A stretch of DNA of 64,000 bases, from NCBI GenBank assembly GCA_937925855.1, contig CALAMO010000045.1:1-64000 (forward strand). Direction: 5' to 3'. The notes beneath the pieces are model-generated. The model was not told where the DNA came from, made no database searches, and saw only the letters and a list, made by a program, of their open reading frames with translations. The stretch is from an uncultured Thiotrichaceae bacterium (lineage in GTDB: Bacteria; Pseudomonadota; Gammaproteobacteria; Thiotrichales; Thiotrichaceae). Numbering within the stretch: the stretch's first letter is position 1; each line of letters starts with the position of its first letter. Made by a program: the position numbers and the translations under genes. This document shows, piece after piece, positions 1 through 64,000 of the stretch.

Positions 1-868
1 TCGGCACCAACGACTTCCCCCTATCAGGGTAGGTCAGCGGATTATCATCACGATTCAGTGTGCCATCACGGTTTAATGCATACAGCCCAACGGTAAACAG
101 CTGCATGATTTCACGCGCAAAGTTTTCATCTGGGCGGGTGCTTGCCCGAGCATCAGCTTTACGGTTTCCCTGGTGTGACAGATAAATACCCATCGCCGGG
201 CTGCGTGCCACTTCACCGAGTAGGGTTCGGTAGTTGCCAAACGCATGCCGCGCTAATAGATCGTAATAATAAGCAATACCCTCAGCCCGCTTATTTAACG
301 GCCCCTCAGACGTCGAGACCACTAAGAGCTGACTCAGCGCATAAGCAACGCGCTGTCGCAGCTGATCACTGCCATGCAAGGTATGAGTGGGGTGCAGACC
401 AATCGCGTTTTCCCACCAGGCTGCCATTTGGTAGGCAGCCACCGCAAAAGCCCGCTGCTCTCTATTAAAAACATCAGAACTGCCGTACCACGATATATCG
501 GGTTCAGCGTGCTGTGTAATGCTGATGGTGCGTTCAAGATGCGTTTGATGCGCATCTGCCGTACTGTCATAGGCCGAAGGCTTCGCCAACTGCTCATCCA
601 CCCAGGCTGTCGCACCTATGGCCATGACCCGCTCCACGTCAGGCTGAGTCGGCCCAAAGGTGGTTTGTAGCAGTAGGCGATAGGCGCTTTTAAAGGTCGT
701 CGGCGTCTGGGAAGAAGTGGGCGAAGACGTGGGCGTTGTCGTTCGCGTCGGAGCTGGGGTAGACGTGGCCGCTGCGATTGGCGCTGTGTCAGGTGAACTA
801 CTCCCCCCACCACCGCAAGCAGTCAACAAACTGGCTGAGCAGCACAGAATAAAGACTCTCTTTAACAT
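1..868 (-). CDS. DUF1800 family lipoprotein (C-terminus outside window)
   Basis: This reading frame starts at the ATG ending at 868 and runs off the left edge without a stop, so about 289 N-terminal residues are present. The N-terminus is a lipoprotein signal with lipobox LLTAC followed by GGGGSSS and a Pro/Thr/Ser-rich linker. The rest matches the DUF1800 pattern: a WVDEQL segment, AWWENAI, a RHAFGNYRTLLGEVA segment, and PDENFAREIMQLFTVGL near the edge. DUF1800 proteins are usually 450-600 residues, often exported and of unknown biochemical function, frequently paired with a DUF1501 gene that would lie outside the window. The family call is made from sequence pattern alone. Confidence 0.85.
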   Translation of the reverse strand, partial: MLKRVFILCCSASLLTACGGGGSSSPDTAPIAAATSTPAPTRTTTPTSSPTSSQTPTTFKSAYRLLLQTTFGPTQPDVERVMAIGATAWVDEQLAKPSAYDSTADAHQTHLERTISITQHAEPDISWYGSSDVFNREQRAFAVAAYQMAAWWENAIGLHPTHTLHGSDQLRQRVAYALSQLLVVSTSEGPLNKRAEGIAYYYDLLARHAFGNYRTLLGEVARSPAMGIYLSHQGNRKADARASTRPDENFAREIMQLFTVGLYALNRDGTLNRDDNPLTYPDRGKSLVP

Positions 869-936
869 TGCGTATTCCCTGTTTAAATACGCATGAGCCG
901 CCTTCAAAATTTGATAAAAGCCCTATCACTCAGAAC

Positions 937-953
937 CCCTCTCGCATAGAGGG
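937..953. other. Short stem-loop in the gap between the PhyH gene and the DUF1800 gene
   Basis: CCCTCT (937-942) and AGAGGG (948-953) form a 6-bp hairpin with a 5-nt loop. No T-run follows on either strand, so it is not a canonical terminator. The 253-bp gap (869-1121) also contains an AT-rich stretch just below the PhyH stop. I see no gene in it. Confidence 0.3.
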
Positions 954-1121
954 CCTGATTACCTGAAGTGGTCCATGCCTTTTCGTTGTCCATTGGACTT
1001 TACACATAAAGTTAATCGAATAACATATTTTTATACCGACAAAAGGCAGTTTGGCCAAAAAATGATCCATGCTTAATACAAACAAAACCTGTCGATTGGT
1101 TTGTCTGGCGCGACAACCGGC

Positions 1122-1961
1122 CTAATCCGTGAAACCACGCAGCGGCAAATGTACGCTTTGCAGCCAATTTTCTGCCGCGTAAGCGCAAGCGGCGTCCGTC
1201 ACATGCAGGGTATAAGCCTGCCGCGACTTTGCAGAACGATTCGGCGCGCTGTAGTGTGGCAGGTGGCCATGGAAACAAACCAGGGTACCGGCACTCACTT
1301 CCAGCGGAACACCCTGATTCTGCGTCGGCCACGGTGTGTTATCTAATACGGCCATTGTTGTGCTATCGCCATCACGCAGGAAGCGTTCACGCAGCGGCCC
1401 GCGCTGTCCACCCGGCTCTACCCACAGACATCCGTTCTCCAACGTCGCCTCTTCCAGCGCGAACCAGTACGTCAGCACAGAGGAAGGCGTGGTATAGAAA
1501 AATGTAGCGTCCTGGTGCCAGTTGATTTCACCGCCAATTCGCGGCTGCTTAAAGATATACATGGACTGGCGGATTTGCGGCTGCTGCATGCCTAAAGCCG
1601 TCGCCACCGCCCCAAACGCTGGCTGGCGGCTCAGTCTTGCAAACACCGGATCCAGCTCATGCAGGGCATGGCCAATTTTATTAATGCACTGAGCGCGTGG
1701 CTGCACCAACTTACCGCTAGCATCAAACGCCTCTTCCTCATAAAAGCAGCGTATTTGCTCGGCAGAATCGAGAAAATAATCATCGCCACTACGGTTATTA
1801 TCGTGCGTGCTGAAAATGTGACGGTTCGCCTCGTCGTCCCATGCCGCAATGATTTCAGCAGCGCGGGCTTGCATTTCGACCAGCTGGGCATTGGGCAGCA
1901 TATCCTCAATAACGACATAGCCCTGCTGCTGAAAGGTCTGCTGTTGGGTCGGGGTTAACAT
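1122..1961 (-). CDS. Phytanoyl-CoA dioxygenase (PhyH) family oxygenase
   Basis: A 279-residue Fe(II)/2-oxoglutarate-dependent oxygenase of the PhyH superfamily. The iron-binding facial triad is visible as H149-x-D151 (in INWHQDATFF) and H236 (in GHLPHYSAPNRS), and R247 is the likely 2-oxoglutarate-binding arginine. Length and the N-terminal QQGYVVIEDML segment, typical of the family, fit a complete enzyme. The start is supported by a GAGGTGAG Shine-Dalgarno about 8 nt before the ATG. It is divergent from tyrS and upstream of the DUF1800 gene. Substrates in this family range from phytanoyl-CoA to ectoine, phosphonates and secondary metabolites, and nothing here selects one. Confidence 0.85.
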   Translation of the reverse strand: MLTPTQQQTFQQQGYVVIEDMLPNAQLVEMQARAAEIIAAWDDEANRHIFSTHDNNRSGDDYFLDSAEQIRCFYEEEAFDASGKLVQPRAQCINKIGHALHELDPVFARLSRQPAFGAVATALGMQQPQIRQSMYIFKQPRIGGEINWHQDATFFYTTPSSVLTYWFALEEATLENGCLWVEPGGQRGPLRERFLRDGDSTTMAVLDNTPWPTQNQGVPLEVSAGTLVCFHGHLPHYSAPNRSAKSRQAYTLHVTDAACAYAAENWLQSVHLPLRGFTD

Positions 1962-2079
1962 GGGGTTTACTCACCTCTACTGCGGTTATTCCAACACCAG
2001 TTTACCACTACGTTGCCAAAGGGTCTGCGCTGGGCTATCACCGCCAATGCCTTGCACTGACAAAATACTCTAAATCAGC

Positions 2080-2108
2080 TGCACAAACTCAGGCGTATTA
2101 CCTATAAT
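2080..2108 (+). promoter_or_regulatory. Sigma-70 type promoter for tyrS
   Basis: A perfect -10 box TATAAT lies at 2103-2108, preceded at 17 nt by TGCACA (2080-2085), a 4/6 match to the -35 consensus. It is 39 nt upstream of the tyrS ATG and in the divergent gap shared with the PhyH gene. Confidence 0.6.
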
Positions 2109-2147
2109 GCATTTCACTTTTAGCAGACCGAACGCACTGAATGCTCT

Positions 2148-3449
2148 ATGAAAAACTTTATTGAAGAATTAACGTGGCGCGGCATGATCCACGATGCGAT
2201 GCCAGGAAGTGAGGAACACCTGCTGGAAAGCATGCGCAGTGCTTACATCGGCTTTGATCCAACGGCGGATTCTTTGCACATCGGTAATTTGGTGCCCATT
2301 ATGCTATTGGCGCATTTCCAGCGCTGTGGCCACAAGCCGGTGGCCTTAGTCGGTGGGGCTACCGGCATGATTGGTGATCCGTCTGGACGTTCGGATGAAC
2401 GTAACCTGCTGAATGAAACCACCCTGCGCCATAATCAGGAAGCAATTAAACAGCAGCTCGCTCACTTCCTCGACTTTGAGGCAAAAAGTGAGAACGGTGC
2501 GGTTTTAGTCAATAACTATGACTGGATGAAAAATTTTTCTTTCCTCGATTTTATCCGCGATGTCGGTAAGCACATTACCGTCAACTACATGATGGCGAAA
2601 GACTCGGTGAAAAACCGCATTTCAGCGGAAGCAGGCGAAGACAAGTCCGGCATGAGTTTTACCGAATTTACCTATCAGCTGGTACAAGGCTACGACTTCC
2701 TGCATTTATTCCAAAATAAAAACTGCAGCATCCAAATGGGCGGCAGCGACCAATGGGGTAATATCACCACCGGCACCGAACTGGTACGGCGTATTGCTCA
2801 AGGTAAAGCCTACGCGATCACCTGCCCACTGATTACCAAAGCGGATGGCTCTAAGTTTGGCAAAAGCCAGGGCGGTAATGTTTGGCTGGATCCAAAGCGC
2901 ACCTCGCCGTATAAGTTTTACCAGTACTGGCTGAACGCTGCGGATGAAGACAGTGAGAAGTTTATCCGCATCTTCACCTTTTTAACCGAAGATGAAATCA
3001 ACGCTGTGATTGCCGAACATAATGAGGCCAAACATCTGCGCGTGCTACAAAAGCGGCTGGCGGCTGAAATTACCACGTTAGTACACTCCCCCGCCGCACT
3101 GGAAAAAGCGCTTGCCGCCAGCACTATTTTATTCGGCAAATCCACCGCAGATGACCTAAAAGCACTGGATGAACAGACTTTCCTGGATGTCTTTGCGGGC
3201 GTGCCCATAGCGGATGTGGCCCGCCCCAAGCTTGACGCGGGTTATCCTTTGGTGAATGCGCTAGCGGAAGATACCGCATTTCTTAAGTCAAACAGTGAAG
3301 CGCTGCGGGCGCTGAAAGAAAATTCGATTGCGGTTAATAAAACAAAAGTCACTAAAGATTACTCGTTAAGCGCTAACGACCTGATTAATGATCAATTTAT
3401 CTTGCTACAGCGCGGTAAGAAAAATTACTTTGTGCTACGAGTAGTTTAA
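2148..3449 (+). CDS. tyrS: Tyrosyl-tRNA synthetase
   Basis: A 433-residue class I aminoacyl-tRNA synthetase that charges tRNA-Tyr. The HIGH motif appears as HIGN (44-47), after the family segment [10 protein letters not shown]. The KMSKS loop appears as KFGKS (236-240). [12 protein letters not shown] forms the tyrosine/adenylate pocket, and the C-terminal ~70 residues are an S4-like RNA-binding domain ending in RGKKNYFVL. The layout matches the E. coli-type TyrRS. The stop lies only 9 nt before the ATPase gene of an amino-acid ABC importer, so cotranscription is likely, which is unusual for tyrS. Confidence 0.97.
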
Positions 3450-3458
3450 TATAGCCGG

Positions 3459-4226
3459 ATGACTCCAATTCTTGACGTGCACAACATCCACAAACGCTTT
3501 GCTAAACTCGAAGTGTTGCATGGTTTGTCGCTCCAGGCCCACAAGGGTGATGTCATCTCATTAATCGGCTCCTCGGGTTCGGGCAAATCGACTTTTCTAC
3601 GCTGCATTAACCTATTAGAAATGCCAGAAGTCGGCGACATCACGCTCCGTGGTGAAGCCATTAAACTCAAGACGCACAAAGACGGCAGCCGCAGCGCCAG
3701 CGACGCTAAACAAGTACAACAGCTGCGCACGCAGGTCAGCATGGTCTTCCAGCAGTTTAACCTCTGGTCGCACCTCAGCATTCTCGACAATGTAACCGAG
3801 GCACCGCGTCGAGTGCAGGGACTCAGCAAGGCAGAAGCCAAAGACATCGGCCTGGAATACCTGAACAAGGTCGGCATTGCTGATAAAGCCGACACCTACC
3901 CCGCCTTCCTCTCTGGCGGGCAGCAGCAGCGCGTGGCCATTGCCCGCGCACTTGCCATGCGCCCCGCAGCCATTCTGTTTGATGAACCGACCTCAGCGCT
4001 TGATCCTGAACGGGTCGGCGAAGTGCTCGGTGTGATGCGTGGTTTAGCCGCAGAAGGGATGACCATGATTGTCGTCACCCATGAAATGGCTTTCGCCCGA
4101 GAGGTCTCGAATAAAGCCATCTTTCTGCATGCGGGGCTGATTGAGGAGGAGGGTGCGCCGGAAAAACTGTTTGGCTCACCGACTTCGGCGCGCCTACAGC
4201 AGTTTTTGGCGAATACGACTTATTAA
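3459..4226 (+). CDS. Amino-acid ABC transporter ATPase (HisP/AotP type)
   Basis: A 255-residue ATP-binding subunit of a polar amino-acid importer. It has Walker [10 protein letters not shown] (37-45), signature LSGGQ (151-155) followed by [10 protein letters not shown], Walker [13 protein letters not shown] and the switch histidine in [12 protein letters not shown]. The inserted basic segment after the first strands ([12 protein letters not shown]) is characteristic of the HisP/AotP/OccP group that handles histidine, arginine, lysine, ornithine or octopine. It is first of four importer genes, directly behind tyrS. Basic amino acids or opines are the best substrate guess. The exact ligand cannot be read from sequence. 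Confidence 0.93.
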
Positions 4227-4251
4227 ATTTACAACACGAGGAGATACCCTA

Positions 4252-5013
4252 ATGAACAAGAAAACCCTACTAGCTATCGCGCTAGTCGCCGCCGTAAGCA
4301 TGGTCGGTTCCGCCAGCGCCGCTGATAAAATCCGCCTCGGCACCGAGGGCGCATACGCCCCCTACAACTTTGTCAATGACGACGGCAAACTCGCCGGTTT
4401 TGAAATCGAACTCGGCGATGCGCTATGTGCAGCAATCAAGGCCGAATGTGAATGGGTCGTTAACGAATGGGACTCAATTATCCCTAATCTGGTCGCCGGC
4501 AACTACGACGCCATTATGGCCGGTATGTCGATCACCGACGAACGTAAAAAGACCATTACCTTCAGCGATGAATACATGCCGGTTGACCCCTCCATGTACA
4601 TTGCGGCCAAAGGGACTGAACTGAGCTTTGACTCGCTGGAAGGTAAGCGCATTGGGGTTCAAGGAGCCACTATCCATGCGGCTTTCGCCGAGGAAAAATA
4701 CGGCAAAACCAACACCATTAAGTCCTATGAAAAAGCCGACCAAACCCTTGCTGACCTGATGGCAGGCAACCTGGATACCGTATTAGCCGACGGTGATTAC
4801 CTGAAACCAATCGTCGAAGGTTCAGCAGGTGAGATCGCCTTTGTTGGCCCGCAAGAAACTATCGGCGGCGGTATCGGTATCGGCATGCGCCAGGATCAAA
4901 CCGACCTGCACGAGAAAATGAATGCCGGTCTGGCCGCGCTCAAAAAGAGCGGTAAAGTTGATGAGTTAATCGCCAAATACTTTGATGGCAAAGGCCCATT
5001 TTACGGCGAATAA
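4252..5013 (+). CDS. Amino-acid ABC transporter periplasmic binding protein (lysine/arginine/ornithine type)
   Basis: A 253-residue solute-binding protein, SBP family 3. The start is the ATG at 4252, with GAGGAGA 6-8 nt upstream; the frame is open further 5' but that part overlaps the ATPase gene and has no signal peptide. Residues 1-23 form a Sec signal peptide ending ASA|AD. Mature family features include the opening KIRLGTEGAYAPYNF, the FEIELGDALC segment, NEWDSIIPNLVAGNYDAIMAGMS (ligand-binding) and ISPYF-like KYFDGKGPFY at the C-terminus. The WD...YDAI...SIT pattern matches the LAO/HisJ/AotJ group. A stem-loop follows the gene and precedes the permeases. Confidence 0.92.
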   Translation: MNKKTLLAIALVAAVSMVGSASAADKIRLGTEGAYAPYNFVNDDGKLAGFEIELGDALCAAIKAECEWVVNEWDSIIPNLVAGNYDAIMAGMSITDERKKTITFSDEYMPVDPSMYIAAKGTELSFDSLEGKRIGVQGATIHAAFAEEKYGKTNTIKSYEKADQTLADLMAGNLDTVLADGDYLKPIVEGSAGEIAFVGPQETIGGGIGIGMRQDQTDLHEKMNAGLAALKKSGKVDELIAKYFDGKGPFYGE

Positions 5014-5018
5014 GGTTC

Positions 5019-5063
5019 AGGCGTCTGTGCGCTAAGCAGCTTTCCCACTGCGAACAGACGCCT
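5019..5063 (+). promoter_or_regulatory. Intercistronic stem-loop between binding-protein and permease genes
   Basis: AGGCGTCTGT (5019-5028) pairs perfectly with ACAGACGCCT (5054-5063) to give a 10-bp stem with a 25-nt loop, six nt after the binding-protein stop. No T-run follows, so it is not a classical terminator. In histidine/maltose-type operons such hairpins protect the upstream message from 3' exonucleases and make the binding protein more abundant than the permeases. The same role is inferred here. Confidence 0.6.
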
Positions 5064-5083
5064 CCCACCGCAAAGCATTTGCA

Positions 5084-5923
5084 ATGACTGAACTCCTGCC
5101 GCAATGGCTACTCAGCTGGCTGGGCGAAGACTGGAGCGCTGTGCTCGCTTATATCACTAACGGCAAGCACCTCGCCTGGTATGCCAGCCTGCAATACACC
5201 CTGATTGCGGCCTTTGTCGGCGCGGCGCTAGCGCTGCTATTTGGTCTCATGGGGGCAGCAATGAAGCAAGCGCGTCTTGCCCCCTTACGCTGGATTGGCA
5301 ATGGCTACACCACCCTGGTGCGCGGCGTACCTGACGTGCTGTTCTTGCTGTTCTTTCCGCTGGCGTTTGAACAGGCCGTTGAATGGGCCATCGCACAGGC
5401 CGTCTGCACCCCCGAGCAATTAGCCACGGCCACCGGCTGGCCGCTGTGTGCAGACGCACAGTGGTATCTGAGCCATGCAGCCTACATGACCATGGCCTGC
5501 GTTTCCTTTGGACTGGTCTACGGCGCATTTGCCGCCAATGTGATTCATGGTGCGCTCCAGGCCGTCCCTAAGGGCCAGCTGGAGGCCGCACAGGCGTTTG
5601 GCCTATCACAGCGGCAGGTCTTCTGGCGCATACAGGTACGCCAAATGTGGGTCTATGCACTTCCCGGCCTGTCGAATGTCTGGATGCTGCTGCTCAAAGC
5701 CACCTCGCTACTCTCCCTGCTACAAATTGAAGACATCGTAGTGTGGGCAGACCGCCTCGGCGCACCGAACTACCTTGCCATGGTGGGTGCGGTACACGGT
5801 GACTGGCGCTGGAAATATTATCTGGTGCTATTTTTGTTTTATATCCTAATGACGCTGCTCTCCGAAAAAGGTTTTAACTGGCTACAGGCCCGCGCGAGTC
5901 GCGGCATGGCGAGGGCAAACTAA
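5084..5923 (+). CDS. Amino-acid ABC transporter permease (HisQ/AotQ type)
   Basis: A 279-residue inner-membrane permease of the HisMQ family, with about five to six hydrophobic segments and the family segment LRWIGNGYTTLVRGVPDVL. The EAA loop that contacts the ATPase reads PKGQLEAAQAFGLSQRQVFWRI. It is somewhat longer than HisQ (228 residues) because of an insert around residues 100-125 (VCTPEQLATATGWPLCAD). Its stop overlaps the next permease start by one base (TAATG). It forms a heterodimer channel with that neighbour. Confidence 0.92.
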   Translation: MTELLPQWLLSWLGEDWSAVLAYITNGKHLAWYASLQYTLIAAFVGAALALLFGLMGAAMKQARLAPLRWIGNGYTTLVRGVPDVLFLLFFPLAFEQAVEWAIAQAVCTPEQLATATGWPLCADAQWYLSHAAYMTMACVSFGLVYGAFAANVIHGALQAVPKGQLEAAQAFGLSQRQVFWRIQVRQMWVYALPGLSNVWMLLLKATSLLSLLQIEDIVVWADRLGAPNYLAMVGAVHGDWRWKYYLVLFLFYILMTLLSEKGFNWLQARASRGMARAN

Positions 5924-6675
5924 TGGATGCACTGCTTAATAATGACATTATCCAAGACATTATTTTGCTGGCGAAACCGGCGCTGTTTAATATTTATTTT
6001 GCGCTGGCGGCCATTCCACTGGGCTTTCCATTTGCGATTATCCTCGCCTTGGGCAAGAACAGTAAAAATAGCCTGCTGTCGCACCTGTCCGCCGCTTACG
6101 TCTACGCCTTTCGCGGTTCGCCGCTGTTTATTCAATTCTTCATGTTTTACTCGATTGCGCTGGTGCTGAACAAACCGCTGTGGAAACCGCTGGGCATTGA
6201 CGAATTTATGCTGCACCCGCTGTTTCTGGGGCCGCTGGTGCTGGTGCTGAATACCAGTGCTTATGCCGCTGAAATTTTTTATGGTGCGCTACGCGCTATT
6301 CCTAAAGGTGAGGTAGAAGCCGCGCGCGCGATGGGTATGAATAAATGGCATGAGTTCCGCACGGTGACCTGGCCGAATATGATTCGCCTCGCCTGGCCAG
6401 CCTACACCAATGAAGTGGTGTTCTTATTTCATGCCACCGCCCTGGTGTATTTCACCCTGCCAGTGATTAACGACCAGAAAGACCTGATGAATAAAGCAGG
6501 CGAGTTGTTTGAACAGGACTACAATGTCTTTCTGCACTTCAGCGTGGCCGCGCTGTACTTCCTCGCCATCTCAATGGTGATCTTCTGGGTGTTTAATCGG
6601 ATTTATCAGCGGCTGACTCAGCACCTACGGCAGGATGCAAAAAAGATGGCTTTTAAGCCGAATTATCTGCGTTGA
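5923..6675 (+). CDS. Amino-acid ABC transporter permease (HisM/AotM type)
   Basis: A 250-residue partner permease with the family segment AYVYAFRGSPLFIQFFMFY and the EAA loop PKGEVEAARAMGMNKWHEFRTV. Four to five membrane spans are apparent. The ATG shares its first base with the stop of the preceding permease, indicating translational coupling. It is the last gene of the importer operon, and the next gene begins 85 nt on with different style and composition. Confidence 0.92.
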   Translation: MDALLNNDIIQDIILLAKPALFNIYFALAAIPLGFPFAIILALGKNSKNSLLSHLSAAYVYAFRGSPLFIQFFMFYSIALVLNKPLWKPLGIDEFMLHPLFLGPLVLVLNTSAYAAEIFYGALRAIPKGEVEAARAMGMNKWHEFRTVTWPNMIRLAWPAYTNEVVFLFHATALVYFTLPVINDQKDLMNKAGELFEQDYNVFLHFSVAALYFLAISMVIFWVFNRIYQRLTQHLRQDAKKMAFKPNYLR

Positions 6676-6760
6676 ATACCTGTTAAATCAAGCGCGCGTC
6701 ATCCCCAAAAAAAGACAATTTTTCCTTGTAAATCTGGCATTGCAGTCCATAATTACTAGG

Positions 6761-7927
6761 ATGATACCTCGAAAACTAGCCGCAACCGTACAGCAGCGCC
6801 TACAGCAATTCCCGGCTGTCGCTTTACTTGGCCCGCGTCAGGTGGGTAAAACCACCTTAGCCAAAGCCCTCGGCAAAGCCACTGAAAGCATTTACCTTGA
6901 TATGGAAAACCCAGAAGATTTGGCAAAGTTGAATGATGCTCGTGCCTATCTGTTACACAATCGAGGCAAACTGGTCATCCTGGATGAAGTGCAACGCTTG
7001 CCTAATCTGTTCCAGATTTTGCGCGGCCTCATTGATGAAGGAATCGAACAAGGCCATACCAAAGGCCAGTTCTTATTCTTAGGCTCAGCCTCTATAGAGT
7101 TGCTGAAGCAGTCAAGCGAGAGTCTGGCAGGCCGCATTGCTCACCTAGAACTCACGCCTCTCGGAGTCAAAGAGGTTGCACCTCATGAACTAGATACACT
7201 GTGGATTCGCGGCGGCTTCCCGCGCAGCTTTTTAGCCACGGATGATGAGCAAAGTGTAATCTGGCGCAATAGTTTTATTCAGACTTATCTGGAACGCGAT
7301 ATACCACAGCTTGGCCCACGCATACCGGCAGAAACACTGCGCCGTTTCTGGACAATGCTGGCACATCTTCAAGGCTCGCCTTTTAATGCTGCAAGTTTAG
7401 CGAAGAGTCTTGCGGTCGATGGCAAAACGGTGGCACGTTATCTTGACCTGATGGTTGATTTGCTCTTAGTCAGACGCCTACAGCCCTATCATGCCAGCAT
7501 TAATAAAAGGCTGGTCAAAAGCCCTAAAACCTACTTGCGCGACAGTGGATTGCTACACACGCTTTTGCGGCTCGATAATTATGATGAAATTCTCAGCCAC
7601 CCCATCAGCGGGGCAAGTTGGGAAGGGTTTGTCATTGAAAGCCTTATTCGGGCGGCACCTATGCGCACTGAGGCCAGCTACTATCGCACTGCCGCCGGTG
7701 CTGAAATTGATCTACTGCTAGATTTAGGCGGAAAAAATGGCATCTGGGCCATTGAAATCAAGCGCAGCCTAGCCCCAAAAATCAGCAAAGGCTTCCATAG
7801 TTCACTGCATGATATTCAGCCAGCAAAAGCCTTCATACTTTACAGCGGCCAAGAACGCTATCCCAAAAGTGAGGGTATTGAAGCCATTAGCCTGTCGGAG
7901 CTATGCGCTTTACTCAATGCGCTTTGA
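6761..7927 (+). CDS. AAA-family ATPase with DUF4143 domain
   Basis: A 388-residue protein of the AAA_14/DUF4143 class. Walker A is GPRQVGKTT (24-32) and Walker B is KLVILDEVQRLP, followed by a sensor-like FLFLGSAS. The middle part has LERDIPQLGPRIP, and the C-terminal DUF4143 part has TYLRDSGLLHTLL and WEGFVIESLI, then a PD-(D/E)xK-like segment AEIDLLLDLGG...WAIEIKRS. The ATG at 6761 is chosen over an in-frame ATG at 6635 because the latter lies inside the permease gene. Such proteins are common, mobile and of unknown role. The C-terminal half is related to restriction-endonuclease-like folds, so nucleic-acid action is possible but not shown. Confidence 0.88.
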   Translation: MIPRKLAATVQQRLQQFPAVALLGPRQVGKTTLAKALGKATESIYLDMENPEDLAKLNDARAYLLHNRGKLVILDEVQRLPNLFQILRGLIDEGIEQGHTKGQFLFLGSASIELLKQSSESLAGRIAHLELTPLGVKEVAPHELDTLWIRGGFPRSFLATDDEQSVIWRNSFIQTYLERDIPQLGPRIPAETLRRFWTMLAHLQGSPFNAASLAKSLAVDGKTVARYLDLMVDLLLVRRLQPYHASINKRLVKSPKTYLRDSGLLHTLLRLDNYDEILSHPISGASWEGFVIESLIRAAPMRTEASYYRTAAGAEIDLLLDLGGKNGIWAIEIKRSLAPKISKGFHSSLHDIQPAKAFILYSGQERYPKSEGIEAISLSELCALLNAL

Positions 7928-8030
7928 GGCGAACCCATGATCAATACCACCGGAAGACCCTGCGCCAATTCTGCTAATAGTGACAAACCCCGCTTCCGCC
8001 GAGGCTAACCACGTCACCAGCGCCAAATGA

Positions 8031-9134
8031 TCAGCCAAACGCCGCCAGCGGCGCGCCAAACTGCGCCTCATCCGGCAGCACACCTAACCCCGACCCAGCA
8101 GGTAGTTTAATGTGGCCGCCATCAATCTTGATGCCATTGATGGGATCATAGTGCCCGGCAATATAGGGCTGCGCCAACCAAACACCTTCCAATAAGTCAG
8201 GCCGCACCGTCGCCCCGATATGGGTACAAGCCGCCGCAATAATATCCCCACCCCAGGCATCATCACAGGTATGCGGCAGAGAACGCGCCTCGCAGATATC
8301 GCGCACCGTCGCCAGCGCATGCAAGCCGCCGAGGCGCGTCACCTTCATACCAAACCCATCGCACAAACCCTGCCCCACCGCCCGCAGCACAGTGCTTAAG
8401 TCAATGCTGTTTTCATCGAGATACACCGCATGCTGTAGCTGCGGGCGCACGGCCGCAATCTCCTCCAGCGTGTTGCAGGGTTGTTCAATGATAAAGGGAA
8501 TATCACGGCACTCGCGACTGACCCGCAGCAGATCGCGCGTATTCCAACCACGGTTACCATCGACGGCCAGCCGCATTTTATGGCCCACGGTTTCCCACAC
8601 CTTGCGAATCACCGCAATATCAATCGCCACGTCGCGGCCACCGACTTTGATTTGCATCCGAGGATAACCTTCGGCCAGTTTCTCCTGCGCGATACGCGCA
8701 ATCTCCTCCGGTGCCCCCACCCCACTGGCATAATACGAAGGCACCCGCTCGGTCACTGCGCCACCGAGCAAGTCCGCCACCCGCAGGCCCGTGGCCTTGC
8801 CCAGTAAGTCATAAGCCGCAATATCTAACGCCGCCTTAGCATAGCGATGCCCGTTTAACAGGCCATCCATACGCCGCCGCAGCGAGAGCGGGTGCAACGC
8901 CGCACCCAAGAGTTTGGGTGCCATAGCGCATAGCGCCGCTCTAGCGCCGGCAGCAAAACTCTCAGCATAGGTCGGGCCAACCGGACAGGTTTCCCCCCAG
9001 CCAATCAGACCGGTGTCCGTGACAACTTTAACTAAGGTCGTATCCAGCGCCCAAACCGCTGCATTCGCCATCGTATAGGGGCCGTTTTGCACCGGCAAAT
9101 CGTGTTGGTAGATATGGATTTCTGAAATTTTCAC
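8031..9134 (-). CDS. hpbD: Enolase-superfamily epimerase, 4-hydroxyproline betaine 2-epimerase-like (HpbD)
   Basis: A 367-residue member of the mandelate racemase/muconate lactonizing group. The whole protein follows the pattern I recall for characterised 4R-hydroxyproline betaine 2-epimerase: YKxDLP-like [43 protein letters not shown] and [20 protein letters not shown]. Acid-base and metal residues are visible in [26 protein letters not shown] and GFGMKVTR. Translation starts at GTG with GGAGG 8 nt upstream. It lies 22 nt downstream of a deacetylase-fold gene in the same direction. Alternative substrates are proline betaine or cis-3-hydroxyproline, handled by close relatives. Confidence 0.8.
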
Positions 9135-9156
9135 CGCTTAGCCTCCACGCTAGTTG

Positions 9157-10329
9157 TCATACCCCATTCCAGCCCGCGACCATTTCATCGAGTAAAGCAC
9201 GATGAAACTGATTGAAGCGCGCATTCACCCAAGCCTGAGCGAATTTATCTTCCACCTCGGTGCGTTCACCAGACAACGCTTCCATCACCGCTAAGCCACA
9301 GAAAGGCACATACGACTCCGCATAGCCACCCTCATGCACCATGACCAAACGCCCCGCACACAGGTCAGCGGCGACTGCCATCATCTGCTCGGTCATACGT
9401 CGGTAATCAGCGGACACCAGATTCAAGCGCGCCAACGGATCAAATTTGCTGGCATCAAAGCCACAGGCCACGATAATCAGCTCGGGCTTATATCGCTGTA
9501 GCGCCGGTAATACCAGCCGCTGCATGGCATAATCATACAGCTCGCCGCCCGCACCCGGCAGCATATTAATATTCAGATTATAGCCCGTGCCACTGGCCTC
9601 GCCCTGCTCGGCAAACGCACCAGAATCCAGCGGATAAGCATTTTCCTGATGCAGTGAAATCGTAAGCACATCAGGACGCGCATAAAATATAGACTGCGTG
9701 CCATTACCGTGATGCGCATCCCAATCGACCACCGCCACCCGCTCTACCCCGAAATCCGCCTGCGCCGCCTCAATCGCTAGCGCAATATTTGCCATTAAGC
9801 AAAATCCCATGGGCGAATCCGCCAGACAGTGGTGCCCCGGTGGGCGCGATAAAGCGTAGGCGTTGCGGTTACGGCCACTGAGCACATCGGCCACCGCCTG
9901 TTTGGCTAAGCCCGCAGACAGGGCCGCGATTTCATAGCTACCACGGCCAAAAGGCGCGACGGGGTGAATTGCGCCCCCACCCGCCGCGCTGAGGCGTTTA
10001 AATTCATCTAGATAAGCCGCACTATGGACACGCAACAGTTCCTGCGTTGTCAGCGGCACGGCGCTATGACAGTCCAGCGTCGCACTCAAACCGCTTACCT
10101 CCAGCAAACTTTTAAAACGGCGCTTGCTGTCTGCTGATTCAGCATGACCACCAGCCGCAGGCGGTTGCACCCAGCCGCCAACCGGAAAAACCAGTGCGTG
10201 CTCGCCGGTGCTGTGCCAAAAACAGTGTTCATCTGACAGGAAAGCGCTGGGCTTGGAAACGCCTGTTGACGCAGCGCTGAGCTCAGCGCTTGAACCCGGG
10301 CTAGGCTCAGAGATAAGTTGCGGAGACAT
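9157..10329 (-). CDS. Histone-deacetylase-fold amidohydrolase (class II type)
   Basis: A 390-residue zinc amidohydrolase of the arginase/deacetylase fold. The charge-relay dyad is RPPGHHCLADSPMGFC. The zinc ligands are the Asp and His of VVDWDAHHGNGTQ and the Asp of VACGFDASKFDPLARL. VMVHEGGYAE carries the transition-state region. The ATG at 10329 is preferred over an upstream TTG at 10335 because GAGG lies 7 nt before it. The N-terminal 45 residues are low-complexity Ser/Pro. Bacterial members deacetylate polyamines, acetoin-like compounds or other acyl-amides. Pairing with the HpbD-like gene suggests a small amide or amine substrate, but this is inference. Confidence 0.85.
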   Translation of the reverse strand: MSPQLISEPSPGSSAELSAASTGVSKPSAFLSDEHCFWHSTGEHALVFPVGGWVQPPAAGGHAESADSKRRFKSLLEVSGLSATLDCHSAVPLTTQELLRVHSAAYLDEFKRLSAAGGGAIHPVAPFGRGSYEIAALSAGLAKQAVADVLSGRNRNAYALSRPPGHHCLADSPMGFCLMANIALAIEAAQADFGVERVAVVDWDAHHGNGTQSIFYARPDVLTISLHQENAYPLDSGAFAEQGEASGTGYNLNINMLPGAGGELYDYAMQRLVLPALQRYKPELIIVACGFDASKFDPLARLNLVSADYRRMTEQMMAVAADLCAGRLVMVHEGGYAESYVPFCGLAVMEALSGERTEVEDKFAQAWVNARFNQFHRALLDEMVAGWNGV

Positions 10330-10448
10330 AAGCAAACCTCATGGTGCTGGCTGGATAAACTAAAACACGTTATAGCAACGGCACAACGCTTTGTCTAACA
10401 CTCTCCCTACGCTAGACTATGGCGTCAGGTACAAGTAGGGTTAACGCC

Positions 10449-11015
10449 ATGGATACTTTAGAACTGATACAAAAGCATACGCTGCACGGTCGGCGCGAGT
10501 TTAAGCTCGACGCTGAGGAGATTCACTACGTCATTCACTCACCGCTGCGTAACGACGCACTGAGCGTGGCACTGCACGTTTTGGATGCACAGCCGGTGCG
10601 TACCGGGTCAATCCTGGCCTTCGTCAGCCAGATAAACCGGGAACCTCTGGTCGAGCTAATTGTCGATAAACCGGATAAAAATAGCTTCGACTCGTTTATC
10701 GCCGCCCTGCAACAGCGTATTAGCGCCGAGGATTTCAGTCGTTTTCACGTCTCGGAGCAAGGCGTGCAGGTCGATCTCGCCCGGCTGGATGAGGCGGTCG
10801 AGATGTTACAGCGGTATGTGGATCCCACTGAAATTAACCCCCTACTTTCCGCCCTGTCTGCGCTCCAGGCTAGCCCCAAAGACATTGCGTGCCAACAACA
10901 GGTCGCAGCGGCTTTTAATGAGCTGGGCTTTGTGCAGGGACAGGTCCTCACCTATGCGCCCTACCTAACGCACCTGCTGTTTGGCAACGACGAACAGGGC
11001 AGTTTTTTAGGCTAG
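10449..11015 (+). CDS. Conserved-looking hypothetical protein
   Basis: A 188-residue soluble protein that I do not recognise. The ATG at 10449 is chosen because TAGGGTT precedes it, while the upstream in-frame ATG (10419) has no ribosome site. It begins MDTLELIQKHTLHGRREFKLD, alternates predicted strands and helices, and has no cysteine-metal motif, membrane span or signal. Codon use is like its neighbours. It is divergent from the deacetylase gene and 20 nt upstream of a glutaredoxin, so the two probably share an mRNA and the protein might be a redox partner or substrate. Confidence 0.7.
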   Translation: MDTLELIQKHTLHGRREFKLDAEEIHYVIHSPLRNDALSVALHVLDAQPVRTGSILAFVSQINREPLVELIVDKPDKNSFDSFIAALQQRISAEDFSRFHVSEQGVQVDLARLDEAVEMLQRYVDPTEINPLLSALSALQASPKDIACQQQVAAAFNELGFVQGQVLTYAPYLTHLLFGNDEQGSFLG

Positions 11016-11035
11016 GCGCTTTCTGAGAAAAAATA

Positions 11036-11338
11036 ATGGACGTAAAAGTAGAAGTATACGGCACCAGTAGCTGTAGGAAGTGCAGCAATGTGCGCCGCCT
11101 GCTAGACGAAAGGCAGGTCGCCTACCGTGATTATCTAATTGACCTCATGCCTTTAGAGAAAGACACTATGCTGCGCCGCAGCGGGCGCAAAAATTACCCA
11201 CAGGTCTTTATTAATGATAGCCATATTGGTGGTGAAGCGGAGATGATCCAGCTGGCACTGACCGGCCAGCTGGATGCACTACTGCTTTCTTCAGATACCC
11301 TTAATAGTAAAGACGACCGAACGCCCGACCTCGGCTGA
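11036..11338 (+). CDS. Glutaredoxin with CRKC active site
   Basis: A 100-residue thioredoxin-fold protein of the glutaredoxin 3 (GrxC) type. The active site is C13-R-K-C16 instead of the usual CPYC. The family segments YPQVFINDSHIGG (cis-Pro and glutathione groove) and the downstream AEMIQLALTGQLDALL helix are intact. The proline after the first cysteine is replaced by Arg, which in other members shifts the redox potential. Its last 48 bases overlap the 3' end of the convergent polysaccharide deacetylase gene. Confidence 0.88.
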   Translation: MDVKVEVYGTSSCRKCSNVRRLLDERQVAYRDYLIDLMPLEKDTMLRRSGRKNYPQVFINDSHIGGEAEMIQLALTGQLDALLLSSDTLNSKDDRTPDLG

Positions 11339-12664
11339 GTCGCGATAGAAAATGGCAACGTATTGTCTGTCAGTTGACTGTGGCTCAACCCTCAAGCCGA
11401 TTTTATCAGAGGCCGAGCCATGTGCATCCGCCCACGGCATTCCTGGCCGCCACTCACGCTCTCCCACTGGCACAATACCGATAAAATCGGTCACCAGACC
11501 ATCCCATTGAAAGCGTGCTTTTCCCTCATCAATGCCTAGAAAGGTAATTTTTGGACTGGCACTGGGCGCACTTCCACCAGAACCGCTTCCACCAGAACCG
11601 CTTCCCGCCACAACCACCACATTAGAACGTGCGACCCGAGTGAAATTTTTGTAAAGCACAGCGCGGTAGCTTGTGGGATCGGTGGCCTTCGGCACCGAAA
11701 TTTTAATCTGTCCGCTGGAACCAGAGACTGCTGCGCCAGGCATGCTGTTGTCCCATTCATCTTGCTCCACCGGCACAATGCCCACAAAGTCGGCTGCCAC
11801 ATTGTTCCAGCTGACTGCAACCTTATTACCACGGACAGTGGCATTGACATCAGTGCTGGCCTCACGCTTATTACCAAGCTGCCAGGCTTCTGCGAAAGTA
11901 TAAAATTTTAGCCCCATGTCCTTTGCAGCCGTAATGATACGGTTGAGTTTCTGCTTCCTGATACCAAAACGATGATCTGAATCAGGGCCTTTATTCTCTA
12001 AAATTCTGTGTGCATACAGAATAACAACTTCATTCTTAGTTTTGGCGCGCATGAAAGCCGATTCAATTTCGGATATTGGATTGCCATAGGAATTATCAAC
12101 ACCGTCGCCTGCTAGGACTTGGTATTCACTGTTTGGCCCATGGTAAATATCATCCATTTGAAACATCTTTTTGTTTTCATCGGCAAAGGTAGTTCTCAGA
12201 TAAGGGAAATACCGCCGCACCGCCGCATCATAAGTTTCGTTGCGCTCACCCGACGGATAGGAAAAACTGACCGGATGAAAGCCGTCAGCCGCCATATTGG
12301 CTATTGAGGGTATAATTTGATCATCCAAATATTCTTGGATGCGACCGGGATCAAAGTTGTAATCACCGGCTACTCCTTTATGACTGTAGGTGTGATTACC
12401 TATTTCGTGGCCCATAGCACGCAGGCGGCGTAGTTTTTTGATCTCATCATCAGAGAGCGTATGCCAATGGCTCACAAAGAACGTTGCCTTAACCTCAGCG
12501 TTGTCAGTGCGCTTGCCAAAATAGTCGTACCAATGATCGACATAAGTGTCGTCAAAACTTAATACAACCCCCCCAACATCCTCACTTTTCACCGCCTGCA
12601 AAGGTAAAAGAACAAGCGAAAAAAGCAAAAATTTGCTTAAAAATAACTTATTGAAAAATTTCAT
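11291..12664 (-). CDS. Exported polysaccharide deacetylase with two C-terminal Ig-like repeats
   Basis: A 457-residue carbohydrate esterase 4 type protein. Residues 1-27 are a signal peptide. The NodB domain follows, with metal/catalytic motif SFDDTYVD (D38, D39) and HEIGNHTYSH (H91, H95), plus a SYPSGERNETYD segment. The C-terminus holds two related ~75-residue beta-rich repeats (around 278-352 and 376-457), each with a F(V/I)GIVPV...EW...MP core, joined by a GSGSGGSGSGGS linker. A CRISP GAGGG ribosome site precedes the ATG. Likely acts outside the cytoplasm on an N-acetylated glycan such as peptidoglycan, chitin or an exopolysaccharide. Its 3' end overlaps the glutaredoxin gene by 48 nt. 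Confidence 0.88.
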   Translation of the reverse strand: MKFFNKLFLSKFLLFSLVLLPLQAVKSEDVGGVVLSFDDTYVDHWYDYFGKRTDNAEVKATFFVSHWHTLSDDEIKKLRRLRAMGHEIGNHTYSHKGVAGDYNFDPGRIQEYLDDQIIPSIANMAADGFHPVSFSYPSGERNETYDAAVRRYFPYLRTTFADENKKMFQMDDIYHGPNSEYQVLAGDGVDNSYGNPISEIESAFMRAKTKNEVVILYAHRILENKGPDSDHRFGIRKQKLNRIITAAKDMGLKFYTFAEAWQLGNKREASTDVNATVRGNKVAVSWNNVAADFVGIVPVEQDEWDNSMPGAAVSGSSGQIKISVPKATDPTSYRAVLYKNFTRVARSNVVVVAGSGSGGSGSGGSAPSASPKITFLGIDEGKARFQWDGLVTDFIGIVPVGEREWRPGMPWADAHGSASDKIGLRVEPQSTDRQYVAIFYRDSAEVGRSVVFTIKGI

Positions 12665-12701
12665 AGCACCCTCGTTTTAACCACAAAAAGCAATAAAATA
12701 A

Positions 12702-12716
12702 TTAATGGACCATTAA
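12702..12716. promoter_or_regulatory. 15-bp palindrome upstream of the polysaccharide deacetylase gene
   Basis: TTAATGG and CCATTAA flank a single central A, giving a perfect odd palindrome 38 nt before the deacetylase start, in an AT-rich promoter-like stretch. Size and symmetry fit an operator for a dimeric regulator. No regulator gene is adjacent. Confidence 0.45.
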
Positions 12717-12819
12717 CTAATTTTATCATTATTAATCAATGAGTTTGGGGGAAACCCAGTTCTCTTATTACGGTAAACAACTTAAAAAATTGTAGCGGTG
12801 GGTGTTATCACTGTGATGA

Positions 12820-12980
12820 TGGAAGGGCACAATCACCAGATGCAATGATCGTGCATACGCTAGGATTAACCGCTGGCAGCACTTGAGATAGAACATCTTA
12901 AAATCACGCAGGGCGAGACGCGGGCACAGAGCTTTTTGGCGCATAAACCAGATGGCGAACGGATTGAGATTGTGTCAGGT
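12820..12980 (+). pseudogene. Possible decayed glutathione S-transferase N-terminal fragment
   Basis: The 326-bp gap between the deacetylase gene and the oxygenase gene has no intact gene. On the + strand one frame reads LAALEIEHLKITQGETRAQ then SFLAHKPDGERIEI. This matches the pattern of a GST thioredoxin domain (…TKGETRTPEFLALNPNGKVP). An ATG-led piece MIVHTLGLTAGST lies just upstream in another frame, so a frameshift plus truncation is implied. The match is short and the assignment tentative. Confidence 0.35.
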
Positions 12981-12990
12981 CTATGGCTAA

Positions 12991-13986
12991 TCAGGCGCGC
13001 TCATAATGGTGCATATCATGCGGGCGCTCATCGCGCATTTCGGCGATGGTTTGCATCACATCGCGCACTGCCTCTTCTAGCTGGTCAGCGGCAGCCTGTC
13101 GGTCGGCGGTAAAGGCCATCTCATGCACCAAAGTCGCCAAGCGCTCCTTGGCGCGCCACGCACTGTGCTTAGCCCACTCCGCATACAGCGCTTCAGGGTC
13201 ATCCACCAGCGTTAAATCCTTATGCCGATGCTGATCGTCTAGCGCCGTATTAGTGGACACATAGCCATTCACCATGCTGATACGCTCGCCGGGTGCATTC
13301 AGCTTGGCCCCGCGATGCACGACCATATCGCCATGTAAGGCAATCGCATAGCCCGGCCCCATAAACGCTGGCGCTGCAACCCGTGCTGGCGGCGGCGTTT
13401 TACCGGCCTGAGCCAGCAGCGCCATCTCATGCTTGGTACCGACAAAATATTCGAACTGCCCGCCACTGAGTTGGGTCGGGTCTGTCACCATCATGACAAA
13501 ATCCAGCGGCAACGTATCGTGGTGCCATTTATCCACCGCTTTGGATAAATCCTCTGGGGTAAAATTCATATGGCCGAGGTGCAGCGGCATGGTATGCGGC
13601 GCGACATCCGTTTGGTAAATATCACACATAAGCTGGGTCAGCGACGGGTCAATACACAGATCACGCAGAAAGCGCGAGCGATAACAACCGCCACGCACCA
13701 TATTCTCAATCCGCTCACAGGAAATCGCATGCTGGCGCAGGCGGCGAGCACTAGCCAGTAGCACCGCCGCACCCTCGGCGGAGAGCACACGAAACGGTGA
13801 GGACACCGCCACCCGCGAAGCTTTGGTTTTGATTTCCTCTGCGGCGTAGCCAAACTCATCGAGATAGCGAATCGTGTTCGGCATTTCCAGCGCGAGGTGT
13901 TTGGCGGGATCAAACACCGGTTCATCCTCAAACCAAACATAGCCTGCGGGCGGCATCGCAGGAAAGGGGACGGCGGCAACAGTCAT
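12991..13986 (-). CDS. Predicted Fe(II)/2-oxoglutarate-dependent oxygenase
   Basis: A 331-residue protein in which I see a 2OG-oxygenase facial triad: H155-x-D157 in DKWHHDTLPLDF, H224 in DMVVHRGAK and R235 in GERISMVNGYVS. The ATG at 13986 is preferred to an in-frame GTG at 13995 because GAGGT sits about 8 nt before it. The C-terminal helix is charged and ends in MHHYERA. The gene is divergent from glcD and shares with it a promoter region containing a 9-bp inverted repeat. I infer a link to glycolate metabolism, for example an oxidative cleavage giving a two-carbon product. The precise family is not recognised. Confidence 0.7.
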   Translation of the reverse strand: MTVAAVPFPAMPPAGYVWFEDEPVFDPAKHLALEMPNTIRYLDEFGYAAEEIKTKASRVAVSSPFRVLSAEGAAVLLASARRLRQHAISCERIENMVRGGCYRSRFLRDLCIDPSLTQLMCDIYQTDVAPHTMPLHLGHMNFTPEDLSKAVDKWHHDTLPLDFVMMVTDPTQLSGGQFEYFVGTKHEMALLAQAGKTPPPARVAAPAFMGPGYAIALHGDMVVHRGAKLNAPGERISMVNGYVSTNTALDDQHRHKDLTLVDDPEALYAEWAKHSAWRAKERLATLVHEMAFTADRQAAADQLEEAVRDVMQTIAEMRDERPHDMHHYERA

Positions 13987-14005
13987 ACGGAACACCTCAT
14001 TAGTT

Positions 14006-14050
14006 AGCTGGACTCAACGCTTTAGACTGTATAATAAACCCAGTCCAGCT
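14006..14050. promoter_or_regulatory. Divergent promoter with flanking inverted repeat between oxygenase and glcD
   Basis: AGCTGGACT (14006-14014) and AGTCCAGCT (14042-14050) are perfect inverted 9-mers. They flank a perfect -10 box TATAAT (14030-14035, + strand) that is 110 nt upstream of glcD. The left arm overlaps the expected -35 position, so a bound regulator would block or recruit polymerase. Half-sites 36 nt apart, centre to centre, fit a dimer-of-dimers or looping regulator. Confidence 0.55.
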
Positions 14051-14144
14051 GCATTAGCGATTAGGATTACCAAAGAAAATAACGGCAATAGACAAGGCCG
14101 CCACAACCTTGTAACGTCTTAACTACGAGCAATAGGACAGCATT

Positions 14145-15629
14145 ATGACCGGAAACGCCCCCACCACAGACATCGCCATCACACAGCAGGATTTGGCCGC
14201 CGCCTTCCGCCGTTTTATCGATGCAGAATACGTGATTAGCGATGCGGAAACGCAGCGCGTGTATGAATGTGATGGGCTGGCCGCCTACTGTGAAATGCCG
14301 ATGCTCACTGTGCTGCCGGAAAACACAGAACAGGTGCAGCAGGTGCTGCAACTCTGTCACCAACATAATGTCCCCGTGGTAGCGCGGGGTGCAGGCACCG
14401 GCCTGTGTGCCGGGGCAACGCCTAATCAATATGGCGTCCTGCTGTCCATGGCGAAGTTCAGTGAAATTCTAGAAATCGACAGCGCAGCGCGCCTCGCTCG
14501 GTTGCAGCCCGGCGTACGCAATCTGGCGATTAGTGAAGCGGCGGCTGAATATGGCTTATATTACGCGCCCGACCCCTCCTCACAAATCGCCTGTTCGATT
14601 GGCGGCAACGTCTCGGAAAATGCCGGGGGCGTACACTGTCTAAAATACGGCCTCACCGTGCATAATGTCGTGCAGGTCAAACTGCTCACCGTTGAGGGCG
14701 AAGCGCTAACCCTCGGTAATGAAGGCCTGGACGGCTACGGCGCAGATTTACTCGCCCTAATTCACGGCTCAGAGGGTTTGCTGGGTATTATCACTGAAAT
14801 CACAGTCCGCCTGCTGCCGACACCCGAATGCGCCCAGGTTATTCTGGCCGGGTTTGCGTCGGTAAAAGCAGCGGGCGATGCGGTGGGCGAAGTGATTGCT
14901 CGCGGCATTATCCCCGGCGGCATGGAAATGATGGATAGCTTTGCCATAGAAGCAGCGGAGGCATTTGCACAGGCCGGATACCCAGTTGCAGCGGAAGCAT
15001 TATTGCTGTGTGAGCTTGACGGCAGCGTAGAAGAAGTAGCGGAATATGTCGACAGCGTCACCGCCATTTTCAATGAGCTGGGGGCCACCAGTATCCGCGT
15101 CTCACAAAGCGAGGCAGAACGCCTGTTACTGTGGAAAGGCCGCAAATCAGCTTTCCCCGCAGTCGGGCGCTTGTCGCCGGATTATTACTGCATGGACGGC
15201 ACCATCCCCCGGGGCCAGCTGGCGCATGTGTTAACTGAGATTAATCGCATGTCCACAGAATACGGCCTGCGCGTAGCCAATGTGTTTCACGCGGGCGATG
15301 GCAATTTACATCCGCTGATCCTGTTTGATAGCAGCATCGACGGCGAGTTTGAGAAAACTGAGGAATTTGGCGGGCGCATTCTTGAGCTTTGTGTCGCCGT
15401 CGGCGGTAATATTACCGGCGAACATGGCGTTGGGCTGGAAAAACTGCGACAGATGCCTGCGCAATTTAATGATGCGGAAATCAGCCAGTTCCACGCGCTT
15501 AAATTTGCGTTTGATCCCAAAGGCACACTCAACCCCGGTAAAGGCATCCCGACGCTGAAGCGCTGTCAGGAATACCGCACGCTAAAACAAAACGCTGATG
15601 CGGTACAGGGAGGCCATAAGCATGCCTGA
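14145..15629 (+). CDS. glcD: Glycolate oxidase subunit GlcD
   Basis: A 494-residue FAD-linked catalytic subunit that oxidises glycolate to glyoxylate as part of the membrane-associated GlcDEF complex. The FAD-binding PCMH domain contains VARGAGTGLCAGA and PDPSSQIACSIGGNVSENAGG. The C-terminal cap has VFHAGDGNLHP and GEHGVGLEK, typical of GlcD/D-lactate dehydrogenase. The ATG follows AATAGGACAGC. GlcE begins inside its last codons, showing tight coupling. Confidence 0.95.
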   Translation: MTGNAPTTDIAITQQDLAAAFRRFIDAEYVISDAETQRVYECDGLAAYCEMPMLTVLPENTEQVQQVLQLCHQHNVPVVARGAGTGLCAGATPNQYGVLLSMAKFSEILEIDSAARLARLQPGVRNLAISEAAAEYGLYYAPDPSSQIACSIGGNVSENAGGVHCLKYGLTVHNVVQVKLLTVEGEALTLGNEGLDGYGADLLALIHGSEGLLGIITEITVRLLPTPECAQVILAGFASVKAAGDAVGEVIARGIIPGGMEMMDSFAIEAAEAFAQAGYPVAAEALLLCELDGSVEEVAEYVDSVTAIFNELGATSIRVSQSEAERLLLWKGRKSAFPAVGRLSPDYYCMDGTIPRGQLAHVLTEINRMSTEYGLRVANVFHAGDGNLHPLILFDSSIDGEFEKTEEFGGRILELCVAVGGNITGEHGVGLEKLRQMPAQFNDAEISQFHALKFAFDPKGTLNPGKGIPTLKRCQEYRTLKQNADAVQGGHKHA

Positions 15630-16722
15630 TATAAGCACGCAGCTGCTCGAACAGGTACAGACCGCCCTGGCAGAACACAGCACGCTTGATATTAGAGGTA
15701 ACCGCACTAAGACGGCACTGGGCCGAGCCAGTGCGGCGGACAGCGTCCCACTCGACCTGCACGCACACAGCGGGATTGTTAACTATGAGCCGGGCGAGCT
15801 GGTGATGACCGCACGGGCCGGCACCACACTGGCGGAGATTGACGCCGCGCTGGCTGAACACGGGCAAATGCTGGCCTGTGATCCACGGCGCTTTGGCGGA
15901 CAGGCGACACTGGGCGGCTCACTCGCCACACACCAGTCTGGCCCAGCGCGGCCTTGGTACGGCTCACTGCGTGATCATGTCCTGGGAGTACGCTTGATTA
16001 ATGGGCGGGGTGAGCACCTGCGCTTTGGTGGACAGGTGATGAAAAACGTCGCCGGTTATGACGTGTCGCGCCTCCAGGCCGGTGCCATGGGCACGCTGGG
16101 CGTCTTGACTGAAATTAGCGTTAAAGTGCTGCCACAGCCAGATTATAGCCAGACACTGATTAAGACCTGCGATATTTTTGATGGGCACACACTCAGCCAG
16201 CAGCTGGCGAGCAGCACCAAGCCGTTGACGGGTATGACATGGGTCGACGATACGCTTTATCTGCGCCTACAAGGTTCCCAGCAGGCGGTGGCGGCCAGCA
16301 CCCGCCAGTGGCAAGAGGCTTATCAGACCACCGCCATAGAACCCGAGCAGGGCACGCAATTCTGGCAGCAGCTGCGCGAACATGAGTTGGACTTTCACCG
16401 CCAGCCCGCTGGACACAGCGGCAGCCCTAAACTCTGGCGCTTCTCCATCAATCCACGCACCGGGCCATTTCTCACCGGCGAGCGCTGGCTGGTTAACTGG
16501 GGCGGTGCGCAGCGTTGGATCAGCGGCGAATATGACCTGGAGACGCTAGGCGAACATGCGCAGGCGTCCGGCGGTGAAGTCTGTCTCTATGAAAGCAGCG
16601 ACGGTACAGAGGAACGAATGCTGATGACCCATCCAGCCCTGCGCCGCATCCAACAAAACGTTAAGGCCGCCCTCGATCCACGGGGTATTTTTAATCCCGG
16701 TCGGCTGTTTAGCTGGTTATAA
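15622..16722 (+). CDS. glcE: Glycolate oxidase subunit GlcE
   Basis: A 366-residue second FAD-binding subunit. The ATG at 15622 is preceded by AGGGAGG inside glcD and overlaps the glcD 3' end by 8 nt. Family features include GELVMTARAGTTLAEIDAAL, GGQATLGGSLATHQSG and GQVMKNVAGYDVSRLQAGAMGTLGV (the last two read across an FAD-binding fold). The C-terminus ends KAALDPRGIFNPGRLF. It is about the usual GlcE length. Confidence 0.94.
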   Translation: MPDISTQLLEQVQTALAEHSTLDIRGNRTKTALGRASAADSVPLDLHAHSGIVNYEPGELVMTARAGTTLAEIDAALAEHGQMLACDPRRFGGQATLGGSLATHQSGPARPWYGSLRDHVLGVRLINGRGEHLRFGGQVMKNVAGYDVSRLQAGAMGTLGVLTEISVKVLPQPDYSQTLIKTCDIFDGHTLSQQLASSTKPLTGMTWVDDTLYLRLQGSQQAVAASTRQWQEAYQTTAIEPEQGTQFWQQLREHELDFHRQPAGHSGSPKLWRFSINPRTGPFLTGERWLVNWGGAQRWISGEYDLETLGEHAQASGGEVCLYESSDGTEERMLMTHPALRRIQQNVKAALDPRGIFNPGRLFSWL

Positions 16723-16733
16723 GGAGTTGTCCC

Positions 16734-16799
16734 ATGCTTGATTCTCGATTGATGCCCGCCCTTTTCACCCGCTCTGCTGGCAGTCATTATGCATACTGA
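16734..16799 (+). CDS. Small ORF upstream of and overlapping glcF (21 codons)
   Basis: AAGGAGTT lies 6 nt before an ATG at 16734 that opens a 21-codon frame (begins MLDSRLMPAL) stopping at 16797-16799, 11 nt inside glcF in another frame. The true GlcF start at 16789 lacks its own strong ribosome site. The arrangement looks like translational coupling: ribosomes finishing the small ORF can re-initiate at glcF. Whether the peptide matters is unknown. Confidence 0.45.
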   Translation: MLDSRLMPALFTRSAGSHYAY

Positions 16800-17991
16800 A
16801 CTGCATCCACAGCTCGTCGGCACGCCGGAGGCCGAAGAAGCAAAAGCGATTATTCAGGCCTGCGTCCACTGCGGTTTTTGTACCGCGACCTGCCCGACCT
16901 ATCAGCATTTCCACGACGAGCGCGACGGGCCACGCGGCCGTATTTATCTGATTAAGCAGCTGCTGGAAAACAACGCCGTCAGTGCGAGCACACAGCAACA
17001 TTTAGATCGCTGTCTAACCTGTCGCAGCTGTGAGACCACCTGTCCCTCCGGCGTACGCTATGGGCGACTGGTCGATATTGGCCGCAAGATGACAGAAGAC
17101 CGCGTGCCGCGCAGCCCGCTGGCGAGCTTACAGCGCCACGCACTGCGCCAAATCGTACCGTATGAAAAACGCTTTGGGGCGCTGCTCAAAATAGGCCAGC
17201 TGTGTCGCCCAGTATTGCCCGCCGCCCTCAAAGCCAAAGTCCCCGCCAAAGCGACAGCCTCGCCTTGGCCTGCGCATAGCCACCCACGCCGCATGCTCGC
17301 GCTACGTGGCTGCGCCCAGGGTGTGGCCGCCCCCAATACCAATGCAGCCACCGCGCGCGTGCTGGATAAGCTGGGTATTACCCTAGTGGAAGCACCCAAT
17401 GCGGGCTGCTGTGGCGCAGTGGATTATCATCTCTCCGCGCATGCGGCGGGCCTGAAGGCGATGCGGAAGAATATTGATGCCTGGTGGCCTGCGATTGAAG
17501 CGGGTGCTGAGGCCCTGGTGATGACGGCCTCTGGCTGTGGCGTAATGGTGCAGGAATACGGCGAGCTGCTAGCACATGACCCAGATTATGCAGCTAAAGC
17601 GCAGCGCGTATCAGAACTCAGCCGCGACCTAAGCGAGGTCCTGCTAGATGAGGATTTAAGCCTGCTGCAAGCCGATACGGCCACCCGCACAGCATTCCAC
17701 TGCCCATGTACCCTGCAACACGGCCTACAACTCAGCGGCAAGGTAGAGAAAATTCTACAGCAGGCGGGCGTGCCACTGACACAAACCAAAGATAAGCATT
17801 TATGCTGCGGTTCGGCTGGAACCTACTCAGTTTTGCAGCCCAAAACCAGTAAAGCGCTGTTAACTAAAAAGTTGCAGGCGCTGACAGTAGATGCACCACA
17901 GCAAATTGTGACGGCGAATATTGGCTGTCAGCTGCACCTGGCAACGCAGGCGCAAGTACCAGTAAAGCATTGGATAGAATTATTGGCTTAA
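16789..17991 (+). CDS. glcF: Glycolate oxidase iron-sulfur subunit GlcF
   Basis: A 400-residue electron-transfer subunit with two [4Fe-4S] motifs, CVHCGFCTATCP and CLTCRSCETTCP. Two CCG domains follow (AGCCGAVDYH and LCCGSAGTY), characteristic of GlcF and heterodisulfide-reductase-like proteins. It passes electrons from GlcD/GlcE toward the quinone pool at the inner membrane. The start aligns with E. coli GlcF length. Translation is probably coupled to the small ORF overlapping its 5' end. The next gene begins 10 nt after the stop. Confidence 0.95.
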   Translation: MHTELHPQLVGTPEAEEAKAIIQACVHCGFCTATCPTYQHFHDERDGPRGRIYLIKQLLENNAVSASTQQHLDRCLTCRSCETTCPSGVRYGRLVDIGRKMTEDRVPRSPLASLQRHALRQIVPYEKRFGALLKIGQLCRPVLPAALKAKVPAKATASPWPAHSHPRRMLALRGCAQGVAAPNTNAATARVLDKLGITLVEAPNAGCCGAVDYHLSAHAAGLKAMRKNIDAWWPAIEAGAEALVMTASGCGVMVQEYGELLAHDPDYAAKAQRVSELSRDLSEVLLDEDLSLLQADTATRTAFHCPCTLQHGLQLSGKVEKILQQAGVPLTQTKDKHLCCGSAGTYSVLQPKTSKALLTKKLQALTVDAPQQIVTANIGCQLHLATQAQVPVKHWIELLA

Positions 17992-18001
17992 AGGACACAT
18001 T

Positions 18002-18568
18002 ATGAAACGCCGTACATTTCTGGGCCTAAGCAGCCTCAGCGCTCTACCCCTTCCCATATTCGCCGCCGCCCGTAGGCCCACTCCCGCGGATCAGGAAGGC
18101 CCGTTCTACCCAGTCACCACAATCCCACTGCGCCGCAGCCTGATTCTGAGTGCGCAAATCCCGGCGCATGAGACCCTGTTATTAAGTGGCCGGATACTGA
18201 ATCAGCAGGGCCAGCCCCTGGTCAATGCTAAGATCGAAATTTGGCAGTGCGATGGTGCAGGCCGCTACGACCACCCGCGCCAGCCTAATACACAACAATT
18301 TGACCGCCGCTTCGCGGGCTACGGCGCACAGATCACCGACGCACAGGGCTATTATAGCTTCAGTACGCTGTACCCCGTGCCGTACACCGGACGCCCGCCG
18401 CATATCCACGTCAAACTCTGGCATAATCATCAGGAGCAACTGACAACACAGCTCTACCTGGAAAGCAATAGCGGTTCGAGCGGGTTTGCTAGCCGTGATC
18501 CACTCCAAATCGCCCCTCAGCAAACCGCAGAGGGTTACTTAGCGGCGAATTATACTTTTGTAATTTAA
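18002..18568 (+). CDS. Exported intradiol ring-cleavage dioxygenase family protein
   Basis: A 188-residue protein of the protocatechuate 3,4-dioxygenase/catechol 1,2-dioxygenase fold. Fe(III) ligands are visible as Y89 (GRYDHP), Y128, H134 and H136 (PYTGRPPHIHVKLW). The N-terminus KRRTFLGLSSL followed by a hydrophobic stretch and AAA is a twin-arginine signal, so it is predicted to be periplasmic. The GPFYPV segment is typical of the short, exported group. It follows glcF by 10 nt and is likely in the same mRNA. The aromatic substrate is not determinable here. Confidence 0.85.
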   Translation: MKRRTFLGLSSLSALPLPIFAAARRPTPADQEGPFYPVTTIPLRRSLILSAQIPAHETLLLSGRILNQQGQPLVNAKIEIWQCDGAGRYDHPRQPNTQQFDRRFAGYGAQITDAQGYYSFSTLYPVPYTGRPPHIHVKLWHNHQEQLTTQLYLESNSGSSGFASRDPLQIAPQQTAEGYLAANYTFVI

Positions 18569-18602
18569 CCGTGCGTGCGGCCACTCGTTCTGGACAAAAA
18601 GC

Positions 18603-19688
18603 ATGCAGACCGTAGATGTCATTATCATTGGCGCCGGGCTATCCGGTTTATACGCAGCAACCCTGCTCCAGCAAAACGGCCTCAGCTATCAACTGTACGA
18701 AGCCAGCACCCACCTCGGTGGGCGTTTGCGTTCTTCTCCTGCCACAGCGACGGTGCCCGGCATTGATTTAGGTGCGGCTTGGTTCTGGCCGCATCAGAGC
18801 AAAGTACCGGCGCTGCTAACTCAGCTAGGCCTCGGCCACTTTAGCCAATATGTCGCGGGAGATGCCTTATATCAAACCGCTCCTGACACGCCCGCAGAGC
18901 GCTTTGCGGGCATGCCCGGCCTATCCTATCGGGTAGCAGGCGGAACGGCTGCCATTCCAGCCGCGCTAGCGGCACGCCTCGACCCAAGCCAGTTACACCT
19001 CGGCCACCCGATCACCCAGCTTCAGCGTACACCAAACGGCTGGCAGGTAGCGGGCGACACAGCCAATCCGCAGGACACATACCACGGTCATCATCTACTA
19101 TTAGCCGCGCCGCCCCGCGTACTGTTACAGCGCACCAATCTGGCTGCCTTATTAAGCCCACCCTTACAGCGCGCACTGCGCCAACAGCAAACCTGGATGG
19201 CCGCCCAGGCCAAATTTGTTGCTAGCTATGAACAGGCGTTCTGGCGCGAGGCCGGGTTAGCCGGACAAGTCTTTAGCCGAATCGGGCCAATGACTGAGAT
19301 CCACGATGCCTCCGCCGCAGAGGACGCGGGCTTTGCCCTATTTGGTTTCATCGGCGTACCCGCCGCACAGCGCAGCCAAATAAGTCCAGATGCACTGCGC
19401 CAAGGCTGCCTACAACAGCTCGCGCAGCTGTTTGGTCCGGCAGCAGCACAGGCCAGCGCGACCTACTTACAGGACTGGGCCACTGAAGCTTGGCTGTGCA
19501 CCGACGATGACCTCACCGAAGCACGGCGCCACCCCGACATTAATCTTAAACCCTATGCCGCTGAATTAAATGAGCTGCGACTAAGCTTTGCCGCCACGGA
19601 AGTCGCACAGCAAGAAGCAGGCTATATTGAAGGCGCACTGTACGCCGTCGAACAGGCCGTCGCGGCGATTACGCAGTCGCCGCCATGA
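18603..19688 (+). CDS. FAD-dependent amine oxidase family protein
   Basis: A 361-residue flavoprotein of the monoamine oxidase/phytoene desaturase superfamily. The N-terminal dinucleotide fold is VDVIIIGAGLSGLYAATLL, followed by YEASTHLGGRLRS, the second FAD contact of this family. GTAAIPAALA in the middle and AGYIEGALYAVEQA at the C-terminus match the amine-oxidase pattern. No signal peptide. It is 34 nt downstream of the intradiol dioxygenase gene in the same direction. Substrate unknown; amines and cyclic ketones or alcohols are all possible. Confidence 0.85.
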   Translation: MQTVDVIIIGAGLSGLYAATLLQQNGLSYQLYEASTHLGGRLRSSPATATVPGIDLGAAWFWPHQSKVPALLTQLGLGHFSQYVAGDALYQTAPDTPAERFAGMPGLSYRVAGGTAAIPAALAARLDPSQLHLGHPITQLQRTPNGWQVAGDTANPQDTYHGHHLLLAAPPRVLLQRTNLAALLSPPLQRALRQQQTWMAAQAKFVASYEQAFWREAGLAGQVFSRIGPMTEIHDASAAEDAGFALFGFIGVPAAQRSQISPDALRQGCLQQLAQLFGPAAAQASATYLQDWATEAWLCTDDDLTEARRHPDINLKPYAAELNELRLSFAATEVAQQEAGYIEGALYAVEQAVAAITQSPP

Positions 19689-19775
19689 CCCTGACAGGCG
19701 CACTCCAAACACCAACAAGTTGACCCGAAAATTCGCAGGTTGTACCGATGATCCCAAACACCGCAGACGCAAATC

Positions 19776-20441
19776 ATGACCACAACATCCGGCACCATTG
19801 ATTTTTACTTCGATCCAATCAGCCCCTATGCCTGGCTAGCGTGCACGCGCTTAGCCACGCTACAGGCAAAAACTGGCCGCACACTAATTGCGCACCCCGT
19901 CTTGTTTGCCGGGCTGTTAAACGCCCACGGCAACCTCGGACCAGCAGAAATTCCCGCGAAACGCGCCTATATCTTTCGCGATGTCCTACGCCGCGCTGAC
20001 CGCTTGGGTTTACAGGCCGAATGCCCACCCCAACATCCCTTTAATCCGCTGCTGGCCCTGCGCGTGTGTACTGCGTTTAGCGAGCCTACGCAGCGCCTGC
20101 GGCTGGCGATTGCGCTATGCGCTGCCGCCTGGGAAAAGGGCCTAGATATTAGTCAAATCGATCAGGTGCACACAGTGATTACACGCTGTGGTCTAGATGC
20201 GGACTGGGCATTAGCACAGGCGCAGGATGCCACCCTTAAACAAACGCTGATCGACACCACCGCCGCAGCGGCACAACGGGGTATTTTTGGCGTGCCGACG
20301 TTTCAGCTCGACGGGCAGATATTTTGGGGCGAAGACCGCATCGATGACTTAATTCACTCTGCCAATGGCCGAAGTATCGATGAAGCCAAATTAGCGGACG
20401 TGTTGGCACGCCGCGCAGCCGTACAGCGCAAACGTCCCTAA
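19776..20441 (+). CDS. DsbA-like 2-hydroxychromene-2-carboxylate isomerase (GST kappa class)
   Basis: A 221-residue thioredoxin-fold protein lacking a CxxC. Family signatures are DFYFDPISPYAWLA (catalytic Ser position), FNPLLALRVC and RGIFGVPTFQLDGQIFWGEDRIDDL. Known members (NahD type) isomerise hydroxychromene carboxylates during naphthalene degradation using glutathione. Many relatives serve other glutathione-linked isomerisations. It ends the glcDEF-oxidase gene train and its stop overlaps the convergent hydrolase stop by 4 nt. Confidence 0.88.
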   Translation: MTTTSGTIDFYFDPISPYAWLACTRLATLQAKTGRTLIAHPVLFAGLLNAHGNLGPAEIPAKRAYIFRDVLRRADRLGLQAECPPQHPFNPLLALRVCTAFSEPTQRLRLAIALCAAAWEKGLDISQIDQVHTVITRCGLDADWALAQAQDATLKQTLIDTTAAAAQRGIFGVPTFQLDGQIFWGEDRIDDLIHSANGRSIDEAKLADVLARRAAVQRKRP

Positions 20442-21325
20442 CGCGAGTGCAGCCGCTGCAAAAAACTGACCACGGCCCCGGTGAATATATCGTTCCGGTC
20501 TCCGGCGACCATATGCGCCGCATCGCTGATGTGAGCGTATTCCGCATGCGGGCAGGCCTGTAAAAATTCCGCTGTACTCTCATCGGTCAACAAATCTGAA
20601 AGCCCACCGCGCACCAGCAGCGTCGGCAGCGTGAGTGCCTGTGCATAGCGGTGTAAACCGGCCTGCACCGTTTGATAATCACGCTCAGAGCGCTGTAAAA
20701 ATGCGGGGTCCCAGTGCCAGTAATAGCGACCATCCTCACCCCGCCGGATATTTTTCGCCAGCCCATCGGCATTGTGCTTGGTCTTGCGCTGCGGTTGGTA
20801 GCGTGCGATAGCCGCTGACACCTCAGCCAGTGATGCAAAACCCTGTTTACCCAGCGCCATAAACTGCAAGACGCGGCGCGCGCCCTCAGCCTCAAACCCT
20901 GGCACAATATCAACCAGCACCAGCGCGCGCGCATCGACGATGCCCTGCCCAATCGCGCTGAGCGCCGCTAAACCGCCAAGCGAAGCCCCAACCAGCACCG
21001 GCTGCCTGAGATCGCCCTGCGCCAGCACGCAGGCCAGATCAGCCGCAATATGCGCTTCGGTATACCCGGCGCTGTCGTTTATCCAATCGGAGTCACCGTG
21101 GCCGCGCAAATCCAGCGCCAGCGTATAAAAACCGGCCCGACCCAGCTGCTCCCCCGCCCCTTTCCAGGCGTGCCGGGTCTGGCCACCACCGTGCAATAAG
21201 AGCACAGCAGGCTGAGCAGGCTCACCCCAAACATCAGCCGCAAGCCTATTGCCTTCGCTACCCTGGAAGTATTGCTGGGGTTCGGGGGTGCCGGGTAGAC
21301 GTGTGCGTGGCATAGATTGAGTCAT
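20438..21325 (-). CDS. Alpha/beta hydrolase
   Basis: A 295-residue alpha/beta-fold hydrolase. The oxyanion segment is LLHGGGQTRHAW, the nucleophile elbow is VGASLGG (Ser), and the C-terminal DAAHMVAGDRND carries the catalytic His. The ATG at 21325 is preferred to an in-frame TTG at 21343 that overlaps the upstream gene. Enzymes with the DLRGHGDSDW segment include peroxidases and esterases, and no specific substrate is evident. It is 10 nt downstream of the AEC transporter gene. Confidence 0.85.
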   Translation of the reverse strand: MTQSMPRTRLPGTPEPQQYFQGSEGNRLAADVWGEPAQPAVLLLHGGGQTRHAWKGAGEQLGRAGFYTLALDLRGHGDSDWINDSAGYTEAHIAADLACVLAQGDLRQPVLVGASLGGLAALSAIGQGIVDARALVLVDIVPGFEAEGARRVLQFMALGKQGFASLAEVSAAIARYQPQRKTKHNADGLAKNIRRGEDGRYYWHWDPAFLQRSERDYQTVQAGLHRYAQALTLPTLLVRGGLSDLLTDESTAEFLQACPHAEYAHISDAAHMVAGDRNDIFTGAVVSFLQRLHSR

Positions 21326-21335
21326 GATAATGTGC

Positions 21336-22286
21336 TCACCCAACAGGAAGCGTAGCGGTCAGCCACCACAGCCAAACACTCAGGCTCAACACCGCTAATA
21401 AGGTCGCCAACAGCACCACGCTCGCTGCTGTGCCCTGACCACGCTGATAAAGGCTGGCAAATAGATAGCCATTCAAGCCTGAGGGCATCGCCGCCATCAA
21501 CACAATCAGCGCCGTCAACGCCGGTTCCACCCCAAGCAGCGTGCAAAATAATAGCGTCAACAGCGGATGCAGCAGCAGCGACACCGCCGACACCATCCCC
21601 ACCTCCGCCAGCCGTTCGGAAAAGCGGTAGCGCGTTAACGCTCCCCCCAGCGCAAACAGCGCTATCGGCAGCGCCGCCCGTGCCAGCAAATCAACAGCAT
21701 CCACCACCACTACCGGCAGCGCTATACCGCTAAAATTAGCCAGAAAACCCAGTCCAATCCCAATCATCAGGCTATTGCGAAACATCGCCTTCACCACTAC
21801 CACCGTCGTCTCCGACCACGAACGCCCATCTGAACGCAGCCATTCCATGGTGCTAATGCCCAGCAAATAACAAAACGGCGCATGCACCGACACCAGCGCA
21901 TAGAGCGGTGCGATCTGATCCTCGTTCCAGGCACGCGCCGAAATAGGTAGGCCCAATAACACCAAATTTGAAAATAAGCCGGTAAAACCGACCGCAACCG
22001 CTTCACCCGGTGGGCGCGCAAAAAACTTATGTGCCAGCAAGCCAACAAGCGCAAAACACAGCCCCGCCGCGCCTAGAAACGCCAGCAGCAAGCGCCAGTC
22101 AAACGCCGCCCCCAAATCCATTTGCGCAATCGCCCGGAACAACAGGCAGGGCACCGCAATCAACAGCGCAAAGCGCATCAGCGCGTCAATCATCGCCGCG
22201 CTAAACAGCTGCTGCCTTGCCGCCAGATAACCCGCAGCAATCACCAGAAACACAGGCGCGATAATATTGACGATATAGAGCAGCAT
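21336..22286 (-). CDS. AEC-family (auxin efflux carrier type) transporter
   Basis: A 316-residue integral membrane protein with ten hydrophobic segments and a polar break in the middle, the layout of bacterial AEC carriers such as MdcF/YfdV. The opening NIIAPVFLVIAAGYLAARQQLF and the C-terminal AAMPSGLNGYLFASLYQ are typical. Such carriers export or exchange small organic acids and amino acids. It shares an mRNA with the hydrolase downstream. Confidence 0.85.
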   Translation of the reverse strand: MLLYIVNIIAPVFLVIAAGYLAARQQLFSAAMIDALMRFALLIAVPCLLFRAIAQMDLGAAFDWRLLLAFLGAAGLCFALVGLLAHKFFARPPGEAVAVGFTGLFSNLVLLGLPISARAWNEDQIAPLYALVSVHAPFCYLLGISTMEWLRSDGRSWSETTVVVVKAMFRNSLMIGIGLGFLANFSGIALPVVVVDAVDLLARAALPIALFALGGALTRYRFSERLAEVGMVSAVSLLLHPLLTLLFCTLLGVEPALTALIVLMAAMPSGLNGYLFASLYQRGQGTAASVVLLATLLAVLSLSVWLWWLTATLPVG

Positions 22287-22430
22287 AAATTAGCTCACGA
22301 CAGCCATCAGGGCCTGCAAGATTACGCGCTATTGCGCAGCGGTACCAGTCGCTTAGCTGGATTGCACCCATCCCACTGACCTATTCTTAATGCTATGCTA
22401 AGCACCTTCGCGCACAATAATCGGATTAAT

Positions 22431-23735
22431 ATGCTCCATATCGACATTGCCAAACGGGTCTACGACCACAGTTTCAAACAAGATCCCATCGTCCGCAGCG
22501 TCCTCGACACCGATGTATACAAGCTACTCATGTTACAAACCATCTGGCAGGAATGGTGCACTATTCCAGTTACCTTCTCGCTGATTAACCGCAGTACGCG
22601 CGTGCGGCTGGCCGATGAGATCGATGCCACCGAACTCAGAGAACAGCTGGAACATGCCCGCACCTTGCGCCTGACGAAGAAGGAAAATATCTGGCTGGCG
22701 GGTAATACCTTTTACGGCAAGGAACGTCTGTTTAGCCCAGACTTTCTGCACTGGCTGCGCGATTATCAGCTGCCCGATTTTGAACTCAGCCAACAGGACG
22801 GCCAGTATCAAATCGATATTCACGGCAGCTGGGCCGAAGTCACGCTGTGGGAAATCCCGCTATTGGCGATTATCAGCGAACTGCGCTCGCGCTCCGCCAT
22901 GAGCGGCCTGGGGCGCTTTGAGATTGATGTCACCTACGCGCGCGCCAAGGCCAAGATGTGGGAAAAGGTTTTACGGCTAGCGCAGCTGCCCGAGCTGAGA
23001 ATTGCTGATTTTGGGACGCGGCGACGGCACAGCTTTTTGTGGCAGCGCTGGTGTGTTAACGCGCTGAAGGAAGGACTCGGCGATAATTTTATCGGCACCA
23101 GTAATGTGCTCTTGGCGATGGATCACGACCTGGAGGCCATCGGCACCAATGCGCATGAACTGCCGATGGTCGCGGCGGCACTCGCCCAGGACGATGCGGC
23201 CCTGCGGCTGGCACCGTATCATGTGCTGGAGAAATGGCAACAAACCTATGATGGCAATCTGCTCATCGTCTTGCCGGACACCTACGGCACCACCCGTTTC
23301 CTGCGCGATGCGCCAGACTGGGTTGCGCAGTGGAGTGGCTTTCGCATTGACTCCAAACAGCCGATTGAAGGTGGTGAGGAGATCATCGCCTGGTGGCAGA
23401 AAATGGGGCAGGACCCACGGCAGAAACTCATCGTCTTCTCCGATGGGCTGGATATCGATACCATTGAAGCGACTTACCACCATTTTCATGGCCGGGTCAG
23501 AACCAGCTTTGGTTGGGGCACAAATTTGACCAATGATTTTCGCGACTGTGCGCCCTACCCTAATGCCGGGCTGAAAGCATTTTCACTGGTGTGTAAAGTG
23601 ACCGCTGCCGACGGCAATCCAACGGTGAAGCTGTCGGATAATTTGATGAAAGCGACCGGGCCACAAAGCGCGATTGACCGCTACCTGCGCGTGTTCGGGG
23701 CCGAACAGCTCAGTTCGATGGACGTAACGGTTTAA
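22431..23735 (+). CDS. pncB: Nicotinate phosphoribosyltransferase
   Basis: About 434 residues; catalyses nicotinate + PRPP to nicotinate mononucleotide for NAD salvage. Family segments are [27 protein letters not shown], the phosphorylated-His loop GTNAHELPM, and [15 protein letters not shown] near the PRPP site, with GTNLTNDF. The ATG at 22431 gives an N-terminus close to family length. An in-frame ATG at 22395 would add 12 residues and cannot be excluded. Followed 38 nt later by a polyamine deacetylase. Confidence 0.93.
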
Positions 23736-23773
23736 TCCACAACGCTAATACCCAGCCACTCAGGAGCCGCAAG

Positions 23774-24805
23774 ATGCAAACTTTTTTTAGTGAATCACAC
23801 CGCCTGCACTTTCCACAGGGCGAGTTATCCGGCGGCGAACTGGTAACACCGTTTGAACGTCCCTCACGGGTAGAATATATTCTACGCCGCCTACAGGAAC
23901 GCCAGTTCAAAGACGTCATCACGCCAGACGCCGTTGACTTTACACCCATTCAGCGCCTGCACGATCCGCGTTTTCTGGATTTTCTCGCACACGCCTGGGA
24001 GGAATGGCAGGCCGAAGGTTATGCCGGTGAGCTTATCCCGACCTCATTTCCAGTGCGCCGCATGCAGGATCAGCGCCCACCGAATAACATCGACGGTAAA
24101 GCCGGTTTTTATGCGCTGGCGGCAGAGACCGCGATTACCGCCGGAACCTGGGAAGCCGTGCAATCCTCCTGCGCTTCCGCCCAAGCCGCACAGCGCCAAG
24201 TCGCAGGCGGTGCACAGGCGGCGTTTGCGCTGTGTCGTCCACCGGGGCATCATGCCGCCGCTGATTTATTCGGTGGCTATTGCTTTATCAACAATGCCGC
24301 CGTCGCAGCAGAAATGTTCTGTATGGAGGGGACGGCTAAAGTGGCGGTGCTGGACATCGATTTTCACCACGGCAACGGTACCCAGGATATTTTTTATGCG
24401 CGCGACGATGTGTTTTTTGCCTCACTCCACGGTCACCCAGAAGATGCTTTCCCCTACTTTACCGGCTATGCCGATGAAGTCGGAACCGGAGCGGGAGCCG
24501 ATATGACCGCAAACTACCCAATGCGACCGGGGACAGCCTACGCCGAATGGGCAGAAGCACTGCGCGCAGCGCTTAAACGCATTAAGCAGTTTGGTGCAGA
24601 AGCGCTAGTCGTGTCGCTGGGCGTGGATGCATTCAAAGCAGACCCAATTAGTTTTTTCAAACTTGAATCAGAAAGTTTTCTACAGGCCGGGGCAGAAATC
24701 GCCGCCCTAAACCTACCGACTGTGTTTATTATGGAAGGTGGCTACGCCATTGATGCGGTGGGCATTAATACGGTGAACGTTCTGGAAGGGTATTTGAACG
24801 CCTGA
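23774..24805 (+). CDS. aphA: Acetylpolyamine amidohydrolase (histone-deacetylase fold)
   Basis: A 343-residue zinc hydrolase that removes acetyl groups from acetylated polyamines such as acetylputrescine. The N-terminus FSESHRLHFPQGELSGGEL is typical of AphA. The His dyad is RPPGHHAAADLFGGYC, with zinc ligands in VLDIDFHHGNGTQ and SLGVDAFKADP. The segment ASLHGHPEDAFPYFTGYADEVG matches known acetylpolyamine hydrolases. GGAGCC precedes the ATG. It is the second deacetylase-fold enzyme in the window and is clearly a different subfamily from the one at 9.2-10.3 kb. Confidence 0.88.
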   Translation: MQTFFSESHRLHFPQGELSGGELVTPFERPSRVEYILRRLQERQFKDVITPDAVDFTPIQRLHDPRFLDFLAHAWEEWQAEGYAGELIPTSFPVRRMQDQRPPNNIDGKAGFYALAAETAITAGTWEAVQSSCASAQAAQRQVAGGAQAAFALCRPPGHHAAADLFGGYCFINNAAVAAEMFCMEGTAKVAVLDIDFHHGNGTQDIFYARDDVFFASLHGHPEDAFPYFTGYADEVGTGAGADMTANYPMRPGTAYAEWAEALRAALKRIKQFGAEALVVSLGVDAFKADPISFFKLESESFLQAGAEIAALNLPTVFIMEGGYAIDAVGINTVNVLEGYLNA

Positions 24806-24822
24806 GGCTCGCCGTGATCCGA

Positions 24823-25416
24823 TCAGGGGTTTTTATAGGCCCTAATCCAATCGATCTCTAAGCGAAATGGCTCAGCCACTTTATTTCCAATCAGAAAGCC
24901 GACCTGCCTAAGCTGTGCCGCGTCCAGCGCGGGATAATCCGTTAATATTCGGCCACGAAACGTTGGAACCGTCTGTGCAAAGGGGATTTCAACTACCGTC
25001 CACTCGTCCTGCTTTGTAGGAAACTTATAGCCGTAGGATGCACCGTCAAAGCGATTATTGGTGCGCAGCCTCAGCTGATAATCGCGGCCATCGCCTTTGA
25101 CCCGCAGGCGCAGACCGGTTTGCCCAGCCGTGTTATAGGACTCTGGCACCGTGCGCACTGAAGCGAAGCCGCCGTTATTATCCAGCGACACCTGACCCCG
25201 GAAGACGGCGGTATTATTGGTGCTCAGCTGCATCTGGCTTTGTGACAGGCCGCCCATGACGCCGTCGTTTACAATCCTCCATGAGTCCATTTGGGTGGGA
25301 ACGCTGAAATCGAATAGCGTGATTTCGGAGACGGCGTTGGCTTGAGATAGGGGCATTAGGCTTACGGCTAAAAATAGTGCGGCGATGCGCTTTGTGAAGT
25401 GAGATGTCCTGTCCAT
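24823..25416 (-). CDS. Exported CIA30-family protein
   Basis: A 197-residue protein with a Sec signal (residues 1-28, ending SQANA) followed by a CIA30 (complex I intermediate-associated protein 30) domain: NDGVMGGLSQSQMQL, GFASVRTVPESYN, GLRLRVKGDGRDYQLRLRT and GFLIGNKVAEPFRLEIDWI. The domain is a galactose-binding-like beta sandwich. In bacteria its role is unknown. Predicted periplasmic. Confidence 0.85.
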   Translation of the reverse strand: MDRTSHFTKRIAALFLAVSLMPLSQANAVSEITLFDFSVPTQMDSWRIVNDGVMGGLSQSQMQLSTNNTAVFRGQVSLDNNGGFASVRTVPESYNTAGQTGLRLRVKGDGRDYQLRLRTNNRFDGASYGYKFPTKQDEWTVVEIPFAQTVPTFRGRILTDYPALDAAQLRQVGFLIGNKVAEPFRLEIDWIRAYKNP

Positions 25417-25499
25417 GACTATACCCTAAATTTATTAACATCAACATGGCACCACGTTCTACAACACAGGGCAATTTACCCTGCAATCATTCTCGTCAT

Positions 25500-25629
25500 G
25501 GAACTTAACTCAACAGCAGGCTGATCCGCCAACTGGCTGCAAGTGTATTTCAACATTATTCCAGGGAGCGAATACCAGACCATCAGCCTCTTTCTCAGCC
25601 AAGCCAGCTTCCAACAAGGTTCCGATAAT
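25500..25629 (-). pseudogene. Possible decayed fragment downstream of the EamA gene
   Basis: Immediately after the EamA stop, in the same frame, the minus strand reads IIGTLLEAGLAEKEADGL then VFAPWNNVEIHLQPV before a stop. It looks protein-like and recalls the C-terminal wing of HTH regulators, but has no start of its own. The rest of the 213-bp gap to the CIA30 gene shows nothing. Very tentative. Confidence 0.25.
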
Positions 25630-26544
25630 CTACACTTTCCTGCGGCCTTCCAGGGCGGCGACCACAGCACCCAGCAGCACCATAGGAGCCGCCAGCATAA
25701 AGCTAGTGCTCAGCGGCAGGCGAAAAATCAACAAATCCGCAAGGAGTGGCCACAGCAGCGCAATGTATTCAAACGGCGCCAGCCGCGAGGCTTCGGCATA
25801 GCGAAACGACAAGGTCATCGCGATATGCGCACAGCCACCCAATAGCCCCGCGCCGATTAAAAACAACAGGGTGTCGCCTGACGGCATAACCCAGCCCCAG
25901 GGCAACGTGCATAAGGCTCCCAACATTGACACTAGCACGAAATACAGTGCGATAGCCCCCGGACTTTCCGTGCGACTTAATGACCGCACCATGATTAACG
26001 CCAGCGCTGAAAGCAACGCAGACAACAGCCCCAAGCCGATACCCACCAACCTAACCCACTCCAGGTCACTCCCGCTAAGCTCAGGCCATACTAACGCCAG
26101 TACACCCGCAAACCCTAGCATTAAGCCCAATACCCGCCAGCGCGTCAGCCGCTCCGAGAGCAATATAACCGCCGCGATAGCCGTCAACATTGGCGACAGC
26201 TGCGCGATTAATATCGCCTCGGCGATGCTCAAGCGCGCCAGAGCCGCAAACGCCGTAAACAGCGCAAGCGCACCACAGCTAGCGCGCAGTAAATGACCGA
26301 ATGGGCGCTGGGTGGCGAGACCCTGTGGAAACTCGTGCCGCAGCCATAAAAACAAGAGCAGCGGAATTAAAGCAAAAAACGAGCGAAAGAACACGATTTC
26401 ACCGAGTGGCACCGCATCGCTGACAAACTTCACGCTCACATACATCCCAGCCATCAACAGGCCAGACAGCAAACGCAGGCCAATCCCGGCGCTAGGATGG
26501 TCGCTTAGGCGGTTATTGGGGGCTAAGGCTCGGCTGGGGCGCAT
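25630..26544 (-). CDS. EamA/DMT-family transporter
   Basis: A 304-residue inner-membrane protein with ten predicted spans made of two EamA repeats. Family features: SGLLMAGMYVSVKFVSDAV, EIVFFRSFFALIPL, and AEAILIAQLSPMLTAIAAVILLSERLTRW, the last being the characteristic EamA helix pair. Drug/metabolite family exporters move amino acids and other small metabolites. A few N-terminal residues are uncertain. It stands alone between the CIA30 gene and the ABC operon. Confidence 0.88.
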   Translation of the reverse strand: MRPSRALAPNNRLSDHPSAGIGLRLLSGLLMAGMYVSVKFVSDAVPLGEIVFFRSFFALIPLLLFLWLRHEFPQGLATQRPFGHLLRASCGALALFTAFAALARLSIAEAILIAQLSPMLTAIAAVILLSERLTRWRVLGLMLGFAGVLALVWPELSGSDLEWVRLVGIGLGLLSALLSALALIMVRSLSRTESPGAIALYFVLVSMLGALCTLPWGWVMPSGDTLLFLIGAGLLGGCAHIAMTLSFRYAEASRLAPFEYIALLWPLLADLLIFRLPLSTSFMLAAPMVLLGAVVAALEGRRKV

Positions 26545-26629
26545 CTGAGATCGGCTTTGAGATAGCTAGGTTTCAAGTGGGTTTGAGGTAAATTTCGCGG
26601 CAGATCTTGCCGTGGTTTGCACCGAACGG

Positions 26630-27445
26630 TCATGATCGCTCCTCCTGAGCCAGCGCATCGCGCAGCATATCGCCGACCAGATTAATCGCCAGTACGCAGG
26701 CGACCACCGCCAGCCCCGGCCAGACCATCTGAAGCGGAGTGGAGCGCAAATGAATGCGCGCATCCAGTAGCATTGTGCCCCATTCAGGCAGCGGTGGCTG
26801 CACACCAAAGCCCAGAAAACCCAGTGCAGAAATACCCAAAATGGCGCGCGCAAACATCCCCGTCCAGACAACCGCTAGGGATGGCAGCAAGGCCGGTAGA
26901 TAATGCCAGCGCGCCAGCGCCAATGGAGATAACCCCGCAAGCCTTGCCTGAATCACATAGCCGCGCGACTGCAACGTCAAACCAATGCCCCGGGCAACAC
27001 GGCAGTAACGCATCCAACCGGTGACGCTAAGCGCAAAAATCAGGCTGGTCGTGCCTGCTCCCATCAGCCCCGCGATGACCACCGCCGCCAAGAGCTCTGG
27101 AAACGCCAAAAACGTATCGGTGATGCGCATCACTAACCAGTCAAGCGTCTTCCCACCCAAAGCAGCCAACAACCCAACCACAGTGCCGATACACAGGCCA
27201 ATAACCGACACCAAAAACGCCAGCCCCAGCGACCAGCGCGCGCCGTGTAATAACCGCGATAAAATATCACGCCCCAATGCATCGGTGCCTAACAGCCACG
27301 CACCGCCGGGCGCACTCAGGCGCTGTGGGATATTAATCGCGCTAGGGTCATGGGGTGCAAGCCACGGCCCGAAAACCGCGAGAACCATAAACACAACGGC
27401 AAGCACGCTAACACTACGCACTGCGGGCACCGATACGCGGGTCAA
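26630..27445 (-). CDS. Peptide/nickel ABC transporter permease (DppC/NikC type)
   Basis: A 271-residue permease with the family opening HDPSAINIPQRLSAPGGAWLLGTDALGRDILSRLLHGAR, about five to six membrane spans, and a short EAA loop (ARLAGLSPLALARWHYLPA). The start overlaps the upstream permease by 32 nt. Last gene of a five-gene importer operon read leftward from the AOR side. It forms the channel with the DppB/NikB-type partner. Confidence 0.9.
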   Translation of the reverse strand: MTRVSVPAVRSVSVLAVVFMVLAVFGPWLAPHDPSAINIPQRLSAPGGAWLLGTDALGRDILSRLLHGARWSLGLAFLVSVIGLCIGTVVGLLAALGGKTLDWLVMRITDTFLAFPELLAAVVIAGLMGAGTTSLIFALSVTGWMRYCRVARGIGLTLQSRGYVIQARLAGLSPLALARWHYLPALLPSLAVVWTGMFARAILGISALGFLGFGVQPPLPEWGTMLLDARIHLRSTPLQMVWPGLAVVACVLAINLVGDMLRDALAQEERS

Positions 27446-28349
27446 TCAGGCGGTAGATAAGATCAATCAGCAGATTAATGGTGACGAACAATAAAGCTGC
27501 CAGCAACACCACGGCTTGCACTTTAGGGAAATCACGCGCCGCAATCGCATCAACCAGAAAGCTACCCAGGCCGGGGCGAGCAAAAATCACCTCAACCATC
27601 ACAGCCCCCTCCAGCAAAAAGGCGAGCTCAAGGCCCAAAACGGTCACCACTGGTATGGCGGCATGCAAGGCAATATGATCACTGGCGATGGCACGGGCCG
27701 TCACACCGCGACGGGCCAGGGCCGGTAGGAACGCCTGCGCGCGCGCTTCCAGAATACCAGAGCGAATAATACGCATCAGCGCGGCGGCCACGCCCAGGCC
27801 AAGCGTCAATGCCGGTAACAGCAAATGCAACGGCGTGCGCGCGCCCATAGCCGGTAACCAAGAAAGCTGCACCGCAAACACTAGAATCAATAGCAGCCCA
27901 AGCCAATAGACCGGGATAGCTGCCCCCAGCGAAGCTACCGCGACGGCACAGCGATCAACCCCCCCACCAGGTCGTCGCGTAGCAAGCATGGCTAACGATA
28001 TCGCGATCGCCAGGCCGATGGCTAGGCCCAGCAACGCTAGGGGTATGGTGTGGCCCATAGCGTTTAACAAATCGGGCAAGACAGGCCGCCCAGTCACCGA
28101 GGAGTGACCGAAATCACCCACCAATAACGGGCCAGCCCAATCCTGTAACGCCGACCAAAAACCCACATTAAGACCGGCTTGTTCGCGCACTACGCTCACC
28201 ACGGTTTCAGAAACGATGGTGCCATGGCGCGCCATAGCAATCGCCAGCGCGGGATCGCCTGGGGCATGCCATAGCAGGCTAAAGGTCGCGATGGCAGCAC
28301 CGCAGAGCACCACCACGGCACGCAACATTAAACTGAGAATGGCCATCAT
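27414..28349 (-). CDS. Peptide/nickel ABC transporter permease (DppB/NikB type)
   Basis: A 311-residue permease with an N-terminal span, the loop LGDFGHSSVTGRPV in the variant form LVGDFGHSSVTGRPVLPDL, and the cytoplasmic coupling loop ARRGVTARAIASDHIALHA. The C-terminal segment LEGAVMVEVIFARPGLGSFLVDAI is the standard DppB/NikB signature. Its ATG overlaps the stop of the upstream ATPase gene by 4 nt. Confidence 0.9.
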   Translation of the reverse strand: MMAILSLMLRAVVVLCGAAIATFSLLWHAPGDPALAIAMARHGTIVSETVVSVVREQAGLNVGFWSALQDWAGPLLVGDFGHSSVTGRPVLPDLLNAMGHTIPLALLGLAIGLAIAISLAMLATRRPGGGVDRCAVAVASLGAAIPVYWLGLLLILVFAVQLSWLPAMGARTPLHLLLPALTLGLGVAAALMRIIRSGILEARAQAFLPALARRGVTARAIASDHIALHAAIPVVTVLGLELAFLLEGAVMVEVIFARPGLGSFLVDAIAARDFPKVQAVVLLAALLFVTINLLIDLIYRLIDPRIGARSA

Positions 28350-29086
28350 GCGCTATCGTCCAATGCGCCGAGCGCCACAGCGGCAGCACGCAGGGTACGA
28401 CCATAGTCTGAAGCAGGCGCGCGCACAAAACGTGCTGTTACCGCAAGCTCGGCAATACGTCCGGCACGCAGCACGGCAATCTGCTCACTATAAGCGGCGG
28501 CATAACCAAGGTCATGCGTCACAATCAGCGCCGCAAAACCGTGTTCGGCCTGTAAGTCAGCAATCAGCTGGGCCGTATGTTTTTGCGTGACCGCATCGAG
28601 TGCCGAAAGCGGCTCATCAAACAGCACCAGCGGCGGTGCGTTCAGCAGCGCCCGCAGAATACCGGCGCGCTGTGCCTGCCCAATGGAAATTTCATGCGGG
28701 CGACGCGCGAGCAGCTCGGTTGACAGCTCAAGCCGATCACACAGGTAATCCAACCGGTCTGCTGGCAGCGGCTGGCGCGCCGCAACCACCGGCTCCAACA
28801 CCGTCTGGCGAATACTGAGCCGCGGATTGAAGGCGGCCCGCGGTTCCTGCATCACCAGTGCGGGGCGGCAGTGGGCAACCGGTGCGCCGTCCCAGCTGAT
28901 GCGACCATTCGCCAGACCGATTAAGCCGAGTACAGCGGCAATCAGAGTCGACTTACCGGCCCCGCTTTCCCCGACCACAGCGAGCGTTTGCCCCGCAGGC
29001 AAACGCAGTGAGATGTCGTCCAGTGCCCGCACCCGCCCGCGTTTCACCGTTACCTGATCCACACTTAGCACGGCAGCGTCAGCCAA
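28346..29086 (-). CDS. Peptide/nickel ABC transporter ATPase with atypical signature motif
   Basis: A 246-residue nucleotide-binding subunit. Walker A is GESGAGKST and Walker B is PLVLFDEPLSALD, with VTHDLGYAAAYS as the switch region. The signature normally LSGGQ reads ISIGQAQR here, losing both glycine-serine consensus positions apart from G and Q. Short for DppD/DppF-type subunits (about 320), lacking their C-terminal oligopeptide-binding/Fe-S extension. The stop overlaps the next gene by 4 nt and the start lies inside the end of the preceding ATPase gene. Confidence 0.88.
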   Translation of the reverse strand: MADAAVLSVDQVTVKRGRVRALDDISLRLPAGQTLAVVGESGAGKSTLIAAVLGLIGLANGRISWDGAPVAHCRPALVMQEPRAAFNPRLSIRQTVLEPVVAARQPLPADRLDYLCDRLELSTELLARRPHEISIGQAQRAGILRALLNAPPLVLFDEPLSALDAVTQKHTAQLIADLQAEHGFAALIVTHDLGYAAAYSEQIAVLRAGRIAELAVTARFVRAPASDYGRTLRAAAVALGALDDSA

Positions 29087-29757
29087 CTGCGATGGCGAGT
29101 CAGCGCGCTAGCAGCGGGCGTTCGCGGATGAGCCAATAAGGCTGCGGTGGCAGCATCTTCAACAATATGACCGTCATGCATGACCAGCAAACGATCCACG
29201 CGGCGGGCGGCAAGCCCCAGATCGTGGGTGATCAGCAGTATGGCGGTTTGGCCGTGAGCGAGCACGCTATCCAGCAGCTTCATCGTGCGCGCCGCAATCA
29301 CCGGATCAAGGGCCGAGGTCGGTTCATCCAGCACCAATAGTTCAGGCGTTCCCAGCAGTGCCAGCGCAATCACAAAGCGCTGCTGCATGCCGCGACTCCA
29401 CCCCCATGGGCGTTGACCCAGCTGATCCACAGCGATGCGCAGCGCGGTGCAGAGCTGCTGCTGGCGCGCATAATCCGGGGCTAAGCCCAAGGCGCGTTCG
29501 GCCTCACGCCACTGAAAGGCCATACTGCGCAGTGGATCAAGCGCCTCGTCTGGGCTTTGTGGCACATGTGCGACGCGACGGCCCTGAGCACGCAGAGTAT
29601 CGACCAGCGCATGGCCCAGCGTTGATTTACCCGAACCGGACGCGCCGACCAAACCCAAGCGTTCACCCCGACTAATTTGTAAGCTCGTCGGGTGGAGCAG
29701 CACTCGCCCAGAACGCTGCACGCTCAAGTCAGTGACCAATAATGACCCACGACTCAT
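29065..29757 (-). CDS. Peptide/nickel ABC transporter ATPase, second copy, atypical signature
   Basis: A 230-residue partner ATPase with Walker A GASGSGKST, Walker [13 protein letters not shown] and switch ITHDLGLAARRVDRL. The signature reads WSRGMQQRF in place of LSGGQ/SGGMRQR. It too lacks the C-terminal extension of Dpp/Opp ATPases. It overlaps the following ATPase gene by 22 nt and starts 50 nt after the binding-protein stop. Two ATPases, two permeases and one binding protein complete the importer. Confidence 0.87.
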   Translation of the reverse strand: MSRGSLLVTDLSVQRSGRVLLHPTSLQISRGERLGLVGASGSGKSTLGHALVDTLRAQGRRVAHVPQSPDEALDPLRSMAFQWREAERALGLAPDYARQQQLCTALRIAVDQLGQRPWGWSRGMQQRFVIALALLGTPELLVLDEPTSALDPVIAARTMKLLDSVLAHGQTAILLITHDLGLAARRVDRLLVMHDGHIVEDAATAALLAHPRTPAASALTRHRSWLTLPC

Positions 29758-29806
29758 GGCGCAAACGGACGCACTGGGAGGCGCGCTAGGGGCAGACTCT
29801 GCCGCA

Positions 29807-31327
29807 TCACTTCGACCAAGCGGTTTCGTGCGTGACCCAATAAGTCTCAGTCGGATGCACGGCGTAGCCTGTCAGCCCTTTACGCGCAACATTGACCTGA
29901 TTAACGTGAAAGACTGGAATGAGAGCGGCTTCTGCGGCCACAATTTGCTGTACCGCGTCATAAATTTTCTTACGGGCCGCGTGCTCAAAGGTGGTGCGCC
30001 CTTGCACCAACAGCGCGTCCAGTTCGGCATGACTGTATTGGCCGCTGTTTGAACCCCCATCCGATTGCAGCAGCCCCTCCAGCACCGCCGCCGGATCGCC
30101 CTGCGGCGTCGTCACCCAAGCCTGGAGAAAGAGGTCAGCACTGCCATTAGCTATCTCATCGTTACTGGCACCGTATTCGCCCACCCGCACATGAGCCGTA
30201 ATGCCGATGGCCTTTAGAAAAGCCTGCGTCAGCTGTGCGGTGGGGGCGAGTGCAGCACGCTTGCTATAAGTCACAATATCAATTTCCAACGGCTTACCCG
30301 CCAGCATCCAGCGACCGTTTACCTTCACAGCACCCGCTTCAGCCAGCAGCGCCTCAGCCTGTGTCGGATCGTAGACTGCCGGAATATCAGCCGCCCAGCT
30401 TTTACCCGTGGGATAAATCGTACCCGCAGGCACGCCACCCACACCCGACAGCGCCGCATCGACAATCCCCTGGCGATCAAGCGCGAGGGAGACAGCGCGC
30501 CGAATCAACGGATTAGCCATGGGGCCACTCGCCGCATTGACGGTATAGAAGTACAGACGTGCCGTTGGGGCGCTAAAACCCTCGGCACCGGTGCTTTGGA
30601 TACGCGCGAAATCCGTCTCAGGATAGTTGATCACCATATCGACCTCACCGGCTTCAAAAGCCAGGGCCGCCGTCGCGGGATCACCGGAAATCACAATGCG
30701 CACTTCGTCCAGTCCGGGGTGGCCAAGTCGATAGTCGGCGTTGGCTACCGCACGATAAAGCTGTTCTGGTATCGCCTCACGGAAAATATACGGGCCGGTC
30801 GCATTGATTGGAAACTCAGCGGAGGCCACACCCAGCACGGCCATACCCGGTTCTGACAGCGTCCATGGAAAAGTAGCATTCGGGCTGTTGGTTTCAAAGA
30901 CCACCGTGAGTTCACCGTCAGCAGAGAGGGCTTTCAGGTCAAGTAACTTAGTAATGCGCGCATTGTGAGCGGCATTCCCCGGCGTCGTAATACCCGCAAT
31001 CGCCGCGACGACCGCTTGCGCTGTGACCGGTGTACCATCGTGAAATAGTACGCCGTCTCGCAGGCTCAGCCGCCAGGTGGTCGCATCGGACTGTTCAATC
31101 TTTTCTGCCACGCGCGGGTACAGATTCAAATCATAATCAATCCCCATCAACGTTTCGGTCACACCGGCTTGGTTGGACAACCAGCCGTTATAACCGACCC
31201 GAGGATCAGGCACTTCAGCCGTTGGCCCCCAAGTCGTGGTAATCGTCAGGCTGTTAGCCTGTGCAGTAGCAAACAGCAGACCGAGCACCAATAAGGGTGC
31301 GATGGCTAAGCGGAACAGCGCATTCAT
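29807..31327 (-). CDS. ABC transporter periplasmic binding protein, peptide/nickel family (SBP_bac_5)
   Basis: A 506-residue binding protein. The ATG at 31327 is preferred to an upstream in-frame start because AAGGATC precedes it and it opens a good Sec signal (MNALFRLAIAPLLVLGLLFA...AQA). Family 5 features: LYPRVAEKIEQSDATTWRLS, LRDGVLFHDGTPVTAQAV, RAVSLALDRQGIVDAALSG and TGKSWAADIP. DPATAALAFEAGEVDMVIN recalls NikA more than DppA. Ligand could be a peptide, opine, metal chelate or aromatic amine. It heads the importer operon, 116 nt from the AOR gene, with a palindrome in the gap. Confidence 0.88.
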   Translation of the reverse strand: MNALFRLAIAPLLVLGLLFATAQANSLTITTTWGPTAEVPDPRVGYNGWLSNQAGVTETLMGIDYDLNLYPRVAEKIEQSDATTWRLSLRDGVLFHDGTPVTAQAVVAAIAGITTPGNAAHNARITKLLDLKALSADGELTVVFETNSPNATFPWTLSEPGMAVLGVASAEFPINATGPYIFREAIPEQLYRAVANADYRLGHPGLDEVRIVISGDPATAALAFEAGEVDMVINYPETDFARIQSTGAEGFSAPTARLYFYTVNAASGPMANPLIRRAVSLALDRQGIVDAALSGVGGVPAGTIYPTGKSWAADIPAVYDPTQAEALLAEAGAVKVNGRWMLAGKPLEIDIVTYSKRAALAPTAQLTQAFLKAIGITAHVRVGEYGASNDEIANGSADLFLQAWVTTPQGDPAAVLEGLLQSDGGSNSGQYSHAELDALLVQGRTTFEHAARKKIYDAVQQIVAAEAALIPVFHVNQVNVARKGLTGYAVHPTETYWVTHETAWSK

Positions 31328-31385
31328 AACAATGATCCTTGGTAAAGGTGAGAAAGACTCAGTGGGATTTAAAACAACCATGAAA

Positions 31386-31400
31386 TGATATGTTATATCA
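31386..31400. promoter_or_regulatory. 15-bp palindrome upstream of the ABC importer operon
   Basis: TGATAT and ATATCA flank a GTT centre, a perfect 6-3-6 palindrome 59 nt before the binding-protein ATG and between the AOR stop and that gene. The TGATA half-site also occurs in the paaX-paaI gap, suggesting one regulator for both. PaaX is the obvious candidate. Confidence 0.45.
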
Positions 31401-31442
31401 AATCATTAATAAAGCCCAAAAAATCATCCCTCCCCCAAACGG

Positions 31443-33149
31443 CTATAACAGTCCCGCCATCACCTGATTCACCTCAGCGCTGTTCAAGCGCGCCGTCTTA
31501 CCGCTCGGCGGTAAGGCCTCCGCATGGAAAAACGCTGGCAGCTCATCATCTGCCTCCGTAAATCCAGCCAATCGGTTAAATGCCTTCTCCAGGCGCAGCG
31601 CTTCTGCCCCCAGTTCGCGAATAGCCGCTGGGGCAATGGCAGTACCAAAAGCACCGTTAATCGCATCCGCAATCAGCTGTAAATTCGGATCAGTCACGGT
31701 ACGCCCGAAGATACACAGACCCAGCGAATCAGCCACCGCGCTATTAAGCTGCATCTTATAGCTTTCCCCCACCAGCGTTGCTACCGTCTCCCCTTCACAG
31801 GGAAAAGTCGGCGCATTGCCGACAGTATGATCAGCGCCCTGCGCCGTCAACATCATCGAGATGCCGGTCACTTCGATCAGGCGCGGATCATAGGCACTAA
31901 TGGCCTGATTTTTGATCACCGGAATGCGCGCAACCTGTAGCGCTTTACCCACCGCCGCCGTGCCCTGCGCCAGCAAGCGACCGCGTTCACTGTCGGTATA
32001 CAGCTCATCTAAACAGCGCTGCATAAACGCCACATCGCCGAACTCACCCTCACCCGCTTCCATCAGCACGCCAATTGTCGCCCCGAGCTCAATGCTGTCG
32101 ATGCCTAAATCATTCGCCGTCTCATTCAGCCGCGCCACATCATCCGGGTCAGTCAAGCCACAGTTACTGCCCAATAGGCCAAGCGTTTCGTATTCCAGCG
32201 GCGACACCAGCTCGCGCCCGCTATCATCCACATACACATTACTGCATTTAATCAGGCAGCCCGGCATACAGGCATGCGAGGTGTCACCGCCACGGGCGGT
32301 ATTCAGCTCACGGATATAATCACCGCCAAGCTTAAAAGTTTCTTGCTCACGATCCACCAGCTGTCCAGCAGAGAAATTACGCACTGGCATCGCGCCCATA
32401 TAATTAGTAATGTCACCCACCATGGCGGTACCAGTCGACTTCAGCACCTGAATAACCGGCCCGGCATCCAGCTGCTTACCGTATTCACGCACCGCCCCCA
32501 TCACCTTTTTGCGATCATGTAGCGGCGGCATCTTCAACTTGTCCATCACAATAGCTTTCACTTTTTTCGAACCCATGACAGCGCCCACACCTCCGCGCGC
32601 CGCCAGCCGCGACGGTCGGTTATCGGTATCCGAAAACGAGATACCGGCCATTAAACCCTGGTATTCGCCGACCGGGCCACACAGCGCCAGCGAAATTTTG
32701 TCGCCGTATTGTTCATGCAGGCGGCGAGCGCACTCCACATTGCCCAGCCCCAGATAAGGACTCGCGTCGACAAAATTAATCGCACCGTCTTTAGTGATGC
32801 GGATCAGCACCCAATCGTCCGCCACACCGTGTAGCGTTAGGGTCGCAATCTGTAACTGCCCCATCGCAAAGGCAAAAGTCCCACCGCTGTTAGCTTCCTT
32901 AATTCCCCCAGTCAGTGGGCTTTTACAACCCACGCTCAGGCGGTTCGCATTAGAGAAATTTGTCCCGGCGAATGGCCCAGCAGAAAAAATCAGCGGATTC
33001 TCTGCGGATAACGGCTCTACCCCAGCGATATTCTGCTCCAGTAGGCGTTGAGCAATCAGGTGACGCCCCGCACTTAGCAGCGCCTCACCTGTCAGCGTAG
33101 TCCGCTCGATGTGTTGATCGTCCAGTCGAATATCAATGGAATCACGCAT
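31443..33149 (-). CDS. aor: Tungsten-containing aldehyde:ferredoxin oxidoreductase
   Basis: A 568-residue enzyme of the AOR family that oxidises aldehydes to carboxylic acids with a tungstopterin and a [4Fe-4S] cluster. Visible features: VEPLSAENPLIFSAGPFAGT, RLSVGCKSPLTGG and SRLAARGGVGAVMGSKKVKA (pterin-binding), SPLEYETLGLLGSNCG, and the cluster cysteines C294-x3-C298-x3-C302 with C479 (SLGLCIFG). The N-terminal spacing C-x3-C-x3-C differs from the C-x2-C-x3-C of Pyrococcus AOR. No AorA/AorC electron-transfer subunits are adjacent. It sits between an ABC importer and paaX, suggesting an aromatic aldehyde such as phenylacetaldehyde as substrate. Confidence 0.9.
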   Translation of the reverse strand: MRDSIDIRLDDQHIERTTLTGEALLSAGRHLIAQRLLEQNIAGVEPLSAENPLIFSAGPFAGTNFSNANRLSVGCKSPLTGGIKEANSGGTFAFAMGQLQIATLTLHGVADDWVLIRITKDGAINFVDASPYLGLGNVECARRLHEQYGDKISLALCGPVGEYQGLMAGISFSDTDNRPSRLAARGGVGAVMGSKKVKAIVMDKLKMPPLHDRKKVMGAVREYGKQLDAGPVIQVLKSTGTAMVGDITNYMGAMPVRNFSAGQLVDREQETFKLGGDYIRELNTARGGDTSHACMPGCLIKCSNVYVDDSGRELVSPLEYETLGLLGSNCGLTDPDDVARLNETANDLGIDSIELGATIGVLMEAGEGEFGDVAFMQRCLDELYTDSERGRLLAQGTAAVGKALQVARIPVIKNQAISAYDPRLIEVTGISMMLTAQGADHTVGNAPTFPCEGETVATLVGESYKMQLNSAVADSLGLCIFGRTVTDPNLQLIADAINGAFGTAIAPAAIRELGAEALRLEKAFNRLAGFTEADDELPAFFHAEALPPSGKTARLNSAEVNQVMAGLL

Positions 33150-33183
33150 GCTTTAATCCTTTTAAAATCCATTCAGAAGCTAG

Positions 33184-33211
33184 CCTATGACCGCCATACC
33201 GCAGTTATAGG
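33184..33211. promoter_or_regulatory. Inverted repeat upstream of the AOR gene
   Basis: CCTATGAC (33184-33191) and GTTATAGG (33204-33211) pair as an 8-bp inverted repeat with one G-T wobble and a 12-nt spacer, 35-62 nt before the AOR ATG. It could be an operator. The 166-bp gap holds no gene. Confidence 0.35.
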
Positions 33212-33315
33212 ATAACGTCACCTCACTTTACCGAAGCGCCCGCAACACGGCAATTATCCCGCTACATCCGCTGCATTAAACGCGGTCTCGTCTATTCATC
33301 CACCGTATTAAAACA

Positions 33316-34329
33316 CTATCCCGCAGGCAGCGACTCGCTGCCACCGCTGTCATTAGGCCCAATGCCTCCAAAGCGCGCATAATAATCAGCCGCAGGCAGC
33401 GACAACGGCACGGTCACGGACTCAGCCACACTGAGAAAATAGTCATCAGCAGGTGCACTCAGAGCCAAATAAAGCTCACGGGTCAGATGACGCGCCCGCC
33501 AGCCCGCAGCATCCTCAGGCAGTAACTGTGCAGGCCGTTCCGCCTCGCGCAGAAGAATATGGCGGTATTTATGAATCAGCAGGGTACGCACCAAAAAACA
33601 AAGCTCAGGTTCTAAGGCCACATTATCACCTTCTGTCACAGCCGCTGCCTGCACCGCCAACAACAGCGGTTCAAAACAGGCGATGAATGCCCGATAGTCC
33701 GCCTCTGTTTGCTGCTGCTCCAGGCTGCGGCTGATTAAGCGATTAGCAATAGCCGTATCGCAGGCATCAACGCTGCCCTGCAATAGGGCGACCTGCTCAT
33801 GCAGGCCGCGCTCCTGTAACATGCGCCGGACACCATTAGGATCAGCCGTGGGATGGATATAAACCCCCGCCGCTAAGCGACTAAAACCGAGCCAAACCAA
33901 CTCCTTACGCACCACGTCCCGCTGCTCTGTATCCAGGTCCCCCAGCGCCGTCATCACCAGCTGCCAGCCGCCCTGCCACGGCGGCGGTGCCGGTGCATAA
34001 ATACGGCGGGAGGCGCTGGCAAACTGCCGTAGCCCGCGCCCGGTCAGGGTGTAATAACTGCGCCGCCCAAGCTGGCGGGAGGTTAAGATGTGCTTTTCAG
34101 TCAAACGGTATACTGAAGTGCGCACCAGACGCTCACTAATCCCCAGCGGCTCCACCAGCTTAATCAAACTGCCGAGCCAGAGCGTGCCGCCAAACGGGCA
34201 AATCGTATCGCCATAAAGCGTAACCAACAGAGAATTAGCGTGTAGCGGGCGGGCGGCGGCAAAGTCTGCAATGAGCAGGCGTGCTAGCGCGCTGAAAGGG
34301 GTGCGCGGTTGCGCAGACGGCTGAGTCAT
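33316..34329 (-). CDS. paaX: Phenylacetate degradation repressor PaaX
   Basis: A 337-residue GntR-like/PaaX-family regulator. The N-terminal winged-helix part has SLLVTLYGDTI, GGTLWLGSLIKLVEPLGISERLVRTSVYRL and RRSYYTLTGRGLRQ, and the central PaaX domain has WQLVMTALGDLD. In known systems PaaX represses paa operons and releases DNA on binding phenylacetyl-CoA. Slightly longer than E. coli PaaX (316), with a Gly/Ser-rich tail. It is divergent from paaIJK and upstream of the AOR gene in the same direction, so both sides may be under its control. Confidence 0.93.
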   Translation of the reverse strand: MTQPSAQPRTPFSALARLLIADFAAARPLHANSLLVTLYGDTICPFGGTLWLGSLIKLVEPLGISERLVRTSVYRLTEKHILTSRQLGRRSYYTLTGRGLRQFASASRRIYAPAPPPWQGGWQLVMTALGDLDTEQRDVVRKELVWLGFSRLAAGVYIHPTADPNGVRRMLQERGLHEQVALLQGSVDACDTAIANRLISRSLEQQQTEADYRAFIACFEPLLLAVQAAAVTEGDNVALEPELCFLVRTLLIHKYRHILLREAERPAQLLPEDAAGWRARHLTRELYLALSAPADDYFLSVAESVTVPLSLPAADYYARFGGIGPNDSGGSESLPAG

Positions 34330-34338
34330 CTAAAAATT

Positions 34339-34380
34339 ATGATACACAACGTAAAATTCAGCAAATTTTTCATATATCAT
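34339..34380. promoter_or_regulatory. Candidate PaaX operator region between paaX and paaI
   Basis: The 86-bp divergent gap has ATGATA at 34339-34344 and TATCAT at 34375-34380 in inverted orientation, about 36 nt apart, within an AT-rich stretch. The left side TATGATACACAACG resembles the TGATTCG-type PaaX site of enteric bacteria in part. Both divergent promoters must lie here. Confidence 0.45.
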
Positions 34381-34415
34381 AGCACCATAACCCTGCAAAG
34401 ATAGCGCGCCCGCCC

Positions 34416-34871
34416 ATGACACTAATGACACCACACCAGTTAGCCCAAGCCTGCAGTCAGGCCATGCACGCCAATGATTATGCCTCAAATTGGCTGGGGA
34501 TAAGCCTGCTTGAATCGCTACCCGGCGAGGCCACGCTCAGCATGCAGGTTACCCAAAATATGGTCAACGGGCATGGCATTTGTCATGGCGGCCTGATTTT
34601 CACACTATGCGATACGGCGTTTGCCCACGCCTGCAATAATACCAACCACAACACCGTCGCCTCTGGTTGTACCATCGACTTTCTCGCACCCGCCCACGTC
34701 GGTGACCAGCTAAGCGCACGCGCGCAGCAACGCTCACGCAGCGGACGTACCGGTGTTTATGATGTCGAAGTGCATAATCAGGACGCTGTTTTATTGGCGG
34801 TCTTTCGCGGCAAATCCCATCAAATCAAAGGCGCTTTAGTAGACACCCACCCAGCGGAACACACCGTATGA
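34416..34871 (+). CDS. paaI: Hydroxyphenylacetyl-CoA thioesterase PaaI
   Basis: A 151-residue hotdog-fold thioesterase. The signature HGGLIFTLCDTAFAHACN contains the catalytic Asp/Gly pattern. The CTIDFLAPAHVGDQL segment is typical. In the aerobic phenylacetate pathway PaaI rescues CoA from dead-end hydroxyphenylacetyl-CoA. Its stop overlaps the paaJ ATG by 4 nt. Confidence 0.92.
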   Translation: MTLMTPHQLAQACSQAMHANDYASNWLGISLLESLPGEATLSMQVTQNMVNGHGICHGGLIFTLCDTAFAHACNNTNHNTVASGCTIDFLAPAHVGDQLSARAQQRSRSGRTGVYDVEVHNQDAVLLAVFRGKSHQIKGALVDTHPAEHTV

Positions 34872-36070
34872 AACAAGCCTTCATTTGTTCTCCCCTGCGC
34901 ACGCCAATTGGTCGCTTTGGCGGTGCGCTCGCACCCATTCGTACTGATGATTTGGCAGCACTGCCCATCAGCGCCCTCATGGCGCGCAATCCAGGCGTAG
35001 ATTGGCAGCGGGTTGATGATGTGGTGCTCGGCAATGCCAATCAGGCCGGAGAAGACAACCGCAATTTGGCACGCATGGCCGGGCTACTGGCGGGGCTGCC
35101 GATTTGCGTCCCCGGCTTAACCGTCAATCGCCTATGTGCCTCCGGGCTGGATGCGGTCAATATCGCGGCGCGCGCTGTAAAAGCCGGAGAAGCTGAGCTG
35201 CTTATCGCCGGTGGCGCGGAATCCATGACCCGTGCGCCCATGGTGATGCCAAAAGCCGGGACAGCCTGGAGCCGTAAGGCAGAAATTTACGATACCACCA
35301 TCGGCTGGCGCTTCATCAATCAGCAGATGCACAAATTATACGGCACGGACTCCATGCCAGAAACGGCGGAAAACGTCGCGCACGACTTTAATATTTCACG
35401 CCCCGACCAGGACGCCTTTGCGCTGCGCTCCCAGCAAAAAGCCGCCGCCGCACAAGAAAATGAGCGGCTCGCCCAGGAAATCATCCCAGTCAGCCTACCG
35501 CGGCGTAACAAAGACCCGCTTATTTTTACGCATGATGAACACCTGCGCCTCAGCCCGCTAGAGAAGCTGGCCGCACTGCCGACACCGTTTCGTCAAGGGG
35601 GCTGCGTCACGGCGGGTAATGCTTCTGGGGTGAACGATGGGGCCTGCGCCATGCTGATTGCGGCAGAGTCAATGCTACAGCAGCAGTCACTGACGCCGCT
35701 GGCCCGCATTGTTGCGACAGCGGCCGCTGGCGTAGCCCCGCGTATTATGGGCATTGGTCCGGTGCCCGCCACGCAAAAAGTGCTGACACTGAGCGGCTTA
35801 ACGCTGGCGCAAATGGATGTTATCGAGCTGAATGAAGCCTTCGCGGCACAGGGACTCGCAGTCTTGCGTGAGCTGGGTCTGGCCGACGACGATGAGCGCG
35901 TTAATCCCAACGGCGGAGCGATTGCACTTGGCCACCCGCTGGGCATGAGCGGCGCACGCCTAGTGACTACAGCGGCTTATCAGCTACAACGGACGCAGGG
36001 ACGCTATGCGCTATGCACAATGTGCATCGGCGTTGGCCAGGGAATGGCGATGATTATCGAGCGGGTGTAA
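34868..36070 (+). CDS. paaJ: 3-oxoadipyl-CoA/3-oxo-5,6-dehydrosuberyl-CoA thiolase PaaJ
   Basis: A 400-residue thiolase. The nucleophilic Cys is in [13 protein letters not shown], the His in [15 protein letters not shown] and the second Cys in [13 protein letters not shown], all of the degradative thiolase type. The N-terminus [18 protein letters not shown] and [22 protein letters not shown] match PaaJ/PcaF. It performs the last beta-oxidation-like cleavages of the ring-opened phenylacetate product. Neighbours PaaI and PaaK favour PaaJ over PcaF. Confidence 0.92.
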
Positions 36071-36144
36071 GGTGAAGCAAATCGGTGCTGACGTGCATCG
36101 ATCACAGCAGAAAAACAGCTTAAGTTGAACAGAGGAAAAGGCAA

Positions 36145-37440
36145 ATGACAGACTTTCCAGCAATCACGATTACTAATTTTGAGACGGCTAGCCGCGATGA
36201 AATTGAGGCTGTCCAGCGGGCACGCTTGCAGTGGACGCTGCAACATGCTTATGCCAATTCCCCGATGTATAAACAGAAGTTTGACGCAGCAGGCGTACAT
36301 CCCAGCGATCTAAAACAAAGCAGTGACATCAGCCTGTTTCCTTATACCACCAAGCAAGACCTGCGTGATAATTATCCCTTCAACACTTTCGCGCTGCCGA
36401 TGGAACAGATCGTGCGCATCCACGCTTCCAGCGGCACCACCGGCAAGCCCACCGTCGTCGGTTACAGCCAGGGTGACATCGATCGCTGGGCAGAGCTGGT
36501 CGCGCGCTCGATTCAGGCCGCAGGCGGCACCGCCAAAGACAAGGTGCATGTCGCCTATGGCTACGGCCTGTTTACCGGCGGCCTAGGCGCACATTATGGC
36601 GCAGAAAAAATGGGCTGTACGGTCATCCCTTTTGGCGGTGGCCAGACCGAGCGTCAGGTGCAGCTGATACAGGATTTCAAGCCGGACATTATTATGGTCA
36701 CGCCCTCGTACTGCCTAAATATCGCCGATGAATTTGAGCGCCAAGGGCTGGATCCGCGCCAATCCTCACTGCGGGTTGCGATTTTTGGGGCAGAACCTTG
36801 GACCAATGCGATGCGGGCCGAAATTGAAACGCGCATGGGGCTAGATGCGGTCGATATTTATGGCCTGTCGGAAATTCTCGGCCCCGGTGTCGCGCAGGAA
36901 TTTGTTAGCACAAAAGATGGCCCAACGCTGTGGGAAGACTGTTTCTACCCTGAAATTGTTGATACTGAGACGCTACAGCCGGTGGCAGACGGCACAGAAG
37001 GTGAACTGGTGTTTACCACGCTGGTGAAAGAAGCACTGCCAATTATTCGTTATCGTACCCGCGACCTGACTCGGCTGCTGCCGGGCAGCGCTTGTCATAT
37101 GCGCCGCATGGAAAAAATCACCGGGCGCAGTGACGATATGATGATTATTAGGGGCGTCAACGTGTTCCCCACGCAGATTGAGGAACTGATTCTACAGACC
37201 GTAAATCTATCACCGCATTACCAGCTGGAAGTGTATCAGGACGGCAATATGGCCGGGCTAACGGTGAACGTGGAAATCGCTGATAACACGGCGTCTCAAA
37301 TCGCCAGAGCGCAGGCGGCACAGGCATTACAACAGTCGATCAAGTCGATGATTGGGATTAGCGCGGAGATTAAGGTGAAAGCCGAGGGGGAAGTGGCACG
37401 GTCGCAGGGCAAAGCGCAGCGGGTGGTGGATGTACGGTAG
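36145..37440 (+). CDS. paaK: Phenylacetate-CoA ligase PaaK
   Basis: A 431-residue adenylate-forming ligase that activates phenylacetate to phenylacetyl-CoA, the first step of the paa pathway. The ATP-binding loop is HASSGTTGKPTVVGY. YGLSEILGPGVAQE is characteristic of PaaK. The hinge region is YRTRDLTRLLPGSACHMRRMEKITGRSDDMMIIRGVNVFP, and the C-terminal domain ends with a Lys-rich stretch. GAGGAAAAGGC precedes the ATG. It is 74 nt after paaJ. The paa ring-oxygenase and hydrolase genes are not in this window. Confidence 0.95.
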   Translation: MTDFPAITITNFETASRDEIEAVQRARLQWTLQHAYANSPMYKQKFDAAGVHPSDLKQSSDISLFPYTTKQDLRDNYPFNTFALPMEQIVRIHASSGTTGKPTVVGYSQGDIDRWAELVARSIQAAGGTAKDKVHVAYGYGLFTGGLGAHYGAEKMGCTVIPFGGGQTERQVQLIQDFKPDIIMVTPSYCLNIADEFERQGLDPRQSSLRVAIFGAEPWTNAMRAEIETRMGLDAVDIYGLSEILGPGVAQEFVSTKDGPTLWEDCFYPEIVDTETLQPVADGTEGELVFTTLVKEALPIIRYRTRDLTRLLPGSACHMRRMEKITGRSDDMMIIRGVNVFPTQIEELILQTVNLSPHYQLEVYQDGNMAGLTVNVEIADNTASQIARAQAAQALQQSIKSMIGISAEIKVKAEGEVARSQGKAQRVVDVR

Positions 37441-37502
37441 GGAACTCGGCAAGTGTATGCTCGCACAGCATAAGTAACGATCGCGACAGGGTCGTGCTCG
37501 CC

Positions 37503-37889
37503 TTAGAACGCGACCACTGTCCACCCATCCGGCTGCAGCTTCCCATCAGACAGCAAAATCTTCTCATCTGCCTTGAACCCACGATAACGTTCCAGGTTCT
37601 CCGCTACGATGCGCCCAAAGGCCGTGCGGAAAATCACCGAGCGTGACTTCAGGTCAGCCAACGGCCCCAACATCGCCTTATCAGTTCCGATCGTCACCAC
37701 CTGATAGCGCGCCGCTGCGGCGTGCGTATCAATCCAGTCCTGCATCGCTGAGAACTTAGGCTTCATCGCAAAGGACGTATCGACCACGACTAACACCTGC
37801 TGCGGGTTCTGGTTCAGGTAAACATGCGCCGCCGCCCAGCCCACAATATGCAGCACGGCGAACAGCGCAAACACCTTCAGCCACTTCAT
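37503..37889 (-). CDS. Small membrane-anchored protein with VWA-like fold
   Basis: A 128-residue protein. Residues 1-25 are a single N-terminal hydrophobic segment, probably an anchor. The rest opens VLVVVDTSFAMKPKFSAMQ, a degenerate VWA/MIDAS-like motif (DTSFA in place of DxSxS), and later contains ILLSDG, similar to the conserved second half of a VWA strand. It lies 4 nt downstream of the SBP-VWA lipoprotein gene and is surely cotranscribed. I do not recognise a named family. Confidence 0.7.
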   Translation of the reverse strand: MKWLKVFALFAVLHIVGWAAAHVYLNQNPQQVLVVVDTSFAMKPKFSAMQDWIDTHAAAARYQVVTIGTDKAMLGPLADLKSRSVIFRTAFGRIVAENLERYRGFKADEKILLSDGKLQPDGWTVVAF

Positions 37890-37893
37890 CGCG

Positions 37894-39597
37894 CTACATC
37901 TCCGAATTAAGCAAATTACCGATACGGTACGCCGCCGACCCAGCAGAGGACTCGACGTACGCCCCCTCAGCCAGCGAGGCTAAATCCTTCAGGTGGGGTG
38001 AACTCAGTTCATAAGCAATCGCGTGCACCGGAATACCCGACCATTCCAGCGCACTTTTCACGCTGTCAAAATCCAGCCCGCGATTCGTCTCGCCATCCGA
38101 TAACAGGAAGATCACGCGCTTATGATCGGGATACTGCTTACCGTATTCAATCAGCTGATTCGCTGCGACCAGCACCGCATCATTAGTCGCGGTCTTACCC
38201 CCAGTGGTTAAGCGTCCGACCGCACCGCTGAACAAGGCTTTCTGCTGCACATCAAACGGACGAATATACAAATCCACATTAACGCGCTCACTGTAACTGA
38301 CGAGGCCAATCGCATTGGTCGAGCTAATCAGGTCAGCCGACTCAATCAGCGCCTCTTTCAGATTACGAATCCGTAGCCCTTCCATCGAACCGGAAACATC
38401 GGCCACAAACACGGCGGCAATCGGACGCCCCCCTGATTTTTTCTGTTTCCACAGCTTCTGCGCCTGCCCAAGCAGCGAGCCATCGGCCAGCTGATAAGCA
38501 TCAACATACGCTGCATTGCGCCCAAAACCAAAGCTATTCGCTGCCTGCTGCTGAGTTTTAATGAACTGTGCAAACAGCTTTAACACCTCACGCTCCGCCG
38601 GGTCGGCTTCTGGCGTAGCATACAGCGGGCTGTCATGGCGCACGCCAAAGGGCACAAAGGTATAGTCATCCATACCCGTCACATTAACCCAGGACTGATG
38701 CTCCATCACCAGCGCGTCCAACACGCCGCTGCCCTGGGCTGCATCGCGCATTTGCAGCGTGTTCTGCGCCACAAACGGCACACCGGCCTGAAATGCCTCA
38801 AACGCACTCGCCACATCGGGCGACAGCATCTGTGACTCATCGCCCTGGGCGAAGGCATCCAACACCGTCAGCAAGAAATTCAGCCCAGTACTGGACTGAT
38901 AGGGGTTGGTATAACCCATCGCAAACTGGCCGCTGCTCACATTAGTCAACAGCTTGGCAATATCGAGCTGGCCGTCGCTGGTGATCTGGTCGATCTTTGA
39001 TTTTTTAACGATAATCCCGGCGGTATTGGGCGCAGTGCGCTCGGCAATCATCTCCAGCGGGATGCCACTGGCGCTGAGCATCTTGCCCCACAGGAAATTA
39101 CTGGGCGAATACGCATCCGGGGTATAGCGTCGTGCTAGCATAAACTGTGCGCCTAAACCGGAAGCCATTTTACGAATTGCCACCCTGGCCTGCTTGCCGT
39201 TGCTAATAGTCAGCCGCTCACGGTTAAACGCCTCCGCCAGCTCCAGATAAAATCCGTCGCGGCCCTGGCCGGCTTTTTCAGAAGAGGTAAAAATCTCCAC
39301 CGCTTCGGTGCGCGTATCGTCACGCACATTCAGCGCCAGCGGGTACTCACGCAGATCGGGCAGCATCGCTAATAGATTCGTCTTACTCAGCTGGATATTC
39401 GCGCGCACCTGATTTTCATCATAGGTCGGCTGCACCGTATCCGTCACCAGCGCATTGATTCTTGCGGCGGCACTTTCTGGGCTGTCGACGTTCGAGCCGC
39501 AGCCCGGTAATAGCGTGCCGGAGAATAGACTAATGCATAGCAGTGCAAACAGCGCTTTAATCCCTGAAGCGCCGCGTTTTTTTCTGTGTCGTGTCAT
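37894..39597 (-). CDS. Lipoprotein fusing a solute-binding domain and a VWA domain
   Basis: A 567-residue lipoprotein with lipobox LLPGC (C33) after a basic N-terminus. Residues about 60-380 resemble a type 2 periplasmic substrate-binding fold (PLALNVRDDTRTEAVEIFTSSEKA, VASAFEAFQAGVPFVAQN). Residues about 393-560 are a VWA domain with a complete MIDAS: DVSGS (about 399-403), the Thr in TTGGKTATNDAV, and LLSDGETNRGLDFD. Proteins with this SBP-plus-VWA layout exist in other bacteria, often near TelA- or XpaC-like genes, but their role is undescribed to my knowledge. It is the central member of a three-gene operon. Confidence 0.82.
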   Translation of the reverse strand: MTRHRKKRGASGIKALFALLCISLFSGTLLPGCGSNVDSPESAAARINALVTDTVQPTYDENQVRANIQLSKTNLLAMLPDLREYPLALNVRDDTRTEAVEIFTSSEKAGQGRDGFYLELAEAFNRERLTISNGKQARVAIRKMASGLGAQFMLARRYTPDAYSPSNFLWGKMLSASGIPLEMIAERTAPNTAGIIVKKSKIDQITSDGQLDIAKLLTNVSSGQFAMGYTNPYQSSTGLNFLLTVLDAFAQGDESQMLSPDVASAFEAFQAGVPFVAQNTLQMRDAAQGSGVLDALVMEHQSWVNVTGMDDYTFVPFGVRHDSPLYATPEADPAEREVLKLFAQFIKTQQQAANSFGFGRNAAYVDAYQLADGSLLGQAQKLWKQKKSGGRPIAAVFVADVSGSMEGLRIRNLKEALIESADLISSTNAIGLVSYSERVNVDLYIRPFDVQQKALFSGAVGRLTTGGKTATNDAVLVAANQLIEYGKQYPDHKRVIFLLSDGETNRGLDFDSVKSALEWSGIPVHAIAYELSSPHLKDLASLAEGAYVESSAGSAAYRIGNLLNSEM

Positions 39598-39606
39598 AGA
39601 AACTCC

Positions 39607-40314
39607 CTAGCTCCCTTTCGCAACCTGCGCCAATGCGACCAATCGCGCCAGCGTATCGGTGCGGTCAAACTGGCTAAATGACTGTATATTCGCGACTTCA
39701 ACCGCAGTATCCGTCAGGGCATCAAATAAATTGTTATTCTCATCCCGCAGCTCATCGAGGCGCTGCGCCTGTTCGGCATATAAGCCGGTATGCTTGTCCA
39801 TGCGCTCCTGCTGTGCGCTGGTGCTGATCAGGGCTGGATCGCGCTTATTATGAGCAATGGTGGACATGCTGTGTCCAATGGTTACCATGTCGGCCAGATT
39901 CTGGATGGCCTGTTTCTGCACGGAACGCGCCGCGCCGAGATAAGTAAGCGGGCTGTTCTTTTTACCAAAGAAGCGCGTTTCCACCACGGCATGGTAATCA
40001 TCAATAATCCCGGTCAGGGTATGTGCCTGCCGCTCGCCTTCTGCTAAATCGAGCCCAGCTAGTTCGGTTTTGAGTTGACCCAGCCGTGCAATCAGTTCGC
40101 CGTGTTCCTGCGCCTCGCGGGCCTGTAGCCATTCCATATCATCCGCCAGCGAGAACCCGGCGAAGCGATAGATCAGCGGTACTGTCAGAGCCGCCCCCAA
40201 GGACAACACCGTATACAGACCGGTCAATAGGAGATCGCCCTGGAACCACCCATAAAAGGCAGCAATCAGGCACAAAGATATTATTAGAGCACAGAGGGCG
40301 AACTGCTTAATCAT
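39607..40314 (-). CDS. Membrane-anchored coiled-coil protein, possibly XpaC-like
   Basis: A 235-residue protein with two N-terminal hydrophobic segments (about 6-24 and 30-52), then a largely helical, charged region with heptad-like spacing (EWLQAREAQEHGELIARLGQ) and a conserved-looking FFGKKNSPLTYLG block. I see a loose resemblance to XpaC-type proteins that occur with VWA/TelA genes, not enough to name it. First gene of the operon, 9 nt before the SBP-VWA gene. Probably faces the cytoplasm with a long helical stalk. Confidence 0.65.
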   Translation of the reverse strand: MIKQFALCALIISLCLIAAFYGWFQGDLLLTGLYTVLSLGAALTVPLIYRFAGFSLADDMEWLQAREAQEHGELIARLGQLKTELAGLDLAEGERQAHTLTGIIDDYHAVVETRFFGKKNSPLTYLGAARSVQKQAIQNLADMVTIGHSMSTIAHNKRDPALISTSAQQERMDKHTGLYAEQAQRLDELRDENNNLFDALTDTAVEVANIQSFSQFDRTDTLARLVALAQVAKGS

Positions 40315-40453
40315 GCTAGCAGTGTCTCATTTTCCATGGGGACTGTCATTAAAACCAAAGACAGATTCATGGATATAGTGACTGGATATGGCGAGTGGCT
40401 ATTATCGAGTGCAGCAGAGACAGTCGCACACTTTGACGCTAAACTGCTCTGCC

Positions 40454-42391
40454 ATGAATGATCTAGCTACCGCCGCGTGCGACACTGCGCACAAGCCGCG
40501 CATCTTACTGTGCATCCCACCGATGACTCAGCTCAATACGCCCTACCCGGCGACGGCGTATCTCACCGGTTTTCTGCGCGAAAATGGTTATCAGACCACA
40601 CAGTGCGATCTAGCGATTGAGTTATTGCTGCAGCTATTCACGCACCCCGGACTGGAACAGATGCGTAGCGTGGTCGAGGATAACTACGCGGCTGTAGAGG
40701 ATGCTGATCTGCCGGAGGTGATCTACCATTTTCTGGCGCAGTTCGATGATTATGCACGCAGCGTAGCACCCGCTATCCGCTTTCTCCAGGGTAAAGATCC
40801 CAGTCTGGCACTGCGTATTGCCACCCGCCGCTTCCTACCGGAAGGCCCAGCGTTTGACAGCTTAGCCGGGCTGGATGAAGCGGTCGGCGACGCGCTGAGC
40901 TGGGCATTTGGCGAACTGGGCACACAGGATAGAGCCAAGCACCTGGCGACATTGTTTATTGATGATCTAGTGCAGGTCATTCAACAGGGTGTCGACCCGC
41001 ATTTTGAAGTCTCGCGCTACGGTGAGAAACTGGCAGCGTCTAACGGCAGTTTTGATGATTTATACGCCGCACTGACGGCAGCACCCGGCTTAATTGAACA
41101 AACGCTGGCGGCGCGGGTCGCTGAGCATCTAGCTCGCACCCAGCCCGATGTGCTGGGGCTGACGGTGCCTTTTCCCGGTAATTTGCTCGGTGCTCTGCAC
41201 ATCGCCCGCACCTGTCGCGCCTTATCACCGCACACCAAGATCATTCTGGGCGGCGGTTATGTGAATACCGAACTGCGCAGCCTGCGCGACCCACGTATTT
41301 TTGAGTACGTGGATTTTATCACGCTGGATGATGGCGAACAGCCGCTGCTACGTTTGTTGGCACACCTGCGCGGTGAGTGCGGCCTAGACGCTTTACAGCG
41401 CACTTATTATCAGCGAGACGGCCAGCTGCACTACCAACAGCAGCACCAGCTCGCAGACATTCCGCATAAAGACATCGGCACGCCGGTGTACGACGGCCTG
41501 CCGCTGGATGCCTATTTGTCGCTGTGTGAGATGCTGAATCCCATGCACCGCATCTGGAGCGATGCGCGCTGGAATAAACTAACCATGGCACACGGCTGCT
41601 ACTGGAAAAAATGCAGCTTCTGTGATGTCAGCCTAGATTATATCGGACGCTATGATGAGGCCGGCGCCGATATTATTATCGAGCGAATGGAGGCCTTGCT
41701 AGCAGAAACCGGACAGAGCGGCTTTCATTTCGTCGATGAGGCCGCGCCGCCCAAAGTGATGTTTGCGCTCGCCGAAAAGATTATTGCCAAAGGCCTGACC
41801 GTGACCTGGTGGGGCAACATTCGCTTTGAAAAAACCTTCACCCCAGAGCGCTGCCAGCTGCTGGCGGCCTCCGGCTGTGTGGCGGTGAGTGGCGGGCTGG
41901 AAGTAGCCTCCGACCGCTTACTAAAATTAATGCAAAAGGGCGTAGACGTCGCCCAGGTCGCGCGGGTGACCAAAGCCTTTGCGGATGCGGGCATTCTGGT
42001 GCATGCCTATCTGATGTATGGCTTTCCAACGCAAACCGAGGCCGAAACCGTGGATGCGTTGGAATATGTGCGCCAGCTGATGCAGCAGGGCTGTATTCAC
42101 TCCGGCTACTGGCACCGCTTTGCCGCCACGATTCACAGCCCGGTCGGACTGGCGCCTAATGAATACCGCATTAAACTGGTTCGGTCTGATGGCGCGACGT
42201 TTGCACAAAATGATGTCGACTTTATTGATCCGGTGGGTGCTGATCACGCGATGTTAGGCGCAGGCTTAAAGCGAGCGATGTATAACTATATGCACGGTAT
42301 GGGCTTTGAGTTTACGGTGGATGAGTGGTTTGAGGCCGAACTAGCGCCGACCTCAGTGCCTGAGGATTTTATTGCGCGGGCGCTGCGCTAG
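40454..42391 (+). CDS. B12-binding-domain radical SAM protein with CX4CX2C motif
   Basis: About 645 residues from the ATG at 40454; an in-frame ATG at 40388 adds 22 residues and cannot be excluded. The N-terminal half contains a cobalamin-binding-like fold (ILLCIPPMTQLNTPYPA, KIILGGGYVNTEL, YVDFITLDDGEQPLLRLL). The radical SAM cluster motif is C382-Y-W-K-K-C387-S-F-C390, one residue longer than CX3CX2C, followed by VSGGLEVASDRLLKLMQKG, a family strand. The function is unknown: class members methylate, cyclise or modify lipids, peptides and antibiotics. Its 3' end overlaps the convergent MFS gene by 23 nt. Confidence 0.85.
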   Translation: MNDLATAACDTAHKPRILLCIPPMTQLNTPYPATAYLTGFLRENGYQTTQCDLAIELLLQLFTHPGLEQMRSVVEDNYAAVEDADLPEVIYHFLAQFDDYARSVAPAIRFLQGKDPSLALRIATRRFLPEGPAFDSLAGLDEAVGDALSWAFGELGTQDRAKHLATLFIDDLVQVIQQGVDPHFEVSRYGEKLAASNGSFDDLYAALTAAPGLIEQTLAARVAEHLARTQPDVLGLTVPFPGNLLGALHIARTCRALSPHTKIILGGGYVNTELRSLRDPRIFEYVDFITLDDGEQPLLRLLAHLRGECGLDALQRTYYQRDGQLHYQQQHQLADIPHKDIGTPVYDGLPLDAYLSLCEMLNPMHRIWSDARWNKLTMAHGCYWKKCSFCDVSLDYIGRYDEAGADIIIERMEALLAETGQSGFHFVDEAAPPKVMFALAEKIIAKGLTVTWWGNIRFEKTFTPERCQLLAASGCVAVSGGLEVASDRLLKLMQKGVDVAQVARVTKAFADAGILVHAYLMYGFPTQTEAETVDALEYVRQLMQQGCIHSGYWHRFAATIHSPVGLAPNEYRIKLVRSDGATFAQNDVDFIDPVGADHAMLGAGLKRAMYNYMHGMGFEFTVDEWFEAELAPTSVPEDFIARALR

Positions 42392-43643
42392 CCGCCCGCA
42401 CCGGCTCTGCTGGCAGCAAAAAAGCACAGCCCGTCGCCAAGGCCGCTGCCACCCCGAGGAACACATACAACAGCGCAAAATTCCCGGCAGCATCAAACAT
42501 CGACCCCGCCAGCTTCACCGTCAGCCCCCCTATGCCGAGCGCCAGCACAAACTTAGCCCCATAGGCAAGCGAGCGCCATGCAAACGGGGTGTACCGCGCC
42601 ACCAGTATATTCTCCGCCGCCGCGAAACCAGAGATACCGCCCAACGCCAACGCTGATAGCAACAACAACGGCTCATCGACCGCATCTGCGATAAAAAACA
42701 GCGGCAGCAGGAGAACCAACCAAAACGTAATATAAGTGCGACGCGGTGATATTTTATCGGCTAGCCAGCCGCCCAGCAGGCTAAGGAGCGATGCGATAAA
42801 GACAATCACCCCGACATAAAGTCCAATTTCGGTATAGCTAGTCGCAAAGCGCTCACTGAGGCCCTGCTCAAACAGTTTGGGCATAGTATGCGTCAGTCCA
42901 GCATAGATAAAGCCAGTACTCGCCATCGTCAGTGTCAGCAATAGAAAAACACGGCGCCGCGCACCCGCTGTGGGCGCGGCGCTAGGGGCCGCTTCGACGC
43001 TAATATCAGTGACATGCTGAAACCGCCAGCTCAAGTACAGCATCAACCCAGCTCCGACACTCAACAGGCCTGGCACCATGAACGCAAAGCGCCACGAAGC
43101 ATAATCAATCATCAGGCCCACAAATGGGGCTGCCAGTGCTGCACCGATGCCGCCACACAGACCGTTAATCCCCATGGTCATCCCCTGGGTACGGCTACTG
43201 GCAATCAGCCAGGCGATGCCCACCGGATGATAAATCGCTGCAAATAAACCGATCAGCGACAGACCAATCGTAAGCTGCAGCGTGTTTTGGGCTAGCCCCA
43301 CGACCATTGTCGCCCCGCCGACGCCAACGAAGAATACAATCATCATGCCGACCTGACTCCAGCGATCGCCAAACCAGCCCGCAGGCAGTGCCGCAACGCC
43401 ATATAAAACCAAACCCAAACTCGCCAGCCCCAGCATTTCACCGTAGCCCATCCCAAAGGTCGCAGGCAGGTATAACACTGCGGTGGCATACAGAATCACC
43501 ACCATATGCGTGAGAATGTGAGCGATGTTGGAATACAGCGCGATGGCAAGCCCCAGCTTACGCGGCTTATGCTTGCGTTGACTGTTGCTGTGAGCCGCTT
43601 GGGGAGCAGGCTGCGCAGTGGAAGCAGGCTGATGTATGGACAT
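42369..43643 (-). CDS. Major facilitator superfamily transporter
   Basis: A 424-residue protein with 12 predicted spans and a short polar central loop. The N-half loop 2-3 segment WFGDRWSQVGMM matches the MFS motif A region, and GGWLADKISPRRT repeats it in the second half. ATG with a MSIHQPASTAQPAPQ leader rich in polar residues. No close family can be named, so the substrate is unknown. Convergent with the radical SAM gene. Confidence 0.87.
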   Translation of the reverse strand: MSIHQPASTAQPAPQAAHSNSQRKHKPRKLGLAIALYSNIAHILTHMVVILYATAVLYLPATFGMGYGEMLGLASLGLVLYGVAALPAGWFGDRWSQVGMMIVFFVGVGGATMVVGLAQNTLQLTIGLSLIGLFAAIYHPVGIAWLIASSRTQGMTMGINGLCGGIGAALAAPFVGLMIDYASWRFAFMVPGLLSVGAGLMLYLSWRFQHVTDISVEAAPSAAPTAGARRRVFLLLTLTMASTGFIYAGLTHTMPKLFEQGLSERFATSYTEIGLYVGVIVFIASLLSLLGGWLADKISPRRTYITFWLVLLLPLFFIADAVDEPLLLLSALALGGISGFAAAENILVARYTPFAWRSLAYGAKFVLALGIGGLTVKLAGSMFDAAGNFALLYVFLGVAAALATGCAFLLPAEPVRAASAAPAQ

Positions 43644-43670
43644 GGCGCATAAACTCCGAGCACAAAAAAA

Positions 43671-43699
43671 GCGGATGATACAGCACTCACATCATCCGC
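43671..43699 (-). terminator. Rho-independent terminator below the orphan binding-protein gene
   Basis: GCGGATGAT (43671-43679) pairs with ATCATCCGC (43691-43699) and is flanked by an A7 run on the left and T5 on the right, giving a bidirectional terminator between the MFS and binding-protein genes. It would end the binding-protein transcript. Confidence 0.8.
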
Positions 43700-43761
43700 T
43701 TTTTGTACCGCAATGACTAGCCCAAGATCAGCTCAGCGCGTTTATGGCGCGCCGTCAGAAC

Positions 43762-43787
43762 GGACTATGGCGCAGCAGCGCCAGTCC
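43762..43787 (-). promoter_or_regulatory. Stem-loop just after the binding-protein stop
   Basis: GGACT-AT-GGCGC-AGCA-GCGCC-AGTCC forms a strong hairpin (two bulged bases) six nt below the stop codon, without a T-run. It likely protects the mRNA 3' end. Followed 60 nt later by the terminator. Confidence 0.5.
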
Positions 43788-43793
43788 TATTAC

Positions 43794-45416
43794 TTATGCC
43801 AGCCAAGCGAACTCAGGCCATTCACAGCCACCGGCCTGTCCCAGCGGCACTTTAGGCATGCCCATAACATTCTTCGCAATACCATCATTGATATTGGAGA
43901 ACGCTGGAATCACCATGCCGCTATTATTATGGATCAGCGTCTGCATTTCACAGTACATTTCATGGCGTTTTGCTGGATCAAGCTCAGACAGCGACATCTT
44001 CAGCAACTCACCCATACGGTCATTATTCCAGTAGGTGTCATTCCACTTAGCACCGGGGCCAAACTGAATCGCCATCTGTGAGTTAGCCGTTGGGCGCATG
44101 TTCCAGGTCACCACGTTCAGCGGCTCCTTCATCCATACTGCACCCCAGTAGCCATCGGTCGGCACTTTCTTCAGCTGTAGGTCGAAGCCAATTTTAGCGG
44201 CGTTCGCCTGTGCCAACAGACAGGCATCTTCGATCCCAGATGTCACCGGCGCAACGAATAGTTCAGCACCATCGACACCCGCTTTCTTAAAGTGATGCTT
44301 GGCTTTATCGAGATCAAACATACGCTGTGGCAGCTCGGAACAGAAATCTGCGCCGTGTGCTGCTGAGATCGGCGTATCATTACCGATTGAGCCTTTGCCT
44401 TTCAGGATGCGCTTCACCACACGCTCGCGATCCATCAAATACTGCATACCCTTGACAAAGTCATTATTTTCGCCCGGCGCACTATTCTTTAGGCAGCAAA
44501 TACCCAGCTGCATCGCCGCCGGAATCGACGATAGGATCACATTGTCTGCGCCTTCAACCTGCCGGAATGCCTTGGGCTCAATCACAGTCGCAATCTGTAC
44601 ATCGCCCGCGATCAGTGCGTTAACCCGCGCCACCGGATCGGTTATCGCCGTAATCTCAATCGCATCCAGATTAGCGCCTTCACGCCAGTAATTTTCATTA
44701 CGCTTATGGACTGACTTCACGCCTGGCTCAAAAGATTCGGTCGTAAACGGACCGGTACCCATGCCGTCGCCTTTGCTGCCATTCTTCACGATTTTGTTCT
44801 GGAAAATCCCCAGCAAAACCGGCAGGTCAGCGTTCGGCGTGTTCATAACCGCCTTCACTTCGTGTGAACCAGTCTTTTCCCAGGCTTTAACCGAACTCAT
44901 CACCGCTTTAACCACCGACACTGAGTCATCACCCAGGTGGCGATTCATGCTGTACACCACATCATCCGCAGTAAAATCAGAACCGTCGTGGAACTTCACG
45001 CCCTTGCGCAGCTTAAATGTCCACTCCGTTGCGTCCGCATTCGCTGACCATTCGGTCGCTAGCTCTGGCTGTGGAGCCAGATCATCAGCGTGCTGGATCA
45101 GGCTGTTATAGACTGCACGCCCACGGGTATAATCAATCGTCGAGGTGAAGAGTGGGGGATCTTGTTTGTCATCTGGGCCGTGTAGATTAGAGGCGAAACG
45201 CAGCGTGCCGCCCTTCTTTGGCTCAGAAGCCATCGCCACCTTGGCGTCCAGCAATAAATGCTTAGCCGTCAGCAGTGACACCCCGGTCACCATTGACAGC
45301 TTCATCATTTCACGGCGCGTAATGCCTTTTTTAGCCAGTTTAACCGCCAGATCTTTATCCGATTGGGTTAAATCTTTGTAGCTTACCGCCGGGTGAGAAA
45401 GATTTGAGTCTTTCAT
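43794..45416 (-). CDS. Tat-exported oligopeptide-type ABC binding protein, no transporter genes adjacent
   Basis: A 540-residue SBP_bac_5 protein. The ATG at 45416 is chosen because GGAGGAG lies directly before it; an upstream ATG (45428) overlaps that site. A twin-arginine signal reads TRREMMKLSMVTGVSLL near residue 35, after an unusual polar N-region. The mature part has GGTLRFASNLHGPDDKQDPP, FKLRKGVKFHDGSDFTADDVVYS and ALIAGDVQIATV, typical of family 5. A terminator follows. No permease or ATPase is near, so it may be an orphan that serves a transporter elsewhere. Ligand unknown. Confidence 0.87.
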   Translation of the reverse strand: MKDSNLSHPAVSYKDLTQSDKDLAVKLAKKGITRREMMKLSMVTGVSLLTAKHLLLDAKVAMASEPKKGGTLRFASNLHGPDDKQDPPLFTSTIDYTRGRAVYNSLIQHADDLAPQPELATEWSANADATEWTFKLRKGVKFHDGSDFTADDVVYSMNRHLGDDSVSVVKAVMSSVKAWEKTGSHEVKAVMNTPNADLPVLLGIFQNKIVKNGSKGDGMGTGPFTTESFEPGVKSVHKRNENYWREGANLDAIEITAITDPVARVNALIAGDVQIATVIEPKAFRQVEGADNVILSSIPAAMQLGICCLKNSAPGENNDFVKGMQYLMDRERVVKRILKGKGSIGNDTPISAAHGADFCSELPQRMFDLDKAKHHFKKAGVDGAELFVAPVTSGIEDACLLAQANAAKIGFDLQLKKVPTDGYWGAVWMKEPLNVVTWNMRPTANSQMAIQFGPGAKWNDTYWNNDRMGELLKMSLSELDPAKRHEMYCEMQTLIHNNSGMVIPAFSNINDGIAKNVMGMPKVPLGQAGGCEWPEFAWLA

Positions 45417-45651
45417 GAACTCCTCCATTTATTAATAAAGCACCTGAATCCTAACATAATAAGTGGAAGATATGCGGCATTCACTGCCACAAATTAAGGG
45501 TTAAGTGGAATGCTCGATAATCCTGGACTAGCTTATGCATTGCCTCGTGTCAATCCGGGGTGGTTTCTGCGGTCAATGTGTGAACTGTATTTTGCTGGTA
45601 GATCAATGCTCTCTTCTTATAAGCTGTCGCTAGAGCGATTTAACATTACCA

Positions 45652-46272
45652 TCAATTGGTTGTCACACCATAACGGTCGATTTCTTCTGGCGTCATATAA
45701 TGAATAGCTTCCGGTGCAGCGGCTGATAGTGTGAACCAATAAAATTCAAGTGGGATGCCCATCTCAGTGTAATAATCGAGATACTGCTTATGATCCGTAT
45801 GATCCGTTGGATAGCTTGATCCCGCCTTACCATCACCGTCGGCCCATGAATGGACGCCCACTTTTGCCCCCTCATCGAGGGTTCTCATCACGCCTGCAAG
45901 ATAGAAATCAACACCGCCAGAAGCAATATGACCCATAGCCGGAACGTGAGTACTGATAGCACGCGCACGAATAATCCTAGCGGCTACCAAGTTAGCTTCA
46001 TCATCTGCAGATCCCGGTACTTCAAGCATTTCAATGGTTTTAACAGCGGGGTTATTACTGAGCATAGTGTCCAGGGTGTTTTTAAGCGTGGCATCAATCG
46101 TGCCCTTCATAATGGCTTTTTCACCCTCTACCGTGAAACTGACCGGGGTGTAAGTATCATGGCTACCGGTATCAATGCCAATGTTACTCGTACCGCCACC
46201 ACCGCAAGCAGATAGAAAAATTAACAGGGCAAGGCTGAAGGCTAAGGATCGTAACACACGTATTTCTCGCAA
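45652..46272 (-). CDS. Lipoprotein with ClpP-like fold
   Basis: A 206-residue protein with a lipobox LSAC (C23). It has a ClpP/crotonase-type segment like the COG3904 predicted periplasmic proteins: VAARIIRARAISTHVPAMG, then HIASGGVDFYLAGVMR (candidate nucleophile S118), and GAKVGVHSWADG with the catalytic-site His. No clear serine-protease triad can be proved. Possible role in envelope proteolysis. It stands between the DmdA-like gene and the orphan binding protein, and is separate from both. Confidence 0.7.
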   Translation of the reverse strand: MREIRVLRSLAFSLALLIFLSACGGGGTSNIGIDTGSHDTYTPVSFTVEGEKAIMKGTIDATLKNTLDTMLSNNPAVKTIEMLEVPGSADDEANLVAARIIRARAISTHVPAMGHIASGGVDFYLAGVMRTLDEGAKVGVHSWADGDGKAGSSYPTDHTDHKQYLDYYTEMGIPLEFYWFTLSAAAPEAIHYMTPEEIDRYGVTTN

Positions 46273-46364
46273 TTAATTGATAAAAAAATGTACCTGCACA
46301 GCAATTTGCTAGATCATAGCAGCGCTGGGCAGAATACCCTATAGATCTCCGACCATGCGCGCGT

Positions 46365-47504
46365 TTACGCCGTTGTGATTTGCTTTTTCGGGTCGTAAAA
46401 GGGCCGCTCGACCACTGTGGCTGTTTGTGAGCCACCCGGCATGCTGATTTCGACCTGTGTACCCAGCGCAGCATAATCAGTGGCCACCATCGCCAGCGCA
46501 ATATTTTCCTCAAGGCGTGGCGAGTAGACCGCAGACGTGACTTTGCCGATGAGCGTGCCGTCTTTGCTGATCGGCCAGAACGTCGTATTTGGCCCTGTTA
46601 ACGGCGCAGATTCGATGAGCAGGCCTACCTGCTGGCGACTAACGCCGCTGTCACGAATACGACGCAGAGCGGCTTTGCCGATAAAATCAGCTTTCATGTC
46701 AGGATTGATCAGACGATCCAGACCCAGCTCATAGGGGTTGGTGTCTGCATCAGCATCAGCATGATAGGACAGCATCCCGCCTTCAATCCTTCTGATGGAG
46801 GAGGTGTGGCCCGGCTTTAAGCCCAAGGGCGCACCGACAGCCATGATCTTCTCCCATAGCGCATCGCCCAGCGAACCATCGCGCAGGTAAAGCTCGTAAC
46901 CCAACTCGCTTGACCAGCCGGTACGCGAGACGATTAACGGAATACCATCCAGCTCAACCTCACGCAGCCAGTAATAGCGTAAGTCCATGATGGCATCACC
47001 CAATAAGGCCTGCATGACCTGACCCGATTTGGGGCCTTGTAATTGCAGCGGCGAAACGTCCGGCTCACGAATCGTGACCGCCATACCGGAATGCACAGCC
47101 ACACCTTGCGCCCACAGCAAAATATCGCTGTCCGCTAATGAAATCCAGTAATGATTTTCCGCTAAGCGCAGCAGAATAGGGTCATTCAGTATGCCGCCGT
47201 CCGCATTGGTGATCAGGATGTATTTACACTGCCCCACCGCCATTGCTGAAAGATCGCGGGCGGTCAGCATCTGGGTGAACTTTGCCGCATCTGGCCCGGT
47301 GATTTCTACCTGCCGCTCCACCGCCACATCACATAAAATCGCGTCATTGACGAGGTTCCAAAAATTTTGTTCGGGGTCACCAAAATCACGCGGAATATAC
47401 ATGTGGTTGTAGACTGAAAACGCCTGCGCGCCCCAGCGTACGGTCGCATTAAAATAAGGGGATTTACGGATTTGTGTGCCGAAGCCAAAGTCTTCTGCTT
47501 GCAT
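46365..47504 (-). CDS. GcvT-family aminomethyltransferase, DMSP demethylase (DmdA)-like
   Basis: A 379-residue tetrahydrofolate-dependent methyltransferase-fold protein. The pattern FSVYNHMYIPRDFGD, CDVAVERQVEITGPDAAKF, TNADGGILNDPILLRLAENHYWISLADSDILLW and EPDVSPLQLQGPKSG follows DmdA closely, as does RRIEGGMLSYHADA. DmdA removes a methyl group from dimethylsulfoniopropionate to tetrahydrofolate. Non-DmdA relatives of similar layout demethylate glycine betaine or dimethylglycine, so the function is open. AGAGGTGA precedes the ATG. The Lrp-type regulator gene is immediately upstream, in the same direction. Confidence 0.78.
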   Translation of the reverse strand: MQAEDFGFGTQIRKSPYFNATVRWGAQAFSVYNHMYIPRDFGDPEQNFWNLVNDAILCDVAVERQVEITGPDAAKFTQMLTARDLSAMAVGQCKYILITNADGGILNDPILLRLAENHYWISLADSDILLWAQGVAVHSGMAVTIREPDVSPLQLQGPKSGQVMQALLGDAIMDLRYYWLREVELDGIPLIVSRTGWSSELGYELYLRDGSLGDALWEKIMAVGAPLGLKPGHTSSIRRIEGGMLSYHADADADTNPYELGLDRLINPDMKADFIGKAALRRIRDSGVSRQQVGLLIESAPLTGPNTTFWPISKDGTLIGKVTSAVYSPRLEENIALAMVATDYAALGTQVEISMPGGSQTATVVERPFYDPKKQITTA

Positions 47505-47649
47505 TAATGTTCACCTCTGGAAAGCTGCCCTACCACTCGATGTGAATGAGTGGATTAGGAAAATAGTAGCACTGCGGGTAAAAAAATTCGGGCCAAAAAA
47601 CTGCCGATGACAGACTGGCCGGACTGTTTTTATAAGCCTAGCAGACCGT

Positions 47650-48150
47650 TTAGTCTAAGCCGTTTTTCGCGTCTGCCATCAGCTTATTCAGGTTGGGCTG
47701 AGCAGACTTAATTTGCCGCGTGACGATATAAGTCATATAGCGATCAATATTAAGTTCAGCGTTTAGCAGTGACTCCATGAGCTGCTGAAAATCGGCTAAG
47801 CGGGCGCAGTAAACTTTCAGCACATAGTCCATGCCGCCGCCTGTGGCTATGCATTCTGTGATCTCATCTATGCGCTGGATATGCCCCTCAAAGCGATCAA
47901 AATCCGTTTTGCGGTGGCTGCTCAGCGCAACCGTAACCATCACCTGGGTGAAATCACCGATTAGCCCTAGCGCAATGTCAGCATGATAAGCACGAATAAA
48001 ACCGGCTGCCTTGAGCTTCGTCAGGCGCGCCCAGCAGGCAGTGGGTGACAAAGCAACCTGTTCAGAGAGTTTGGTTTTACCCAGCTGGCCGTGCCTTTGA
48101 AGCGCACTGAGGATTCGAATATCTATGGGGTCAAGGCCGGTGTTTTTCAT
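47650..48150 (-). CDS. Lrp/AsnC family transcriptional regulator
   Basis: A 166-residue regulator. The N-terminal HTH is LDPIDIRILSALQRHGQLGKTKL then SEQVALSPTACWARLTKLKAAGFI. The C-terminal RAM/ACT-like effector domain follows, with DRFEGHIQRIDEITECIATGGGMDYVLKVYC. These proteins sense amino acids. It is 145 nt upstream of the DmdA-like gene, which it may regulate. Confidence 0.9.
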   Translation of the reverse strand: MKNTGLDPIDIRILSALQRHGQLGKTKLSEQVALSPTACWARLTKLKAAGFIRAYHADIALGLIGDFTQVMVTVALSSHRKTDFDRFEGHIQRIDEITECIATGGGMDYVLKVYCARLADFQQLMESLLNAELNIDRYMTYIVTRQIKSAQPNLNKLMADAKNGLD

Positions 48151-48321
48151 GGGCGAGCTGCTTATCTGAAATCAAGATAATTATGGCACATGAGACCTGA
48201 CATGCTGTATACCCGTTTAGCGTAGATGCACTTGATACAAAGTAGATGAACATAGACGAGAAAACGCCTGAAGTCCTTGTCAGGATCTGTAGATTAACTG
48301 AGGGGATATTAGAACAAGAAA

Positions 48322-48408
48322 TGGTGCCCGGGGCCGGACTCGAACCGGCACGTTCTTACGAACGAGAGATTTTAAGTCTCTTGCGTCTACCAATTTCGCC
48401 ACCCGGGC
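48322..48408 (-). tRNA. tRNA-Leu (anticodon TAA)
   Basis: On the minus strand the sequence begins GCCCGGG and ends CCCGGGCACCA with an encoded CCA. The anticodon arm GAGACTTAAAATCTC shows anticodon TAA. A long variable arm (TCGTTCGTAAGAACG) confirms a class II tRNA. Total length 87 nt including CCA. Confidence 0.95.
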
Positions 48409-48443
48409 ATACGCATTATTTTGCATCAGCCTTCATGTAATGT

Positions 48444-48518
48444 TGGAGCGGGAAACGAGATTTGAACTCGCGACCCCAACCTTGGCAAGGTTGTGCTCTA
48501 CCACTGAGCTATTCCCGC
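48444..48518 (-). tRNA. tRNA-Gly (anticodon GCC), copy 1
   Basis: Minus strand starts GCGGGAAT and ends with CCCGCTCCA. The anticodon stem-loop CAACC-TTGCCAA-GGTTG gives GCC. It is 75 nt with encoded CCA and identical to copy 2. It is transcribed after copy 2 and before tRNA-Leu on the same strand. Confidence 0.95.
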
Positions 48519-48540
48519 ATGAAAGCCAACTGGCTAAATA

Positions 48541-48572
48541 TAAAAAAGCTCCTGTCTGAGGAGCTTTTTAAA
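48541..48572 (-). terminator. Intrinsic terminator between the two tRNA-Gly genes
   Basis: AAAAAGCTCCT pairs with AGGAGCTTTTT around a GTCTG loop. On the minus strand the stem is followed by a T6 run. It would terminate transcription leaving copy 2 of tRNA-Gly, before copy 1 and tRNA-Leu. Confidence 0.75.
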
Positions 48573-48575
48573 ATC

Positions 48576-48650
48576 TGGAGCGGGAAACGAGATTTGAACT
48601 CGCGACCCCAACCTTGGCAAGGTTGTGCTCTACCACTGAGCTATTCCCGC
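48576..48650 (-). tRNA. tRNA-Gly (anticodon GCC), copy 2
   Basis: Identical 75-nt copy of the tRNA-Gly at 48444-48518, with encoded CCA and GCC anticodon. It is first in the minus-strand order and has a good promoter just upstream. Confidence 0.95.
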
Positions 48651-48664
48651 TGAACAGGCTGCGA

Positions 48665-48693
48665 ATATTAATAGGCAGCTGATTAAGTGTCAA
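48665..48693 (-). promoter_or_regulatory. Strong sigma-70 promoter for the tRNA cluster
   Basis: On the minus strand TTGACA (48688-48693) is followed after exactly 17 nt by TAATAT (48665-48670), ending 14 nt before the tRNA-Gly copy 2 start. A near-consensus arrangement typical of stable-RNA promoters. Confidence 0.8.
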
Positions 48694-48776
48694 GCAAAAT
48701 TAAGGTGGGATGCCTTGCAAAAACACCCCACCCCGATCAGTGCGATAATATGCAACGCTAACGGCCTAGACCGTCA

Positions 48777-49517
48777 TCATTTCGCCGCATGACCATCCGC
48801 TGAACTCAGCATCTGCACCAGCTGCTCAGCCGGACGAAAGCCTGGAATTAAGGTGCCATCTTCCGTCACCAGCGCCGGTGTGCCGCTGACGCCAACTTTC
48901 TGGCCCAGCGCGAAGTGACTCGCCACCGGATTGTCACACGCTTTATCCTCTAAACGTTCGCCGCTCTTTGAGCGCGTCATCGCGTCCTGCTGATCCTCAG
49001 CGCACCAGATATTAACCATCTGCTGATAGCTGCCAGAACCCACACCCGCCCGCGGATAAGCCAGATACTGAACGGTCACGCCCTGCTCATTCAGCGCCGC
49101 CACCTCATTATGCAACTTGCTACAAAAAGGACAGGTCACATCAGTAAACACCGATAAGACATGCTTTTCCTCGCCCTTAGCCTTAAACGATACCGTATTG
49201 GACGCATCCATCGCGGCCATTTCTGTTTTACGCGCGCCAGTGCGCGACGTTTCCGACAGATTAGTGCGCGTACTGCCATCGATCATATCGCCACTGAAGA
49301 AATAACGACCGTCTTTACTGACATAAATCAGCTCCATCCCAAAGACCGCTTCGTAAATCCCTTCGACTGGTGTCTTATTAATCGACTCCGGCAAACCACC
49401 AAACAACGGCCTCAATTTCTCGCCCAGCGCTTTCATGTTCGCGTCATCGTCAGCAGATGCGATACCCGTCAGGAACATACCACTCGCAAACAGGCCCAAT
49501 AATAGTTTCTTATACAT
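48777..49517 (-). CDS. dsbC: Thiol:disulfide interchange protein DsbC
   Basis: A 246-residue periplasmic disulfide isomerase. Residues 1-22 form a Sec signal. The N-terminal dimerisation part precedes a thioredoxin domain with FTDVTCPFCSKLHNEV (CPFC here versus CGYC in E. coli). The cis-Pro segment is VSGTPALVTEDGTLIPG. A second Cys pair (C in IWCAEDQQ and KACDNP) matches DsbC. It lies downstream of xerD as in many gammaproteobacteria. Confidence 0.92.
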   Translation of the reverse strand: MYKKLLLGLFASGMFLTGIASADDDANMKALGEKLRPLFGGLPESINKTPVEGIYEAVFGMELIYVSKDGRYFFSGDMIDGSTRTNLSETSRTGARKTEMAAMDASNTVSFKAKGEEKHVLSVFTDVTCPFCSKLHNEVAALNEQGVTVQYLAYPRAGVGSGSYQQMVNIWCAEDQQDAMTRSKSGERLEDKACDNPVASHFALGQKVGVSGTPALVTEDGTLIPGFRPAEQLVQMLSSADGHAAK

Positions 49518-49655
49518 AGATTATTCCAATCATTATTTTAGTTGCAAAATAGCCGCTGGCTAACAGTAAAGATAAAATTAACACAGCGCAGTAGCGCACA
49601 CGAGTTAACATCCTGTAACAATTGAGCAGCATCCCTGTCCCCAATACCCTCAAGC

Positions 49656-50603
49656 TTAGCCACGCGGGTGGTGCTGCTGGTGTAAAGTCTGCAAGCGCGC
49701 CTGCGCCACATGGGTATATATCTGGGTAGTCGATAAATCGCTGTGTCCAAGCAGCATCTGCACCACGCGCAGGTCCGCCCCGTGATTTAACAGGTGCGTC
49801 GCAAACGCATGACGCAGCGTATGCGGCGAAATCTTTTTAACAATGCCTGCAGCCTGGGCATGGCGCTTAATCAAATACCAAAAGGCTTGTCGAGTCATCC
49901 CCTTACCCCGATGAGTCACAAACACCTCATCGCACGCCGCTTTACCCTGCATCAACGCCGGACGCGCCAGCGCCAAATACTGCTGAATCCAATCCAGCGC
50001 ATCTTCACCCATCGGCACCAGCCGTTCTTTACCGCCCTTCCCGGTAATGCGCACAATCCCCTGTTGCAGCCCCAGCTGGCCGATTTTAACGCCGGTCAAT
50101 TCAGAGACGCGCAGGCCAGTGGCATACAGCAGCTCAAGCATGGCACGATCACGCAAACCAAGAGCTGAATCCGTGTCCGGCTCCGCCAACAGCTGCTCAA
50201 CCTCCTGCTCGGCTAAGGACTGCGGCAGCAGACGTCCTTGATGCGGCGCAGCAATCAGCGCAGTGGGGTCAACCGGTAACACGCCTTCATGCAGCAAGTA
50301 CTGGTAAAAACGCCGCATACTCGACAACAGACGAGCGGCACTGGCGGGCTTAGTCCCGGCCTGATAACGTGCTCCCATATACGCTAGTAAGTGGGTTTTA
50401 TCGGCCTGTTGCAACGCAATCTCCCTGGTGTTTAGCCAAATACACAACGCGCGCAAATCACGCTCATAAGCCGCCAGCGTATTCTGCGCCAACCCACGCT
50501 CCGTCCAGGCGGCATCAAGAAAGCGTTCGATCAACGCGCACTGTGCACAGTCAGCAGCATTGATTATTTTTCTTGCAGAAGGGGATTTTTTCTTCATTTT
50601 CAT
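49656..50603 (-). CDS. xerD: Tyrosine recombinase XerD
   Basis: About 315 residues from the ATG at 50603 (an in-frame ATG at 50633 or further upstream would extend the N-terminus and cannot be excluded). It resolves chromosome dimers at dif with XerC. The SAM-like core-binding domain is followed by the catalytic domain: R in ATGLRVSEL, HxLR in SPHTLRHAFATHLL, H and nucleophile Y in LLGHSDLSTTQIYTHV. The C-terminus LHQQHHPRG matches E. coli XerD almost exactly. It is divergent from the gene at 50670. Confidence 0.93.
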   Translation of the reverse strand: MKMKKKSPSARKIINAADCAQCALIERFLDAAWTERGLAQNTLAAYERDLRALCIWLNTREIALQQADKTHLLAYMGARYQAGTKPASAARLLSSMRRFYQYLLHEGVLPVDPTALIAAPHQGRLLPQSLAEQEVEQLLAEPDTDSALGLRDRAMLELLYATGLRVSELTGVKIGQLGLQQGIVRITGKGGKERLVPMGEDALDWIQQYLALARPALMQGKAACDEVFVTHRGKGMTRQAFWYLIKRHAQAAGIVKKISPHTLRHAFATHLLNHGADLRVVQMLLGHSDLSTTQIYTHVAQARLQTLHQQHHPRG

Positions 50604-50669
50604 TGTCTTATTGGATTCACAGGACGGTTCCATGTTAAGTTCAAATGGGCAATATAAAAGGCGGTATCC

Positions 50670-51932
50670 ATGCAAAATTTTGTTGACTATTACAGCAACT
50701 TCTTTGCTCGGCGTTTATTCCGGCAGGCACGCACCAATGACGCCACAGAACAAAGCAGCGCGGAAACGGCTGAAATAACGCTGATCCCAGCGCAAGACCA
50801 AAGCACTGAACTACTGGATTATGCCATCTTTTTTAATGAGGGCTGCGGCTATCACTCCGCCGCAGAAACCCAGGGGCAAGACGCTGCTTATTTGCGCCGC
50901 TGGTTGACTTTCTACCAACCTGATACCCAAAGGTTACCCCAGCATGCCCATATCAGTCGACTGGAGACGCTAAAACACGAACTATACCAACATCATGCCA
51001 GCCTCAATTCACCGCTGCTAGCGGGCCTACTGCTCTGCCTATTCATTGCCGCCTTGCTGAGCCTGAAAAACCTTTGGCTTTTACTGGTACCACTGGCGCT
51101 GTTTGGTCTGATCTGGTCGCACACCTATCCCGCGCTGAGTGCGAACGCACAACACCTACAACACACCGAGCAATTGCTGAACGAACAGCGCCAACTACTG
51201 GCCGAACTCAAGGGACAGGCCAAGCAGATGAAATCAGTGGAAACGCTGCATACGCTGCGGGCGAACTACACCCACTGCCTAGAGAATTTTTTGCGCGGTA
51301 GCATTGAAGAGATCCTACCTAAGCTAAGCCCGCTGGACATGAGTGAACAGATTAATGCGGGCACAATGCAGCTTTATGCGCTGGAAAGCCGAGGCATTCT
51401 GCAAATCCCAAATATCTTCCAGCAGCATGCAGAAAAGCTGCTTTCACTCGATACGCTGATTCATAAAACCGGCCAGGGTTGGTGTGCGGTGCAACCCTAT
51501 GAAGAACTGCGTGGCCTGACGCGCCTGCACTACTTCTACGGCATTATCCGTCTCGAACAGGGCGCTATTATCTGTAGCGCCTTCTACGACTGGGTCGGAA
51601 ACCAACTATACGACGAACAGCACGACTACTGTAGCTATCAGAATATGACCCATATCCGCCACTTTGAAACCGCCTTCCCGACGGAAAATCAACTGGCGGA
51701 TGAACTGCCCGATGCGATCTATCAGCTGCATTTTGGCGAGCCCGTCGACGTGGTCGCCCTCAGCGTGCGCAGCGGCGAGCATTATTACTGCGCGCTACCG
51801 GCGCGCCAGCCCACCCGCAAAACCACGCTGAGTAATCTGCCGGATACACTGCTGTGTCGGCACTTACGCCATGACCGCAGCAGCCTAATTGCCGATCTGA
51901 ATCAGCATATCGAGCAGCAACAGTCGTCTTAG
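50670..51932 (+). CDS. Hypothetical membrane protein with coiled coil
   Basis: A 420-residue protein I do not recognise. AAGGCGG precedes the ATG. Two adjacent hydrophobic segments lie at about 113-150 (LLAGLLLCLFIAALLSL and LLVPLALFGLIWS). A coiled-coil-like charged helix follows (about 165-205: LNEQRQLLAELKGQAKQMKS). The C-terminal half is soluble and mixed alpha/beta. It is divergent from xerD and lies convergent with tex. Codon use is like its neighbours, so it looks like a real gene. Confidence 0.7.
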   Translation: MQNFVDYYSNFFARRLFRQARTNDATEQSSAETAEITLIPAQDQSTELLDYAIFFNEGCGYHSAAETQGQDAAYLRRWLTFYQPDTQRLPQHAHISRLETLKHELYQHHASLNSPLLAGLLLCLFIAALLSLKNLWLLLVPLALFGLIWSHTYPALSANAQHLQHTEQLLNEQRQLLAELKGQAKQMKSVETLHTLRANYTHCLENFLRGSIEEILPKLSPLDMSEQINAGTMQLYALESRGILQIPNIFQQHAEKLLSLDTLIHKTGQGWCAVQPYEELRGLTRLHYFYGIIRLEQGAIICSAFYDWVGNQLYDEQHDYCSYQNMTHIRHFETAFPTENQLADELPDAIYQLHFGEPVDVVALSVRSGEHYYCALPARQPTRKTTLSNLPDTLLCRHLRHDRSSLIADLNQHIEQQQSS

Positions 51933-51965
51933 CGCCGTGAGCCGCTCAGGCGATAGTCGCTCCCG

Positions 51966-54350
51966 CTAAGTCGACTGGCGCTGCGCGCGCGCAAACGCCT
52001 CCGCCAGCGCATTATTCGACGGTGCTGTTTTATCGCTCTGCGGCGCAGGCTTATGGGCGCGCTTGGACTGTGCCTGTGTTGACGCCGAGTCAGAACGCGC
52101 CTGCCGCCGGCCCTTATTGTGCGGGGCCTGTCGCTCCACTTTACGGTTTGAGACGGCCTGCCCCCGAACACCCGCTGCGGCTGGCTCGCCCAGCTTCATG
52201 GTCAGAGCAATGCGCTTACGCTGCTCATCCACCTCCAACACCTTCACTTGCACCACATCGCCCGCCTTCACCACATCATGCGGGTCTTTCACAAAGTGAT
52301 GCGTGAGCATGGAGATATGCACCAGGCCGTCCTGATGCACGCCAATATCGACAAAGGCACCAAAATTAGTGACGTTAGTCACCACCCCTTCCAGCCGCAT
52401 CTCCGGTTTGAGGTCGGCCAGCTTTTCCACACCGTCCTTAAAGCTGGCCGTTTTAAACGTTGGGCGCGGATCACGCCCCGGTTTATCCAGTTCGGCGATA
52501 ATGTCAGTCACCGTCGGCAGGCCAAACTGCGCATCGACGAAATCACGCGGATTGAGGCTACTCAGGCGCGCACTATTACCGATTAAGCCCGGCACATCCA
52601 CACCGGTCACCTGCGCAATACGCTTTACCACACCGTAGGACTCGGGATGAACTGCCGATGCATCGAGCGGATTCTCAGCGTCACGCAGCCGCAAAAATCC
52701 AGCGGCCTGTTCATAACCCTTTGCCCCTAGGCGCGGCACCTGCAACAGCTGCTTGCGGCTGGTGAAGCGACCCTTTTCATTGCGGAAAGCTACAATATTA
52801 TCAGCCACGGTCTGATTCAAACCCGCCACCCGCCGCAACAGCGCTGCCGACGCCGTGTTCACTTCTACCCCGACCAAGTTCACACAATCTTCCACCACCG
52901 CATCCAAATTGCGCGCCAGCTGTAGCTGTGACACATCGTGCTGATACTGACCAACCCCAATCGACTTCGGGTCAATTTTAACCAGCTCCGCCAGCGGATC
53001 CTGCAAACGCCGCGCAATCGACACCGCACCGCGAATTGTGACATCCAACTCAGGAAACTCTTGCGCCGCCAGCTCCGACGCTGAATACACCGACGCCCCC
53101 GCTTCGCTAACCATCACCTTCTGTAACTTCAGCTCGGGGTGACGTTTAATGAGATCACCGCACAGCTTATCCGTCTCCCGCGAGGCAGTCCCATTACCCA
53201 CCGCCAGCAACTGCACCGCATGCTGCTGCGCCAGTCGCGCCAACACGGCAATCGATTCATCCCACTGCTTACGCGGCGCGTGCGGAAAAATGGCCGTGTG
53301 CGCCACCAGCTGCCCAGTGGCATCCACCACCGCCACTTTCACCCCGGTGCGCAACCCTGGATCTAAGCCCAGCGTGGCTTTCTGGCCCGACGGTGCCGCC
53401 AGCAGCAAATCTTTCAGATTATTACCAAACACCTCGATCGCTGCTGCTTCAGCCCGCTGCCGCAGATCACTAAGCAGCTCGGTTTCCAGCTTAGCGTGCA
53501 GCTTCACTTTCCACGTCCAGCGCACCACCTCTTGTAGCCAGCTATCGGCTGCCCGCCCCTGCTGACGAATACCGAGCTGATGCGCAATCATCTGCTCACA
53601 GGGATGCGTATCGCCATGTTCCACCTCCAGCTTAAGCTGCAATACCCCAGCATTACGCCCCCGGAACATCGCTAGCGCGCGGTGGGAAGGCACTTTTTTA
53701 AACGCTTCACTGTGGGCAAAATAATCTCGGAACTTACTGCCAGCCTCCGCTTTATCCGGCACTAAGGTTGCCATCAGCGCGCCCTGTGCCACTAAAAACG
53801 CCCGCAGCTCCCCCAACAGCGCCGCATCTTCTGCAAAGCGCTCCATCAGAATAAACTTTGCCCCCTCTAGCACGCCTTTCACATCGGCAAACGCGCCCTT
53901 AAACACCTCAGCCTGATTGCAATAAGCCGCAGCGGCGGCGAGCGGATCGGTGGTGGAATCGCTGAGTAAAGCATCCGCCAGCGGCTCAATGCCCGCCTCC
54001 CGTGCAATTTGGCCACGGGTGCGGCGCTTCTGTTTAAACGGCAGGTATAAATCTTCTAGCCGGGTTTTCGTGTCGGCAGCCTGTAGCGCCTGCTCCAGCG
54101 CTGGGCTTAACTTACCCTGCTCAGCAATCGCTTTTAGAATACTGCTGCGGCGCTCGGCTAGCTCACGCAAATAGCCCAGGCGCTCATGCAACGTACGCAG
54201 CTGACCATCATCTAAACCGCCGGTAACTTCTTTCCGGTAACGGGCAATAAACGGCACGGTAGCACCCGCGTCCAACAGGTCGATAACGGACTCGACCTGC
54301 TGCGGCTTAACGGCTAACTCAGTCGCCAAAGTCTGTGAAATCAGCATCAC
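51966..54350 (-). CDS. tex: RNA-binding transcriptional accessory protein Tex
   Basis: A 794-residue Tex/YhgF protein. The N-terminal Tex helix-turn-helix region is followed by a YqgF-like nuclease fold ([21 protein letters not shown]), HhH modules ([22 protein letters not shown] and [14 protein letters not shown]) and a C-terminal S1 domain ([28 protein letters not shown]). A basic, Ser/Lys-rich tail follows. It binds RNA polymerase and nucleic acid and affects transcription and stress survival. Its start overlaps the pyrE stop by 4 nt. Confidence 0.95.
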
Positions 54351-54994
54351 AGCACCACGCCGTATTCGGCCCGATAGGCCTCAATCGCCCGCAGCACGGC
54401 CGCGTCTTGCGACGAAGCGCGTATAAAGGCAATCACCTCCGCCAAACCGGCAACGCTCAACACTGGCACGCCAAAATCGGCCTGCACTTCCTGCACTGCT
54501 GACTGACTGCCTCGGCCCCGCTCCTCCCGATCCAAACAAATGCACACGCCCCCGACGCTTGCCCCCTGCTGCTGTACCATAGCCGCCGCCTCACGAATCG
54601 CGGTGCCCGCCGTAATCAAGTCATCCAGAATGAGTACGCGGCCCGCCAGCGGTGCACCGACGATAGTGCCGCCTTCGCCATGGTCCTTGGCTTCCTTGCG
54701 ATTAAACGCATAGGGATAATCAAGCCCATGCTGCTCGTACAGCGCCAGGGCGGTCACAGACACCAGTGGAATACCCTTGTATGCCGGGCCAAACAGCATA
54801 TCGAACGCCAAGCCAGAATCGACAATCGCCTGCGCATAGAAGCGCCCGAGCTGACTCAGCGCCGCGCCGGTTTGGAAGTCGCCGAAGTTAAAAAAGTAGG
54901 GGCTGTTACGCCCAGATTTAAGGGTAAATTCACCAAAGCGCAGCACACCCTGCTGCAGGGCAAAATCGAGAAAAGCTTGCTGGTAATCTTTCAT
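54347..54994 (-). CDS. pyrE: Orotate phosphoribosyltransferase
   Basis: A 215-residue pyrimidine-synthesis enzyme (orotate + PRPP to OMP). The PRPP-binding motif [16 protein letters not shown] is intact, as are the opening [16 protein letters not shown] and GPAYKGIPL (orotate site) and the mobile loop [15 protein letters not shown]. The overlap with tex is 4 nt, so the two are cotranscribed. Confidence 0.95.
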
Positions 54995-55068
54995 AGTGAT
55001 CCATTATGTAAAAATGCGCACCTGACCCTGAGTGGTTTTAGCGGCGCGCTTAGTATAACGAATCCATC

Positions 55069-55758
55069 TCACGAATCCACGCGCTGAATCCACGCCAGCA
55101 CGGCACGCTGCTCCGGTAGCGGCGCAGGCGGCATCTCCGTCACCAGTCGCTGCAAATCAGCCTGCGTATCAACGTCTGTTAAGGCCGGCAAAGCATGCAT
55201 CCGCTGCGCGGGTTGGGTCATCTGCGCCCGCAGTTTCTCCAGGGTATCATCGGCGCTATACGGCACTGCCAGCCATTGCTCACGCGCGATAGGTGTATTG
55301 CCACCCAGCAGATAAAATCCACCATCATGCGCCGGGCCAAGCACAAGGCTGTCTGGCGTGCGTAGATAAGCCGCCGCCGCCAACAAATTCGCCACCGTGT
55401 TCTGTGGGCTGTCCATGCCCAGCAGCAGCACAAAATCATGCTGTGCTAGCAGCGTGTTATACACATGGCACAGGCGCTCCCCTAGCCCACCTTCACCGGT
55501 ATGTAGGCGCGCCATACCCGCCGTCTGCCACAGCGGGTGACTCAGGCCCGGCACCTCAGCAATAGCCCAATAGGTCGACAGTTCGCACGCATCCTCTTGT
55601 TCAAACTGTAACCGCGCCTCAGCCAGCAGTGCGGCCACTGCAGCCTGCGCTAATAGGAAAAATTGCTTGGCCTGTGACGGCCCGACGGTGGCGGCTAATC
55701 GGGTTTTGACCGGCGACAAGTCCGGCGTCTTGACAAAAACAGCAACCGCTCCGCGCAT
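55069..55758 (-). CDS. TIGR04282-type glycosyltransferase (DUF2064)
   Basis: A 229-residue nucleotide-sugar transferase-like protein. Features: AVFVKTPDLSPVKTRLAATVG, LLLGMDSPQNT and LVLGPAHDGGFYLLGG, the DUF2064 hallmark. The family is annotated as arsenosugar biosynthesis or rSAM/selenodomain-associated transferase 1. Its partner (TIGR04283) is the next gene upstream, 7 nt away, so the two probably act together. Confidence 0.85.
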   Translation of the reverse strand: MRGAVAVFVKTPDLSPVKTRLAATVGPSQAKQFFLLAQAAVAALLAEARLQFEQEDACELSTYWAIAEVPGLSHPLWQTAGMARLHTGEGGLGERLCHVYNTLLAQHDFVLLLGMDSPQNTVANLLAAAAYLRTPDSLVLGPAHDGGFYLLGGNTPIAREQWLAVPYSADDTLEKLRAQMTQPAQRMHALPALTDVDTQADLQRLVTEMPPAPLPEQRAVLAWIQRVDS

Positions 55759-55765
55759 CAGTATC

Positions 55766-56485
55766 TCATCCTTTATTCAACCAGCGTTTTTGCAACAGCA
55801 ATACAAATTCCGGCCAAGCCTGCTTTGCCCACAGCCGAAGGTGTAAACCTGTCGTTCGCGCCCAGCCATTGCTCGCATATTTACGGGCACTGGTAGAGAG
55901 CGCCGCACCGGTACAGCGCAGTTTAATACCCTGCTGCATAGCGCGCCACACCAGCAGGTGATCCTCACCATAGGGCACCGCATCTGGATAACCCCCTATT
56001 TCGGCAAACTGAGCGGCAGAAAGGCAGAGCGCCTGATCACCGAACGGGCTCATAAACAGGTGTGAGCGCAGCCACACCCCAAAAGCGTTCAGCCACATCA
56101 TCCGGTGACCGTAAAATTTCAAGTTAAAATAATGCAGCGCGACAGGTCGGGCGACCAGCGACTGTTGCAGCGCCTGGATATGCCGCAGGCTCAAGCGTGA
56201 ATCCGCATGCACAAACCACAGGTACTCACCACTGGCCTGCTGGGCTCCGGCATTCATACTCTCCGCCCGACTGCCCCCTCCCACACAAAGCCGCACTTTA
56301 TCGACCAGGCTGGCCTCATGGTGCTGCAATGCAATCTGCAATGCATTCAAAGTGCTATCGTCTGCTCGCATAAACAGGCACTCAAACTGGGCCAGCAAAC
56401 CCCGCTCCTCCAGAGCCGCAATATCCTGAAGCAGCACGCGCCAGCTCTCATCACCAGGGGCGAGTGGCACAATCATACTAATCAT
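55766..56485 (-). CDS. TIGR04283-type glycosyltransferase
   Basis: A 239-residue GT2-like protein. Features: ISMIVPLAPGDESWRVLLQD at the N-terminus, GSRAESMNAGAQQASGEYLWFVHADSRL (nucleotide-sugar and metal contacts) and GDQALCLSAAQFAEIGGYP. Annotated family: arsenosugar or rSAM/selenodomain-associated transferase 2. It overlaps the upstream sterol-desaturase gene by 8 nt. No arsM or ArsS gene is in the window. Confidence 0.85.
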   Translation of the reverse strand: MISMIVPLAPGDESWRVLLQDIAALEERGLLAQFECLFMRADDSTLNALQIALQHHEASLVDKVRLCVGGGSRAESMNAGAQQASGEYLWFVHADSRLSLRHIQALQQSLVARPVALHYFNLKFYGHRMMWLNAFGVWLRSHLFMSPFGDQALCLSAAQFAEIGGYPDAVPYGEDHLLVWRAMQQGIKLRCTGAALSTSARKYASNGWARTTGLHLRLWAKQAWPEFVLLLQKRWLNKG

Positions 56486-57320
56486 CGGCGCTTACCTTAC
56501 GTAGTGTAGTGGCTGTCGCTGCGGGCGTTAACGCGGCTTTACGCCGTGGTTTCATAAAAGGCATGAGCAACAGCTGTTGCCATGAGGTTTCGCCCTGCGG
56601 GTAGTCATCTAAGCCGATGTTCAGTTGGGTATGCCCAACACGCGGCTGGGCGATATACGTGCCAAACCAACGATCCCACCACGGGATATTAAAGCCGTAG
56701 TTACTGTTCGTTTCCGCCACATCAACCGAATGATGCACCCGGTGCATATCCGGGGTCACGATGAACAGGCGCAGCCACCGGTCAGCGGGGAGGCGGATGT
56801 TACTGTGATTAAATAATGCGGTACTGTTAAGAATCACCTCAAACCACATCACTGCCAACGCAGAAATACCAAACAGCCAAATCGCGATAAACTTTAGCAG
56901 CATCGACAGCAAAATCTCCAGCGGATGGAAGCGTAGCGCACTGCTGACATCCAGCCAGTTATCGCTATGATGCATTTTATGTAGCCGCCATAAGAACGGC
57001 ACTTCGTGAGAAAGACGGTGCTGCCAATAGATCAACAGATCCAGTAGGATAATTGCAGGTATCGTCCACAGCGTCACGCCGAACGCAGCCAAGTCGTGCT
57101 CTGTCACCCACAGCGCAAACGCAGTTGCAGATAAAGGCAGTACAATGCGCACCAGCAGCGTAGCGGTAAACACCATCACAAAATTAGCGCTCCAGCGCTT
57201 TATTTTTTTGCCCGTTTGGGCTGGATTCTGGCAACGCGGCCAATAGGCCTGGAGAACAATCAGTAAAGCCAGCAACGTCACGAAGCAACCTAGGCGAATC
57301 AGGATTTCATTATCTAACAT
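56478..57320 (-). CDS. Sterol desaturase/fatty acid hydroxylase family membrane protein
   Basis: A 280-residue di-iron membrane protein. The histidine boxes are visible as WQHRLSHEVPFLWRLHKMHHSDNWLD and HRVHHSV, with HSNIRLP between. Three to four hydrophobic segments are present. Members hydroxylate or desaturate lipids; the substrate is not readable. It lies between tag and the two glycosyltransferases and is probably cotranscribed with both. Confidence 0.88.
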   Translation of the reverse strand: MLDNEILIRLGCFVTLLALLIVLQAYWPRCQNPAQTGKKIKRWSANFVMVFTATLLVRIVLPLSATAFALWVTEHDLAAFGVTLWTIPAIILLDLLIYWQHRLSHEVPFLWRLHKMHHSDNWLDVSSALRFHPLEILLSMLLKFIAIWLFGISALAVMWFEVILNSTALFNHSNIRLPADRWLRLFIVTPDMHRVHHSVDVAETNSNYGFNIPWWDRWFGTYIAQPRVGHTQLNIGLDDYPQGETSWQQLLLMPFMKPRRKAALTPAATATTLRKVSADD

Positions 57321-57337
57321 ACCGTCGACTCACCTCA

Positions 57338-57991
57338 TCACACCGGCCTGACAAAGCGGGCACGCGCCGTCTCAATTTCATCCCGCATAACACAGCCTTC
57401 GACATGATCATTAATCAAGCCCATCGCCTGCATCAAGGCGAACATCGTCGTCGGCCCAACGAACTTCCAACCGCGCTTTTTCAGTTCTTTTGAGAGCGCT
57501 ATCGACTCTGCGGAGGTCGTTATACTTTGTGGTGGCAGGCGCTGGCTAGCAGCAGCTTCATAGCGCCAGAAAAAAGCCGCTAGTGAACCCTCCTGAGCCA
57601 CCATTTCTTGAGCGCGTCTGGCATTATTAATCACCGACTCAATTTTACCCCGATGGCGAATAATGCCGGCATCCTGCAACAGGCGTTCCACATCGTCCTC
57701 GGTAAACAGCGCCACCGCATTAAAATCAAACTGGCAAAACGCCGCCCGAAAATTTTCCCGCTTCGCCAGAATAGTGCGCCAGCTCAAGCCGGACTGAAAA
57801 CTCTCCAGGCACACTTTCTCAAACAGGCGCTGGTCATTCGCAACTGGAAAACCCCATTCTGTATCGTGGTAAGGGAAAAACGCGGCCACCTCACCACACC
57901 AATCACAGCGGGGCCGGCCATCGGGGCCAGGCACGGTCGCAGCGGCCAGTGTGCTCGCATTGTTTGTGGGCGTGCCCGTGTTCTCGCTCAT
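57338..57991 (-). CDS. tag: DNA-3-methyladenine glycosylase I
   Basis: A 217-residue base-excision repair enzyme removing 3-methyladenine. The zinc-binding Cys in CDWCGEVA, YHDTEWGFPVAND, FEKVCLESFQSGLSW and the C-terminal HVEGCVMR (zinc His/Cys) match Tag. About 28 extra N-terminal residues precede CDWC, perhaps because translation starts later. 17 nt upstream of the sterol-desaturase gene. Confidence 0.95.
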   Translation of the reverse strand: MSENTGTPTNNASTLAAATVPGPDGRPRCDWCGEVAAFFPYHDTEWGFPVANDQRLFEKVCLESFQSGLSWRTILAKRENFRAAFCQFDFNAVALFTEDDVERLLQDAGIIRHRGKIESVINNARRAQEMVAQEGSLAAFFWRYEAAASQRLPPQSITTSAESIALSKELKKRGWKFVGPTTMFALMQAMGLINDHVEGCVMRDEIETARARFVRPV

Positions 57992-58079
57992 CCTACCCCT
58001 CTGTTCATCAGTCTCTGTGCCAATCTGTCATCATGCGCTGAACTGTATAGCCCCTGCTCACCGGGCTGCCGCAAACTGC

Positions 58080-58829
58080 CTAGATTGCGCTAAAAATCGC
58101 GGGCGGCTGCTTTAAACCCAGAATAAAATCCTGGAAATCGCGATTAATCTCAGCGGTTGATTTACTAAGCGCCCTTTGGAGTTGAGCCTCCCACCGCGTT
58201 TTGTCTAGGTTTTCATAGAATGACCAAAACTGATTAGGCCCTAATACTTGCACTAGAAAAGCTGAAAAAGCGGCAGAAACATTGCCTTCACCGTCCGTTT
58301 GGTAATGATCTTGAAACACCTCATAGACATTCCATGAGCGCTGTGGTGTGAGTCTAGCGAGTTCATACAGCCTGACACTATTGCCCAACACAACCCGGGA
58401 CTCAAAGAAACGGCACAGCCCTTCTTCGACTCGCAAAGGCACCTGTGGATTCAGCTCATACAGAAAGTGATGCAACATTTCATGCGGCGAGGTCAAGCGG
58501 AATAGTCGGGAATATACATAATGCGAACTGCGGTTATTCCGGTTAGCGTGCCCCGCTGCGGTTAAGGAATCGTGCAGATAAACGTCCAGCTTAGTTTGCG
58601 TATTGACAAAAGGCAGGCTCTGCACCGCATACTGATGGGAACGCTCATATTCAGCCGCCGCCCGCTTAATATTTTTCGCCGCATATGATCCGGGTTGATA
58701 ATGCAGCACAAGGTGAGCCGTTTCAGTGGTCAGCCAGTGCGCGGATTCTGGCACAGGCGCTGAGGCGCAGCCCAAAAGCAGTAGCGCCCAACATAGATAC
58801 AGGTTTTTGTATGCAATAATTATTTTCAT
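58080..58829 (-). CDS. Lipoprotein with HExxH metalloprotease-like motif
   Basis: A 249-residue protein. The ATG at 58829 has AAGGAA before it and opens a lipoprotein signal with lipobox LLLGC (C21). A zinc-type motif H116-E-M-L-H120 is followed by an EEGLCRFFES segment about 20 residues on, the gluzincin arrangement seen in peptidase MA-like proteins. The substrate is unknown. It is divergent from the MFS operon and not obviously linked to tag (88 nt apart, own start). Confidence 0.68.
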   Translation of the reverse strand: MKIIIAYKNLYLCWALLLLGCASAPVPESAHWLTTETAHLVLHYQPGSYAAKNIKRAAAEYERSHQYAVQSLPFVNTQTKLDVYLHDSLTAAGHANRNNRSSHYVYSRLFRLTSPHEMLHHFLYELNPQVPLRVEEGLCRFFESRVVLGNSVRLYELARLTPQRSWNVYEVFQDHYQTDGEGNVSAAFSAFLVQVLGPNQFWSFYENLDKTRWEAQLQRALSKSTAEINRDFQDFILGLKQPPAIFSAI

Positions 58830-59118
58830 GTCATTCCTTCGAAGCATTATCTGCCGTGCTTAACGCCTACGTTGCTATAACAATACGCCATTATTCACGA
58901 CCAAGGCCAGTAAAACCAATGCGCCACCGACCAACGTATCATACCCTGGAGGCTCGCGCCGCGCCCAACACGCTCAAAGCAGCACTAATGCAACGCTAAA
59001 ACGGCGTTCATTACAGCCCACAATCTGACATCCGTCATTGACAAACACTGCGCCAGAGCAAGCCATAATACCCCCCCAACAGGGATAAGCGTGGTGTTTC
59101 AAGCCGGTTTTAGCTACG

Positions 59119-60378
59119 ATGTATTATAGTCTTTTTCAGGCCCTGCCTATGCGTTTTCTGCTGACGTTTATTCCCTTGTTTCTAGCGATTGCCTTGCTCC
59201 AGCTCAGCTCGGGTGCGATTGGGCCGCTGGATGCCTTATCAGGATTAAAACTCGGCTTCAGCACGCCGGATATCGGTCTGCTCGGTTCGGCGCATTTCCT
59301 AGGCTTCTTTATTGGTTGCTGGTGGGCACCACGTTTAATGGGCGCGGTCGGCCATTCCCGCACCTTTGCTGTCTTCGCCGCCTGTGGCGCGATTGGGGCG
59401 ATTGCACACCCGCTATTGCCCGATGCAACCTCATGGGCGCTGCTGCGGATTATGACCGGCTTGTGCATTGCCGGGTGTTATACCGTGATTGAAGCCTGGA
59501 TGCAGGCACTGCTGACCAATAAAAACCGTGGCCGAGTGATGGGCGTGTATCGCGTGGTTGATATTAGCGCCTCTTCTGTTGCTCAGCTCTTAATCGGCGT
59601 GCTCGAACCGGGCCATTATACGGCTTATAATCTACTGGCAATTTTGTGCTGTGCCTGTCTGCTACCACTCACCCTATCGACCAACACCCAACCGCCGACA
59701 CCGACCGCACCGCGCTTGCGCCCCCTGCAAACCGCACTTATTTCACCACTGGGTGCAGCAGGCGTCATCATCGCTGGGCTGACGGCGTCTTCATTTCGAA
59801 TGGTCGGACCAATATACGGCCAGGGGATCGGCCTGACTAATTTACAAATCGGTTACTTCCTCGCAACCGTACTCATCGGCGGCGCGCTGGCACAGTTTCC
59901 AGTAGGCTGGCTGGCCGATCGTTTTGACCGGCGCTGGGTGCTGACGGGTTTATCGGTGCTCAGTATTATCGTCTGCGGCAGTATCGCGCTTACCTCGCAG
60001 CAGAGCCTGAGTTTGGTCTTTGTCGGCGCGGCGCTGTTTGGGGTAGCCACCTTCCCAATCTTTTCCGTCGCTTCCGCCCATACCAATGACTTTACCGATC
60101 CAGAAAAAATGATCGAGGTAAACGCATCTCTGATGTTTATGTATGGCATCGGTGCTATCTTCTCGCCCTATGTCGCCTCTAACCTGATTGCGTGGTATGG
60201 CCCAGCGGCCCTGTTTGCGTTTATCGCATGCGCCCATTTGTTACTGGTCATCTTCAGTCTGTCGCGCATGCGGGCACGGCCGACGGTTGAAGATGATGCC
60301 CGTACCCGCTACACCTATCTACCGCGCACCTCGTTTACTATTGCCAAACTAATACGCCGCAGCAGGAAGAAACCATGA
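59119..60378 (+). CDS. MFS transporter, YcaD-like
   Basis: A 419-residue protein with 12 spans. RIMTGLCIAGCYTVIEAWMQ and NKNRGRVMGVYRVVD resemble YcaD-type transporters (E. coli has CAMIWVVVESALM...NRGRLLAAYM). An in-frame ATG at 59149 is a fair alternative start. It overlaps the next transporter by 4 nt (ATGA), so the two form an operon. The 289-bp gap upstream contains no gene that I can see. Confidence 0.87.
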   Translation: MYYSLFQALPMRFLLTFIPLFLAIALLQLSSGAIGPLDALSGLKLGFSTPDIGLLGSAHFLGFFIGCWWAPRLMGAVGHSRTFAVFAACGAIGAIAHPLLPDATSWALLRIMTGLCIAGCYTVIEAWMQALLTNKNRGRVMGVYRVVDISASSVAQLLIGVLEPGHYTAYNLLAILCCACLLPLTLSTNTQPPTPTAPRLRPLQTALISPLGAAGVIIAGLTASSFRMVGPIYGQGIGLTNLQIGYFLATVLIGGALAQFPVGWLADRFDRRWVLTGLSVLSIIVCGSIALTSQQSLSLVFVGAALFGVATFPIFSVASAHTNDFTDPEKMIEVNASLMFMYGIGAIFSPYVASNLIAWYGPAALFAFIACAHLLLVIFSLSRMRARPTVEDDARTRYTYLPRTSFTIAKLIRRSRKKP

Positions 60379-61577
60379 GCCCAACACGCAACGCGGCGAA
60401 CAGTGCCAACCGCGGCCAGACTCAAGCCGCGCTGCCTGCGGCATTGTGGGCCTTATTATTTGGCAATTTAGTTATCGGCTCTGGCGTGTTAGTCATCTTC
60501 GGCGCGCTCAACGATCTGGCGGCTTCACTCGACATATCAACGGCCAAAGCCGGGCAAATCATTACCGCTGGGGCCATCAGCATGTGCGTTTCCGCCCCTT
60601 TCATTGCCACGTTTATTGGTGCATTTGACCGCCGCAAACTGCTCACGCTCACCCTGCTGTGGTATGCCGTCTTGTTAGCACTCAGCGCATTGATGACGGA
60701 CTTCGTAGGCTTAGTCATCGTGCGCGTCCTCACCGTGCTCGCCCCCGCCATTTATACGGCTCAGTCAGCGGTCTGTGCCGGGCTACTGGTGCCGGTCGAA
60801 CAGCGCGGCAAAGCCATTACCCTGGTGATGCTGGGGTGGGGGTTAGCGATGGTGCTGGGCGTGCCGATGGCGGCCTGGATCAGCGGACATTATGGCTGGG
60901 AACCCGCCGTGCTGGTGGTCGCTGTCTTAGCGCTAATCAGCTCGGCCTGGCTGTGGTTAAAGCTCCCAGCGGGCATGCAGCCACCGGCCTTAAAGCGCAG
61001 CGACTGGGTTAAACTGTGGCAGCACCCCACATTAGTGCGCGGTGCTTGGGTCACGGTGATGTACTCCGCCGGGCAGTTCGTGCTGTTTGCTTATATGGCG
61101 CCGGTGATGCGCGATCAGGTCGGACTAAACGTTGCAGAGTTCAGCAGCGTATTGATTTGGCTCGGCCTGTGGGGTGTGGCCGGCAGTCTACTCATCAGCC
61201 AGTTTATTGATCGCCTCGGTACCCGGCGGGTGGTGCATATCTGCATGCTGATGATTGCGCTACCGCTGGCCCTGTTCCCCTTGGTGCAACAGTTCTGGCT
61301 GTGCCTGTTATTACTTGCCCCCTGGGGCATGGTCTTTATCGCGGTACACTCGACCCAACAAGCGCGCCAGATCAGCACCGCGCCCAAACTGGCCTCGGCT
61401 ACAATGGCACTCAGCACCTCGGGGATGTATATCGGACAGGGACTGGGCGCGGCGATTGGCGGCGTGATTCTGGCGGCGGGGCATATGCCATGGCTCGGGC
61501 CCGTCGGGATGGTGATTACCTTGCTGGGCATTGGCCTGAGCTTTTCATTGGCGGGTCGAAACTCTCGGTTCAATTAA
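60375..61577 (+). CDS. MFS transporter (AraJ/arabinose-efflux-like)
   Basis: A 400-residue protein with 12 spans. Family features: FGALNDLAASLDISTAKAGQ, the signature AAPFI-like segment SAPFIATFIGAFDRRKLL, and VPVEQRGKAITLVMLGWGLA. The 4-nt overlap with the preceding transporter and 19 nt to avtA indicate one mRNA. Substrate unknown; export of an amino acid or related compound would fit the neighbour. Confidence 0.87.
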   Translation: MSPTRNAANSANRGQTQAALPAALWALLFGNLVIGSGVLVIFGALNDLAASLDISTAKAGQIITAGAISMCVSAPFIATFIGAFDRRKLLTLTLLWYAVLLALSALMTDFVGLVIVRVLTVLAPAIYTAQSAVCAGLLVPVEQRGKAITLVMLGWGLAMVLGVPMAAWISGHYGWEPAVLVVAVLALISSAWLWLKLPAGMQPPALKRSDWVKLWQHPTLVRGAWVTVMYSAGQFVLFAYMAPVMRDQVGLNVAEFSSVLIWLGLWGVAGSLLISQFIDRLGTRRVVHICMLMIALPLALFPLVQQFWLCLLLLAPWGMVFIAVHSTQQARQISTAPKLASATMALSTSGMYIGQGLGAAIGGVILAAGHMPWLGPVGMVITLLGIGLSFSLAGRNSRFN

Positions 61578-61596
61578 ACACAAGGATAAAACACCT

Positions 61597-62850
61597 ATGC
61601 AACTTTCAACCTTCGGCGATAAGTTCACCGCGAACAGCGGCATCGTCGAACTCATGGATGACATCAATACCGCTTTTAATGAAAACCCCGACATGCTGTT
61701 TCTGGGCGGCGGTAATCCGGGGCGCATCCCTGAGATGGAAGCCCTCTTCCAGCGGCGTCTCAATGAACTGAATAATGACGCGCAGGAACGCTTTAACCTG
61801 CTGGGCCTCTATCAGTCCACCAAAGGCGAAAAGACCTTTCGGGCCGCCGTAGCAGCGCTGCTGCAAAGCCAATTCGGCTGGGCGCTCAATGCCGACAATA
61901 TCGCTATCTCCAACGGTAGTCAGGCCGCCTTCTTCGTGCTCTTCAATCTGTTCGCCGGGCCAACCCGCAGCGGCAAACACCGCACGCTGCATTTTCCCAT
62001 GGCCCCAGAATATATCGGTTACAGTGACGCCGGGCTGAGTGCCAACACCTTTAGCGCCACTCGCCCAGAAATCGCACGCCTCGGTGATCATCTGTTCAAA
62101 TACCACGTCAATTTTGATCAGCTCGCCATTGACGACACCATCGCCGCCCTGTGTGTATCACGCCCCACCAATCCAACCGGCAATGTATTGACTGACCGTG
62201 AAATCAACCAGCTCGATCAGCTGGCCCGGGCGCACGACATTCCCTTTATCATTGATGGCGCATACGGCCTGCCCTTCCCCGGTATTATTTTTAATGCGGC
62301 ACAACCGCATTGGAATGACAACACCATTCTGATTCTGAGCCTGTCGAAACTCGGACTGCCCGGCGTGCGCACCGGGATTATTGTCGCCAATGAAGACGTG
62401 ATTAACGCCTATGGCAACGCCAGCACCGTTATTAACCTTGCGGGCGGCAACCTTGGCCCAGCCTTATCCAAGCCCTGGTTTACCTCCGGCGACATCCTGC
62501 GCTATGGCCAACAATATGTGCAGCCGTTTTATCAGCGCAGCGCGCAAAAGGCCGTAGACGCCTTTAGCGCTGCACTCGGCGACCTGCCCTATTACATCCA
62601 CAAGCCAGAAGGTGCCATCTTCCTATGGCTCTGGTTTGAAGGGCTACCGATCAGCAGCCAGACACTGTATCAGCGCCTCAAACAGCGCGGCGTATTGGTC
62701 ATTCCTGGCCATAACTTCTTCCCTGGCCTGAAAGCAGGCTGGCAGCATACGCAGGAATGTATCCGAGTGTCGTACGCGCAGGAGGAAAGCGTCGTACAGG
62801 CAGGTATCAAAATTATCGCGCAAGAAGTCCGTACGGCCTATGCGGGATAA
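61597..62850 (+). CDS. avtA: Valine-pyruvate aminotransferase AvtA
   Basis: A 417-residue fold-type I PLP enzyme transferring amino groups between valine (or alanine) and 2-oxoisovalerate/pyruvate. Family features: FLGGGNPGRIPEM, ISNGSQAAFFVLFNLF, SRPTNPTGNVLTDREIN, and the lysine in ILSLSKLGLPGVRTG. PEGAIFLWLWFEGLP and VIPGHNFFPGL are AvtA-specific. Third gene of the operon with two MFS transporters. A short hairpin (CGTGCAATGCACG) follows the stop but has no clear T-run. Confidence 0.92.
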   Translation: MQLSTFGDKFTANSGIVELMDDINTAFNENPDMLFLGGGNPGRIPEMEALFQRRLNELNNDAQERFNLLGLYQSTKGEKTFRAAVAALLQSQFGWALNADNIAISNGSQAAFFVLFNLFAGPTRSGKHRTLHFPMAPEYIGYSDAGLSANTFSATRPEIARLGDHLFKYHVNFDQLAIDDTIAALCVSRPTNPTGNVLTDREINQLDQLARAHDIPFIIDGAYGLPFPGIIFNAAQPHWNDNTILILSLSKLGLPGVRTGIIVANEDVINAYGNASTVINLAGGNLGPALSKPWFTSGDILRYGQQYVQPFYQRSAQKAVDAFSAALGDLPYYIHKPEGAIFLWLWFEGLPISSQTLYQRLKQRGVLVIPGHNFFPGLKAGWQHTQECIRVSYAQEESVVQAGIKIIAQEVRTAYAG

Positions 62851-62943
62851 CTGAGACAACGTGCAATGCACGAGGTACTTTATGCGAGTACGCTGCTCTT
62901 ATTTAAACGAACTTGACACCCCTAGAGGCGGGAGCAACATGCT

Positions 62944-62981
62944 ATTCAAATATTTTATATTTTACTATAAAATATTTGAAT
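62944..62981. repeat. Perfect 16-bp inverted repeat in an AT-rich gap
   Basis: Positions 62944-62959 and 62966-62981 are exact reverse complements (ATTCAAATATTTTATA and its complement) around a 6-nt loop. It sits in the 348-bp AT-rich gap (62851-63198) after avtA. A nearby 11-mer AAAATATTTGA recurs at about 63052. No gene is apparent in the gap. It could be an operator, a stem-loop or a recombination relic. Confidence 0.6.
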
Positions 62982-63198
62982 GATATTTTTTATGAAATTG
63001 TAGACAATTCACTTGCAATAAAAATTTTATTTTTATTTTTTGATTAAAACAATAAAATATTTGACGTTTTTATTGTTTAATTACTATATTGGCTTTCGAT
63101 GCCTGGAAAATTCATCATCCTTTTTACACAGCTTGATATTTGAATAACACACAAGGTCATCAATCTTTTTCTTTAAAAAATTTAAAGGCGAAAAATCT

Positions 63199-64000
63199 AT
63201 GAACTTAATCAACGTCACTAGGGCACCTGCCCTTTTGCTCTCTTCTGTTTTGTTACTCTCTGCCTGTGGCGGCGGCAGTGACTCCTCAACAGAAACACTG
63301 ACAGGTGTTTTTATTGACGCGCCAGTTGAAGGGGCTGGCTTCCAAACTGCCAGCAATCAGGGCACTACAAATGAAAAGGGCGAGTTTACTTATCAAGCCG
63401 GTGAGTTAATTAGTTTCTTTATCCAAGGCATTCAAATCGGGAGCACTACAGCACAATCTAAAACACCTGTTACTGAATTGCCAAATTCTATCGTGTTGGC
63501 ACGAATCATTCAGACATTAGACCACGCACCGGAAGCAGGTAAAATTGATCTTTCAGGCATTGTTTTAGACGAAACCACAAAAAATCAATTAAAAGCGATC
63601 ATTGCAAATGAAGATGATGCACCTGACTTGGAGGATGTTTTAACGGATGAAAAAATTGCCGAAATACAGACCAATAGCAATGTAGATTTAGTCAATGATA
63701 AATTGGTCAGTGCATCTGAAGCTGCTAGCCACCTGGCAGAAAATATTGAGCCTATTGCTTTTGCAGCCAGTGATTTTTCTAATCAATTTATTATTGATAG
63801 CGATGGCACCGGCCTTGGCTCTGATTTAGCTGTGATCACTTTAGATTCCTCAGGCTCCGGTAGTTATTCTAGTGTTGATGAGGATACCGTTGAGACAGAT
63901 TCTTTTTCTGTGGCAGTGAATACAAACGGCTCTGTGACTTTTACCACAACCGATGGTAATTACACCGGCACTAAATTAAGTCAATCAGGTAACCGTACGG
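63199..64000 (+). CDS. Large lipoprotein, N-terminal part (runs off right edge)
   Basis: The ATG at 63199 is preceded by AAAGG and opens a lipoprotein signal with lipobox LSAC (C23), then GGGSDSSTE. About 267 residues are present with no stop before the window end. They include GVFIDAPVEGAGFQTASNQG and TTNEKGEFTYQAGELISFFI, typical of secreted adhesin-like lipoproteins, and acidic Asp/Glu-rich parts. Third-position base choice is clearly AT-rich compared with all earlier genes. Function unknown. Confidence 0.82.
   Translation, partial: MNLINVTRAPALLLSSVLLLSACGGGSDSSTETLTGVFIDAPVEGAGFQTASNQGTTNEKGEFTYQAGELISFFIQGIQIGSTTAQSKTPVTELPNSIVLARIIQTLDHAPEAGKIDLSGIVLDETTKNQLKAIIANEDDAPDLEDVLTDEKIAEIQTNSNVDLVNDKLVSASEAASHLAENIEPIAFAASDFSNQFIIDSDGTGLGSDLAVITLDSSGSGSYSSVDEDTVETDSFSVAVNTNGSVTFTTTDGNYTGTKLSQSGNRT

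Follow-up and report, generated by a model that had tools for sequence, protein, structure and literature searches.

What might be the function of a gene cluster in which a solute-binding domain (SBP) and a VWA domain are carried by one exported lipoprotein? This question was raised by three adjacent genes, C, B and A, in a 64,000-nucleotide stretch of DNA (the window) from an uncultured Thiotrichaceae bacterium, a gammaproteobacterial relative of filamentous sulfur bacteria. A first-pass annotation, made from the sequence without database searches, had described an envelope cluster that suggested ligand sensing, surface adhesion or assembly and echoed sets of XpaC, VWA proteins and the stress-resistance protein TelA. 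The coordinates of the open reading frames agreed with the three-gene cluster it had placed at 37503-40314, which lies on the minus strand; C and B are separated by 9 nt, B and A by 4 nt.

39607..40314, minus strand: gene C, a 235-aa membrane protein (open reading frame list)
37894..39597, minus strand: gene B, a 567-aa lipoprotein with an SBP fused to VWA (open reading frame list)
37503..37889, minus strand: gene A, a 128-aa one-span protein (open reading frame list)

C, B and A are real genes: B has relatives (39 at 59-80% identity), and the order and strand were kept in all 52 loci with printed spacing, 50 of which contained C. Joint conservation in relatives had been set beforehand as a check on the annotation, and the triad was indeed kept together. 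Among the 47 named relative loci (L021-L067), A was present in all and C in 45; the only two loci lacking C (L055 and L065) are on contigs that end inside B. When all loci were considered, A was present in 65/65 and C in 62/65, with the three misses at contig ends, in a count that excludes L020 (a VWA match only), draws on two collections and includes some contigs twice (L002-L019 partly repeat L021-L067). The next commonest neighbor within 4 kb was found at 10 of the 47 loci.

The features of B were as follows.

39499..39510, minus strand: lipobox LPGC (residues 30-33), with Cys33 in 50 of 52 aligned rows
38428..39318, minus strand: predicted type II solute-binding domain (residues 94-390), from VIA-align and the AlphaFold model
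37897..38427, minus strand: VWA domain (residues 391-567), from Pfam VWA (E 7.4e-13) and VIA-align

The annotation had called B a lipoprotein with an SBP fold and an intact-MIDAS VWA domain. An SBP domain was present in the AlphaFold model, and the order of an SBP domain followed by a VWA domain with an intact MIDAS was confirmed at the level of predicted structure; the SBP part was established by the model together with fold comparison. The predicted SBP domain aligned with the sulfate-binding protein 5um2 over 280 residues (VIA-align Z 23.7, rmsd 4.0), and the VWA domain with 4fx5 over 172 residues (Z 22.9, rmsd 1.7). The MIDAS residues (D400, S402, S404, T469, and D501) were invariant in 52/52 rows, as was T471, and the MIDAS of SBP-VWA proteins was also invariant in 15 sequences down to 19% identity. 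Residues 228-242 (GYTNPYQSSTGLNFL, the SBP motif) were among the most conserved parts of B, as expected if the domain binds a ligand.

The best fold matches of the first domain of B were importer receptors for sulfate, thiamin, iron and phospho-sugar, which favors a reading of B as a scavenging solute receptor for a distant ABC importer, with the VWA domain, A and C merely positioning B in the envelope. Permease and ATPase genes also adjoin a related gene set in two loci (L147 and L144) of a second TelA lineage described below, and L147 adds a further SBP. Near C-B-A, however, an ABC-ATPase motif was detected within 5 kb at only 1 of the 47 loci, inside a 627-aa open reading frame (flanks of 5 kb on each side are available at 30 of the 47), and importers are not known to include, as a rule, a VWA domain or proteins like A and C. 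We consider an importer role quite unlikely.

One feature of A was mapped.

37818..37874, minus strand: membrane span (residues 6-24), from hydropathy

The small, anchored VWA-like protein of the annotation was supported by its span and its motif residues, and not by profile searches. In 53 aligned rows, D37 and S39 were present in all, T69 in 52 and D115 in 50, while position 41 was Ser in 24 and Ala in 24; the mean net charge flanking the span was +1.8 before it and +0.4 after it. No member of the A family reached the Pfam VWA gathering score; at E ≤ 10, 7 of 44 members matched VWA (best 0.011) and 4 of 44 matched VWA_2 (best 0.0063). A match of A to the VWA domain of B was rejected, the profile comparison aligning only a 23-column LLSDG stretch with a probability of 2.2%. 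A is best described as small, anchored and, by motifs only, VWA-like.

The VWA domain of B and A could instead form a MIDAS-dependent scaffold between the outer and inner membranes for envelope assembly or repair, in which the SBP domain would be a structural or peptidoglycan-precursor clamp and not a sensor. By the E. coli +2 rule, a residue other than Asp after the lipoprotein Cys points to the outer membrane; the residue after Cys33 of B is Asp in 5 and not Asp in 45 of the 50 Cys-bearing rows. SBPs fused to OmpA-like domains in the second TelA lineage also fit such a device. Against it, the SBP motif of B is highly conserved, as ligand binding would predict, and a motif scan for the MoxR-type pair within 5 kb of C-B-A detected it at 0 of the 47 loci (30 with 5 kb on both sides). 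Assembly or repair is, in our judgment, an unlikely function.

The features of C were as follows.

40162..40311, minus strand: two membrane-span helices (residues 2-24 and 28-51), from the model and hydropathy
39613..40155, minus strand: helical domain (residues 54-234), homologous to protein C2 (hhalign)

C agreed with the annotation's two-span coiled-coil protein in having two hydrophobic helices (hydropathy spans 5-23 and 30-48) followed by long helices predicted to be cytoplasmic; the mean pLDDT of its AlphaFold model was 83.9. C is homologous to C2, the coiled-coil protein encoded beside the second TelA lineage (hhalign 98.1%, E 9.6e-14, 197 columns), with a score of 97.0 compared to 20.2 for the best of 30 shuffles and 24.0 for the reversed alignment. 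Of the 13 loci examined in that lineage (L141-L144 and L146-L154), 11 have C2 next to TelA, and one of the misses is a contig end. The proposal that C is an XpaC homolog was not supported: profile comparisons gave 15-18% versus 1.6-2.4% for reversed controls, and C had no Pfam match at E ≤ 1, so PF10112 was not reached. A Foldseek comparison of the C model with the PDB gave no match with E ≤ 0.001 and, thus, no fold-level clue. Distant C-like candidates from cyanobacteria, Miltoncostaea, Deinococcus, Streptomyces, Thiodictyon and Sphaerotilus were set aside, their matches to the C profile being weak or absent; the best was one Stanieria protein (71.5% over 27 residues), in the membrane spans only.

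SBP-VWA proteins were also found in cyanobacteria, actinobacteria, Deinococcus and betaproteobacteria; they were seen in four phyla, in two of which TelA was encoded beside them. Within a phylum sample of 369 genomes, full-length SBP-VWA proteins (matches from position ≤82 to ≥551 of 570) were detected in at least nine, the window genome included, a number to which weaker full-length matches may add. All nine listed genomes carry TelA, versus 62 of 369 with TelA over the cut-off overall. Among the matches listed, the hypergeometric probability of this co-occurrence was 6e-8, and 1.8e-5 with one genome per family (family f218 supplies four of the nine), values that reflect a profile (A4) that included TelA-linked rows and so favors finding further TelA-linked SBP-VWAs. 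TelA was immediately upstream of SBP-VWA in seven of the nine; all seven of these genomes had a second solute-binding gene, and at least four had an XpaC or XpaC-related gene. In the class sample, full-length B was found in 5/369 genomes, three of them from the window's family, and all five carry TelA, versus 39/369 overall.

The genes were arranged as SBP-TelA-SBPVWA-two-span protein in L180, L182, L183, L243 (its TelA placed by coordinates) and L244 and as TelA-SBPVWA-XpaC-SBP in L247 and L251. XpaC genes of PF10112 adjoin SBP-VWA in L245, L247 and L251; scans of the XpaC slot in L248-L250 gave no XpaC-like open reading frame. The Sphaerotilus-type group of six two-span proteins matched XpaC at 89.5% with a first profile and 96.2% with a larger one (reversed controls, 2.9 and 2.1%). 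The separate SBP is a homolog of the SBP part of SBP-VWA proteins (hhalign 98.6% with E 5.5e-16, against 0.1% for the reversed control); with the window's B family alone the comparison gave 2.8%. The SBP half of B alone matched Miltoncostaea at 7e-7 and Deinococcus at 0.002, and the evidence that B is homologous to the TelA-linked SBP-VWAs comes mainly from the VWA half and from chained matches. In trees with long branches, which omit L154 and four XpaC-adjacent rows, SBP-VWA genes accompanied both TelA lineages, L247-L251 with the XpaC-adjacent TelA and L180, L182, L183, L243 and L244 with the other. A clean split between an XpaC-TelA and an SBP/VWA-TelA lineage, suggested by earlier trees, was withdrawn because the TelAs of L247-L251 join the XpaC-adjacent ones.

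These linkages of B relatives to TelA and XpaC speak against a surface-adhesion or secretion-linked device, in which the VWA domain on lipoprotein B would bind a host or matrix ligand. Adhesins (4okr and 6tnj) were among the VWA fold matches, and a gene resembling, by eye, a GspE/PilB ATPase sits immediately upstream of C in L039 and L047 and is found some 7 kb away in one lineage of 10 loci. Beyond these 12 of the 47 loci, however, the ATPase gene does not lie near C-B-A, and the exported part of C is too small for display. We regard adhesion as very improbable; little was found for it, and ligand sensing was the better half of the annotation's suggestion.

The only TelA of the window genome is on another contig (C6), in an XpaC-TelA-SPFH locus. 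Only 3 of the 47 related loci have TelA next to C-B-A. The TelAs encoded beside C-B-A in three genera grouped with the second lineage (100/100 branches). Co-occurrence with TelA within the window's family was discarded as evidence, since 34 of 36 genomes of the family have TelA and co-occurrence there says nothing. No homolog of the separate SBP (profile of 12) was detected at E ≤ 0.01 in the open reading frames of the window and the 47 loci, and no XpaC-family protein (PF10112) was found beside B in the window. The wider family does echo XpaC/TelA/VWA sets; for members of the window's family, TelA is rarely adjacent and C is not recognizably XpaC. C-B-A is best seen as a branch of a widespread set comprising TelA, an XpaC-family protein, SBP-VWA and a separate SBP; in this branch another two-span helical protein would fill the XpaC slot, TelA is unlinked, and a VWA-like miniprotein would have been added.

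We propose that the operon encodes a ligand-sensing, trans-envelope stress module, a proposal to which we give about an even chance. The module would sense a small, probably anionic ligand, captured by the type II solute-binding domain of lipoprotein B, whose ligand state would alter the grip of its MIDAS-bearing VWA domain on a partner. The likely partner is A, which would be anchored in the inner membrane and expose its VWA-like domain to the periplasm. C would span the inner membrane twice and relay the signal, or provide a mechanical connection, to a cytoplasmic helical scaffold; TelA-type proteins are believed to act in that compartment, and C may contact TelA there. The output would probably be tolerance of envelope stress or toxicants. 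More tentatively, and in our view rather doubtfully, TelA, a two-span XpaC- or C-type protein, SBP-VWA and an accessory binding protein may constitute one ancient trans-envelope receptor, in which the SBP signals a specific ligand, by way of a MIDAS switch, to a scaffold of TelA beneath the membrane; C-B-A would then be a branch complete in itself, functioning without a TelA of its own. The SBP domains in TelA/XpaC operons suggest that a ligand is read outside the inner membrane, an idea for which finding the ligand would be the direct test and C-B-A, with three proteins, a suitably compact version.

Proteins annotated in RefSeq as "Substrate-binding and VWA domain-containing protein" (for example, Variovorax WP_162570944.1 and Streptomyces WP_332880827.1) share with B the order of SBP (in these proteins PF13531) then VWA and the invariant MIDAS, at about 20% identity. 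The Variovorax gene is preceded by SBP and TelA genes and followed by a gene for an XpaC-related two-span protein, whereas none of these adjoins B in the window. The TelA-XpaC pair (yaaN/xpaC in Bacillus; lmo1966-1967 in Listeria) joins TelA with a two-span helical membrane protein; C likewise has two spans but, unlike the pair, lacks a PF10112 match and has no adjacent TelA in the window. Operons in other classes of the phylum unite XpaC, TelA and SBP-VWA. Ter systems also have a VWA protein, TerY. Listeria TelA and XpaC are reported to be linked to tolerance of nisin and tellurite, their function being not well established (PMC12791056), and TelA and the VWA protein TerF of Ter systems are described as part of a proposed sub-membrane structure (PMC7824862). 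The VWA domain of B differs from those of Ter systems in being exported and fused to an SBP. Among the open-licence papers listed, titles and abstract openings gave no description of an SBP-VWA/TelA system; an earlier description elsewhere may exist. Cyanobacterial plasmid loci (Stanieria and Pseudanabaena) encode full-length SBP-VWA proteins with 31-32% identity over 91-97% of B; the stretches read gave no TelA match and had SPFH, kinase or caspase-like genes near by. A two-span helical gene lies near by in Stanieria, and in these cyanobacterial loci, too, an A-like gene is directly downstream of the B gene.

The envelope cluster predicted in the first-pass annotation was confirmed as a tight operon of three genes, C, B and A, with intergenic gaps of 9 and 4 nt:

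39607-40314, minus strand: C, open reading frame of 235 aa
37894-39597, minus strand: B, open reading frame of 567 aa
37503-37889, minus strand: A, open reading frame of 128 aa

Relatives of B were sought by scanning a species-genome collection, which gave 47 named loci, labelled mostly as Thiotrichaceae (Thiothrix and Leucothrix) and Granulosicoccaceae and also as Motiliproteus, Reinekea and Parendozoicomonas. A was present in all 47 loci and C in 45, the contig stopping inside B in both misses, and the order and strand of C-B-A were identical in the 52 of 52 loci for which spacing was listed (C was present in 50 of these). This preset test upheld the joint conservation of the three genes in related genomes. 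The remaining neighbors varied by lineage, with the next most common cluster within 4 kb found in 10 of the 47 loci. Because C-B-A was kept together while other neighbors varied, we regard A, B, and C as one unit. Full-length B was uncommon (5 of 369 class-sample genomes, three of them from the window's family), and the genome of the window had a single match each for full-length B and full-length C.

The lipobox cysteine of B (Cys33) was conserved in 50 of 52 rows; Asp followed it in 5 of the 50. The AlphaFold model of B (mean pLDDT 83.5, pTM 0.73; model residue numbers are one lower than those given here) has two domains, which were matched by structure comparison and also by Foldseek. Residues 94-390 resembled type II solute-binding proteins (SBP), the best match being the sulfate-binding protein 5um2 (Z 23.7, rmsd 4.0, 280 residues) followed by thiamin and phospho-sugar receptors, and the predicted model thus bears out the SBP fold proposed for the lipoprotein. 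Residues 391-567 resembled VWA domains (4fx5, Z 22.9, rmsd 1.7, 172 residues). The MIDAS described as intact proved so, with D400, S402, S404, T469, and D501 invariant in 52 of 52 rows and across 15 sequences with identity down to 19%. The SBP motif at residues 228-242 was among the best-conserved parts of B, suggesting a working ligand site; the predicted fold does not specify the ligand.

A has a single membrane span followed by a short domain in which D37 and S39 were conserved in all 53 rows, T69 in 52 and D115 in 50. At the position of the final MIDAS serine, 24 of the 53 rows have Ser and 24 have Ala; the window copy has Ala. The span and MIDAS-type residues agree with the small anchored VWA-like protein previously annotated, the domain being putatively VWA-like at the level of motifs only. 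Charge around a membrane span indicates its orientation (the positive-inside rule), and the charges flanking the span of A suggest that its domain is periplasmic. A small A-like gene lies directly downstream of B in Stanieria and Pseudanabaena (of the second B in the latter). Two of three cyanobacterial A-like proteins scored 14.7 and 13.4 bits against the A profile; the third, at 3.6 bits, scored under an SBP-VWA fusion protein (6.5) and was assigned by position and appearance. The B-A pair may be old. A two-span helical gene was also found near the B and A-like genes of Stanieria.

The AlphaFold model of C (mean pLDDT 83.9) has two membrane helices followed by long helices, in keeping with the two spans and helical character, as modeled, of the annotated two-span coiled coil. 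As the loop between the spans is short, both termini would lie on the same side of the membrane, most likely the cytoplasm. C had no Pfam match at E<=1, and a fold comparison of its model with the PDB gave no match at E<=0.001. Homology of C to XpaC was unsupported (profile-comparison probability 15-18%). C was homologous to C2, the coiled-coil protein of a second TelA lineage (hhalign 98.1%, E 9.6e-14, 197 columns), with a score of 97.0 vs. 20.2 for the best of 30 shuffles and 24.0 for the reversed control. A 1136-aa ORF in G036 also touches the C profile.

C2 adjoined TelA in 11 of 13 second-lineage loci; of the two that lacked it, one lies at a contig end. XpaC adjoined TelA in 24 of 25 gammaproteobacterial TelA loci, the exception also at a contig end. 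TelA divergently adjoined C-B-A in 3 of the 47 loci (Motiliproteus, Reinekea, and Parendozoicomonas), where it was the sole TelA above the cut-off in each genome. These C-B-A-linked TelAs grouped with the C2-linked TelAs and away from XpaC-adjacent TelAs with 100/100 branch support, and the same 100/100 branch separated XpaC-adjacent rows in another, midpoint-drawn tree. The window genome has one TelA, on another contig, in a run (L070:7904-12583) of XpaC, TelA, a GYF_2-containing SPFH protein and a protein that weakly matches a zinc finger. Two second-lineage gammaproteobacterial runs (L147:1676-10882 and L144:4678-12741) hold SBP-OmpA, VWA, SBP-OmpA, C2, TelA, and an ABC-type permease and ATPase, with a further SBP in L147; each resembles an enlarged form of the same arrangement that also carries a transporter. 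At L142:3462-6770, a 1102-aa ORF adjoins a second-lineage TelA, part of the ORF matching the C2 protein.

A protein search of plasmid records detected cyanobacterial SBP-VWA proteins (31-32% identity to B over 91-97% of length) and further, more divergent members in Miltoncostaea and Deinococcus, from which Streptomyces, Thiodictyon, Sphaerotilus, Variovorax, and Nonomuraea were reached. The order SBP, TelA, SBP-VWA, two-span protein was found in Sphaerotilus, Variovorax, and Nonomuraea (the last by ORF comparison); Deinococcus has SBP, SBP-VWA, and two-span protein without TelA. The separate SBP had no Pfam match and was annotated as hypothetical; its profile (12 proteins) matched the SBP-VWA alignment across its SBP domain (98.6%, E 5.5e-16, 280 columns; reversed control 0.1%). 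Pseudanabaena has two tandem SBP-VWA genes. Annotated SPFH/prohibitin, FHA, serine/threonine kinase, and CHAT or caspase-family genes lie near SBP-VWA on cyanobacterial plasmids (L173, L174, and L175), and an annotated Wadjet anti-phage system (JetA and others) lies about 2-3 kb past the Variovorax operon (L182:10493-13446).

Full-length SBP-VWA occurred in at least 9 of 369 phylum-sample genomes, the window's included. Among the matches listed, TelA was over the cut-off in 9 of 9 SBP-VWA genomes vs. 62 of 369 overall (hypergeometric 6e-8; 1.8e-5 with one genome per family) and was the immediate upstream gene, on the same strand, in seven of the nine. A separate SBP was present in all seven loci. 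XpaC (PF10112, cut-off 29.8 bits) followed SBP-VWA in L247 and L251 (89.3 and 94.2 bits) and in L245 (50.9 bits), where TelA was not beside it; L243 and L244 have a Sphaerotilus-type protein related to XpaC (96.2%, reversed control 2.1%), and scans identified no candidate in the XpaC slot of L248-L250. In a 35-row tree that carried a long-branch warning from the program, the TelAs of L247-L251 grouped with XpaC-adjacent TelAs, and the TelAs of L180, L182, L183, L243, and L244 joined the C2 lineage, a result that contradicts confinement of SBP-VWA to one TelA lineage.

The proposed echo of XpaC/TelA/VWA sets held for SBP-VWA relatives but not for the window locus, where C is not recognizably XpaC. 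Because three features of the TelA/XpaC/SBP-VWA set (adjacent TelA, XpaC beside and a separate SBP beside) were not found at the window locus, the operon is not classed as such a set; no separate-SBP copy was recognizable in the window or in the stretches read of the 47 loci. We regard it as a variant of a poorly characterized kind and propose that it works in a similar way to these sets. Passages in PMC12791056 link the TelA encoded in the XpaC-TelA operon of Listeria with tolerance of nisin and tellurite and describe its function as not well established, and passages in PMC7824862 assign TelA, together with TerF, a VWA protein, to sub-membrane structures.

The most economical reading of the observed genes, conservation, predicted folds, motifs and linkage is a ligand-reading trans-envelope module, for whose contacts, topology, ligand and output we infer that B would bind a small ligand, its MIDAS domain would contact A, and C would relay the signal to the cytoplasmic side, the place of TelA in related systems. 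That C-B-A is instead an adhesion or secretion device is very improbable, even after a marginal upward revision for an ATPase gene, GspE/PilB-type by eye, directly upstream of C in two loci (L039:5181-7133 and L047:1116-3026). In one lineage, comprising 10 loci, a related gene is located some 7 kb away from C-B-A. In the window, genes resembling by eye aldehyde:ferredoxin oxidoreductase, PaaX, PaaI, thiolase, and phenylacetate-CoA ligase flank the operon on one side (31443-37440), and a 544-aa protein resembling by eye a peptide-type binding protein is encoded about 3.5 kb off on the other (43794-45428).
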